Shown here in pieces: positions 1 to 64,000 of a stretch of DNA of 64,000 nucleotides (positions within the stretch are counted from its first letter, which is position 1; each line of letters opens with the position of its first letter). The stretch covers positions 124,001-188,000 of the forward strand of contig CAUJHR010000004.1 of the NCBI GenBank assembly GCA_963205195.1, given 5' to 3'. The notes below the pieces were generated by a model, which worked only from the letters and a program-made list of their open reading frames with translations, ran no database searches and was not told where the DNA came from. A program made the position numbers and the translations under genes. The stretch is from Pseudomonadota bacterium. GTDB taxonomy: Bacteria > Pseudomonadota > Alphaproteobacteria > Rickettsiales > SXRF01.

Positions 1-36
1 CCGGAACATTTTTTCATTTTGTGTCAGGAAGTGATA

Positions 37-783
37 ATGAATAATAAGGCAGGAAAAATAATGTTGGTGGGCGCAGGTCCCGGTGATCCTGAGCTGCTCA
101 CACTAAAGGCTGTAAAAGCATTGCAGTCTGCCGATGTAATTTTGTATGACGCACTGGTCTCAAAAGAGGTTCTGGAAATGTCGCGTGCGGAAGCGGAAAA
201 AATTCCTGTTGGCAAGCGCGGGCATGGTCAATCCTGCCGTCAGGCTGATATTAACGAAATGATGTTGAAACTGGCAAGTGCTGGAAAAAACGTGGTGCGT
301 CTTAAAGGTGGAGATCCGCTTGTTTTCAGCAGGGCAGGGGAAGAAATAGAGGCTGCCCGTGCTGCAGGAATAGAAGTTGGGATTATTTCCGGTATCACAA
401 CAGCGCAGGCTGCTGCTGCTGTGCTTGGGATAGCTCTTACTCATCGCCAGCTGGCCCGCCGCCTGCAATTTGTAACAGGGCACGACCATAAAGGTGATCT
501 GCCGCAGGATATAGACTGGGATGCTCTTGCCGATCAGAATGCGACCACGGTTATTTATATGCCCAAAAAAACATTGGCAGCTTTTAGCGAAAAAGTGCAG
601 CACTTTGGCCTTTCCCCTGCTACCCCTGCAGTTGCAGTGATGGATGTAACCCTTCCTACGCAACGTATGGTAGCCGCAACTATCGCAACCCTTCCACACC
701 ACAGTGATGTTGTGAATATGGAAGGGGCAGTATTAGTTATAATAGGTGAAGTTGTTAGCTCTATAATAAATTCTAAAAATTAG
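37..783 (+). CDS. cobA: uroporphyrinogen-III C-methyltransferase (SUMT)
   Basis: VGAGPGDPELLTLKA, RLKGGDPLVFSRAGEE and GITTAQAAAA motifs; ATG at 37 is preferred over the TTG at 19. Confidence 0.9.
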   Translation: MNNKAGKIMLVGAGPGDPELLTLKAVKALQSADVILYDALVSKEVLEMSRAEAEKIPVGKRGHGQSCRQADINEMMLKLASAGKNVVRLKGGDPLVFSRAGEEIEAARAAGIEVGIISGITTAQAAAAVLGIALTHRQLARRLQFVTGHDHKGDLPQDIDWDALADQNATTVIYMPKKTLAAFSEKVQHFGLSPATPAVAVMDVTLPTQRMVAATIATLPHHSDVVNMEGAVLVIIGEVVSSIINSKN

Positions 784-2023
784 CAGTAAAACGTGAGCCT
801 ATTATAAAAGCATTATCCAGAGTTTTATCAGTTCCGGGATTTATTACATATTGTATGTCTGGCTGCACCCAAAGCCATGGCGTTATTTTATCACTATAAG
901 TAAGCTCAAATGTGGTTTCTGCATTATCGGCAGGACTGCCTGCGGTAATAGCTGCTGATTTGTATTCGCTGCTGTTATGCGCTCCTGTAATGCCAAATCC
1001 TAGTTTTCCTTCGTCACGGCCTTTGAATGCGCCTGTGTAAACCAATCCTGTACTCCATGCGTAATCAAACTGGTTCACTTCGCCATTTGCAAAACCGAAA
1101 CGGGCAAAACCAGCAAGACCTTTATCCTTGCCGGTGGAATATAGCTGTTTTTCAGCTATTATATATGCACCCTGACCGCGTTTTCTCAGAGGGTTGCCGC
1201 TGCCATCAACATCTGTTAAATGGTCGAATTTTTCTGTATAATACCAGACGCCAGAGGCGATTTTTGTATCTTCTGTGGAATATCCGGTTTCACCAATAAC
1301 CAGCCAGCCATCATGTTTCCCAAAATCTATCTGGGTTCCGCGGTCATCTCCTAAATCACCGGGGATTCCGTCTAAAATAGCTGCCTGTATATATGTGGAC
1401 GGCGTAGGATTAACACGAAGCCTGCCGCCAACGGAACTGAATGGAAAAATTGATGGGCCATTTTGCCCGGTCTGCGCCACATCTGTGCCAATGCCAAATG
1501 TGGAGTGTATGAATAGGGAGCTAGAATCAGTTACATAAAATTCTGAGTTTACATCATAAAGACCGGCGAGCAGGGATAATTTATAATCAAATAAATTTTG
1601 CTGGATATATGCCTGATATAATTTTGCGGTTGAACGTGGAACTTCGATATTATCTATGCCCTGAGCGCTTCCCACTAAATCAGCATCAGGATGTCCGCCA
1701 AAATTATTAAGCAAATGTATTTTTGCGCTGAGTCCTTTTACATGAGTAAGCTTTTCCCCATCAAAATTAAAAATTATATCTAAATTATCAAGTGCGCGTG
1801 CACCTTCTTTTTTGCCGCCTGATACATTGCTGACAACATCAAATTTATATGTAATATCGGCAGCAATACCTTTTTGTGCCAGTGAAGTTCTGGTTCCACC
1901 CCAATCCCCAGAAACTGTATCTTCTGTGTAATTAGGGGCATCTTCAGCGAATGCAGCGTTATATAGAAAAAATGAAAGAAATACGCTTGAAAGGTAGCTA
2001 GTGATTTGGGTTTTATATGTCAT
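773..2023 (-). CDS. OprB-family carbohydrate-selective porin
   Basis: signal peptide followed by SGDWGGTRTSLAQKGI, beta-barrel-like sequence and terminal aromatic residue. Confidence 0.8.
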   Translation of the reverse strand: MTYKTQITSYLSSVFLSFFLYNAAFAEDAPNYTEDTVSGDWGGTRTSLAQKGIAADITYKFDVVSNVSGGKKEGARALDNLDIIFNFDGEKLTHVKGLSAKIHLLNNFGGHPDADLVGSAQGIDNIEVPRSTAKLYQAYIQQNLFDYKLSLLAGLYDVNSEFYVTDSSSLFIHSTFGIGTDVAQTGQNGPSIFPFSSVGGRLRVNPTPSTYIQAAILDGIPGDLGDDRGTQIDFGKHDGWLVIGETGYSTEDTKIASGVWYYTEKFDHLTDVDGSGNPLRKRGQGAYIIAEKQLYSTGKDKGLAGFARFGFANGEVNQFDYAWSTGLVYTGAFKGRDEGKLGFGITGAHNSSEYKSAAITAGSPADNAETTFELTYSDKITPWLWVQPDIQYVINPGTDKTLDNAFIIGSRFTANF

Positions 2024-2059
2024 TTGAATTCCTTTTTAGATATATATTAATATGCTTAA

Positions 2060-2074
2060 TGAGAATGATTCTCA
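2060..2074. promoter_or_regulatory. candidate Fur box upstream of the OprB-like porin
   Basis: TGAGAATGATTCTCA, a perfect 7-1-7 palindrome 37-51 bp upstream of the start codon. Confidence 0.6.
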
Positions 2075-2125
2075 CTTGCAAGGCAAATCTTTGAAATTAG
2101 ATCTTGCTTCAAAAATAATTAATTA

Positions 2126-2824
2126 TCAGGAGGTTGCTTTGCTTAGGCGATTATAGAGCCATCCGCTGGCAGCGCCGAGCACAATCCAAAACATCGCCAT
2201 CGTCGCAAGCGAAGAAGCTGCGAATTGGGCATTGAGTTCAGTTGGCACAACCCCGCCAAGCGGTGGTTTTGGCGTGCCAATTATGTGCGGGAGCACAAGT
2301 ACTATAATCCCAATAGCCTTTAAAGCATTAGACTGGCCAAAAACAAGCGAAGCGATGCCAATTGCCGTTGCTAGCGCTGTCGCAGCCCACCAAGCTTGTC
2401 GTTCCCCTAGATCGGCGGCCATTGTAGCTGGGAGTTCGGGTGGCAGCCCAAAACCAGGGGCGAGGGAGAACACAGCAAAGCCTGCAATTCCCCACAGCAC
2501 ACCGCGTTTCATATCTATTTCTTCACCGCGTAACGCAAATGCACCGACCAGTATAAGCGCAAAGCCGACCCCTAATCCGAGATCAGCAATAAAGCGATAG
2601 GCATTACGTTCAAAACCATTAGCTGGTTCCCATGCCCCTTCGTTATGTTCATGTTCGTGGGCTGATTCCATTGCTGACCCGCTAGCTTCCTGTTTAGCGG
2701 CGTCTGCTTCCTCATAAACTTCAGCTTCAAGGATAAGTGGTGTTAATTTAAATGTTTGGATTGCGAAGACAAATAACCCTGCGATAAAACCTGCGACCAG
2801 CGCAGTTAATAAGATGCGTTGCAT
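2126..2824 (-). CDS. cbtA: CbtA-family cobalt transporter subunit
   Basis: CbtA-like N-terminus MQRILLTALVAGFIAGL, His-rich loop, paired with CbtB and a cobalamin riboswitch. Confidence 0.85.
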   Translation of the reverse strand: MQRILLTALVAGFIAGLFVFAIQTFKLTPLILEAEVYEEADAAKQEASGSAMESAHEHEHNEGAWEPANGFERNAYRFIADLGLGVGFALILVGAFALRGEEIDMKRGVLWGIAGFAVFSLAPGFGLPPELPATMAADLGERQAWWAATALATAIGIASLVFGQSNALKAIGIIVLVLPHIIGTPKPPLGGVVPTELNAQFAASSLATMAMFWIVLGAASGWLYNRLSKATS

Positions 2825-2872
2825 AAATTTTCTTTCTATGGATTGGTTTTTAATTAATCTGCTTTAGCTAGA

Positions 2873-3046
2873 TTAATGGCACGGGAATGCAGATGAATGG
2901 CGCGTATCATGCGCTGCATTATGAACCACTTCAATATGAGAAAACCCTAAGAGGAAAATGAAAGCTGTTCCAAGAAAAATGGAAAGCAGCGCGGCAATTT
3001 TATCTTTAGAAATTGCCTTGGCATTTAGTTTGGTAATAGTATTCAT
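2873..3046 (-). CDS. cbtB: CbtB-family cobalt transporter subunit (57 aa, absent from the ORF track)
   Basis: hand translation MNTITKLNAKAISKDKIAALLSIFLGTAFIFLLGFSHIEVVHNAAHDTRHSSAFPCH; single TM and His-rich C-terminus. Confidence 0.85.
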   Translation of the reverse strand: MNTITKLNAKAISKDKIAALLSIFLGTAFIFLLGFSHIEVVHNAAHDTRHSSAFPCH

Positions 3047-3109
3047 AAAAACTCCGATGCGTAATAATTAATACACATCACTGCAAACAAAGATTTTCCT
3101 GGTTTGAAG

Positions 3110-3310
3110 AAAATCCCCATCGGTCACCCAGCCCGAAGCGTTTGCGCGTGACAACTTGCAATGGCATGTCTCCTGACTTGCGAATCTTTGCTTAATTGCG
3201 GCCTTCCCAGTTTCCCAGTGGCTTAATGCAATAAGCTATCGCTTACAGTTGCTGGTGCAGTTGCGGAATTAAACTACTTGTTCTCACCGCATTCCATTTT
3301 CATTCCGTAG
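3110..3310 (-). ncRNA. cobalamin riboswitch
   Basis: minus strand reads GCCACTGGGAAACTGGGAAGGC and AAGTCAGGAGACATGCC (B12 box), directly upstream of cbtBA. Confidence 0.9.
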
Positions 3311-3433
3311 GATTTTTTCCATAGGAAAACCATTGCAATAACGCTAACATAGAATATCTTACGGTCAACCTGTTTTTTCCATTGCTTATTAAACATAAAG
3401 TTTTATAAGCGCGGATATAAGGGAGGTTTTTAT

Positions 3434-3790
3434 ATGAAATATCGTTTCTTATATGCGTTTTTATTGGTTTTCGCTATCCCTGCCATTGCTTTTGGTCATG
3501 CACGTGTGCAATCTTCTGTGCCTGCAAAAAATGCAGTGGTTAAATTCTCGCCATCAGAGGTCAAAATAACTTTTTCCGAGGCGTTGCGTATCAAGGAAAG
3601 TTACATAAAAGTTTTCAGCGGGAAAAAATTGATAAGCGAAGCCTCCCCTGTATTATCTCCCGATCAGGTAACAGTGAGTGAGGAGTTGCCAGAGCTTGCG
3701 CCGGGAAAATATACAGTGCAATGGAAGGCGGTTTGCCTGTGCAATGACCATCATGCAACCACTGGCAGCTATAATTTTACAGTAAAATAA
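3434..3790 (+). CDS. CopC-domain periplasmic protein
   Basis: signal peptide, HARVQSSVPAKNAVV, ITFSEAL, YTVQWKAVCLCNDHHATTGSYNFTV. Confidence 0.85.
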   Translation: MKYRFLYAFLLVFAIPAIAFGHARVQSSVPAKNAVVKFSPSEVKITFSEALRIKESYIKVFSGKKLISEASPVLSPDQVTVSEELPELAPGKYTVQWKAVCLCNDHHATTGSYNFTVK

Positions 3791-3792
3791 AA

Positions 3793-4881
3793 TCAAGCGG
3801 CGAGTTCTGCAAGTATAGCGTCGCCCATCTGTGTGGTCGATAGTTTCTTCTTGCCTTCCTGCATTATATCGGCAGTGCGTAGTCCTTTAGCAAGCACGTT
3901 CTTGATAGAATTTTCAAGCTTATTGGCTTCAGATTTCATATCAAATGAATAACGCAGCATCATCGCAAATGACAAAATAGTTGCTATAGGGTTAGCAAGG
4001 CCCTTTCCGGCAATATCCGGTGCTGAACCATGCACTGGTTCATATACAGCAGGTGTTCCCGGTTCACCGAGTGAAGCTGATGGTAGCATACCTAGCGAGC
4101 CGGTAAGCATTGAGGCAACATCGGATAAAATATCGCCAAACATATTTGTTGTGACCATTACATCGAACTGCTTTGGATTACGTACAAGTTGCATCGCGGC
4201 GTTATCAACATACATATGCGATAGTTCGATTTTAGGATATTCCGCCTGACCAATTTTTATTACTTCCTCGCGCCACATTTCGGTGCATTCCAGTACATTC
4301 GCTTTGTCTACCGAGCATAATTTCCCGCCTCGTTTTGCGGCCAGTTCAAATGCAACGCGGGCAATGCGGATAACTTCCGGTGAAGTATAAACCTCGGTGT
4401 TTATTCCTTTTCGGGTACCGTCCGGCAATGTTTCAACGCCGCGGGGATGCCCAAAATAAATACCGCCGGTCAGTTCGCGCACTATCATAATATCAAGGCC
4501 AGCAACTACTTCATGTTTAAGTGTGGAAGCATCAGCAAGCGCGTCAAAACACTGTGCCGGGCGCAGGTTGGCGAATAATCCTAATTCCTTGCGGATTCCA
4601 AGCAGCCCTTTTTCCGGGCGCGATGCGATAGGTAGGGATTCCCATTTCGGGCCACCAACAGCACCTAGCAGGATAGCGTCTGATTTTTTTGCGGCAACAA
4701 CTGTTTCATTGGGGAAGGGAGTGCCTACTGCATCATATGCAGCTCCACCAAGCAATGCTTCGCTGGTTGCAAATTTCACACTGCTATTCTCAGAAAACCA
4801 GTTTATAATTTTTTTTGTTTCTGCAACCACTTCAGGGCCGATGCCGTCGCCGGGTAAAAGTAAAATATTTTTTGTTGTCAT
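3793..4881 (-). CDS. leuB: 3-isopropylmalate dehydrogenase
   Basis: [35 protein letters not shown]. Confidence 0.97.
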
Positions 4882-4885
4882 TACA

Positions 4886-5197
4886 CTATCCTTTTATTAG
4901 GTCTTTAAAACTATCCCCGATCTTAGCTGGCAGTACTGTGATGTTATCCCATACATTGCCTTGCACATAAGGCTCACAAGCAAGCCACGCATCGACGTCA
5001 GCGCGGGAGGGGAAATTCACGATCACATTAGAGCCGATCATTTTTCCAGAATCATCAAGTAGCGCAAGGCCGCAGATCATATTGCCGTTTGCACGTGCCT
5101 TTGCCATAGCTTCAGTGTGCGCGGTGCGGCAATTCATCCTGCGCTCCATTGCATCTTCGTCCTTTGCATCATATGCTAATATTACAAATTGCGGCAT
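4886..5197 (-). CDS. YciI family protein
   Basis: [52 protein letters not shown]. Confidence 0.85.
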
Positions 5198-5214
5198 TAC
5201 TCTTCGTCTTTCAA

Positions 5215-5301
5215 TTATTGGCGTTGTTATCCTTTGGACTCGCAGTACCCATTTACTGGTTGTAAACTCCGTGCTGCTCGCCTCGGATGCCTAGCCAATA
5301 A
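5215..5301. repeat. imperfect palindromic intergenic element
   Basis: ends TTATTGGC/GCCAATAA and central TTTACtggttGTAAA. Confidence 0.5.
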
Positions 5302-5346
5302 CCTAAATACTTTTGAGTAATATTATTGTGCTTTTACACGATTTTT

Positions 5347-5964
5347 CTAGCTTCTCAATTCTTCTTTCGCGTGCTTGATTATTTTAAAGGCGGCGCTGCT
5401 TTCGAGCCATGCAATCCCCAGAGCTACCAGCAAATCCGGTGCCAGAGAATCGGTAATGCTTACAAAAAATGCAGCTATAATTATCATGATGTTAGAGAGT
5501 ATATCGTTGCGGCTGCATAGCCACACAGAGCGCATGTTGCTGTCACGCCCGCGTGAACTATATAAAAGAATGGCGCTTATTAAATTTACGACAAGAGCGA
5601 GCAAACCAACCATACCCATCGTATCAGAAGCCGGGACTGTTTCATGAACAAGATTTATAGCGCCTTGTATAAGTGCTGTAGCCGCCAGAAGGAGCATGAA
5701 TGATGCCTTAAACAAAGCAGCTTTGGCGCGAACATGTATATGTTTCTGTATTACATAAAGCGTAATTATATAACTTAGCGAATCGCTGAAAAAATCCATG
5801 GAATCAGCCAGCAGCGAGCTGGAATTAGCATGCAATCCCTGAAATAACTCAATGAAAAACATTATTCCATTTAAAAGCAATGCGATCCATAACATTTTGC
5901 GGTCATGGGATATTGTGTCGCAGTGGCTATGTTCGTGGTCGTGTCCCATCAGGCTGCCAGCCAA
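5347..5964 (-). CDS. cation transporter (CDF-like) membrane protein
   Basis: N-terminal His cluster, [15 protein letters not shown], multiple TM segments. Confidence 0.75.
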
Positions 5965-6560
5965 GGTGTATTCTGCTTCTGGCGTGTTTCGTAATTTGCT
6001 ATGGAATCCAGCTTCTGGAAGGTAAGGCCAATATCATCGAGGCCATTTTTCAGGCAATGTTTACGGAAAGGCTCAACATCAAATGAATATGGTTGGGTGT
6101 TTTGCCCCTCAGCCTGCACTGTCTGTTTGTCGAGATCAACACTTATTTTTTTTCCAGATTTTGCTGACTCCATAAGCAGCGCTACCTGTTCTTTAGGTAG
6201 CTTTATGGGAAGGATTCCATTTTTGAAACAATTATTATAAAAAATATCGGCGTAAGATTCAGCTATAACACAGCGTATGCCAAAATCGAGCAACGCCCAG
6301 GGCGCATGTTCACGTGAAGAGCCGCACCCGAAATTTGCACCCGAAATTAGTATTTCCGCATGGGTGTATGGTTCACGGTGCAGCACGAAATCATCAACGC
6401 GTGTTCCGTCAACCCGGAAACGCATTTCATAGAATAGCCCTTCCTTAAGCCCGGTGCGGGCGATGGTTTTTAAAAACTGCTTTGGTATGATCATGTCGGT
6501 ATCGACATTATCAATCGGCAGCGGTGCTGCAATAGCATTTAAGTTGTTAAATGGTTTCAT
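5949..6560 (-). CDS. leuD: 3-isopropylmalate dehydratase small subunit
   Basis: [33 protein letters not shown]. Confidence 0.97.
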
Positions 6561-6572
6561 TTTAATTCTCTC

Positions 6573-6603
6573 TTGTCATTCCCGCGCAGGCGGGAATCTC
6601 TTT
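6573..6603. repeat. 31-bp REP-like inverted repeat, left copy
   Basis: TTGTCATTCCCGCGCAGGCGGGAATCTCTTT; perfect reverse complement of 6914-6944. Confidence 0.9.
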
Positions 6604-6607
6604 CAAT

Positions 6608-6907
6608 TTAAGCAAAGGCTATTGTTTCGTATAAATCTTTCCATAATGGATTTTGTCTGGTTATTAAATCATTTTTCATCGGACGTGTCCATTTTTTAAG
6701 ACGTTTTTCCCTTAAAATCGCTTCTTCCGCGCTGCCGTGAATTTCATAATAAACCAATAGTTTAATATTATACTTGCTTGTATGCCCTTTTATAATTTCA
6801 TTTTTATGTTGATATACTCGTTTTATTAAATCGGACGTAACGCCAATATAGATTGCTCCATTTTCGCGGCTTGCCATTATATAAACATAAAACTGCTTTT
6901 CATTCAT
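6608..6907 (-). CDS. GIY-YIG nuclease family protein
   Basis: YVYIMASRENGAIYIGVTSDLIKRVYQHKN...YYE...AILREKRLKKW. Confidence 0.9.
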   Translation of the reverse strand: MNEKQFYVYIMASRENGAIYIGVTSDLIKRVYQHKNEIIKGHTSKYNIKLLVYYEIHGSAEEAILREKRLKKWTRPMKNDLITRQNPLWKDLYETIAFA

Positions 6908-6913
6908 ATGGCA

Positions 6914-6944
6914 AAAGAGATTCCCGCCTGCGCGGGAATGACAA
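6914..6944. repeat. 31-bp REP-like inverted repeat, right copy
   Basis: AAAGAGATTCCCGCCTGCGCGGGAATGACAA. Confidence 0.9.
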
Positions 6945-6949
6945 GGGTC

Positions 6950-7102
6950 TTAAGTCTTCCACGGGTCTAAATCAATCGGAGTTAAGTTGCTGGGCTGGGC
7001 TGGTTTGCCGTAATTGAGCGAATCCCAATCAACAACTTCCTTTTTCTTTTCGTCTTTTTTATCTTTTTTACGAGAAAATAATTTGGAGAAAAATCCCATC
7101 AT
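6950..7102 (-). CDS. small lysine-rich protein (50 aa, absent from the ORF track)
   Basis: hand translation [50 protein letters not shown]; start overlaps leuC stop (ATGA). Confidence 0.6.
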
Positions 7103-8487
7103 TTAAACTCCCTTATGTCGGCAAGATGCCCGGTTACAGCGGCGGCAACTGCCATTGCTGGTGACAACAGGTGGGTACGCCCGCCGCGGCCTTGCCTGCC
7201 TTCGAAATTGCGGTTGGAGGTGGAGGCACAGCGCTCCCCGTCTTCCAGCTTGTCGGCGTTCATGGCAAGGCACATGGAGCAGCCCGGCTCTCGCCATTCA
7301 AAGCCGGCGGCTAGGAAAATTTTGTCTAGCCCTTCTTTCTCCGCTTGTTCTTTCACAAGGCCTGAGCCAGGAACGACCATTGCAAGTTTCACATTTTTGG
7401 CCACATGTTTTCCTTGCGCGAACTTCGCGGCTTCGCGGAGGTCTTCGATGCGCCCGTTGGTGCAGGATCCGATGAATACTTTATCGATTACTATGTCAGT
7501 AAGTTTCATGCCTGCGCTCAATCCCATATATTCCAGTGCGCGGGCTTTGGTAGGCGTATCCCCAGCAGGTACTGTTGCGGTTATAGGCAGCACATCTTCC
7601 GGCGAGGTTCCCCATGTAACCTGCGGGGCGATATCGGCAGCGTTTAATATAACTTCAGCATCATATTTTGCGCCCGCGTCAGATGGCAGGGTTTTCCAGT
7701 AAGCAACAGCCTTGTCCCAGTTTTCTCCGGTTGGTGCCAGTGGGCGGCCTTTTATATATTCAAAAGTTTTTTCGTCAGGTGCAATTAACCCTGCGCGCGC
7801 TCCGGCTTCGATTGACATGTTGCACACCGTCATGCGCCCTTCCATGGAAAGGTTTTTTATCGCATCACCTGCATATTCTATTACATAGCCTGTGCCGCCT
7901 GCGGTTCCGATCCTTCCGATTACTGCAAGGGTTATATCCTTGGCGGTAACGCCGGGGGGCAATGCTCCATCAATACGAACCAGCATATTTTTGGCGCGGC
8001 GCTGGATGAGGGTTTGCGTTGCCAGCACATGTTCAACTTCGGAAGTTCCGATGCCGAAAGCCAAAGCGCCGAATGCGCCGTGCGTAGATGTGTGCGAGTC
8101 GCCGCAGACAATGGTCATTCCCGGCTGGGTGAAGCCCTGTTCAGGGCCTACGATATGCACTATACCTTGGCGCTTATCGTCCATCGCGTAGTGGGTGATT
8201 CCGAATTCCTGTGCATTATTGGCAAGTGTCTGCACCTGGATGCGCGAGGTCTCATCCTTGATTATTCCCTGTTTGCGCTCCGGTGTGGTCGGTACGTTAT
8301 GGTCAGGAACCGCGAGTGTTGCGTCGGGGCGGCGAACTTTGCGGTTGCTTACGCGCAGCCCTTCAAAAGCCTGCGGGCTGGTTACTTCATGGATTAGGTG
8401 GCGGTCTATATAGATTAGACAGGTGCCATCATCCTGCGTATCGACAAGGTGGCTTTCCCAGATTTTATCAAAGAGAGTTTTGGTCAT
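7099..8487 (-). CDS. leuC: 3-isopropylmalate dehydratase large subunit
   Basis: [44 protein letters not shown]. Confidence 0.97.
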
Positions 8488-8499
8488 TATTAATTATCC

Positions 8500-8563
8500 G
8501 TTGCCAGTAGTCGATTGCCAGTTGACGGCTTACTGACATCTGACACCGGCAACTGATAACTAA
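8500..8563. repeat. intergenic repeat with multiple TTGCCAGT/ACTGGCAA-type units
   Basis: gttgccagtagtcgattgccagttgacgg...actgacatctgacaccggcaactgataac. Confidence 0.4.
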
Positions 8564-8566
8564 ATT

Positions 8567-8944
8567 CTATTCTGCTTCTTTTTTAGCGTCGCGCTTTTCA
8601 GTAATTCGCGCTGCTTTACCGGTGAGGCCGCGCAGGTAGTAAAGTTTTGCGCGGCGAACTTCGCCTTTGCGTACCAGCTCAACGCTTTCAACGCGTGGGG
8701 AATAGGTAGGGAACACGCGTTCAACGCCTTCGCCGTGGCTAAGTTTGCGAACGGTGAATGATGAGCGTACTCCAGCGTTACGTTTACCTATGCAGATACC
8801 TTCAAATATCTGGGTACGTTCGGTGTTGCCTTCGATGATGCGAACGCCGACTTTAATAGTGTCGCCCTGTGCGAAATCATCAATTTTTTTGCCGGTTGCC
8901 AGCTTCTGCATGGTTTCCTGCTCTATTTTTTGCAATAAATTCAT
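8567..8944 (-). CDS. rplS: 50S ribosomal protein L19
   Basis: [44 protein letters not shown]. Confidence 0.97.
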
Positions 8945-8945
8945 A

Positions 8946-9689
8946 TCAATCTTCCTTCTTCTTATATATCAGGTCGGGGCGGCGAGCTCGTGTAACCATC
9001 TTTGCCTGCTCAAGCCTCCACGCCTCGATCTCTGCGTGATTGCCCGAAAGTAACGCCTCTGGTACTGATTTCCCATTCCAAAATGAGGGGCGAGTATAAT
9101 GCGGATATTCCAGTAGTCTAGCAAATTCTGAAGCGGATGCAAAACTTTCTTGCGAAAGCGCGCTGGACTTGCTTATGACGCCCGGAAGCAGGCGTACGCA
9201 GGCATCCATTATAGCCATAGCCACGATTTCCCCGCCGGAAAGTACGAAATCACCAAGGCTTACCTCCAGCATATCATGATGATCGATAACCCTTTGGTCA
9301 ACCCCCTCAAAACGCCCGCATAATATTATAAGTTGTTCATTCTTAAGCTTTTCTACCAGGTCTTGGGTTAATGGCACACCGCGCGGGGAGGGGTAAATTA
9401 TGGTTGGTTTTTCAGTAATTAAGGTTTTGGCGTGTTCTATCGCCGAATCTATAACGTCCGGCTTCATAACCATACCCGTTCCGCCGCCAAAAGGCTTGTC
9501 GTCCACGGTTTTATGCTTATCAGTTGCAAAATCCCTTATCTGCAGGGTTTTTAACGACCAGATATTTTTTTCCAGCGCCTTGCCCGCCAGCGATTGCCCA
9601 AGCGGGCCGGGGAACATTTCGGGAAACAGCGTCAGCACTATTGCTGAAAATAGGGGCTGGCCTAGAGATGTGTCTTCCATATTTATCAT
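8946..9689 (-). CDS. trmD: tRNA (guanine-N1)-methyltransferase
   Basis: [45 protein letters not shown]. Confidence 0.97.
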
Positions 9690-18447: not shown

Positions 18448-19401
18448 ATGGATGTAGGACTAGACATACCTCAGCAAGCCTTTGTGCTGCGCCTCAATGA
18501 AAGGCTACCGGCTGCTAAGCAAGGTGGCGTAGTGGGTGTCGGATGGTGTGATGCGCGTGACCTGGACAAGCTGCATGACTGGGAGAGTTTCAAGCTGATC
18601 CTCAAGAATGCAGGATATGGAGACAGCGAACGGGCACTAGGTAACGCAGCGGGGAGTCTGTGGCGCTTCTTCGTGACCATGAGAAAAGGCGACATACTGG
18701 TTATTCCGTCTCCTGACAGCGGCTTCTATTTGGCTTCCGTCGAGGGTAACGTATTCTATGATGAGGCGGGAAGATCATCCGACTTTGCATGGAAGCGGCC
18801 AGTTCGATGGCTTAATGACCAGCCTATTCCTCGTAGCTTTGCCCGGAATGAATTGCAGATGCGAATGAAAGCGAGGCAGACCTGCGTAGATGCAACGGAT
18901 TTGCTCATGGAAATCAGGGAAACGCAACAGCGGAAAACTCCCATAGATTTTGGTGATGAAGTCTTGCAGGGAGCCTATGCCTCGGTGGTAAAGGCGTTGT
19001 TATCAGCGTTGACTGACAGAGGGCTGGAGGAATTGGTGCGTAAGTTAGCGGAGGCTAATGGTGCTCACTCTATAGTTCTCGCCAAGAATAGCGGAAGGAA
19101 AGGTGATGCCGATGTGCTTGCAACCTATGATTTACGTATAGGTAAACAGGATGCAAAGATCAGGGTCGCCTATCAAATCAAGCAGCATTGGAATGAATCT
19201 GACAGCGTCGGAATACAGCAGTTGCTCGAACGCATGGAAGATTCATTGGGCGAGATAGATAGAGGCTGCTTCGTCACCACCGCCAAGGAAATCTCTAAAG
19301 AGGCAAGTGATTTAGCCGAGAAAAACGGCATCATCGTCCTCAAGGAAAAAGAACTGGTCGAGTGGATACTGATGACAGGGCTTGGCGCATTTACTGGATA
19401 A
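18448..19401 (+). CDS. Mrr-like restriction endonuclease (probable modification-dependent)
   Basis: C-terminal ALTDRGLEELVRKLAEANGAHSIVLAKNSGRKGDADVLATYDL...RVAYQIKQHWNESD...GCFVTTAKEISKEASDLAEKNGIIVLKEKELVEWI, an Mrr-type PD-(D/E)xK (QxK) pattern; N-terminal VGVGWCDARDL...GDILVIPSPDSGFYLASVEG. Confidence 0.75.
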   Translation: MDVGLDIPQQAFVLRLNERLPAAKQGGVVGVGWCDARDLDKLHDWESFKLILKNAGYGDSERALGNAAGSLWRFFVTMRKGDILVIPSPDSGFYLASVEGNVFYDEAGRSSDFAWKRPVRWLNDQPIPRSFARNELQMRMKARQTCVDATDLLMEIRETQQRKTPIDFGDEVLQGAYASVVKALLSALTDRGLEELVRKLAEANGAHSIVLAKNSGRKGDADVLATYDLRIGKQDAKIRVAYQIKQHWNESDSVGIQQLLERMEDSLGEIDRGCFVTTAKEISKEASDLAEKNGIIVLKEKELVEWILMTGLGAFTG

Positions 19402-19421
19402 CCAACTTCACAAGGAGAAAT

Positions 19422-19706
19422 ATGAGCGGATTTGAACTAAGTGGTAACGTGTTGCGTTCTCGCGGCTCAAAGGTGGGAGAACTTGATGGCAGCCGTTTCC
19501 GTGACTCTCGGGGTAGTGTGATTGGCAGCATAGATGGCGTTCATATCCGTGATGCATCCAGTCGCAAAATCGGTAGTCTGGATGGTGATAAAATCAGGGA
19601 TGGCAATGGAAAAGCCATTGCATCACTCAGCGATGCTAAAAAGAACATCAAGAATGCTATAGGCGGAGTGAGCTTGGCCGGATTTTACCTGCTGTTCGTA
19701 CATTAA
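19422..19706 (+). CDS. small repeat protein, 4-fold beta-flower-like
   Basis: about four repeats of (S/D)RGSKVGELDGSRFRD-type unit then hydrophobic tail; RBS-like aaggaga upstream. Confidence 0.65.
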   Translation: MSGFELSGNVLRSRGSKVGELDGSRFRDSRGSVIGSIDGVHIRDASSRKIGSLDGDKIRDGNGKAIASLSDAKKNIKNAIGGVSLAGFYLLFVH

Positions 19707-19707
19707 G

Positions 19708-19799
19708 CCCCTGTAAGCCTCATACAACGCTGAACTAGCTTTGCCGCCGCCCTTGCCGGCAAAAGGCTGCTCACGCGCTATACGAGGCCTTACAGCGGG
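19708..19799. repeat. large imperfect inverted repeat with bulges
   Basis: arms 19708-19730 and 19775-19799 nearly complementary; inner AGCTTTGCCG/CGGCAAAAGGCT stem. Confidence 0.65.
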
Positions 19800-19857
19800 A
19801 AGTCGCCGTTAACCACAGCCAAGCAGGACTTTTCTATTCTTTCCAGCCGAGCATCTA

Positions 19858-20856
19858 TCACCATGAGCGATTTACGCTTGATGTGCTACCTCCATCGGCG
19901 TGCCGCAGGTATAGTATGGTATTTTCGCTTATATGCTGTATCGGCTTTCTTTCATTTGGGAAAACATAACGCCATTTGCCATTCATAATTTTAAGTTCTT
20001 TGAGAATAGTAAGTGCTTGTTGGGAGAGAGGAACAATATGGTTTTCCTTCATTTTCATGCGCTCGGCTGGAATACGCCACTCGGCTTTCTCAAAATCAAT
20101 TTCTGACCATTCAGCCCCGCGTAATTCTGTTGTTCTAACAAAGGTCAGCAATAGCAATTTAAGGGCTAGCTTAGTTTGGTGACCTTGGTAGTTTTCTACT
20201 TTATCAAGAAACTCCGGCAATTCCTCAGCTTTGAGATAGCTGTAATGCTCGCGTTTTGGGGTAGCTAAGGCTAATTTAAGATCGGCGGCGGGATTTCTTT
20301 CGGCTCGGCTGGTGGCAATGGCATACAAAAACACCTGTCCGCAGTTTTGTTTAACACGGTGGGCGGTTTCTATCGCTCCACGATTTTCTACAATACGCAG
20401 CATAGAGAGTAATTCAGCGGCAGAAATATCAGCTATTGGTCTATTGCCAATTTTAGGAAATACATCTTGCTCCATGCTGGTCATCACTTTGCCCGCATAA
20501 TTTTCTGACCAGATATTAAGGCGGCTTTTATGCCATTCGCGAGCGATTGCTTCAAAAGTGTTTTCTGAAGATAAGAGTTTTTGCCGCTTCGTGGCTTTTC
20601 TAGCTTCGGACGGGTCATTGCCATCAGCAACTATCTTTCTTGACGCCGCAAGTTTCTCACGGGCAGCAGCTAAGCCCACTTCGGGATAAACTCCAAGGGA
20701 AAGGGTTTTTTCTTTACCTAGATAGCGATAGCGGTAAACCCAATATTTGCTGCCGTTGGGGTAAACTAGCAATACAAGCCCGTCGCCATCACTTATCTTT
20801 TGGATGGAAGAAGTGGGTTTAGTGTTCTTTATGGCTATATCTGTGAGCTTTTTCAT
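19858..20856 (-). pseudogene. P4-type tyrosine integrase, C-terminally truncated
   Basis: MKKLTDIAIKNTKP, GLVLLVYPNGSKYWVYRYRYLGKEKTLSLGVYPEVGLAAAREK, TFVRTTELRGAEWSEID (catalytic Arg I); ends after SENTILY without HxxR or Tyr box. Confidence 0.9.
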
Positions 20857-21021
20857 ATGTGGGTGAAACTCCTGTGGGTGATAAAATCTACCCACATATT
20901 CACCCACTTTCACCCTCAGATGTCAATAAAGTTAATCGCATTCAGATGGACATAAATTCCTTGAAAATGGCTGATTTGCTTGGTATATTTGGAGTTTTTC
21001 GGATTGTATTGGATGGGGTTC

Positions 21022-21097
21022 TGGTGGAGGCGACAGGAATCGAACCTGCGACATCTTGAATGCAAATCAAGTGCTCTACCAACTGAGCTACGCCCCC
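21022..21097 (-). tRNA. tRNA-Ala(UGC)
   Basis: GGGGGCGTAGCTCAGTTGGTAGAGCACTTGATTTGCATTCAAGATGTCGCAGGTTCGATTCCTGTCGCCTCCACCA; cloverleaf, anticodon TGC, encoded CCA. Confidence 0.97.
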
Positions 21098-21182
21098 GCG
21101 ATTTATAACCGAAATCGGATTGAGAAATTAGCCGTGCGCTGGATATAGTCAAGTATTATTTACGGGAAAATTGATATAATCG

Positions 21183-21482
21183 CTATTTGTCGAGTATTTG
21201 TGTCAGTCGCTCGATAGAAGTGTCCAGCTTTCCATAAATTGTAGAGGCTACGCCTTGCAATTCTTCATATTGCTGCTGAAGATTCATAATGGTGGTTTGC
21301 ATCTTTTCCTGTTCTTCCAGTAATGCCTCGTTTTCACGCTGGTAGCTAAGAAGGTGCTGGTGTTGCTGTACATCGCGCTCGCGGCCTACCGTCACTTGCT
21401 GGAGGCCCAGCTCAAGCCTTTCAAGTGCTGCGACAAGGCGGTTTGTGGCATTATATAGGCGCTGTTGTGAAGAATTACTCAT
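21183..21482 (-). CDS. coiled-coil protein (DUF4164-like)
   Basis: predicted coiled coil, next to tkt. Confidence 0.6.
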   Translation of the reverse strand: MSNSSQQRLYNATNRLVAALERLELGLQQVTVGRERDVQQHQHLLSYQRENEALLEEQEKMQTTIMNLQQQYEELQGVASTIYGKLDTSIERLTQILDK

Positions 21483-21574
21483 AATTTTCTTGAGAAGTTA
21501 ATTATCCTGTGCTTGATACATAATTCTGTTAAAACATAGCACGCCTTAATTAAAATTGAAGTGGAAAATACGAT

Positions 21575-23545
21575 ATGCCTTCTGTAGCTCATAATGACAT
21601 GGCAAATGCCATACGTGCACTATCGATGGATGCGGTGGAGAAGGCTAATTCCGGGCATCCGGGAATGCCTATGGGTATGGCGGATGTGGCTACTGTTTTA
21701 TTTTCCAATCATTTGAAATTCGACCCGGCATATCCTAACTGGCCGGACCGTGACCGTTTCGTGCTCTCTGCCGGGCATGGCTCGATGCTTATCTATTCGC
21801 TTTTACACCTTACCGGCTATCCCGATATGGAGCTTGAGGATATAAGGAATTTCCGTCAGTTCGGCGCGAAAACCGCAGGCCACCCTGAATTCGGGCATGC
21901 GGCGGGTATTGAAACCACTACCGGCCCACTGGGGCAGGGCATAGCCAACGCGGTGGGTATGGCGCTGGCAGAGCGTTTGATGCAGGCGCGGTTCGGTGAC
22001 TCGCTGGTTGACCATAAAACATATGTGATTGTTGGCGATGGCTGCCTGATGGAGGGGATCAGCCACGAAGCGGCAAGCCTCGCCGGGCATCTGAAGTTGA
22101 ACAAACTTATAGTGCTGTGGGACGATAATAAGATCTGCATTGACGGCCCAACTAATCTAACTGTTTCAGAAGATACAGTTAAACGTTTCGAGGCGCAGGG
22201 CTGGTATGTGCAATCCATAAATGGGCATGACCCGGCGGCAATAGATAAGGCAATTGAAAATGCCAAGAAAAGTGTTAAGCCGTCATTCATCGCCTGCGAT
22301 ACTACCATTGCCTATGGTGCGCCCACGAAGGCCGGGAAGAATTCCAGCCATGGCTCGCCACTGGGAAAAAGTGAGATAGAAGGCACTCGTAAAAACCTGA
22401 ATTGGGGGCATGGTGAATTTGAAATACCAGATGCGGTGCTGTCAGCATGGCGCGAAGTTGGCAAGCGTGGCTCAAAGGAATTTGCTGATTGGTCGGCGCG
22501 GCTTGCCAATTCAGAAAAACAGGCGGAATTTTCACGCCTGGCTACCAGGGAACTTCCAAATGGCTGGGTGAAAGCGTTTGAATCTTTTAAGAAAAGCCTT
22601 GCAGAAAATAAGCCTAATGAAGCAACCAGGAAATCTTCGGAAAATATATTGCAGGTTCTAACAGCGGAAATACCCGAACTCATTGGCGGTTCAGCAGACC
22701 TGACCGGCTCTAATAATACCAAGACCAAAGCAACCGAAGCGGTGCAGGCGGGTAATTTTTCCGGGCGCTATATTTATTATGGTGTACGCGAACATGCAAT
22801 GGCGGCGGTTATGAACGGCCTTGCGCTGCACGGTGAATTCATCCCTTATGGCGGTACATTTTTAGTATTTACTGATTACTGCCGCAGTTCGATCCGCCTG
22901 TCAGCGCTTATGAAGCAGCGGGTGGTATATGTAATGACCCATGATTCTATAGGGCTTGGTGAGGACGGGCCTACCCATCAGCCGGTTGAACATTTGGCAA
23001 GCTTGCGTGCGATACCTGATCTGTATGTGTTCCGCCCGGCTGATGCAACGGAAACCGCAGAATGCTGGGCACTGGCTCTAGCACAGTCTGCGCCTTCTAT
23101 ACTTTCGCTTTCACGCCAGAATCTGCCAGCGGTACGCGCTGAATACACGGCAGAAAATCTCTGTGCACGCGGCGGTTATGTGCTTTCCGAAGCGAAAGTT
23201 GCAGCTACAGTTACGATAATCGCAACCGGGTCGGAAGTGGAAATTGCACTGGTGGCGCAGAAGAAACTGGCGGAAAAGGGCGTGGCGGCGAAAGTCGTTT
23301 CCCTGCCGTGCTGGGAGCTTTTTGACGCGCAGCCGAAATCATACCGCGAGGAAGTGCTGGGCAGGGATACTGTAAAGGTTGCAATTGAGGCAGCTCTGGG
23401 CTTTGGCTGGGAACGTTATATCGGAACCGATGGAATATTCATAGGCATGAATGGCTTTGGCGCATCTGCCCCGGCAAAAGAATTATATAAACATTTTGGC
23501 ATTACCGCTGAGCATGTGGTAGAAGCGGTGCTTAAAAAAATATAA
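21575..23545 (+). CDS. tkt: transketolase
   Basis: ANSGHPGMPMGMADVATVLF, GDGCLMEGISHEAASLAGH, GLGEDGPTHQPVEHLASLR. Confidence 0.98.
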   Translation: MPSVAHNDMANAIRALSMDAVEKANSGHPGMPMGMADVATVLFSNHLKFDPAYPNWPDRDRFVLSAGHGSMLIYSLLHLTGYPDMELEDIRNFRQFGAKTAGHPEFGHAAGIETTTGPLGQGIANAVGMALAERLMQARFGDSLVDHKTYVIVGDGCLMEGISHEAASLAGHLKLNKLIVLWDDNKICIDGPTNLTVSEDTVKRFEAQGWYVQSINGHDPAAIDKAIENAKKSVKPSFIACDTTIAYGAPTKAGKNSSHGSPLGKSEIEGTRKNLNWGHGEFEIPDAVLSAWREVGKRGSKEFADWSARLANSEKQAEFSRLATRELPNGWVKAFESFKKSLAENKPNEATRKSSENILQVLTAEIPELIGGSADLTGSNNTKTKATEAVQAGNFSGRYIYYGVREHAMAAVMNGLALHGEFIPYGGTFLVFTDYCRSSIRLSALMKQRVVYVMTHDSIGLGEDGPTHQPVEHLASLRAIPDLYVFRPADATETAECWALALAQSAPSILSLSRQNLPAVRAEYTAENLCARGGYVLSEAKVAATVTIIATGSEVEIALVAQKKLAEKGVAAKVVSLPCWELFDAQPKSYREEVLGRDTVKVAIEAALGFGWERYIGTDGIFIGMNGFGASAPAKELYKHFGITAEHVVEAVLKKI

Positions 23546-23557
23546 TAGGAGTAAATT

Positions 23558-23827
23558 ATGGATGGTTTGTTAATATTTTTGGCTTCATCCACTGGACAAT
23601 TGGTGTGCAAGGTATTGATCGGTGCCGGAATTATGGATTTGCTGATGGCGCAGGTAGTTTTTGGAAGAAATATAACTAAATTTGAACAGAGTATATCGCC
23701 GGGTATGGCGCCGCAGGAAAAACAAGATACAATGAATAAAATAAAAGCAATGCAGAACGCAAGGGCATATATGATAATTTTCGCCTGCGTAATCCTTGTT
23801 TTTGGTGTTTTTGGTTTAACGAGGTAG
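23558..23827 (+). CDS. hypothetical small membrane protein
   Basis: ORF between tkt and gap with two hydrophobic segments. Confidence 0.6.
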   Translation: MDGLLIFLASSTGQLVCKVLIGAGIMDLLMAQVVFGRNITKFEQSISPGMAPQEKQDTMNKIKAMQNARAYMIIFACVILVFGVFGLTR

Positions 23828-23834
23828 GAATAAA

Positions 23835-24839
23835 ATGACAATAAAAGTTGGTATAAACGGGTTAGGGCGCATTGGCCGCTGTGTTGCACGTGCGATATTT
23901 GAAACCGGTGCGAATGATATTGAGTTGGTGGCGGTAAATGGTCCTGCTGATATAAACACGCACATACATTTGCTGAAATATGATTCGGTGCATGGGCGTT
24001 TTCCATATTCTGTGGAAGCAGATGGAGAGAATTTAAAAATCGCTGGAAAAAGCGTAAAGCTTTTCCATCATAAAGACCCGACCCTGATTCCATGGGGTGA
24101 GCTTGGCGTTGATTATGTTCTCGAATGCACCGGTAAATTTAATAAAAAAGCTGATGCTGAAAAACATATTGCCGCTGGTGCTAAAAAAGTGCTTATTTCG
24201 GCCCCTGCCGAAGGTGTGGATTCCACCATCGTTTACGGTGTTAATAATGCGGCGCTCAAAAAAGACCACAGCGTTGTTTCAGTTGGATCGTGCACCACTA
24301 ACGGCCTTGCGCCGCTGGTTAAAGTGCTGGCTGATGCGGTTGGGATAGAAAATGGTTTTATGACCACCATCCATTCATACACCGGCGACCAGAACCTTGT
24401 AGATGGCAGCCATAAGGACCTGCGCCGTGCCCGCGCTGCTGCACTTTCCATGATACCTTCGACAACAGGTGCCGCTAAAACAATCGGACTTATACTTCCT
24501 GAAATGAAAGGCAAACTTGACGGTGTTTCCATCCGCGTACCAACAGCCAATGTTTCACTGGTTGATTTTACATTCACTGCCAGCCGTGACACTAATAAGG
24601 AAGAGATAAATGCTGCGCTTAAAAAAGCAGCTGATGGTTCACTGAACAAAGTAATGGCGGCATCTTCCGAACCGCTGGTTTCAATTGACTATATACATAC
24701 AACTGAAAGCAGCACGGCAGATTTGACTGGGACTTTCGTAACTGGCGGGCGTCTGGTTCGTGTTGCCAGCTGGTATGATAATGAATGGGGATTTTCCTGC
24801 CGCATGCTGGATGTAACGCGTTTATGGGCGGGGCTTTAA
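23835..24839 (+). CDS. gap: glyceraldehyde-3-phosphate dehydrogenase
   Basis: INGLGRIGRCVAR, SVGSCTTNGLAPLVK, WYDNEWGFSCRM. Confidence 0.98.
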   Translation: MTIKVGINGLGRIGRCVARAIFETGANDIELVAVNGPADINTHIHLLKYDSVHGRFPYSVEADGENLKIAGKSVKLFHHKDPTLIPWGELGVDYVLECTGKFNKKADAEKHIAAGAKKVLISAPAEGVDSTIVYGVNNAALKKDHSVVSVGSCTTNGLAPLVKVLADAVGIENGFMTTIHSYTGDQNLVDGSHKDLRRARAAALSMIPSTTGAAKTIGLILPEMKGKLDGVSIRVPTANVSLVDFTFTASRDTNKEEINAALKKAADGSLNKVMAASSEPLVSIDYIHTTESSTADLTGTFVTGGRLVRVASWYDNEWGFSCRMLDVTRLWAGL

Positions 24840-26044
24840 TGGTAGCCGGATTAAGCTCACTCGATAGCATAGAACTTCGCGAAAAAACTGTTTTAGTACG
24901 TGTTGACCTGAACGTGCCGATGCAGGGCGGAAAAGTTACTGATAACACACGTATATTGCGCCTGCTGCCGACGCTCGAATATTTGCTGAAAAAGAACTGC
25001 CGTATTATTTTGCTATCGCATTTTGACCGCCCGAAAGGAAAGTTCGTGCCGTCAATGTCGCTTGCGCCTCTGGTTGACGCTGTTTCTGAAGTGCTGGGCG
25101 GCAAGGAAGTGAAATTCGGGGTTGACTGCGTAGGGACCGCTGCGCGTGAAGCAGTGAACCGTCTTGGTAAAGGTGAGGTGCTTATACTTGAGAATTTGCG
25201 CTTCCATCCGCAGGAAGAGGCGGGTGATGAAAATTTTGCGCGTGAGCTGGCATCGCTTGGTGATATTTTTATAAATGATGCTTTTTCGGCTTCGCACCGT
25301 GCCCATGCTTCGATAGTCGGCTTGGCCAAACTTTTACCCACTGTTGCTGGTAGATTGATGGAGCAGGAGTTAGAAGCGCTTGATACCATGTTTGCCAAGG
25401 CGCAGAAACCGATAGCTGCAATTGTCGGCGGCTCCAAGGTTTCTACCAAGTTGGCTTTGCTGGAAAATCTAAGCAAGACTATGGACAAGATATTGATTGG
25501 CGGCGCGATGGCCAATGTGTTTTTGCAGGCGCAGGGATATAGCATTGGTAAATCATTGTGTGAATCGGGAATGAAAAAAACTGCGCTGTCGCTGCTTAAA
25601 AACGCCGAGAAAAACAATTGCAAGATCATCCTTCCTGTTGATCTGATGGTGGCTAAAAAATTCGCGCTCCATGCTCCCAACCGTGTAGTTCCTGTTGATG
25701 CGATACCTGATGATCTTACCGCCGTTGACATTGGCCCTGAATCGGTGCGTCTTTTTGTTGATGAGCTTCGTGAGTGTAAAACCATAGTATGGAATGGTCC
25801 TGTCGGCGCGTTTGAAACCAGCCCGTTTGACATAAGCACTGTAAGTATCGCCCGTTCAATTGCAGCTCTTACCGCAAGCGGTAAATGTAAAAGCATTGCC
25901 GGGGGCGGGGACACGGTTTCTGCGCTTATGCACTCAGGTGTCATGGATAGTTTCAGCTATTTCTCAACAGCTGGCGGCGCATTCCTTGAATGGCTGGAAG
26001 GAAAAACCCTTCCGGGAGTTGTTGCCCTGCTGAAAGCCGCATGA
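24839..26044 (+). CDS. pgk: phosphoglycerate kinase
   Basis: LVRVDLNVPMQGGKVTDNTRI, LLSHFDRPKG; start overlaps gap stop (taATG). Confidence 0.98.
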   Translation: MVAGLSSLDSIELREKTVLVRVDLNVPMQGGKVTDNTRILRLLPTLEYLLKKNCRIILLSHFDRPKGKFVPSMSLAPLVDAVSEVLGGKEVKFGVDCVGTAAREAVNRLGKGEVLILENLRFHPQEEAGDENFARELASLGDIFINDAFSASHRAHASIVGLAKLLPTVAGRLMEQELEALDTMFAKAQKPIAAIVGGSKVSTKLALLENLSKTMDKILIGGAMANVFLQAQGYSIGKSLCESGMKKTALSLLKNAEKNNCKIILPVDLMVAKKFALHAPNRVVPVDAIPDDLTAVDIGPESVRLFVDELRECKTIVWNGPVGAFETSPFDISTVSIARSIAALTASGKCKSIAGGGDTVSALMHSGVMDSFSYFSTAGGAFLEWLEGKTLPGVVALLKAA

Positions 26045-26367
26045 TCTTCCAAACCCTTGATGATGCTATGGCGGCCATGAAAGCGGCCTCGGAAACAGGT
26101 GAGTCCATCATATTGCAAACCACACCCGATGCTATCCATTATGCCGGAAGCCTGTATATCCTCGATATCTTCAAAAAGGTACGGGTTGCTTATCCATCTG
26201 TAAAAGCAGAATTTATTTTTGATTGCGGTGATGCGGGGGCGGAAGTGATAGCTGCTATGCAGGACGGGCATAAAACCATCAAAAGCAGCGCAAAACCTGA
26301 GATACGGGCGAAATTGAAGTCAATTGCCCAGCAATATGGGGTGAATTTTATTGAAACTGCTGAATAA
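26041..26367 (+). CDS. hypothetical protein in glycolytic operon
   Basis: ATGA overlap with pgk; 108-aa alpha/beta-like protein. Confidence 0.75.
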   Translation: MIFQTLDDAMAAMKAASETGESIILQTTPDAIHYAGSLYILDIFKKVRVAYPSVKAEFIFDCGDAGAEVIAAMQDGHKTIKSSAKPEIRAKLKSIAQQYGVNFIETAE

Positions 26368-26413
26368 AACTGTATTCTCCCTGCCACTTAAATCATAAAA
26401 AAGGACAGAAAAT

Positions 26414-27343
26414 ATGAAAATGACCGCAAAAGTAAAAAAAATCCTGAGCAATTACGAAAGCGATAATCCAGGTACAAAAGCTAATCTTTCACGCATATTG
26501 ATGCAGGGGCGTCTGGGCGGCACCGGCAAATTGGTTATCCTTCCGGTTGACCAGGGTTTCGAGCATGGGCCAGCGCGCAGCTTCGCAAAAAATCCTGATG
26601 CTTATGACCCGCATTACCACTTCCAGCTTGCGGTTGATGCCGGGCTTTCGGCTTACGCTGCACCGCTTGGAATGTTGGAAGCAGGCGCTGATAGCTTTGC
26701 CGGGCAAATTCCACTCATCTTGAAAGTTAATAGCTCCAATAGCTTTATGCCTAAATCCGCAGCACCAAATCAGGCGGTAACAGGTTCGGTTGCTGATGCT
26801 CTGCGTCTTGGCTGCTCGGCTATCGGCTTTACTATTTATCCGGGTTCGCACGATATGTTCGACCTCATGGAAGAGATACGTGATATGGCGGAAGAAGCGA
26901 AGGCTTACGGTCTTGCGGTTGTCATCTGGTCATATGTCCGCGGTGAAGACATCAGCAAGGACGGCGAAACCGGTATGGATACCTCGGCTTACGCGGCGCA
27001 TGTTGCAGCACTCCTTGGCGCGCATATCATCAAGGTAAAACCTCCTACCGCGCATCTGGAACAGGCCGAAGCCAAAAAAGTATACGAATCTGAAAAGATC
27101 GCGATCAAAACCATGGCTGAGCGCATCGCCCATATCCGTGAGGCATGTTTTGCCGGACGCCGCCTCGTGGTATTCTCCGGCGGCAACGTAAAGGGCGAAA
27201 AAGACCTGCTTGATGAAGTGCGTGCAATCCGCGATGGTGGCGGTAACGGCTCGATAGTTGGCCGCAACTGCTTCCAGCGCCCACGCGTTGAAGCCCTCGC
27301 GCTGCTTGATAACATCATCAAGGTTTATAAAGGCGAGCTGTGA
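26414..27343 (+). CDS. class I fructose-bisphosphate aldolase
   Basis: LVILPVDQGFEHGPARSFAKNPDAYDPHYHFQLAVDAGLSAYAAPLGMLE, IIKVKPPTA, VVFSGGNVKGEKDLL. Confidence 0.95.
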   Translation: MKMTAKVKKILSNYESDNPGTKANLSRILMQGRLGGTGKLVILPVDQGFEHGPARSFAKNPDAYDPHYHFQLAVDAGLSAYAAPLGMLEAGADSFAGQIPLILKVNSSNSFMPKSAAPNQAVTGSVADALRLGCSAIGFTIYPGSHDMFDLMEEIRDMAEEAKAYGLAVVIWSYVRGEDISKDGETGMDTSAYAAHVAALLGAHIIKVKPPTAHLEQAEAKKVYESEKIAIKTMAERIAHIREACFAGRRLVVFSGGNVKGEKDLLDEVRAIRDGGGNGSIVGRNCFQRPRVEALALLDNIIKVYKGEL

Positions 27344-27927
27344 TTGATAGCAGTGTTGACAATCCTAAGCTGGTAAAAACCGCCCGTGGTTGGGAGGTGG
27401 AGGTTGGCGGCTTTAATGTCGTTATGTATGGGCCGGTCAAAGTCTTTAATGGCAAGAATATACCTTGTGATAACTATGGAGCGGCTGCTTCTGAAGCAAT
27501 GCGGGTAGATGAGCATGGGCCTTGCCATGTTCATGTGTTCGATAAGAAGAATGGATATGAAACAAGGTTTGAGTTAATCGAACATTATAAAAAGGATAGT
27601 AGTTTTGCTCGGCCATTGCATATGGAAAAGCGCAAAAATATGTCTAAAAAAAGTTTGAGTATAGCTCAGATACATAAAGTCCAGGCCCTTTTGCAACCTT
27701 TGGCTAATGATTTGATACAGTGCTGGCGGGAAATGTATCAGGATAATTCTATAAGCAATTATGTTGCAAGGGTGTCAAAAAAGAAAAATGGTATGGATGT
27801 TATCCAGACAATGCAAAGCGATGGTTTGCTTGAAACGGAAAAGCCAAAAACCTATCTTGAATCTTATATGCTTGGTTTAAGCCCATCCGGAATATCGCGG
27901 GTCAATATGAATGCCCATAGACGATAA
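27340..27927 (+). CDS. hypothetical protein
   Basis: GTGA overlap with fba stop; EHGPCHVHVFDKKNGYETRFEL motif. Confidence 0.6.
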   Translation: MIDSSVDNPKLVKTARGWEVEVGGFNVVMYGPVKVFNGKNIPCDNYGAAASEAMRVDEHGPCHVHVFDKKNGYETRFELIEHYKKDSSFARPLHMEKRKNMSKKSLSIAQIHKVQALLQPLANDLIQCWREMYQDNSISNYVARVSKKKNGMDVIQTMQSDGLLETEKPKTYLESYMLGLSPSGISRVNMNAHRR

Positions 27928-27938
27928 ATAATGTAAAT

Positions 27939-28709
27939 ATGGATATTAATTCCCCGGAAAATAATTGCCGCCTTTATCTTATCAGTCCTCCGGCACTGGA
28001 AATTGAAAAATTCAGCCAGCAGTTGAAAAGTGCTTTTGACGGTGGGGATGTCGGAGCGTTCCAACTACGCCTGAAAAATACTTCCAACGATGAAATATTG
28101 CGAGCTGCTGAGGCGCTTATCCCGATCTGCCGTGAGTATGATGTCGCATTTATTTTAAATGACAGCCCTGAGCTTGCAAAAAAATGCGGGGCTGACGGGG
28201 TGCATCTGGGGCAGGATGATTTTCTTTCTTCTCCCTCTCAGGGAGAGGGTGGGGAGAGGCTTGAATCATCCGTAGAAAACCCTCATCCTAGCCTTCTTCC
28301 TAAAAGGGAGAAGGAAAAGAAAAAGACATTAGTGGAAATCCGCAAACTTATTGGCAATGATGCAGTAATAGGGGTTTCCTGCCATGATTCGAGGCATCTG
28401 GCAATGGAGGCGGGCGAAGATGGTGCGGATTACGTAGCATTCGGGGCATTTTACCCTACCACCAGCAAAAGTGCCGAGGCTTTGGCAAAATACGGAACCC
28501 CTGATCCCGACATTCTAAACTGGTGGCAGGCATATATGGTCTTGCCCTGCGTCGCTATTGGTGGTATTAACCCGCTGAATTGTTTGCCGCTGGTGCGTGC
28601 GGGTGCGGATTTCATAGCGGTCATAACCGCAGTTTGGAACCACCCTGAATCACCAAAGAAGGCAGTTGAAGAATTTAATAAGGCTATAAAGGATGCAGGG
28701 AATTTATGA
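27939..28709 (+). CDS. thiE: thiamine-phosphate synthase with internal insertion
   Basis: FQLRLKN, CGADGVHLGQDD, VIGVSCHDSRHLAMEAGEDGADYVAFGAFYPT, CVAIGGINP. Confidence 0.93.
   Translation: MDINSPENNCRLYLISPPALEIEKFSQQLKSAFDGGDVGAFQLRLKNTSNDEILRAAEALIPICREYDVAFILNDSPELAKKCGADGVHLGQDDFLSSPSQGEGGERLESSVENPHPSLLPKREKEKKKTLVEIRKLIGNDAVIGVSCHDSRHLAMEAGEDGADYVAFGAFYPTTSKSAEALAKYGTPDPDILNWWQAYMVLPCVAIGGINPLNCLPLVRAGADFIAVITAVWNHPESPKKAVEEFNKAIKDAGNL
28227..28319. repeat. palindromic element inside thiE
   Basis: CTTCTCCCTCTCAGGGAGAGGGTGGGGAGAGG ... CCCTCATCCTAGCCTTCTTCCTAAAAGGGAGAAGGAAAAG. Confidence 0.85.
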
Positions 28710-29275
28710 AAATTGATGGAAGTGCCGTGCGTATGGGCATGGTTATTGAATGGCAGGATAAATTATGGCTGGTGGTTAAGCATGAGATACGCACACCAGG
28801 AAATCTGCGCTCATTCAATCAGGTTGAACTTAAAGACATAAAAACCGGCACCAAAAATACCCCGCGTTTTTCTTCAGCGGAAAAGATCGAGCGCGTATCG
28901 CTTGATTCGCGCACCTCAAATTTCCTTTATGCCGATGGTGATACATTGACTTTCATGGATAATGAGAATTATGAGCAATTCACCATCCAGAAAGATTTCC
29001 TTGGTGATGCGGCGGCATTTCTGCAAGATGGTATGACAGTGGCAGTGGAAACTTATGAAGGCCAGCCACTTTCAATAAAGCTTCCGCCTAAGGTAGCAGT
29101 GAAAATCGTAGAAGCGGATCCGGTAGTTAAAGGGCAGACGGTTTCTTCTTCATACAAGCCAGCTATGTTAGAAAATGGTGTGCGTGTTATGGTGCCGCCA
29201 TTTATTCCGGCTGGTGAAACAATTGTTGTGGATACTGCGACCTTGGAATATGTAGAACGCGCCAAGGCATCGTAA
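28706..29275 (+). CDS. efp: elongation factor P
   Basis: KTGTKNTPRFSSAEKIE, YADGDTLTFMDNENYEQ, PPFIPAGETIVVDT. Confidence 0.96.
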   Translation: MKIDGSAVRMGMVIEWQDKLWLVVKHEIRTPGNLRSFNQVELKDIKTGTKNTPRFSSAEKIERVSLDSRTSNFLYADGDTLTFMDNENYEQFTIQKDFLGDAAAFLQDGMTVAVETYEGQPLSIKLPPKVAVKIVEADPVVKGQTVSSSYKPAMLENGVRVMVPPFIPAGETIVVDTATLEYVERAKAS

Positions 29276-29280
29276 GGTAT

Positions 29281-30054
29281 ATGCAATCACCTCTCATAAA
29301 CGTAATGTCGGCGGCAGCTATCAAGGCTGGGAAGGGGCTGATGCGCGATTTTGGTGAAGTTGACCAGTTGCATATTTCGCGCAAAGGCGCTTCTAATTTT
29401 GTAACCAAATCAGACATACGCACCGAAAAGCTGTTGCAGAAAGAATTATCGGCAGCGCGTCCTGGTTTTGGCTTCCTGATGGAAGAGGGCGGGGAAGTTG
29501 CGGGGAAAGACCCCAGCTATCGCTGGATAATTGATCCGCTGGATGGAACCAGCAATTTCATCCATGCCATTCCTTATTTCTGTATTTCTATAGGGCTTGA
29601 AAAGCGTAGTGCGAATGGTGAGAGCGAAATAATAGCAGGGGTTATTTTCGACCCTAGCCACAATGAATTATTCTCTGCCGAAAAAGGCAAGGGCGCGCAG
29701 GTGAATAACCGCAAGCTCAGCGTATCTACGCGTGATAGTTTCGAGGAATCAATGATGGTTGCGGGCAGCCCGCGTGATGCTGCTTCTGTAAATGAAAAAA
29801 TTGCAAAAACGGGTGCAATAGTCCGTTATTTCGGCGCATCGGCGCTTGACCTTGCATATCTTGCTGCGGGACGTATTGATGCATGCTGGTATAATTCAAT
29901 CCAGCCTTGGGATATTGCTGTGGGTATGCTTCTTGTTCAGGAAGCTGGAGGTATCTTTACTACCATTGACGGAAAACCAGCGAATATTTATTCGCAGGCT
30001 GTGCTGGCCAGCAACCGGGTTTTATACGAATCAGTACAACGCCTGGCAGCTTAA
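29281..30054 (+). CDS. suhB: inositol monophosphatase family protein
   Basis: WIIDPLDGTSNFIHAIPYF, WDIAVGMLLVQEAGG. Confidence 0.93.
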   Translation: MQSPLINVMSAAAIKAGKGLMRDFGEVDQLHISRKGASNFVTKSDIRTEKLLQKELSAARPGFGFLMEEGGEVAGKDPSYRWIIDPLDGTSNFIHAIPYFCISIGLEKRSANGESEIIAGVIFDPSHNELFSAEKGKGAQVNNRKLSVSTRDSFEESMMVAGSPRDAASVNEKIAKTGAIVRYFGASALDLAYLAAGRIDACWYNSIQPWDIAVGMLLVQEAGGIFTTIDGKPANIYSQAVLASNRVLYESVQRLAA

Positions 30055-30150
30055 AATAACTATGTTATAGTGCCTGTTTGATTTTAGTTGATTAAAAGGG
30101 ATTTTGCCTTAATCTGTTGGTTCCCATCGTATTAAGAATGAAGGAATTTT

Positions 30151-31575
30151 ATGTCTTATAAGTCTCGAATTTCGAATCTCAGAAAATTTTCATGGACAGC
30201 TTCAGTGCTCGCAATTACTGCGCTTTCGGCAACGCAGGCAATGGCTGCACCTGAGCAGCTCCCGACTGTTGAAATACATTTCGAAGTTCTTGATAAGTTC
30301 CTTTCCCAAGATAACTACCAGGCTCAATCCCCAAATGCTATGCCATTTGCGACCAAGCCGTCTGAGCCTATCAAAACTAAAACTGCAAAAAAGCCAGTTG
30401 CTAAGATTGCGAAGCCGTCAGTAGCCGCTGCTGAACCGAAGAAAATTGACTGGGAAGCTGAGGCCGCCAAGCCGGTTGCTACTCATAAATTCAAATTGAC
30501 CGCTAAAGAAAAAGCAGCAGTAGCTAAAGGTGAGCCAGCGCCGCTTGCTATACCTTCTTCCAAAATGAAGGAAATGCCTTTGCAGATGCCGCCTGATTTG
30601 CAGCCTGCCCCGGCAGCTGTTCCGGCTCTTAAAGAAAAGGCAGTGCCGCCTATAGCTAAGCATGAGCCAAAAACAGTTCCAGCGACTCCTGCGCCTCCTA
30701 AAGTTGAAGCTGTTCCTCCGGCTCCTGTTATGCCTCCTATTCCAGAGCCTAAAGCGGCTGCGCCTGCTCCTGTGCCACCGGTTATGGAGCCAGCTCCTGC
30801 TCCAGTGCCTCCTGCGGCTCCCATCGCGCAGCCTCCTGCGCCGCCAGCACCGGTTGTTCCTACCCCGCCAGAGCCAAAACCGAATCAGGTTCCGCTTATA
30901 ATGCCGGAAGCTGCAGCTCCTGCACCGGCACCGAAGATACCTGCAGCCCCAGAGTCTTTGCCAAAGATAGAGCCTGTGCCGCAGCCTGTTCCTATGCCTA
31001 CTGCAGCTCTTCCGGAAAAATCAGAGCCGCAAAAGGCCCTTATAACGCCAATGCCTCCAGCGCCAACGCCGGAAGATGAATTTGCAAAAGCCTTAAATGC
31101 CCCGGTTACACCAAATGAGGCTATTAAGCCTACCCCGGTTGTACCAGTGCCGCCGCCAGCGGAAGCGAAAAAAGAGGTGGCGCCGCCTGCGCCAGCACCG
31201 GCACCAGCTGCAGAGGTTCATAAAGAAGAAGGCGCAAAAATTGCCACGCAGAATGGCAAAACCTTAATGACCATACCTTTTATAGCGACAGAAACTGATT
31301 TGCCGCTTGCATTTGAAGGTGACCTTAAAAGCCTTGCTGCCCGCGTTAAGAAAAACGATGAACACCTGACACTTGTTGCTTATGCAAGTGAGTCTGCTGA
31401 CCAGTCAACAATGGCGCGTCGTGTATCGCTTTCACGGGTTTTAGCGGTGCGTGCTTTCCTTATCGAGCAGGGTGTTAATAAGCTGAATATCAATGTTCAG
31501 GCTGAAGGCAGCAAAAACCCTGGCGGTGAGCCGAACCGGGTGGATATTTTTATAAATGATGGGAAATCTAAATAG
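30151..31575 (+). CDS. Pro/Ala-rich OmpA-family protein
   Basis: signal peptide, long Pro/Ala/Lys-rich linker, C-terminal OmpA-like LTLVAYASES...RRVSLSRVLAVRAFLIEQGV...AEGSKNPGGEPNRVDIF. Confidence 0.85.
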   Translation: MSYKSRISNLRKFSWTASVLAITALSATQAMAAPEQLPTVEIHFEVLDKFLSQDNYQAQSPNAMPFATKPSEPIKTKTAKKPVAKIAKPSVAAAEPKKIDWEAEAAKPVATHKFKLTAKEKAAVAKGEPAPLAIPSSKMKEMPLQMPPDLQPAPAAVPALKEKAVPPIAKHEPKTVPATPAPPKVEAVPPAPVMPPIPEPKAAAPAPVPPVMEPAPAPVPPAAPIAQPPAPPAPVVPTPPEPKPNQVPLIMPEAAAPAPAPKIPAAPESLPKIEPVPQPVPMPTAALPEKSEPQKALITPMPPAPTPEDEFAKALNAPVTPNEAIKPTPVVPVPPPAEAKKEVAPPAPAPAPAAEVHKEEGAKIATQNGKTLMTIPFIATETDLPLAFEGDLKSLAARVKKNDEHLTLVAYASESADQSTMARRVSLSRVLAVRAFLIEQGVNKLNINVQAEGSKNPGGEPNRVDIFINDGKSK

Positions 31576-31586
31576 CGTAAGCTTTT

Positions 31587-32336
31587 ATGGCTGGCCATTC
31601 ACAGTTTAAAAATATCATGCGCCGTAAAGGGGCGCAGGATGCCAAGAAGGGAAAGATCCTTACCAAGGTAGGGCGCGAGATAATCAGCGCTTGTAAAACT
31701 GGCAGTTCCGATCCGTCTTCCAACCCGCGCCTGCGTGCGGCTATCCAATGGGCGCGTGAGGAGAATATGCCGCGTGACCGTATTGAAGCTGCGATAAAGC
31801 GTGGCAGCGGTAATGTTGATAGCGATAATTTTGAGGCTGCGCGTTATGAAGGTTATGGGCCTGGCGGGGTTGCTATTATAATTAATGCGCTTACTGACAA
31901 CAAGAACAGGACAGTGCCGGAGGTCCGGGCGGCCTTTGCCAAATTTGGCGGTGCTATGGGTGAAACCGGGAGCGTAAGCTTTATGTTCGACCATATCGGG
32001 CGCATAACTTACCCGCTTGGTATTGCAACATCTGATGGTATGCTGGAAACCGCAATTGATGTCGGTGCAGATAATTGCGAGGCAGATGAAAATAGCCATA
32101 TAATAACCTGTGCGCTGGAGCAGTTCGCGCATGTGCGTGACGGGCTGGAAAAAAGGTTCGGCGCACCAGAATCGGCTAAGATGGTATGGCAGCCGAAAAA
32201 CACTGTCCCGCTTAGCGAGGAGCAGGCAACGGGTATGCTGAAGTTAGTAGAGGCATTAGAAGATAATGACGATGTGCAGGAAGTATTTTCTAATTTTGAA
32301 ATTTCTGAATCCGTATTGCAAAAGCTAAGCGCTTAG
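31587..32336 (+). CDS. YebC/PmpR family regulatory protein
   Basis: MAGHSQFKNIMRRKGAQDAKKGKIL...NPRLRAAIQWAREENMPRDRIEAAI. Confidence 0.96.
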   Translation: MAGHSQFKNIMRRKGAQDAKKGKILTKVGREIISACKTGSSDPSSNPRLRAAIQWAREENMPRDRIEAAIKRGSGNVDSDNFEAARYEGYGPGGVAIIINALTDNKNRTVPEVRAAFAKFGGAMGETGSVSFMFDHIGRITYPLGIATSDGMLETAIDVGADNCEADENSHIITCALEQFAHVRDGLEKRFGAPESAKMVWQPKNTVPLSEEQATGMLKLVEALEDNDDVQEVFSNFEISESVLQKLSA

Positions 32337-32340
32337 GTAT

Positions 32341-32420
32341 GTGTCATCTCGAACGCAGTGAGAGATCTTTGCAATCAAATGACAAGATCCCTCAATCGTT
32401 TCACTCATTTTGGGATGGCA
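32341..32420. repeat. REPIN-like doublet between yebC and ruvC
   Basis: GTCATCTCGAACGCAGTGAGAGATCTT and, inverted, aagatccctcaatcgtttcactcattttgggatg. Confidence 0.5.
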
Positions 32421-32424
32421 AGTT

Positions 32425-32925
32425 ATGACAATAATTCTCGGCATCGATCCAGGCTTGCAGCATACTGGATGGGGAATTATCCTTGCGCGTTCAAACCAGC
32501 TCTCTTTCATCGCCTGCGGGGTTATCAATACAGATGCAAAGAAAAGCATGGCTGAAAGGCTGTGCCAGCTTAATTCCGGCCTGAAGCAGGTTGTCGGGCT
32601 GCATAAGCCGGATGAGGCTGCAATCGAAGAAACTTTTGTGAATAAAAATAGCGCAACCAGCTTAAAGCTTGGGCAGGCACGGGGTGCGATATTGCTTTCG
32701 GTTTCGCTGGAGAAAATACCCGTTTTTGAATATAGCGCCAACCTTGTAAAAAAAAGTGTTGTCGGCACTGGGCATGCGGATAAAGAGCAGGTTGCGATGA
32801 TGGTAAAAACCCTGCTTCCGGCAAGCAATGCTATGGGGGCTGATGCGGCTGATGCTCTTGCAACAGCCATATGCCACGCGCATCAGCGCACACTTAATAA
32901 TTTAGTGAAAAAGGTCGGCACATGA
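32425..32925 (+). CDS. ruvC: Holliday junction resolvase RuvC
   Basis: MTIILGIDPGLQHTGWGII, AIEETFVNKN, GADAADALATAICH. Confidence 0.97.
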   Translation: MTIILGIDPGLQHTGWGIILARSNQLSFIACGVINTDAKKSMAERLCQLNSGLKQVVGLHKPDEAAIEETFVNKNSATSLKLGQARGAILLSVSLEKIPVFEYSANLVKKSVVGTGHADKEQVAMMVKTLLPASNAMGADAADALATAICHAHQRTLNNLVKKVGT

Positions 32926-33542
32926 TCGGGAAATTACGAGGTGTAATTGAAGAATTAGACGATGATTCGCTGATAATTGATGTAAATGGTGTAGGCTACC
33001 ATGTGTTTGTTTCGTCACGGCTGCTATCAAACCTCAGTATTGGGCAAACCACTGCCCTTATCATCGAAATGAACGTGCGCGAAGACCATATACATCTTTA
33101 TGGTTTTCCTGATGTTATAGAGCGCGACTGGTTCCGCCTTCTGGCAACCGTGCAGGGTGTGGGGAATAAAACCGGGCTTGCGATACTTGCTGCCTATTCG
33201 CCGACCCAATTGGTGCAGGCAATAATGGCTAAGGACATTGCGGCTTTTAAGGCTATAAGCGGTATAGGTCCCAAGCTTGCTGAACGTATAGTCACCGAGC
33301 TTAAAGATAAAGTTCTGAAAATGCCAACCTCGGAATTTGTAGTTGCTGCTGGAAAAAATAAAATTCCAGCTGCTGCCCAGCAGTCGCCAGCCAGCAATGA
33401 TGCCATTTCTGCGTTGGTAAACCTTGGCTACAGCCGGACAGAAGCCTATGGCGCAGTTTTGAAAGCCTCGGAAAATGCAGGAGGGAAACCATCAATTGAT
33501 GTATTGATAAAGCTCAGCCTGAAAGAGCTTGGGCGCGGTTAG
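32922..33542 (+). CDS. ruvA: Holliday junction DNA helicase subunit RuvA
   Basis: MIGKLRGVIEE, VREDHIHLYGF, VQGVGNKTGLAIL. Confidence 0.97.
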   Translation: MIGKLRGVIEELDDDSLIIDVNGVGYHVFVSSRLLSNLSIGQTTALIIEMNVREDHIHLYGFPDVIERDWFRLLATVQGVGNKTGLAILAAYSPTQLVQAIMAKDIAAFKAISGIGPKLAERIVTELKDKVLKMPTSEFVVAAGKNKIPAAAQQSPASNDAISALVNLGYSRTEAYGAVLKASENAGGKPSIDVLIKLSLKELGRG

Positions 33543-33747
33543 GCATATTATTAATGTTGCTCGTGTGATTTTGCCTAAACCTCTCCCTTTTCTTTTTATT
33601 ATAAATGCTGTATAAGAATTAGCGCTAAAAGGTAATTTGTATTTAAAAACAATTGCCTAAGGCATAAATAGTTGTATTAAAAAAAATTTACATATTAACA
33701 CTTTAGAAATCTTCATTTAACGCATTCTTCAAGGGTTATAGGCCATA

Positions 33748-34098
33748 ATGAACATAGACGCCAAAATGTCGGTAGCTGATAATGGAGGGGCAGGGGGCAT
33801 CAGGAATGATGCGCTTTTGCTGGTGGAACCAGAGGTGAAAACCAAACGTCCGCCCTACTTCAAAGTGGTGTTGCTGAATGACGATTACACGCCGATGGAA
33901 TTTGTTATCTCAATACTTGAGGGAATATTCCGTAAGAGCCATGGTGAAGCAGTCAGCATCATGCTTGAAGTACACCAGAAAGGTGCTGGTATTTGTGGGG
34001 TCTACACGCGGGACGTAGCGGAAACAAAAGCGGAGGAAGCGATAATGGTCGCCCGCCGTAATGAGTATCCTCTCCAGTGCCGGGTGGAAAGAGAATAA
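33748..34098 (+). CDS. clpS: ATP-dependent Clp protease adaptor ClpS
   Basis: YFKVVLLNDDYTPMEFVISILEGIF. Confidence 0.97.
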   Translation: MNIDAKMSVADNGGAGGIRNDALLLVEPEVKTKRPPYFKVVLLNDDYTPMEFVISILEGIFRKSHGEAVSIMLEVHQKGAGICGVYTRDVAETKAEEAIMVARRNEYPLQCRVERE

Positions 34099-34136
34099 AA
34101 AATGACCGAGTACACTGTAACCCACGGGAGAATGCC

Positions 34137-36464
34137 ATGTTGTCAAAGAATCTGGAAATCAGTCTGCACCGCGCCCTGGCGATAGCCAAAAAACACCGCC
34201 ACGAATATGCAACACTTGAGCATTTGCTTTATGCGCTGATTGATGATCCTGATGCAGTATCAGTTATGCGCGGTTGTGGTATCAACCTTGTAGACATCAA
34301 AAAAACACTCGGTGATTTTCTAGAAACAGAATTAAGTTCATTGGTAATTGATGAGGTGGAGGAATCCCGTCCTACCGCAGGTTTCCAACGCGTTATACAC
34401 CGTGCGGCAATTCACGTACAGTCGGCTGGCAAGAGTGAAGTGACTGGCGCGAATGTTCTTGTGGCCTTATTTTCAGAGAGAGATAGCCACGCAGTATTTT
34501 TCCTGCAGGAACAGGAGTTATCACGCCTTGACGTTGTGAATTATATTTCTCACGGCGTAGTGAAATACCAAGACACCAATAAGGTTGCCGAATGGAAACG
34601 CGGCTTTGATATGGATGAGGCGGCAGATTCGCTTGAGCGCCCCCAGATCAAAGAAAAGGAAAAAGAGAAATCGGAAGCGCTTGCCCAATATACTATAAAT
34701 TTAAATAAAAAAGCCGAGTCAGGAAAAACCGATATACTTGTTGGCCGCGAGGAAGAGGTTGACCGCACTGTGCAGGTTCTTGCCCGCCGCAATAAAAACA
34801 ACCCGCTTTATGTTGGTGAGGCAGGGGTTGGTAAGACTGCAATTGCTGAAGGTTTAGCTCTGCGTATTGTTCGTGGTGAAGTTCCGCAGGTGCTTCGCAA
34901 CGCTATCATCTTCTCACTTGATATGGGTGCGCTCCTTGCTGGAACGCGTTATCGCGGCGACTTTGAAGAACGCATGAAAGCAGTCATAAAAGAAATAGAA
35001 AAAATTCCGAATTCAATTTTATTTATCGACGAGATACACACCATTATAGGCGCTGGTTCAACTTCCGGCGGCGCACTTGATGCCTGCAATCTTTTAAAGC
35101 CAGCCCTTGCGCGTGGCGGGTTCCGTTGCATAGGTTCAACAACTTATAAAGAATATAAAGCCAATATAGAAAAAGACCGTGCGCTTGCACGCCGTTTCCA
35201 AAAAATTGATGTAGTCGAGCCAACAATAGAGAACAGCATAAAAATATTGCGTGGACTCAAGCCTTATTATGAGGATCATCACAGTGTGCGCTATACTAAC
35301 GGCGCTATAAAAGCGGCTGTGGAATTATCTGCGCGTTATATAAATGATCGCAAGCTTCCAGATAAGGCAATTGACGTACTTGATGAAGCAGGTGCAGCGC
35401 AGATGTTGCTACCTGAGAGCAAGCGCAAACGCACCATAACGCACCGCGAGATAGAAGATATCGTAGCAAAAATTGCGCGTATGCCAGCTAAAACTGTTAC
35501 TATGGACGATGCGGAAGTATTGCGTAACCTCGATAAGAATTTAAAGTTAGTAGTGTTCGGGCAGGACGCTGCGATAGATACGCTGGCTTCGGCAATTAAA
35601 ATGTCGCGTGCTGGCCTTCGTGAAGAAGAAAAACCTATAGGTAACTACCTGTTCACTGGGCCAACCGGCGTAGGTAAAACTGAAGTGGCGCAGCAGCTTG
35701 CTGTTGCCATGGGCATGGAACTGCTGCGTTTTGATATGTCGGAATATATGGAGAAGCATGCGGTTTCGCGCCTTATTGGTTCCCCTCCTGGATATGTTGG
35801 GTTCGATCAGGGCGGCTTACTCACCGATGCAGTGGATAAATCGCCATATTGTGTGATCCTTCTAGATGAAATTGAAAAAGCCCATCCGGATGTTTACAAT
35901 ATCCTGCTTCAGGTGATGGATTATGGGCGCCTTACCGATAATAACGGCAAGATGATAAATTTCCGCAACACCATAATCATCATGACCAGTAACGCAGGTG
36001 CATCAGATGCTGCCCGTGCGCCGGTTGGTTTTATGAAAGCTAACCGTGATGGCGAGGATAAGGAGGCGGTTGTCCGTGCCTTTACGCCGGAATTCAGGAA
36101 CCGTCTTGATGCTATAATTCCTTTCGCGCATCTCACGCCGGAGATCGTTGCCAATGTGGTGAATAAATTTATATTCCGCTTGGAATCGCAGCTGGCTGAC
36201 CGCAACGTTACCATTAACCTAGATAACAATGCCCGCCAATGGCTGGTGGAACGCGGTTATGAACGCGCTAACGGTGCCCGCCCTATGGCCCGCCTGATCG
36301 CTGAAAAAATCAAGAAACCTCTGGCCGATGAAGTGTTATTTGGCAAGCTCTCCAAAGGCGGTACTGTAAAAGTAAGCGTCGAAGATGGCGAGCTGGCGTT
36401 CAGCTACAGCAAAGCCCTTGGTGCTGGCCGTCAGGCTAATGCTGATGAGGAATTGGTTTCCTAA
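34137..36464 (+). CDS. clpA: ATP-dependent Clp protease ATP-binding subunit ClpA
   Basis: Clp_N repeat, two Walker A motifs (GEAGVGKT, GPTGVGKT), LIGSPPGYVGFDQGGLLT. Confidence 0.98.
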   Translation: MLSKNLEISLHRALAIAKKHRHEYATLEHLLYALIDDPDAVSVMRGCGINLVDIKKTLGDFLETELSSLVIDEVEESRPTAGFQRVIHRAAIHVQSAGKSEVTGANVLVALFSERDSHAVFFLQEQELSRLDVVNYISHGVVKYQDTNKVAEWKRGFDMDEAADSLERPQIKEKEKEKSEALAQYTINLNKKAESGKTDILVGREEEVDRTVQVLARRNKNNPLYVGEAGVGKTAIAEGLALRIVRGEVPQVLRNAIIFSLDMGALLAGTRYRGDFEERMKAVIKEIEKIPNSILFIDEIHTIIGAGSTSGGALDACNLLKPALARGGFRCIGSTTYKEYKANIEKDRALARRFQKIDVVEPTIENSIKILRGLKPYYEDHHSVRYTNGAIKAAVELSARYINDRKLPDKAIDVLDEAGAAQMLLPESKRKRTITHREIEDIVAKIARMPAKTVTMDDAEVLRNLDKNLKLVVFGQDAAIDTLASAIKMSRAGLREEEKPIGNYLFTGPTGVGKTEVAQQLAVAMGMELLRFDMSEYMEKHAVSRLIGSPPGYVGFDQGGLLTDAVDKSPYCVILLDEIEKAHPDVYNILLQVMDYGRLTDNNGKMINFRNTIIIMTSNAGASDAARAPVGFMKANRDGEDKEAVVRAFTPEFRNRLDAIIPFAHLTPEIVANVVNKFIFRLESQLADRNVTINLDNNARQWLVERGYERANGARPMARLIAEKIKKPLADEVLFGKLSKGGTVKVSVEDGELAFSYSKALGAGRQANADEELVS

Positions 36465-36585
36465 ATTCTACTGGCAGTGACAATCTACTTGCGATGGGGC
36501 CTCCTCAAAAAGTCACGTACTAGCTGTACGCTTAACTTTTTTCGGTATCCATCGCTTCGTGCTTGTACTCCTGCCAGCGAATTTA
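36462..36585. repeat. about 124-bp imperfect palindrome after clpA
   Basis: TAAATTCtaCTGGCAG ... CTGCCAGcGAATTTA outer arms; GCGATGG/CCATCGC and ACGTACtagctGTACGC inside. Confidence 0.8.
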
Positions 36586-36725
36586 TATATTAATAATCTA
36601 TTGTTTTTTCATGATAAGTGGGTAAGGAGCTGTCTTTAGGGAGTTTTCCACATTTTCCTCTTTACCTTGGACTTAAGCGCTGCTATAAAATGCGCCCTTA
36701 AACATTTAAATATACCAAGGAAGCT

Positions 36726-37052
36726 ATGTCTACAACGATCAGATTGTCCCGTGCAGGAACCAAAAAACGCCCATATTACCGTATTGTAGTGACCAATTCA
36801 CGCAGCCCGCGTGACAGCAAGTTCATTGAGAAGATCGGCACTTATGAGCCATTGCTTGCGGATGATAACCAGAAGCGCGTTACCATTAATACTGAACGTG
36901 CTAAACACTGGCTTTCTGTAGGCGCGCAGCTTTCTGACCGTGTTCACCTGTTTTTTAATAAAGCGGGTCTTGTTGATACCAAGCCAGCTTTCAAGCCAGT
37001 CCGCAAATCCAAAAAGGATAAAGGCGGCGAAGGCGAAGCTGCTGCCGCTTAG
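36726..37052 (+). CDS. rpsP: 30S ribosomal protein S16
   Basis: [38 protein letters not shown]. Confidence 0.98.
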
Positions 37053-37156
37053 TTTCTTTTCATCCCTAACATATGTGAGGGATTTCTGCGATATAGGTTT
37101 AATAATGACAAGATTCCCCGCTTGGCTCGGAATGTCAGTCGGTGTGGTCTGCGCTT

Positions 37157-37657
37157 ATGCCTTCTGATAAACTCATAAAGGTTGCTGTTATAGCTGGCGC
37201 GCATGGCATCAAGGGTGAAGTCAGGCTGCGAAGTTTTGTAGAAAATCCCCAATTTTTTTCTTCGATAAAAACTCTTTCTGATAATTCAGGCCAGAAACAA
37301 TTTCCAGTTAAGATTACCGGTAATTTAAAGGACGCGCTTATAGCTTCGTTGGGCTTGCCGGATCGTAATGCTGCCGAGCTTATGAAGGGTATGGAGTTGT
37401 TTGCCCCGCAATCAGCATTTCCTGAGCCGCAAGAGGGTGAGTTTTACCATAGCCAGCTTATAGCTCTGGAAGTGCGTGACCGGCAGGGTGCAAGAATAGG
37501 GCAGGTGAGTGCTGTAAATAACTTTGGGGCAGGTGATATATTAGAAATAACCACTATTCCAGGCGTAACAGAGATGTTGCCGCTGGATGGTGATTGGGTA
37601 TTGGAGATAAATATAGAAGGCGGCTACGTGGTGGTGGAGAAGCCGGAGTATATTTAA
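37157..37657 (+). CDS. rimM: ribosome maturation factor RimM
   Basis: VAVIAGAHGIKGEVRLRSF, GEFYHSQLIALEV. Confidence 0.95.
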   Translation: MPSDKLIKVAVIAGAHGIKGEVRLRSFVENPQFFSSIKTLSDNSGQKQFPVKITGNLKDALIASLGLPDRNAAELMKGMELFAPQSAFPEPQEGEFYHSQLIALEVRDRQGARIGQVSAVNNFGAGDILEITTIPGVTEMLPLDGDWVLEINIEGGYVVVEKPEYI

Positions 37658-37663
37658 GTTTAG

Positions 37664-37718
37664 GAGTTAATGGTTACTAGTTACCAGAAAACTACTAGCA
37701 ACTAGTAACAAGTAACTA
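37664..37718. repeat. intergenic palindromic repeat
   Basis: taatggttactagttacc...ctactagcaactagtaacaagtaac. Confidence 0.5.
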
Positions 37719-37722
37719 TCTA

Positions 37723-38139
37723 TTATTCTTCCTCGATATACTGTTTTTCCATCTTTTCGTGGCGTTCCTGCGCCTCGATGGTCATGGTGGCGATAGGGCG
37801 GGCTTCTAAGCGCTTAAGTCCGATAGGGTCACCGGTTTCTTCGCAGTAACCGTAAGTCTTATCCTCAATGCGGCGCAAAGCAGCATCAATTTTGCCAATA
37901 AGTTTCAGGTAGCGGTTGCGGGTGCGGAGTTCTACTCCCGCTTCTGTCTCCAAAGATGCCCGGTCAGAAAGGTCAGGTTCCTGCCAGTTTTCCTCTTTGA
38001 GGTTGTTTATGGTTTCTTGGGATTCGGCAATTAATTCAGCGCGCCAAGAGAGCAGTTTTTGTTTGAAATAATCCAGTTGATTGGCATTCATGTACTCTTC
38101 TTTTTCAGAAGGTTTGTAATTTGCAGCTTTAGCTGACAT
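37723..38139 (-). CDS. dksA: DksA/TraR-family RNA polymerase-binding protein
   Basis: LSDRASLETEAGVELRTRNRYLKLIGKIDAALRRIEDKTYGYCEETGDPIGLKRLEARP. Confidence 0.95.
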   Translation of the reverse strand: MSAKAANYKPSEKEEYMNANQLDYFKQKLLSWRAELIAESQETINNLKEENWQEPDLSDRASLETEAGVELRTRNRYLKLIGKIDAALRRIEDKTYGYCEETGDPIGLKRLEARPIATMTIEAQERHEKMEKQYIEEE

Positions 38140-38250
38140 CTGGCCTGCTCCTTGAAAGATTAATAAACTGATATTTTACGGCTAACGGAAGCGGGTGTAT
38201 AGCAAAAACGGTTCTGGATTGCAATATAATTAGTTTTTATGGAAGGATGG

Positions 38251-39444
38251 CTATTCGCTTGATTTCGGTGTAACCCAGCCCTTGCGCTTGAAATAAAGCA
38301 GCATAAACAAGGCGGTTAACAGCATAAGTGATATGGCAAAAGGATAGCCATATTCCCATTTGAGCTCTGGCATGTTAAACGGTGATGCTTCAGTTGAAAA
38401 ATTCATCCCATATACACCAGCTATGAAATTAAGGGGAATGAATATAGCCGATACCATGGTAAGTATCTTGAATATTTCGTTGGTTTTATGGCCTTCATAG
38501 GCAAGAAATGTATTAAGCAGGGTCGAAGCGGTATCACGGTAGAACTGCACAAGTTCGTTTGCTTGTTTGCTATGGTCATGGCAGTCGCGCAGGAAAACAC
38601 GGGTTGCTTTGGTTATAAGCGGTGTTTCCTCGCGCATCAGCATGCCGATCAAATCGCTGACCGGCCATACTACCCGGTGAAGAAGCAAAAGGTCGCTCTT
38701 AGTATGGTGTATCTCGCGGATAATATCGTTGGGATGACGCTTGTTATCACGCGCCATAATATCGTCTTCAATACGGTTTAAGTGGTGGTTTAAGTTATCA
38801 AGAACCGGGAAATAACGGTCTATAACTTCGTCAAGCAGTGCGTAATAAAGATAATCAGTTCCGCAGCTGCGTATCCTTCCTATGCCCCGGCGTATGCGCT
38901 CTCGTACATTAACGAAGCTGCTGTTGTCGGGTTTTTCCTCGAAAACTATCACCACATTCTTTTTAAGGAACAGGCTGAATTGCTCGGTGTCGAGCTGGTC
39001 GGCGAGATAACCGCCTTTTATAATGCTGAAAATATAATGTTCATAATATTCAACTTTAGGGCTATGCCCGGTATTAAGCACGTCTTCCAGTGACAGGCGG
39101 TCAATGCCAAATTGTGTGCCAATATGCTCTATTATATCAACATTGCCAAGTCCGATAACATTTATAAGAACCACCGGCCAGCTATTGGTAAAGTTATGTA
39201 TCTCTTCTACGGTTTTACATTCCTGTTCAACGCAGCCATTTGGTCCATAAGCCATTATCAGTAATTGGGTTGGATGCGAAAATGGGCTTGCTGTTAGTTC
39301 GCCGGGCGCGGCACCGGGTATTGCCATAAATTTACTGGCATTGATATTACGCCTTTTTCTGAATTTATGCCGGGCCACTTTTTTCTCCTGGATATTATTT
39401 AGCAATTGGCTACCAACCACCATTGTGTTACCCGTTACAAGCAT
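38251..39444 (-). CDS. corA: CorA-family magnesium/cobalt transporter
   Basis: C-terminal TM region with FIAGVYGMNF. Confidence 0.95.
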   Translation of the reverse strand: MLVTGNTMVVGSQLLNNIQEKKVARHKFRKRRNINASKFMAIPGAAPGELTASPFSHPTQLLIMAYGPNGCVEQECKTVEEIHNFTNSWPVVLINVIGLGNVDIIEHIGTQFGIDRLSLEDVLNTGHSPKVEYYEHYIFSIIKGGYLADQLDTEQFSLFLKKNVVIVFEEKPDNSSFVNVRERIRRGIGRIRSCGTDYLYYALLDEVIDRYFPVLDNLNHHLNRIEDDIMARDNKRHPNDIIREIHHTKSDLLLLHRVVWPVSDLIGMLMREETPLITKATRVFLRDCHDHSKQANELVQFYRDTASTLLNTFLAYEGHKTNEIFKILTMVSAIFIPLNFIAGVYGMNFSTEASPFNMPELKWEYGYPFAISLMLLTALFMLLYFKRKGWVTPKSSE

Positions 39445-39489
39445 TCAACTCAAGCATTTTGATATTTAATATTATAAGGATAGGTTAAT

Positions 39490-39921
39490 ATGGCTTCTAT
39501 TATATGTACGCGCAGGCTGGAATTTGATGCAGCCCACCGGGTTTTAGAGCATGAAAGCAAATGTAAGAACCTGCATGGCCACCGCTATGTGGTTGAAGCC
39601 GGTTTTACTGCAAGGCAGCTTGATAGTATAGGCCGTGTCGTAGATTTTGGCGTCATAAAAGAAAGGCTCGGTGCGTGGATAGATGATAACTGGGATCATA
39701 CAACGATACTTTTCGATAAGGACAAAGAGCTGGGCAAAGCCATCAGCGCCGTGACCGGGCAGGTGGTTTTTTATCTGCCAAGCAACCCGACTGCGGAAAA
39801 TATGGCTGCCTACCTTCTGGAAAATGTCTGCCCGCAATTATTTGCTGATTACGAGCTTAAATGCGTAAGCATAAAGCTGTATGAAACGCCCAATTGCTCA
39901 GTGGTTGCTTCCAAACATTAG
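39490..39921 (+). CDS. queD: 6-carboxytetrahydropterin synthase (QueD/PTPS)
   Basis: FDAAHRVLEHESKCKNLHGHRYVVE, NPTAENMAAYL, VKLYETPNC-like VSIKLYETPNCS. Confidence 0.93.
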   Translation: MASIICTRRLEFDAAHRVLEHESKCKNLHGHRYVVEAGFTARQLDSIGRVVDFGVIKERLGAWIDDNWDHTTILFDKDKELGKAISAVTGQVVFYLPSNPTAENMAAYLLENVCPQLFADYELKCVSIKLYETPNCSVVASKH

Positions 39922-40006
39922 TCATCCCGGGCTTGACCCGGGATCTAAGGACACAATCACTATTATAGAGCTTGGCATGAGATCCCCGCGCGGAGGCGGG
40001 GATGAC
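39921..40006. repeat. REPIN-like inverted doublet of GC-rich palindromes
   Basis: GTCATCCCGGGCTTGACCCGGGATCT ... GAGATCCCCGCGCGGAGGCGGGGATGAC. Confidence 0.8.
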
Positions 40007-40016
40007 AACAACCACA

Positions 40017-40052
40017 AAAATAAGGGCAGCCGGAGCCGCCCTTACTTGTTTC
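40017..40052 (-). terminator. Rho-independent terminator
   Basis: minus strand AAGGGCGGCTCCGGCTGCCCTTATTTTT, just downstream of 40074-40424. Confidence 0.75.
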
Positions 40053-40073
40053 AGTAATATTGCTTACGCAAAA

Positions 40074-40424
40074 TTATTTTTTAACGATCATGCCGCCTTT
40101 AACAGTGATGGTGGTGCCGTCTTTAAGCGCATGGTCACCATCTGGAGCAGCAGTTTTTTTGCCGTCTTTACCGATTACTTCAACTTTGTCACCGGTGATT
40201 TCTACTTTGGTGCCGTCTTTAAGTTCTGCATGGGTTGTCTTTGCAGCATCAACTGTTTTGGCAACAACTTTATCTTTTGCATCTTTAACAACTTCAGCAG
40301 GAGCCTGCATAGCAGCAGAACCATCAACTTTTACAGCTGCATCAGTGCTGGCTTTTACAGCATCGTTAGCGAAAGCAGAAGTTGAAACAGTGGTGATAAG
40401 TGCAGCGAGTATAAGCTTGTTCAT
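40074..40424 (-). CDS. hypothetical secreted protein
   Basis: signal peptide MNKLILAALITTVSTSAFA; C-terminal PDGDHALKDGTTITVKGGMIVKK. Confidence 0.75.
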   Translation of the reverse strand: MNKLILAALITTVSTSAFANDAVKASTDAAVKVDGSAAMQAPAEVVKDAKDKVVAKTVDAAKTTHAELKDGTKVEITGDKVEVIGKDGKKTAAPDGDHALKDGTTITVKGGMIVKK

Positions 40425-40639
40425 AATAATAATCCTTTTTAGATTTTGTTAGACAAAACGATTTAACTTTTGAGTTTTTAACCGTGGGCGTAAGGCTTAA
40501 AACCTATCAACCGCTTGTGAAAAGATATACCCCTTTTAGCCGCGCTGGTAAAGGATAATGCGCCTACATTACCTAGATTTAACCCAAGGGTAAGTAAGTG
40601 AAAAAAAGTTAATGTCGTGCGGTAATAGGGTATGCTTGG

Positions 40640-41233
40640 CTAAGGATAGATAAATGACTTTTCCCAATCATTACTCTTTATGGATTCTTTATGCGTAAAA
40701 ATTTCGCGTTCATGTAATCGGAACTCTACCTGCTTCCAGAATTCTATTCTTTCTGGTACTAATTTCCATCCTCCCCAGAAAGGCGGGCGCGGAATTTCTG
40801 TTCCTTCGAATTCTGCTTTTTTTTCTGCTATTGCCTTTAAAAATTCGTCGCGGTTTAGAAGTGGCTTTGATTGTTTGGAGGCCCATGCACCAATCTGGCT
40901 ATCACGCGGGCGTGTGGCGAAATAAGCGTCGGATTGCGCGTCGCTTACACGCTCAATATTTCCTTCAATGCGTATTTGCCGTTCCAGCGCCATCCAGTAA
41001 AAACACAGTGATGCTTTTGGGTTATGTATTAATTCTGAACTTTTCCGGCTTTCTAAATTGGTATAAAAAACAAACCCGCCTTCATCATATTCTTTAAGTA
41101 ATACTATACGTACCGATGGTTGCCCATCCTTAGTTGATGTTGCCAATGCCATAGCAGTAGGCTCAGTTATTGAAGGAGTATTTTTTGCCTCCTCCAGCCA
41201 GCTTGCAAATTGCGCCAGTGGGTAATTGGACAT
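40640..41233 (-). CDS. pdxH: pyridoxamine 5'-phosphate oxidase
   Basis: TKDGQPSVRIVLLKEYDEGGFVFYTNLESRKSSEL, RPPFWGGWKLVPERIEFW. Confidence 0.95.
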   Translation of the reverse strand: MSNYPLAQFASWLEEAKNTPSITEPTAMALATSTKDGQPSVRIVLLKEYDEGGFVFYTNLESRKSSELIHNPKASLCFYWMALERQIRIEGNIERVSDAQSDAYFATRPRDSQIGAWASKQSKPLLNRDEFLKAIAEKKAEFEGTEIPRPPFWGGWKLVPERIEFWKQVEFRLHEREIFTHKESIKSNDWEKSFIYP

Positions 41234-41326
41234 AGCTTTTTTGCCTTTCGATTTTTTTTATAGATTATTTCGGTGGCTGAGTTATAACGGCATAAATTAT
41301 TTTTTTCAATTGATTGGATAGAGCTT

Positions 41327-41722
41327 ATGTCTAATAGCCAGCGCCCGCTTTCGCCCCATCTTTCGATTTACCGTCCGCAGATAACCACGGTACTTTCAAT
41401 TTTACACCGTATAACCGGGGTAGCGTTATATTTCGGTATGGCTCTTCTCATCGTTTTTTTATATGTGGTGGGGTATGCGCCTGATTATTACATACAGCTG
41501 CATGATTGCCTTTCATCGGTGATAGGCAGGCTGCTTCTGTTTGGCTGGACATTTGCATTTTATTTCCATTTTTTTAATGGTATCCGCCATCTTTTCTGGG
41601 ATATGGGTAAGGGGCTTGAGATTCACGCCGCTGCAAAAAGTGGCTGGGCAGCTGTTATTTTTTCAGTGCTTTTAACTATTGTAAGCTGGTTCGCGGCTTA
41701 TCATAATGCGGGGGCTTTCTAA
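41327..41722 (+). CDS. sdhC: succinate dehydrogenase cytochrome b556 subunit
   Basis: RPLSPHLSIYRPQITTVLSILHRITGVAL, FNGIRHLFWDMGKG. Confidence 0.96.
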   Translation: MSNSQRPLSPHLSIYRPQITTVLSILHRITGVALYFGMALLIVFLYVVGYAPDYYIQLHDCLSSVIGRLLLFGWTFAFYFHFFNGIRHLFWDMGKGLEIHAAAKSGWAAVIFSVLLTIVSWFAAYHNAGAF

Positions 41723-41723
41723 T

Positions 41724-42131
41724 ATGAAAAATGTAACTGGTTCCGATTTACGCAGTAATTTAAGCAAAGCGCGGGGGCTTGGCTCAGCGAAGCACGGGGT
41801 CATGCACTGGTGGCTGCAGCGCGTAACAGCGGTTGCTCTTATTCCTCTTACTATATGGTTTATTACAGCGCTGGTTTCAGTTATGATATCCCCTGACATT
41901 CTTGTTGTTGCCCGCTGGTTTGCAGCCCCTTCACATGCTCTGCTTATAACATTGCTGCTGGTTGCAATGTTTTACCATGCCAAGCTTGGCCTGCAGGTGG
42001 TAATTGAAGATTATATACATTGCCCATGCAAAAAATTCACCTTGCTGCTTGCCAATAGTTTCTTCTGTTTTGGCGGTGCGGCATTATGTATCATCGTAGC
42101 GCTTAAAATGCATTTTCTCAATATTGCGTAA
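41724..42131 (+). CDS. sdhD: succinate dehydrogenase membrane anchor subunit
   Basis: ARGLGSAKHGVMHWWLQRVTAVALIPL, YHAKLGLQVVIEDYIH. Confidence 0.95.
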   Translation: MKNVTGSDLRSNLSKARGLGSAKHGVMHWWLQRVTAVALIPLTIWFITALVSVMISPDILVVARWFAAPSHALLITLLLVAMFYHAKLGLQVVIEDYIHCPCKKFTLLLANSFFCFGGAALCIIVALKMHFLNIA

Positions 42132-42140
42132 GAGTTTTTT

Positions 42141-43931
42141 ATGACCCAGGCTTATAAAATCATAGACCATTATCATGATGTCGTTGTTGTCGGGGCAGGC
42201 GGCGCCGGGCTTCGTGCAACATTTGGCATGGCACATGCCGGGCTTAATACAGCCTGCGTCACAAAAGTATTCCCAACCAGAAGCCATACTGTTGCCGCGC
42301 AGGGCGGGATTTCCGCAGCGCTTGGCAATATGGGGCAGGATGACTGGCGCTGGCATATGTACGATACCGTTAAAGGTTCCGACTGGCTGGGCGACCAGGA
42401 TGCAATAGAATATATGTGCAAGAACGCTGCTGAAGCGGTAGTTGAGCTTGAACATTATGGCGTTCCTTTTTCACGTACGCCTGACGGTAAAATTTACCAG
42501 CGCCCTTTTGGTGGGATGACAACAGATTACGGAAAAGGCACAGCGCAGCGCACCTGCGCCGCAGCTGATCGCACCGGGCACGCGATTTTGCATACTTTAT
42601 ATACACAGGCGCTTCGTCATAAAGCGCAGTTCTTCATTGAATATTTTGCAACCGACCTGCTTATGGATGAAGATGGCTCCTGCCGCGGTGTGATTGCGTG
42701 GAACCTTGATGATGGCACAATACACCGTTTCAACGCGCATATGGTGGTGCTGGCAACCGGCGGTTATGGGCGCACTTATTTCTCATGCACCTCGGCGCAT
42801 ACCTGTACGGGGGATGGCGGCGGGATGGTCGCACGTGCCGGGCTGCCGCTTCAGGATATGGAATTCGTCCAGTTCCACCCAACCGGGATTTACGGCGCGG
42901 GCTGCCTGATAACCGAAGGGGCGCGTGGTGAGGGTGGTTACCTTGTGAATTCAGAAGGTGAGCGTTTCATGGAGCGTTATGCGCCATCAGCCAAAGACCT
43001 TGCTTCGCGTGATGTGGTGTCACGTGCTATGACCATGGAAATTCGCGCCGGGCGTGGTGTTGGAAAGCTTAAAGACCATATTTACTTACACCTTGACCAT
43101 CTCGACCCAAAGGTTCTGCATGAGCGCCTGCCGGGTATTTCCGAAACTGCTAAAATTTTTGCAGGTGTTGACGTTACCAAGCAGCCGATACCGGTTCTGC
43201 CTACTGTTCATTATAATATGGGTGGTATTCCTACTAATTACCATACAGAAGTGGTTACGCTTAAAAACGGCAACCCTGACAGTATCGTACCGGGGTTAAT
43301 GGCGATAGGCGAAGCAGGCTGCGTTTCTGTTCATGGGGCGAACCGCCTTGGCTCCAATTCACTGCTTGACCTTGTGGTGTTCGGGCGTGCTGCGGCAATA
43401 CGAGCAGCTGAAATAATCAAGCCGGGGACGCGCCATAAGCCAGTAAATAAAGAAGCAACCGATAAGGCCCTTGCACGTTTTGATAAGATACGCAATGCAA
43501 ACGGCAGCCTGAAAACTTCTGAGATACGCAGGAACATGCAGCGCAATATGCAAAGCCATGCTGCTGTTTTCCGTGAAGAAAAAGTGCTGGCGGAAGGCAC
43601 AAAGCATATGGAACAGATTTGGAAAAGCTATGACCAGCTTAAGATTTCAGACCGCACTCTGGTTTGGAATAGTGACCTTGTAGAAGCCCTTGAGCTTGAT
43701 AATCTGCGTTCACAGGCGCTTATTACCATTGCCAGCGCTTTGAATCGCAAAGAAAGCCGTGGCGGGCATGCGCGTGAGGATTTCCCAGACCGCGACGATA
43801 AGAACTGGATGAAGCATACATTAGCATGGCTGGATAATTCAGGAAAAATACTGTTCGATTACCGTCCGGTTCATCTGAACACACTCTCCAACGAGGTGCA
43901 GCCGATTCCTCCAAAGGCAAGGGTTTACTAA
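42141..43931 (+). CDS. sdhA: succinate dehydrogenase flavoprotein subunit
   Basis: [58 protein letters not shown]. Confidence 0.98.
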
Positions 43932-44344
43932 AATATTTCCTTTAGTTCCTTGATAATGGATTTGGCTTTTTGTGGATCGTAAGGTTTACCCGTAACTCCT
44001 GAATTCCAAACCGGGTTTGGCCATGCAGCATCATTTGCGTAACGCGCTATAATATGGATATGTAGTTGCGGAACCATATTACCAAGCGCCGCTACATTTA
44101 TTTTATCCGCCTTGGTAAATGCCGCGAATTTTTCGGCAATGTTTTTTACTTCATCCATAACGAGCCTGTAATCATCTGCGCCCAGGTCAAATATCTCGCG
44201 CAAATTTTCGCGCATGGGAACGAGTATAAGCCACGGGAAATTGCTGTTATTCATAAGCAGCACGCGGCAGGCTGCAAGGTCAGCTATATGCAGTGTATCA
44301 GCTGCTAATTGCGGGTGTAGTGTGAAGGTCATTTCTGTCACCAT
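43928..44344 (-). CDS. HIT family protein
   Basis: HIT-like motif [10 protein letters not shown]. Confidence 0.9.
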
Positions 44345-45530
44345 TTTTAGTTAGCATGAAATAAAAATATATAAGTAGTAATAGTTGTGTAACTGCCAAC
44401 GATACAGGTAGGAAAGTTCCTGACAGTAAATTCATAGATAATATTATAATTGCTATTATATAAAGCGTGGTTTTAGAGCTGTATTTAAGCAGGCAGCCAA
44501 GCGGTATAAGCAGTAAAGCAAGGCTTGATATATGCGTCCATAAACCAAAAACGCAGCTTGCGGTAATTACCATGGCAAAAGTAATAGCCTTACTTCTTTG
44601 TGACTGTTTTCTTGTAGTAAAGCCAGCATATATACTTAGCATTACACTTATCATCCACAATATAAGAGATATAAAATTTATCGCAGCAAAATTTACCTGC
44701 CCAAACATTAAAAGCAGAATTGTGCGGATATTGGCCATGCTAAGCTCAGTTTCGCCGAAGCTATGCATTTTTTCTGGCGCTGATGTGATGGCACTTAAAT
44801 ATTGCTGCCATATATCAAAGCCAAATATTGCGCTGCATGCAGTAAATACTAAAATGGATGCAGCAATAAGTGAATATAGCTCGCGTTTTCCGTAATTATT
44901 AATAAGCAAATATAATATTGCGGCCAGTGTAAGGTGCGGTTTTAAGCTGGTAAGTACCAAGATCATGCAGGCAAAAAAAACATAATGTGTCCTTGCCAGC
45001 AGTTTAAAAATAATGATCCCCAGCGGCAGTAATATAGTTGGTTGCCCTATATTAAGTGCATCCAGCATGGGCGGGGAAATTATAGCTGCAATATAGGTAA
45101 AAAAAATGGCAGGGCTATGGCGAAGGTTAGTATCTTTTATCAGTAAATAAGCCAGCAAAAATGTAAGCAGACCGGATATTATGCGCCAAAAATAATAGGC
45201 ATCCATAAGCGGCATTTTAGCAAAAGGTGCATAAAGAAAAACCGCATAAGGCGGATATAGTATACATGCTACATATTGGGCAAAGCTCTCATTGGGCCAG
45301 CCGGTGATTTCTGCGTAATGTTTCCGGTATTCTTCGCTTGAATATATTTTATCTGGAGCCTTATTAAATATCTGTCCGGCACTGTAATAAATTATAAAAT
45401 CCGCCATGAATGCGTTATCTGCATCTTGGTAGAATAATTTACCCGGTGGCTTGGAAATTATGAATACACTGGCTAAAACAACTATAGCGGCAAGGAAATA
45501 TACCCCTATGCCACGTAATTGCTGGCGCAT
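44298..45530 (-). CDS. multi-pass membrane protein, glycosyltransferase family 87-like
   Basis: about 10 hydrophobic segments; architecture typical of GT87/DUF2029. Confidence 0.6.
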   Translation of the reverse strand: MRQQLRGIGVYFLAAIVVLASVFIISKPPGKLFYQDADNAFMADFIIYYSAGQIFNKAPDKIYSSEEYRKHYAEITGWPNESFAQYVACILYPPYAVFLYAPFAKMPLMDAYYFWRIISGLLTFLLAYLLIKDTNLRHSPAIFFTYIAAIISPPMLDALNIGQPTILLPLGIIIFKLLARTHYVFFACMILVLTSLKPHLTLAAILYLLINNYGKRELYSLIAASILVFTACSAIFGFDIWQQYLSAITSAPEKMHSFGETELSMANIRTILLLMFGQVNFAAINFISLILWMISVMLSIYAGFTTRKQSQRSKAITFAMVITASCVFGLWTHISSLALLLIPLGCLLKYSSKTTLYIIAIIILSMNLLSGTFLPVSLAVTQLLLLIYFYFMLTKNGDRNDLHTTPAISS

Positions 45531-46822
45531 TAGCCAAATACCCGCTTGAATATTGTATCTACGTGTTTTGTGTGGTAGGCAGGGTCAAAAAGTGCCTTTA
45601 GCTGCTCAGGTGAAAGCTTGCCAGTCACTTCTTTATCTGAACAAAGTTCTGTAAGGAAATCCTTGCCCTGTTCCCAAACTTTCATAGCGTTTCTTTGCAC
45701 GAAGCGGTAGGAATCTTCGCGGCTCAGGCCTGCCTGTGTGAGAGCAAGCAGAACGCGCTGGGAAAATACCAGGCCGCCAAGTTTGTCCATATTAGCTTGC
45801 ATACGCTCAGGATATATAACCAGCTTATCAATAAGTCCGGCAAGGCGGGCAAGCGCGAAATCCATAGTTACAGTAGCATCCGGGGCGATCATACGCTCAA
45901 CTGACGAGTGCGAAATATCGCGCTCATGCCACAGCGCAACATTCTCCAGAGCCGGAGTTACATAGCCGCGCACCAGCCTTGCAAGGCCGGTCACGTTTTC
46001 CGATAAAACCGGGTTGCGCTTGTGGGGCATTGCCGAGCTGCCTTTCTGCCCGGCGGAGAAAAATTCTTCTGCTTCCAGCACTTCGGTGCGCTGCAAATGC
46101 CGTACTTCAATGGCAAGGCGCTCCATAGAGCTTGCAATAACCCCAAGCGTTGCGAAATACATTGCGTGGCGGTCACGCGGTATTACCTGCGTTGAAACTG
46201 GTTCTATAGCAAGTCCCATTTTTTCTGCTACATATTGTTCCACATACGGATCAATATTTGCAAAAGTGCCAACTGCTCCTGATATAGCGCAGGTTGCGAT
46301 CTCCTTGCGGGCAGCAATCAATCGTTCCTTGCAGCGCTCAAATTCAGCAAAGTACCCTGCAAGTTTCAATCCGAAGGTAAGCGGTTCAGCGTGGATGCCG
46401 TGGCTGCGCCCCACAGTTACAAAATTTTTGGTTTCATATGCGCGCTTCTTAATTGCAGCGAGTAATATGTCGATGTCAGCAAGAAGAATATCGGTTGCAC
46501 GGGTAAGCTGCACTGAAAGGCACGTATCAAGCACGTCGGAGCTGGTCATTCCCTGATGCAAAAACCGCGCATCTTCGCCTACATATTCTGCGACGTTGGT
46601 GAGGAATGCGATAACATCATGCTTGGTGGTGCGTTCTATCTCATCGATACGCGCCGGATCAAAGCCGCCTTTTTCCCATATGGTTTTGGCGGCGGATTTT
46701 GGTATTACGCCAAGTTCAGCAAGTGCATCACAGGCATGGGCTTCAATTTCAAACCATATCTGGTATTTGCTTTGGTCGGTCCAGATAGCGACCATTTCAG
46801 GGCGGGAATAACGAGGGATCAT
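45530..46822 (-). CDS. purB: adenylosuccinate lyase
   Basis: MIPRYSRPEMVAIWTDQSKY, GQKGSSAMPHKRNPVLSENVTGLAR. Confidence 0.98.
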   Translation of the reverse strand: MIPRYSRPEMVAIWTDQSKYQIWFEIEAHACDALAELGVIPKSAAKTIWEKGGFDPARIDEIERTTKHDVIAFLTNVAEYVGEDARFLHQGMTSSDVLDTCLSVQLTRATDILLADIDILLAAIKKRAYETKNFVTVGRSHGIHAEPLTFGLKLAGYFAEFERCKERLIAARKEIATCAISGAVGTFANIDPYVEQYVAEKMGLAIEPVSTQVIPRDRHAMYFATLGVIASSMERLAIEVRHLQRTEVLEAEEFFSAGQKGSSAMPHKRNPVLSENVTGLARLVRGYVTPALENVALWHERDISHSSVERMIAPDATVTMDFALARLAGLIDKLVIYPERMQANMDKLGGLVFSQRVLLALTQAGLSREDSYRFVQRNAMKVWEQGKDFLTELCSDKEVTGKLSPEQLKALFDPAYHTKHVDTIFKRVFG

Positions 46823-46862
46823 GTAACTGCCTTATAATTTAATATTGTAATAAAGTTTATTA

Positions 46863-47489
46863 TTAATACTCAACCGGCACCGGGTCAAGCGAACGCCACA
46901 AATACCATGTGGCAACCGAGCGGTAGGGCCTCCATTTCTGGCTTAGCTCAAAAATCTCGGCCAGAGTCATTTTTTCGCCCTTATTATAATGTTTGAAGAT
47001 CGCTTTCTGCAGGCCGATATCGGCAAGCGGCAAAATATCAGGGCGGCCCAGATGAAAGATCATGAACATTTCCGCTGTCCAGCGGCCAATACCATTCAGG
47101 GCGGTGAGTTCGGTGAGTATTTCTTCATCCGACATATTAACCCAGTTTTTTATGTGTGTGTCATTTTCAATAAAATGTTCGGCCAAACCATGCAGGTAGC
47201 GCACTTTGGAAGATGAAAGCCCGCATTCGCGCAATTCCTGCTCTGTTGCTTTCAGGGCGCTCTTTGGTGTGATACTGCCAAGTTTTTCCTCAAGCTTACG
47301 CCATACGCTGTCAGCGGCTTTTACTGAGATCTGCTGTCCTGTTATGGAGCGAGCCAGCGTATAAAAAGCATCTCCGCGTTTGGCCAATGTTTCCCCGTGA
47401 TACTGGGTTATGATTTTGCCAAGTATCCTATCGCCTGTTATCAGGTGTTTTTTTGCCGCGTCCCAGTAATCGGAGTTTACTGGCTTCAT
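46863..47489 (-). CDS. DNA-3-methyladenine glycosylase 2 family (HhH-GPD)
   Basis: SITGQQISVKAADSVWRKLEE, LTALNGIGRWTAEMFMIFHLGRPDILPLADIGLQKAI. Confidence 0.93.
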   Translation of the reverse strand: MKPVNSDYWDAAKKHLITGDRILGKIITQYHGETLAKRGDAFYTLARSITGQQISVKAADSVWRKLEEKLGSITPKSALKATEQELRECGLSSSKVRYLHGLAEHFIENDTHIKNWVNMSDEEILTELTALNGIGRWTAEMFMIFHLGRPDILPLADIGLQKAIFKHYNKGEKMTLAEIFELSQKWRPYRSVATWYLWRSLDPVPVEY

Positions 47490-49867
47490 TGCCGCAATAC
47501 TCCGCCAAAGCCCTTGCCAGCTGAGGAGATTATATAGTTGCTTGCCGCGCTTATATCTGCTTCTGAAAGCGTGCGTTCAAAAGACTGCAAGGTGACTTTT
47601 ACGGCCACAGATTTTTTGCCGGCGTCAACGCCTTTGCCGCTATATACGTCAAAAATCTCGACTTTGGTGATCAGGTTTTTATCGGCTTTTGCGATTTCTT
47701 TTTCAATGGTTGCCGCTTCGATTTTTTCGTCAACTATAAACGCAAAATCACGCTCTGCCGCCTGATAATCAGAAATCTTAAGCTGCGGCTTGGCAGTTGA
47801 TTTGCTGCGCGGTTCAGGTATCGCTTCTAAAAATATTTCAAATGCGGAAATACGCGAATCAATGTCAAAATAACGGGCAATTTTTGGATGTATCTCACCA
47901 AAATAGCCAAGCACAGTTTTTCCTAAAACAAAAGCACCCGAGCGGTTTGGGTGATAATATGCAGGCAGGTTTGATATGCTTGCTTCCAGCTTATTTATAC
48001 CAAGCGACTGCAATAATGCCATGGCATCTGCCTTTGCACCCATCATATTCATGGTGCGGGTTTTTTGCGTAAATAATCCGCCATCGTAATTTGCATCCTG
48101 TACATTTCCGGTACGGATTCCAGAAGCCATGATTTTCTGTCCTTCCGGGCTTATATCGTGAAATTGCAGGCCAACTTCAAATAAATTCATATCCTTGAAG
48201 CCACGGGCAGCATTTCGTTTGGCTGCATCAAGCAAATTTGGAAGCAGGGAAGGGCGCATCGTGTCGAGATCAGCGCTGATAGGATTTATCAGTGTTAGCG
48301 CCTGATTATTACCGCCGAATATTTCTGCCTGCTTTGCTGGCAGGAATGACCATGTTTTAGCTTCCACCATGCCACGCGATGCCAGCAGGCGCTTTGCTGT
48401 ATGGGCGCGTTTCTGTGCTACGCTTAAGATATTTGGAGTAACATTACTTAATTTCGGAAGCGCGATGGCTGGTATATTTTCATAACCATGAATACGCAGT
48501 ATCTCTTCGACCAGATCTGCCGGGCCTTCAATGTCGGCTCTCCACGATGGCGGTGTCGCTGAATTGCCGTTCACTGTAAAACCGAGTGAGAAAAGAATTT
48601 CTAAAGATTTTTCTGGTGCTATATCAATTCCGCCGAGGGATTTAACCAAAGCTGGATCGAAATTTATTTCATGTTTCCACTGTGGTGTTTTTCCAGCAAT
48701 AACCAGTTCGCTCGCCTGCCCGCCGCAAAGCTCGATTATCATAGCAGCAGCACGATGTGCAGCTTCTTCTAAGAAAGCAACGTCAACTCCGCGCTCGAAG
48801 CGGTAGCGCGCATCGGAATCAATTTGTAAATTGCGCCCAGCCTGTGCAACGCTTGTTGGTTCAAAGAGGGCTATTTCGAGAAAAATATCGGTTGTTTGTG
48901 CGCTGCAGCCGCTTTCTGCTCCGCCTATTATCCCTCCAATTGCAAGCACGTTCGATGAGTCGGCAACAACGGTAACCCCGTCTTGCAAATTATATTCCTT
49001 GCCATTTAAAGCAGAAATTTTTTCGCCAGCTCTTGCTGAGCGCACACTTAAGCTGCGCCCGATCTTTTTTTCATCGTAAACATGCAGCGGGCGGCCAAGA
49101 TCGAAAGTGAAATAATTTGTAATATCCACCAGCGCCGAGATTGGTTTTTGCCCTATCGCTTCGAGGCGTTTTTTCATCCATTCAGGGCTTTGGATATTTT
49201 TCACGCCTTTTATAAAACAGCCTATGAATTGGAGGCAGTTTGGAGTTTCAATAGACACTGAAATAGGGCTTTTAAAACCTGCATCCTGCATCCTGAATCT
49301 TGAATCCTTAAGCTTTCCCATTCCTGCAGCGGCGAGGTCGCGGGCGATGCCGCGCACCCCTAAACAATCAGCGCGGTTGGGGGTAATAGCAATATCTATG
49401 ACCGGATCGTTGATGCCAAGCACATCAGAAACTTTCGCCCCAATTTCGGAAGCGGGAAGCTCAATGATTCCTTCACTGTTTCCAGGCAAACCCAATTCTT
49501 CAAGCGAGCAGAGCATGCCGTTTGATTCCACGCCGCGTATCTTGGTTTTTTTTATGGTCATACCATTGCCGGGGATAAGGGTTCCTTCCTTAGCGAGGGC
49601 AACATATAATCCTGCGCGGGCGTTGGCAGCTCCGCAGACAATTTGTAATTCGCCGGTGTCGCTTTGCACCCGGCAGACCTGCAGCTTGTCGGCTTCCGGG
49701 TGACGGGTTGCCTCTAAAATTCTGGCAACAGTGAACGCCGATAATTGCGCCGCCGGATCAGAAATGCTCTCTAGCTCCAGCCCGATTGCGGTGAGCTTAT
49801 CAGTAATTTCATTTAAACTGGCAGTAGTTTCCAGATGGTCTTTAAGCCATGAGAGTGTAAATTTCAT
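47486..49867 (-). CDS. pheT: phenylalanine--tRNA ligase beta subunit
   Basis: MKFTLSWLKDHLET, AITPNRADCLGVRGIARDLAA, DARYRFERGVD. Confidence 0.98.
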   Translation of the reverse strand: MKFTLSWLKDHLETTASLNEITDKLTAIGLELESISDPAAQLSAFTVARILEATRHPEADKLQVCRVQSDTGELQIVCGAANARAGLYVALAKEGTLIPGNGMTIKKTKIRGVESNGMLCSLEELGLPGNSEGIIELPASEIGAKVSDVLGINDPVIDIAITPNRADCLGVRGIARDLAAAGMGKLKDSRFRMQDAGFKSPISVSIETPNCLQFIGCFIKGVKNIQSPEWMKKRLEAIGQKPISALVDITNYFTFDLGRPLHVYDEKKIGRSLSVRSARAGEKISALNGKEYNLQDGVTVVADSSNVLAIGGIIGGAESGCSAQTTDIFLEIALFEPTSVAQAGRNLQIDSDARYRFERGVDVAFLEEAAHRAAAMIIELCGGQASELVIAGKTPQWKHEINFDPALVKSLGGIDIAPEKSLEILFSLGFTVNGNSATPPSWRADIEGPADLVEEILRIHGYENIPAIALPKLSNVTPNILSVAQKRAHTAKRLLASRGMVEAKTWSFLPAKQAEIFGGNNQALTLINPISADLDTMRPSLLPNLLDAAKRNAARGFKDMNLFEVGLQFHDISPEGQKIMASGIRTGNVQDANYDGGLFTQKTRTMNMMGAKADAMALLQSLGINKLEASISNLPAYYHPNRSGAFVLGKTVLGYFGEIHPKIARYFDIDSRISAFEIFLEAIPEPRSKSTAKPQLKISDYQAAERDFAFIVDEKIEAATIEKEIAKADKNLITKVEIFDVYSGKGVDAGKKSVAVKVTLQSFERTLSEADISAASNYIISSAGKGFGGVLRQ
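49279..49306 (-). repeat. four tandem heptamers inside pheT
   Basis: minus strand GATTCAA-GATTCAG-GATGCAG-GATGCAG. Confidence 0.8.
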
Positions 49868-50935
49868 TTATAGGCCTCCAACCAGGCTTGGGATATGCAG
49901 CGGGTCAAATCCGTAATGAGTAAGCCAGCGTATGTCAGATTCAAAAAAGGTGCGTAGGTCGGGTATTCCGTATTTAAGCATAGCAAGGCGTTCTATGCCC
50001 ATTCCGAAAGCGAAACCCTGCCATTCATTTGGATTGATGCCGCAATTTTTTAGCACATTCGGGTGCACCATCCCGCAGCCGCCGATCTCCAGCCAGTCGT
50101 TGCCCGCGCCGATCTTCAGGCTGTCTTTGCTGCGGGAGCATCCGATGTCAACTTCCGCAGAAGGTTCAGTGAAAGGAAAAAAGCTTGGGCGGAAGCGTAC
50201 AGGTACTTCATCTAGTTCAAAAAATACTTTCAGGAATTCGCTTAAGCAGCCGCGCAGATGTCCCATATTGATTTCCTTGCCGACTACAAGCCCTTCGATC
50301 TGGTGGAACATTGGCGTATGTGTAAGGTCTGAGTCACAGCGGTAGGTGCTGCCGAGTGCAATAAAACGGAATGGCGGCTTTCCATTCCTCATAGTGCGGA
50401 TCTGTACGGGTGAGGTGTGGGTTCGAAGTACAGTTTTATTATCGCCATTACCTTGTAAATAAAAAGTATCATGCATCTGCCTGGCAGGATGCGATTCAGG
50501 TATATTCAATGCGCTGAAGTTATGTTCATCGTCTTCAATATCAGGCCCGGTTTTGGCAGAAAAACCCATATCTGCAAAGATGGCGGTTATTTCCTCGCTG
50601 ACCTGCGTTATAGGGTGGATACGCCCGCGGGTTTCACCCACTACAGGCAGGGTGACATCAAGTTTTTCGGAGGCAAGCTTTGCATTCAGCTCACTATCGG
50701 CAATAGTGTTTTTCTTTGCTTCAAGCGCAGACGTTATTTGTTCTTTTGCCTGGTTTAAAGCTGCGCCTAAGTTTTTGCGTTCTTCCGGGTCAGCCTGGCC
50801 TAAAGCCTTTAATGCCTCTGTGAGCTTGCCTTTTTTCCCTAGCAGGGTAATGCGGGCTTCTTCAACAGCGCTTGAATTGACACAAGTTTCTATAGCAGAT
50901 AAGGATTCGGAAAGCAGCAGGTTTACATCAGTCAT
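49868..50935 (-). CDS. pheS: phenylalanine--tRNA ligase alpha subunit
   Basis: SHPARQMHDTFYL, TSPVQIRTM, FRPSFFPFTEPSAEVDI. Confidence 0.98.
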   Translation of the reverse strand: MTDVNLLLSESLSAIETCVNSSAVEEARITLLGKKGKLTEALKALGQADPEERKNLGAALNQAKEQITSALEAKKNTIADSELNAKLASEKLDVTLPVVGETRGRIHPITQVSEEITAIFADMGFSAKTGPDIEDDEHNFSALNIPESHPARQMHDTFYLQGNGDNKTVLRTHTSPVQIRTMRNGKPPFRFIALGSTYRCDSDLTHTPMFHQIEGLVVGKEINMGHLRGCLSEFLKVFFELDEVPVRFRPSFFPFTEPSAEVDIGCSRSKDSLKIGAGNDWLEIGGCGMVHPNVLKNCGINPNEWQGFAFGMGIERLAMLKYGIPDLRTFFESDIRWLTHYGFDPLHIPSLVGGL

Positions 50936-50946
50936 AATTCATCCGT

Positions 50947-51012
50947 CATTGCGAGCGCAGCGAAGCAATCCAGTATGGATCGCCACGTCGCTGCGCTCCT
51001 CGCGATGACGAT
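50947..51012. repeat. REP-like palindrome between rplT and pheS
   Basis: CGTCATTGCGAGCGCAGCGAAGCAATCCA ... TGGATCGCCACGTCGCTGCGCTCCTCGCGATGACG. Confidence 0.75.
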
Positions 51013-51019
51013 ACCGATA

Positions 51020-51385
51020 TTAAGCGGCCTTTTTAGAAAGTGCAGCCTTGCTTTGTTCAATAAGTGCCTTGAAAGCGGCAGGTTCATTGGTAGCCAGTTC
51101 GGAGAGGACTTTACGGTCTATCTCAATACCAGCTTTGAGCAGGCCGTTCATGAACTGGGAGTAAACCATGTCATGCTCGCGTACACCGGCATTGATACGT
51201 TGTATCCATAGGCTGCGGAAATTACGTTTTTTGGTGCGGCGATCGCGGTAAGCGTAGCGCAGTCCTTTTTCCACTTTTTCGCGGGCGACTGTGATACAGC
51301 TTTTAGAGCGGCCATAATAGCCTTTCGCCATTTTAAGAATTTTTTTACGACGGGCGCGGTTTGCGCCACTTTTAGCGTGTGCCAT
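51020..51385 (-). CDS. rplT: 50S ribosomal protein L20
   Basis: [55 protein letters not shown]. Confidence 0.98.
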
Positions 51386-51396
51386 GTGTTATCTCC

Positions 51397-51600
51397 CTAG
51401 TATGAGCCGTTGGGCATGTATTGAACAATGCGGTGCGTATCGGAATCATCAAGTATGGTGGTTCCGCGTGCGTTACGGATGAAGCGGTTGGTACGCTTAC
51501 GCATTCCGTGGCGCTTACCGGCTTGGGAGGCAACAACTTTGCCGGTTGCAGTAAACTTGAAACGTTTTTTGCAACCTGATTTGGTTTTTAGTTTTGGCAT
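51397..51600 (-). CDS. rpmI: 50S ribosomal protein L35
   Basis: [22 protein letters not shown]. Confidence 0.98.
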
Positions 51601-51814
51601 TTTGCGATCCTATAAAACAAAAGTTAAAAATAAACGCAACCAAAGGCAATGCCTCGCCCGGTCACTATAAGGGATGGTGTTTCTAACTGGTAAACATGTC
51701 TAAATCAAGCGAAAAATAGCCTGATATAAAATATACCGGTTTCTCTTGTAATTAGTAGTATAATTACCATATAATGTATGTGTTCTAGTTTTATTAAACC
51801 TTTAGGAGAAAAAT

Positions 51815-52564
51815 ATGGAATATCGTGACCCTTTTGCTACAGCCCAGTTTGGTGCCCAGACCAAGGCAGCCGCCTATGATCTGGGGCTTCGGGCCTATAT
51901 GCTTAAGATTTACAACTATATGGCCAGCGCTTTGGCGCTTACTGGTATTGTCGCTATGTTCGCTGGCAATTCCCCTGCATTTATCAATGCGTTATATAAT
52001 GTGCAGGATGGTCATGTGGTTGGCATGTCTGGTCTTGGCTGGCTGGTGGCTTTTGCCCCTCTTGGGTTCGTTCTTTGGCTTGGCATGGGCATTAACCGCC
52101 TCAGCACTACTGCTGCACAGGCAATTTTCTGGGTTTATTCGGGTGTTATGGGGCTTTCCCTTAGCTCTATTTTCATTATGTATACCGGGGAAAGCATTGC
52201 CCGTACATTTTTCATAACTGCCGGAACTTTCGGTGCAATGAGTCTTTATGGCTATACCACCAAGAAGGACCTGACAGGCATGGGTTCTTTCCTTATGATG
52301 GGCCTGATAGGTATAATACTGGCTTCGCTTGTAAATATTTTCCTGCAGAGTTCGGGACTTAATTTTGCACTTTCAGTACTTGCGATATTGATTTTTGTTG
52401 GGCTTACTGCATACGATACCCAGAAGCTTAAGCATATGTATTACCAGGTTGCTGGCAGCGCTGATGCAATTGCAAAATCCTCGATCATGGGGGCGCTTAC
52501 TCTGTATCTGGACTTCATTAATATCTTTATATATATGTTGCGCTTCATGGGCGACAGGAAGTAA
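51815..52564 (+). CDS. Bax inhibitor-1/YccA family protein
   Basis: seven hydrophobic segments; GLTAYDTQKLKHMYYQ, ALTLYLDFINIFIYMLRFMG. Confidence 0.95.
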   Translation: MEYRDPFATAQFGAQTKAAAYDLGLRAYMLKIYNYMASALALTGIVAMFAGNSPAFINALYNVQDGHVVGMSGLGWLVAFAPLGFVLWLGMGINRLSTTAAQAIFWVYSGVMGLSLSSIFIMYTGESIARTFFITAGTFGAMSLYGYTTKKDLTGMGSFLMMGLIGIILASLVNIFLQSSGLNFALSVLAILIFVGLTAYDTQKLKHMYYQVAGSADAIAKSSIMGALTLYLDFINIFIYMLRFMGDRK

Positions 52565-52588
52565 TTTAATGTCGACATTATAATATAT

Positions 52589-52622
52589 TAAGGGGCGGCC
52601 TTGCTGCCCCTTAATTGCTTTT
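52589..52622 (+). terminator. Rho-independent terminator
   Basis: TTAAGGGGCGGCcttGCTGCCCCTTAATTGCTTTT. Confidence 0.8.
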
Positions 52623-52640
52623 GGGGATTTTCAAACCATT

Positions 52641-53411
52641 ATGAATTATATTAACACGATTGGCGTTGCAACTTTATGCAAGCGCGAAATTTGGCGTTTT
52701 GCCAAGGTCTGGAACCAGACTATTATTGCTCCTGTTGTCACCACATTGCTATTCCTTGCAGTTTTAATGCTGGCTATGGGCGGTAATGCCCGCATGATAG
52801 ACCATGTTGCTTACGGCGAGTTCATAGCGCCTGGGCTTATCATGATGGCGGTAGTGCAGAATGCTTTTGCCAATACTTCATCATCGCTGATGCTTGCTAA
52901 GATACAGGGTGTTATAATAGATATACTTATGCCGCCGCTAACGGGCGGCGAGGTTGTATTCTGTATGGTGATTGGCGGGCTTGTCCGGGGTATTGCCGTA
53001 GGTATTGCTGTAATGGCGGCTGTTTATTTGTTCATTCCATTTAATTTTATGCACCCTTGGATCGGAGCCTTTTATATAATCACAGCTTGTGTGATGCTTG
53101 CATTGCTTGGTATTTTAACGGGAATCTGGGCGCAGTCATTTGATCAGCTTTCTGCTATAACTAACTATATAATAACGCCGCTTTCTTTCCTTTCAGGGAC
53201 TTTTTATTCAATAAAGCAGCTTCCTGAGTTCTGGTATAATATCTGCCATTTCAACCCGTTTTTTTACATGATTGACGGATTCCGTTATGCCACTGTCGGC
53301 TATACAGACGGCACGGTGGAAACGGGGATGATAGTAATGGTTGCAACCAATGTAGTGCTGTGGTGGATCACTTCAGCCTTATTCAGCAGGGGATATAGGC
53401 TTAAAACCTAG
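52641..53411 (+). CDS. ABC-2 type transporter permease
   Basis: six hydrophobic segments; NTSSSLMLAKIQGVIIDILMPPLTGGE, PLSFLSGTFYSIKQLPEFW. Confidence 0.93.
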   Translation: MNYINTIGVATLCKREIWRFAKVWNQTIIAPVVTTLLFLAVLMLAMGGNARMIDHVAYGEFIAPGLIMMAVVQNAFANTSSSLMLAKIQGVIIDILMPPLTGGEVVFCMVIGGLVRGIAVGIAVMAAVYLFIPFNFMHPWIGAFYIITACVMLALLGILTGIWAQSFDQLSAITNYIITPLSFLSGTFYSIKQLPEFWYNICHFNPFFYMIDGFRYATVGYTDGTVETGMIVMVATNVVLWWITSALFSRGYRLKT

Positions 53412-54399
53412 TGTGCGTAGAATATTCACGGTTGGTTTGCGGAATTTCTATATTTTTATACTTGGCAAATTCGGTAAGTATTTCTGCCTGCATTGGAGTT
53501 AGTGTAACGGATACTGATTTATCATCCTTTTTAACGGCCCTGCTATTTATATAGTTTTCGCTAATCAGCAATTTTCCTAGGTCATCGGCAAGTTTTCCAA
53601 TGTACAGGGATTCTGATTTGTAAGGATGTCCAGCTTCGCTATGGATGCCCGGCCTAGCTGGTGTTATGGTAAAAACAAATTGCCCGTTTTTCTTTTCATC
53701 AAGAGAAAAACTGCCTTTATTATCCTTTAAAATATCTTCGAGCCTGCTTGTTTGTATATTTGTTGCCTTCCTCTTGAGAGGTGATTCTTTTATTTCGCCG
53801 TTTTCCAGTGTCAGTTGGTTTATTTCCCATGTTTTTCCGCCATCAATTGAGCGTGCCCGACAGATAGATGAGTTTTCTATTTCAACTTTTCCATCACCGG
53901 TAAGAAGCTCAGCTACCCTTCTTATGCTCCCTGCGTGGGATACAATAAAAACAGGCTGTTCTCTGGCTTTTTCTATCCATTTGTTTAATACTGGGGCAAT
54001 CCGTTCTTTATGTTGCGCTATATTTTCGCTGTCGCCGGGCATTTTGTAATCTTTAAATTCCTTGAATTCATTATAAAGCCTTTCAGTAAGCACGCCGACC
54101 CATTTGCCTGATTTTCTTTCGCTGAACCCATCATCTATTATAAATTTATTGCTATTTATAATTGCTGCTGCTGTTTCTTTGGTTCTAAGGAGGTTGGTTG
54201 TAACTATTTGTGGGTTTTTAATCTTTTCTTTCTCAAGCAGGGCATTGTATATACCCCTAAGCTTTTTTGAGCTTTCTATACCTTCAATGAGCAATTCCGG
54301 GTCGGTATCGCCGCCGGAACTCACCTTGCGGATGTTATCAAGTGTCTTTCCGTGCCTTATCAGGTAAATATCAACCACTTGATTGTTCTGTTCGACCAT
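53401..54399 (-). CDS. histidine phosphatase superfamily protein with C-terminal extension
   Basis: IYLIRHGKTLDNIRKVSSGGDTDPEL, VFIVSHAGSIRRV; about 150 uncharacterised C-terminal residues. Confidence 0.8.
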   Translation of the reverse strand: MVEQNNQVVDIYLIRHGKTLDNIRKVSSGGDTDPELLIEGIESSKKLRGIYNALLEKEKIKNPQIVTTNLLRTKETAAAIINSNKFIIDDGFSERKSGKWVGVLTERLYNEFKEFKDYKMPGDSENIAQHKERIAPVLNKWIEKAREQPVFIVSHAGSIRRVAELLTGDGKVEIENSSICRARSIDGGKTWEINQLTLENGEIKESPLKRKATNIQTSRLEDILKDNKGSFSLDEKKNGQFVFTITPARPGIHSEAGHPYKSESLYIGKLADDLGKLLISENYINSRAVKKDDKSVSVTLTPMQAEILTEFAKYKNIEIPQTNREYSTHTRF

Positions 54400-54583
54400 G
54401 TGCCCATTATGAAATAATTATTCTGGTTATTTTATAATATATTGCCGTATAAACCGCAACATTGTATTAATAATGATTAAATATTATTGTGTGATATAAT
54501 AGATTTGCTTGTATTGCTGCACTTGACAAATTCTACTAATAGACGAAAATCCAAGTTTTTTATTATAGTCTGCAAGTAATTAT

Positions 54584-55774
54584 ATGTCTGCTGTTTTACC
54601 GGTTTACAGGCGTTCAGATATAGCCATTTCGCGGGGGGAAGGGGTTTACCTTTTTTCTGAGGATAACGACTGCTACCTTGATTTTGCCGCAGGTATCGCA
54701 GTTAATTCGCTTGGGCATTGTCATCCTCATGTGGTGGCGGCGCTTAAAAGCCAGGCTGATAAGCTCTGGCATTGCTCCAATATGTACCAGCTTGACCAGC
54801 TGGATCAGTTTGCACAAAGGCTTACGGATGCTTGCTTTGCCGATAAGGTGTTTTTTACAAATTCCGGCGCGGAAGCTGTAGAGTGTGGGCTTAAAATACT
54901 GCGTAAATATCATGATTTTAACAAAAATCCTGAGCGCTATAGGGTTATCACGATGGAAGGTGGTTTCCATGGGCGCAGTTTTGCATGTATTTCAGCAGGT
55001 GGGAATGAAGTTGCGCGTGATGGTTACGGGCCTTTACTTGATGGTTTTGACCGTGTGGAATTTAATAACCTTGCAGCCGTTGAATCTGCTGTAACACCAG
55101 AAACTGCTGCTATATTGGTAGAGCCGGTGCAGGGAGAGGGCGGTATCCGTGAAGCAACTCCGGAATTTTTGCAGGGTTTACGTAAAATAGCTGATCGCTA
55201 CGGATTATTATTGTTTATAGATGAGGTGCAGTGCGGGATGGGGCGCACAGGATCTCTTTTCGCTTATGAACAGGCGGGAATAACTCCCGACATAGTTTCC
55301 AGTGCCAAGGGCATAGGTAATGGTTTCCCGCTGGGTGCCTGCCTCATGACGCAGAAAGTCGCAAACTGCATGTCCACAGGGACGCATGGTTCAACCTATG
55401 GCTCTAATCCGCTGGCTATGGCCGTGGGCAATGCAGTGCTGGATATAATGCTGGCAGGAGGGTTTTTCCAGCATGTGGCAAAAACTGGGGCCTTGCTTAA
55501 AAAAGAATTAGAAAAAATTGTGCATGAATTCCCTTCATTATTCTCAGAGGTGCGCGGGCGCGGGCTAATACTTGGGGTGAAGGTCAGGCAGGGTTATGGA
55601 ATTGAGAATGCTAACCATATACTGGTTGGCAAGCTGCGCGAAGAGGGGCTTCTTACTTCAGCAGCTCAGGATAATATGATACGTATAACCCCGCCTCTTA
55701 TAATAGGGCAGGAACATATACTTGAAGCTACAGCAATAATGCGTAAAACCTTCAGCGATATAAAATGGAATTAA
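54584..55774 (+). CDS. argD: acetylornithine aminotransferase family
   Basis: YLDFAAGIAVNSLGHCHPHVV, FIDEVQCGMGRTGSLFAYE, GTHGSTYGSNPLA. Confidence 0.96.
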   Translation: MSAVLPVYRRSDIAISRGEGVYLFSEDNDCYLDFAAGIAVNSLGHCHPHVVAALKSQADKLWHCSNMYQLDQLDQFAQRLTDACFADKVFFTNSGAEAVECGLKILRKYHDFNKNPERYRVITMEGGFHGRSFACISAGGNEVARDGYGPLLDGFDRVEFNNLAAVESAVTPETAAILVEPVQGEGGIREATPEFLQGLRKIADRYGLLLFIDEVQCGMGRTGSLFAYEQAGITPDIVSSAKGIGNGFPLGACLMTQKVANCMSTGTHGSTYGSNPLAMAVGNAVLDIMLAGGFFQHVAKTGALLKKELEKIVHEFPSLFSEVRGRGLILGVKVRQGYGIENANHILVGKLREEGLLTSAAQDNMIRITPPLIIGQEHILEATAIMRKTFSDIKWN

Positions 55775-55790
55775 AAATGAAAGATATAGC

Positions 55791-56702
55791 ATGATAAAGC
55801 ATTTTCTGGATCTTTCAGAAATTTCAACACAGGATTTACGGAAAATATTAAAGCGCGCAGTTAGCCTTAAGCAGCAGCGGTTGAATGGTGTTTTTGAGCC
55901 TTTGCTGGCTAATAAAAAACTGGCGATGATTTTTGAGAAGAATTCAACCCGTACCCGCGTTTCATTTGAAGTTGCAATGGTAGAGTTGGGCGGGCATGCC
56001 CTTTCCTTCAATGGTAATGAATTGCAGCTTGGGCGTGGTGAATCTATAGCAGATACGGCGCAGGTGCTCTCGCGCTATGTTGATGCTATAATGTTGCGCT
56101 GCCATAGCCATGCGAAGCTGGTTGAACTTTCAGAAAATGCCACTATTCCAGTTATTAACGGGCTTACCGAGTTCAGCCATCCCTGCCAGATACTTGCTGA
56201 TATACTGACTTTTGAAGAAAATCTGGGCGATATCGCAGGTAAAACAATAGCATGGGTAGGGGATGGTAATAAAGTGGCGCAGAGCTGGATACATGCGGCG
56301 GCACATCTTGGTTGCCATTTCAAGATAGCTTGCCCGCCATCTCTTTCACCGCTTCCAGAAGTAGTCAGCTGGGCGCGTAATCTCGGTACTGATATTATTA
56401 TAACCGATGACCCGTCTGCGGTTGTTTCCGGCGCCCATGCAGTTATTACCGATACCTGGGTCTCTATGGGCGATCCTGATGCTGAGGCACAGGTTAAGCT
56501 CCTCACACCTTACCAGGTTAATGGGCAGCTTATGGAAAAAGCGGCTCCTGAAGCCATTTTCCTGCATTGTTTGCCTGCCCATCGTGGCGAGGAAGTAACG
56601 GCGGATGTTATTGACGGGCCGCAATCCAAGGTGTTTGATGAAGCGGAGAATCGCCTGCATGTGCAGAAGGCGGTTTTACTGTGGTGTATGGGTATGGTAT
56701 GA
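55791..56702 (+). CDS. argF: ornithine carbamoyltransferase
   Basis: FEKNSTRTRVSFEVAM, EFSHPCQILAD, HCLPAHRGEEV. Confidence 0.97.
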   Translation: MIKHFLDLSEISTQDLRKILKRAVSLKQQRLNGVFEPLLANKKLAMIFEKNSTRTRVSFEVAMVELGGHALSFNGNELQLGRGESIADTAQVLSRYVDAIMLRCHSHAKLVELSENATIPVINGLTEFSHPCQILADILTFEENLGDIAGKTIAWVGDGNKVAQSWIHAAAHLGCHFKIACPPSLSPLPEVVSWARNLGTDIIITDDPSAVVSGAHAVITDTWVSMGDPDAEAQVKLLTPYQVNGQLMEKAAPEAIFLHCLPAHRGEEVTADVIDGPQSKVFDEAENRLHVQKAVLLWCMGMV

Positions 56703-56776
56703 TTTTTCGTGAAAAACGCCGTGTTCTATGCTATAAATAACAGGTAGAAACGCAATAAATTGCCAGGAGATATGCG

Positions 56777-57412
56777 ATGAGAATATTAATGATACTTGGT
56801 ATATTCCTGATAGCAGGGATGCTGATATTAGGTAAAAATCCTGTCCGTGAGTACAGGAATGACATGAAAAAACTGGGCGAAAAATATGGGCAGGATGATC
56901 TTGCCATAATGACCAATATGTATATTGAAAAAAAACAGAAAGTGGAGAATGGGATGGTTCCGGGCAGGGAGGTTAATACCCAGCCTAATGAAAATGATAT
57001 GAAAAATTCTATCAAGTCTTCGATAACCCAGAATTATGGTTTTGCAGTCCCGAATTCGGAACTGCCGGCAGCTAAGATCGCCCAGCCAGATGACCAGTTC
57101 GAGGATAATTCTATCAATGTAGAGGTGACCCAGCAGCCGGATAACCAGATAAGCAGGCAGCAGGCGGCAGCAAGGGATTACTACCCGCCTATAGTTGGGG
57201 CGGCGTCACCTGCAGTGCCGCAGAATCAAGTGCCGGTTGCTCTAACTGGGAATGAACAGCGCCTGCGTAGCGGGCAAGCCATAACTTTTCAGGGTGCGAA
57301 TGTTTTTGTTGTTGATCAATATGGCAATAAATCACCGATGCCTGATGGAAGCTATAATATGATGGATGGAAGCAAATTGATAGTTGCCAATGGCCGCGCC
57401 CGCTTACCATGA
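56777..57412 (+). CDS. hypothetical membrane-anchored protein
   Basis: N-terminal TM; C-terminal MPDGSYNMMDGSKLIVANGRARLP. Confidence 0.7.
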   Translation: MRILMILGIFLIAGMLILGKNPVREYRNDMKKLGEKYGQDDLAIMTNMYIEKKQKVENGMVPGREVNTQPNENDMKNSIKSSITQNYGFAVPNSELPAAKIAQPDDQFEDNSINVEVTQQPDNQISRQQAAARDYYPPIVGAASPAVPQNQVPVALTGNEQRLRSGQAITFQGANVFVVDQYGNKSPMPDGSYNMMDGSKLIVANGRARLP

Positions 57413-57498
57413 TTTAGCTTAACTATTACATTGTATCCTTGCATTTTTACCCAAATTGCTTGATGCTTAAGCAAGTTTATGAAATTTGAGATTATATT

Positions 57499-64000: not shown

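Follow-up and report, generated by a model that had tools for sequence, protein, structure and literature searches.

A GIY-YIG nuclease gene boxed by CGTC-type REP palindromes as a candidate minimal mobile element in bacteria

CGTC-tagged REPs are spread through Proteobacteria and beyond, and their CGTC-1 family includes the abundant Neisseria dRS3; when they were described, no dedicated transposase was linked to them, and they were left without an enzyme that could explain their spread (Di Nocera, De Gregorio and Rocco 2013, PMC3733652). A known arrangement of an enzyme with REPs is the REPtron, a single RAYT gene flanked by palindromes of its own type (PMC3116915, PMC8266576). A 2025 survey of REPs does not mention GIY-YIG proteins (PMC12306157). 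A connection between GIY-YIG proteins and REPs was not found in the literature that we searched.

GIY-YIG enzymes hydrolyse DNA. One group, Ssn, described by Chenal and colleagues (2025, in Nat Commun), reportedly consists of nucleases that have single-stranded DNA as their specific substrate, act on a Neisseria sequence of high copy number and have many homologues and matching sequences. The interaction of Ssn with the repeat is reported to modulate natural transformation in Neisseria. The link between enzyme and repeat may therefore already be partly known. What the present analysis adds is the boxed, REPtron-like unit, its gain and loss, and the connection to the open question of the CGTC REPs.

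The unit lies in the window, that is, the whole stretch of 64,000 nucleotides that was analysed, between leuD and a 49-aa ORF linked to leuC. The features concerned are as follows.

5949..6560, minus strand: leuD, 3-isopropylmalate dehydratase small subunit, the next gene downstream, separated from the left arm by 11 bp
6572..6945, unstranded: the whole unit, 374 bp, absent at the same junction in G001 and G002 of the same genus
6572..6603, plus strand: left arm, a TGTC-tagged REP palindrome with GTC tag at 6575-6577, stem-loop at 6578-6597 and tail CTC
6608..6907, minus strand: GIY-YIG nuclease ORF, 99 aa, catalytic residues intact
6914..6945, minus strand: right arm, repeating the left arm exactly as its reverse complement, with the palindrome at 6920-6939
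6950..7099, minus strand: 49-aa ORF overlapping the leuC stop, its own stop codon 4 bp from the right arm
7099..8487, minus strand: leuC, 3-isopropylmalate dehydratase large subunit
C22:71095-71457, elsewhere in the genome: second unit with a GIY-YIG gene, its protein 63% identical to that of the window (alignment)

An earlier, sequence-only reading had described a GIY-YIG gene boxed by a perfect 31-bp inverted repeat and interrupting the leuD/leuC cluster. The interruption and the perfect repeat are both confirmed, with a true repeat length of 32 bp (6572-6603 and 6914-6945), arms 100% complementary and 310 nt between them. Each arm is, as had been claimed, itself a palindrome, composed of TGTC, stem ATTCCCGC, loop GCAG, stem GCGGGAAT and the tail CTC, with a stem of 8 bp. 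The tags of both arms point outward, the left one towards leuD and the right one reading GAC on the plus strand at 6940-6942. The 31-mer occurs twice in the window, at 6573-6603 (+) and 6914-6944 (-), with 0 copies expected in shuffles, and further copies in the window were not found even at 3 mismatches. The nuclease ORF does nearly fill the interval, starting 6 bp and ending 4 bp from the arms; it is the only ORF in the unit, which holds no transposase of a known class. For a target-site duplication there are short A/T-rich candidates only, outside the arms at both sites in this genome, and these could be chance. Chance as the origin of the arrangement itself is excluded, because a second unit of the same build exists in the genome and the arrangement recurs widely. 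Elsewhere in the window, at 39921-40007, two opposed GTC-tagged palindromes with no gene between them have two different loop types, ATCCCGGG-CTTGA-CCCGGGAT and ATCCCCGC-CTCCGC-GCGGGGAT.

The 99-aa protein matches the Pfam GIY-YIG family (PF01541, E = 3e-17), and its sole NCBIfam match falls far under the cut-off. No variation is seen at residues Y9, Y20, R30, H34, E67 and N86 across an alignment of 49 homologues. AlphaFold models the protein with confidence (pLDDT 91.9), and among solved structures the UPF0213 protein 1zg2 comes closest, followed by Slx1. A gonococcal homologue with 52% identity is encoded within an array rich in dRS3 and may be the published Ssn; by size, sequence and repeat association the 99-aa protein appears Ssn-like. 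A homologue was not found in phage records.

Searched genome-wide, as the earlier reading had proposed for its 31-mer, the palindrome has 28 places at up to 3 mismatches in the 1.88-Mb genome (1 for a control pattern), dispersed and both with and without a GIY-YIG gene. Several form opposed pairs whose starts lie about 53 bp from each other, tags outward, in REPIN-like fashion. Two gene-less pairs have 30 of 33 spacer bases in common; their similarity seems to continue into the right flank, so that a larger stretch may be duplicated. Opposed pairs 100 bp to 1 kb apart number only two in the genome and each encloses a GIY-YIG gene; no other gene boxed by opposed palindromes was found in it. These two genes are the only members of the family in the genome; UvrC and a third GIY-YIG gene, which is of a different type (C21:3491), stand apart from it. 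A Y1/RAYT gene was not detected in this genome (PF01797, no match at E <= 1). The second unit occupies the junction of sulfite reductase and cysG; its ORF (L030 1390-1731) runs through the palindrome, which adds the C-terminal peptide IPAFAGMT to the nuclease.

Empty junctions between leuC and leuD, which the earlier reading had suggested seeking in relatives, were found in G001 and G002 of the same genus, where the 49-aa upstream ORF is conserved and leuD follows directly; the closed junction in G002 reads ...GACCCGTGGAAAACTTGATATG. The sulfite reductase-cysG junction is likewise closed in two genomes of the same genus, G001 and G003, and in several other family members, and in G001 reads ...GGGCTAAATAAAATGTTT. 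A palindrome was not found at the closed junctions of either unit in these relatives. The comparisons support the view that the unit is discrete and comes or goes in its entirety. In G008, of another genus, a unit also lies directly upstream of leuD (L111 / L034), with a protein 74% identical; silent sites there are saturated, the neighbouring ORF is different and the sampled closer relatives have no unit at that place. Its presence there may reflect common descent with losses or independent insertion. The leuC-leuD junction (L096-L125) holds varied extra small ORFs in many family members and thus looks like a general insertion spot. At the sulfite reductase-cysG junction of G009, another genus again, a decayed REP-like pair without a gene is present (L224).

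Presence and absence of whole units can also be read in named genomes. In Azospirillum lipoferum 4B a GIY-YIG gene between opposed REP pairs, together 617 bp, splits sufB from sufC, while A. oryzae, A. ramasamyi and strain B510 have 87-129 bp and no unit between these genes, with flanks 93-94% identical; a CGTC palindrome was not found at these empty sites. Among Sphingobium plasmids, TomTYG46 and TomTYG73 have a unit between fnrL and a response regulator, read directly, with the ORF frameshifted in TomTYG73, and five more plasmids match the full stretch. In TomTYG64 and TomTYG74 the same site has just one palindrome, with a tag at each end, which may have been left by the collapse of a unit or may show the state prior to insertion; TomTYG72 has no palindrome there. 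Homologues of S. meliloti, Shinella, Rhizobium CIAT894 and Novosphingobium are boxed by palindromes with a CTTG loop. On plasmid p1 of Planktothrix agardhii (L242), a GIY-YIG homologue sits among TGTCATTCTGAG-type repeats, flanked by an MmeI-type restriction gene and DISARM drmA.

Homologues are present in 28 of 55 genomes (the present one and its relatives), with up to 7 diverse copies per genome in different boxes, and their distribution is patchy even inside the genus, G002 having none; in a phylum-wide sample the gene is carried by 88 of 299 genomes. Both flanks of each locus were compared (match +1, mismatch -2), a box being called at a score of at least 16. Matching palindromes or repeats stand on both sides at 29 of 61 homologue loci within the same order, versus 1 of 1027 slid control windows, and at 52 of 89 loci of a wider sample, two of which are also among the 61, versus 3 of 1080; the control windows are mostly coding DNA, so that the within-genome comparison and the tests on arms matter too. 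As the arms are palindromic, the score shows the same palindrome on both flanks, and orientation was read separately: in the wider sample, which includes named Elusimicrobiota and Fibrobacteria records, 26 boxes are outward, 7 inward and 17 unclear. The earlier reading had set against itself palindromes unlinked to GIY-YIG genes and the ORF occurring without repeats, and both are seen in part, about half of the homologues having no simple box (32/61 and 37/89 fall under the threshold) and one genome, G042, having three palindrome types (20, 15 and 7 matches) and yet no homologue at E <= 1e-4; the overall association is strong nevertheless. G042 could hold relics or a different enzyme, and REPs could outlive or precede the gene. 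These data support a GIY-YIG/palindrome link that holds across genera and phyla. Three box types of other homologues illustrate the variation.

L046: ATACCGGC-GAAA
L044: ACCCCGCA-CTTGT
L083: ATCCTCGGG-CTTGA

Gene and palindrome are also coupled in type. The loop classes of two arms never conflict (GNAR/GNAR 21, CTTGN/CTTGN 15, mixed 0, with 19 further units having one or both arms unclassified), and loop class clusters on the protein tree, many forks of which are unresolved, with 13 changes versus 19.1 in shuffles, 1 of 500 being as low. In 33 of 39 units the two arms agree at all of the outer 7 stem bases, versus 5% of comparisons between units. Stems differ at 0.6 of 7 bases where proteins are at least 70% identical versus about 2.6 at 40-60%; over all homologues the correlation of protein and stem is weak (Mantel r = -0.08, p = 0.08). 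ATTCCC-type palindromes have a median of 11 per genome with a homologue versus 0 without (p = 7e-5). Two other box types, searched over the same 55 genomes, behave similarly: ATACCG palindromes, with box arms removed, number 7, 27, 5 and 1 in the genomes with such a box versus a median of 0 (p = 5e-5), and ACCCCG palindromes 45, 2, 5 and 10 versus a median of 0 (p = 2e-4); all of these p-values come from small groups of related genomes and ignore kinship. In G003, two different ACCCCG palindromes form opposed pairs with a fixed 60-bp offset at several sites (for example C67:10073/10133, C88:12855/12915 and C123:2640/2700), as if the pairs had been copied together. Double-tagged palindromes, the scar expected of collapse, are rare in the order of the window, with 11 distinct sites against roughly 680 ATTCCC-type palindromes, and were set aside as collapse scars, there being no excess over a naive 1/64.

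On the basis of these observations, we favor, at a probability of roughly 0.6, the interpretation that the unit is a selfish element of minimal size, which corresponds to the REPtron but is built on a GIY-YIG gene. The whole element would consist of a small nuclease gene and, on either side of it, a REP palindrome of CGTC type with its tag outward. The nuclease would recognize the tagged hairpin where DNA is single-stranded, such as the lagging-strand template or transforming DNA that enters the cell, and then nick it; the unit, together with the gene-less opposed pairs and single REPs that share its ends, would spread through the ends so made, whether excised as single strands or copied in the course of repair. 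That the boxed nuclease recognizes these palindromes is quite probable, whereas for the step from nuclease activity to palindrome spread we would give about even odds, the chemistry after cutting being the weakest step of the proposed mechanism. The analogy with RAYT transposases drawn by the sequence-only reading, with the nuclease mobilising REP-like palindromes, thus holds in that the palindromes are REP-like and dispersed, units come and go whole and no RAYT was found, while movement by the nuclease itself is a part that we infer.

A different view is that the nuclease serves its host, cutting repeats in transformation or repair for the benefit of the cell, that the pair is not a mobile unit, and that REPs gather near the gene through cutting there or because they regulate it. 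The genes are indeed under purifying selection (pN/pS 0.14-0.42 in homologue pairs), the reported effect on Neisseria transformation would fit such a role, and so would the position of the gonococcal homologue among dRS3 copies. Nevertheless, at unrelated sites the palindromes are found or missing together with the gene, and neither the multiple diverse copies in different boxes nor the patchy distribution within a genus is what this view leads one to expect, and we regard it as unlikely. A passenger gene, trapped and carried by palindromes that another enzyme, recombination or slippage moves, appears rather improbable. GIY-YIG enzymes are not known to have a strand-transfer step, opposed REP pairs without a gene outnumber the gene-holding units in this genome, and G042 combines many palindromes with no homologue, all of which would suit a passenger; against it, no other gene is boxed in the same genome, across many phyla different palindromes box members of one gene family, and the type of box tracks the palindromes of the genome. 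Nor is another candidate enzyme known for the CGTC REPs (PMC3733652).

Homing, on the model of free-standing homing endonucleases, would have the nuclease cut an existing palindrome in the recipient chromosome, the unit then being copied in by break repair. GIY-YIG is a known homing-endonuclease fold (PMC1564403, PMC7487136), and the double-tagged single palindromes of TomTYG64 and TomTYG74 could represent unfilled sites, or else collapsed units. We nonetheless consider homing distinctly improbable, since the closed junctions of both units and the empty sites of Azospirillum have no such palindrome, an intact target flanks the unit on both sides, which would leave filled sites unprotected from cutting, and units occupy unrelated junctions (leuC-leuD, sulfite reductase-cysG, sufB-sufC, fnrL-regulator) with no fixed conserved target. 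Finally, although REPs can act in RNA and both units of this genome lie inside operons, co-oriented with them, it is very hard to credit that the arms do no more than terminate transcription or form mRNA-stabilising hairpins on either side of a small gene, a reading rejected as an insufficient full explanation by the recurrence around one gene family (29/61 and 52/89 boxed), and opposed by the matching of the two arms, the dispersed copies, the presence or absence of whole units and the conservation of the unpaired GTC tag while stems vary freely.

If the selfish-element interpretation is correct, a hydrolytic nuclease rather than a transposase would provide a second route to populations of REPs and REPINs, and the boxed pairs would supply ready-made enzyme-target pairs for single-strand nucleases. 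The GIY-YIG family is the best candidate partner of the CGTC REPs, and a unit of about 370 bp, with one gene between matching palindromes, is a direct, testable candidate for the cause of their spread. A broader and more tentative proposal, which we place somewhat short of even odds, is that the CGTC REP superfamily as a whole has GIY-YIG (Ssn-like) nucleases as its dedicated enzymes. This would be a second kind of REPtron, not of HUH type, whose mobile palindromes are sustained by a purely hydrolytic nuclease, with dispersed CGTC REPs, dRS3 and the opposed pairs as its non-autonomous derivatives.

Compared with known systems, the arms fit the CGTC-1 class of REPs (PMC3733652), with which they share the TGTC/CGTC tag, an 8-bp stem starting A-T and a 4-nt loop, and the palindromes of this genome resemble that class in their dispersed intergenic copies, mostly in opposed pairs. 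The CGTC-1 tail is usually CCA, whereas the tail of the present arms begins with CTC and CCA is found in many relatives; the 2013 paper reports no transposase gene associated with CGTC-1, and here the palindromes box a GIY-YIG gene. The UPF0213 / YhbQ-type GIY-YIG proteins (PDB 1zg2, 1ywl) have the same fold and size as the 99-aa protein and are its nearest solved relatives by profile (E 3e-8) and fold, but are distant in sequence (about 26%). Like the 99-aa protein, Ssn are reportedly small stand-alone GIY-YIG proteins, of which the 52% identical gonococcal homologue in its dRS3-rich array may be one, and they are reported to cut single strands site-specifically. With the REPtron (RAYT/TnpA_REP; PMC3116915, PMC8266576) the unit shares a single gene with REPs on both sides, of a type that is also scattered over the genome, and the system shares gene-less opposed pairs and covarying types of enzyme and REP. 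The enzymes differ, RAYT being an HUH (Y1) tyrosine transposase and GIY-YIG enzymes having no known strand-transfer activity, and so do the tags, GTAG in RAYT REPs and TGTC/CGTC here, the GIY-YIG gene occupying the place that RAYT holds in the REPtron.
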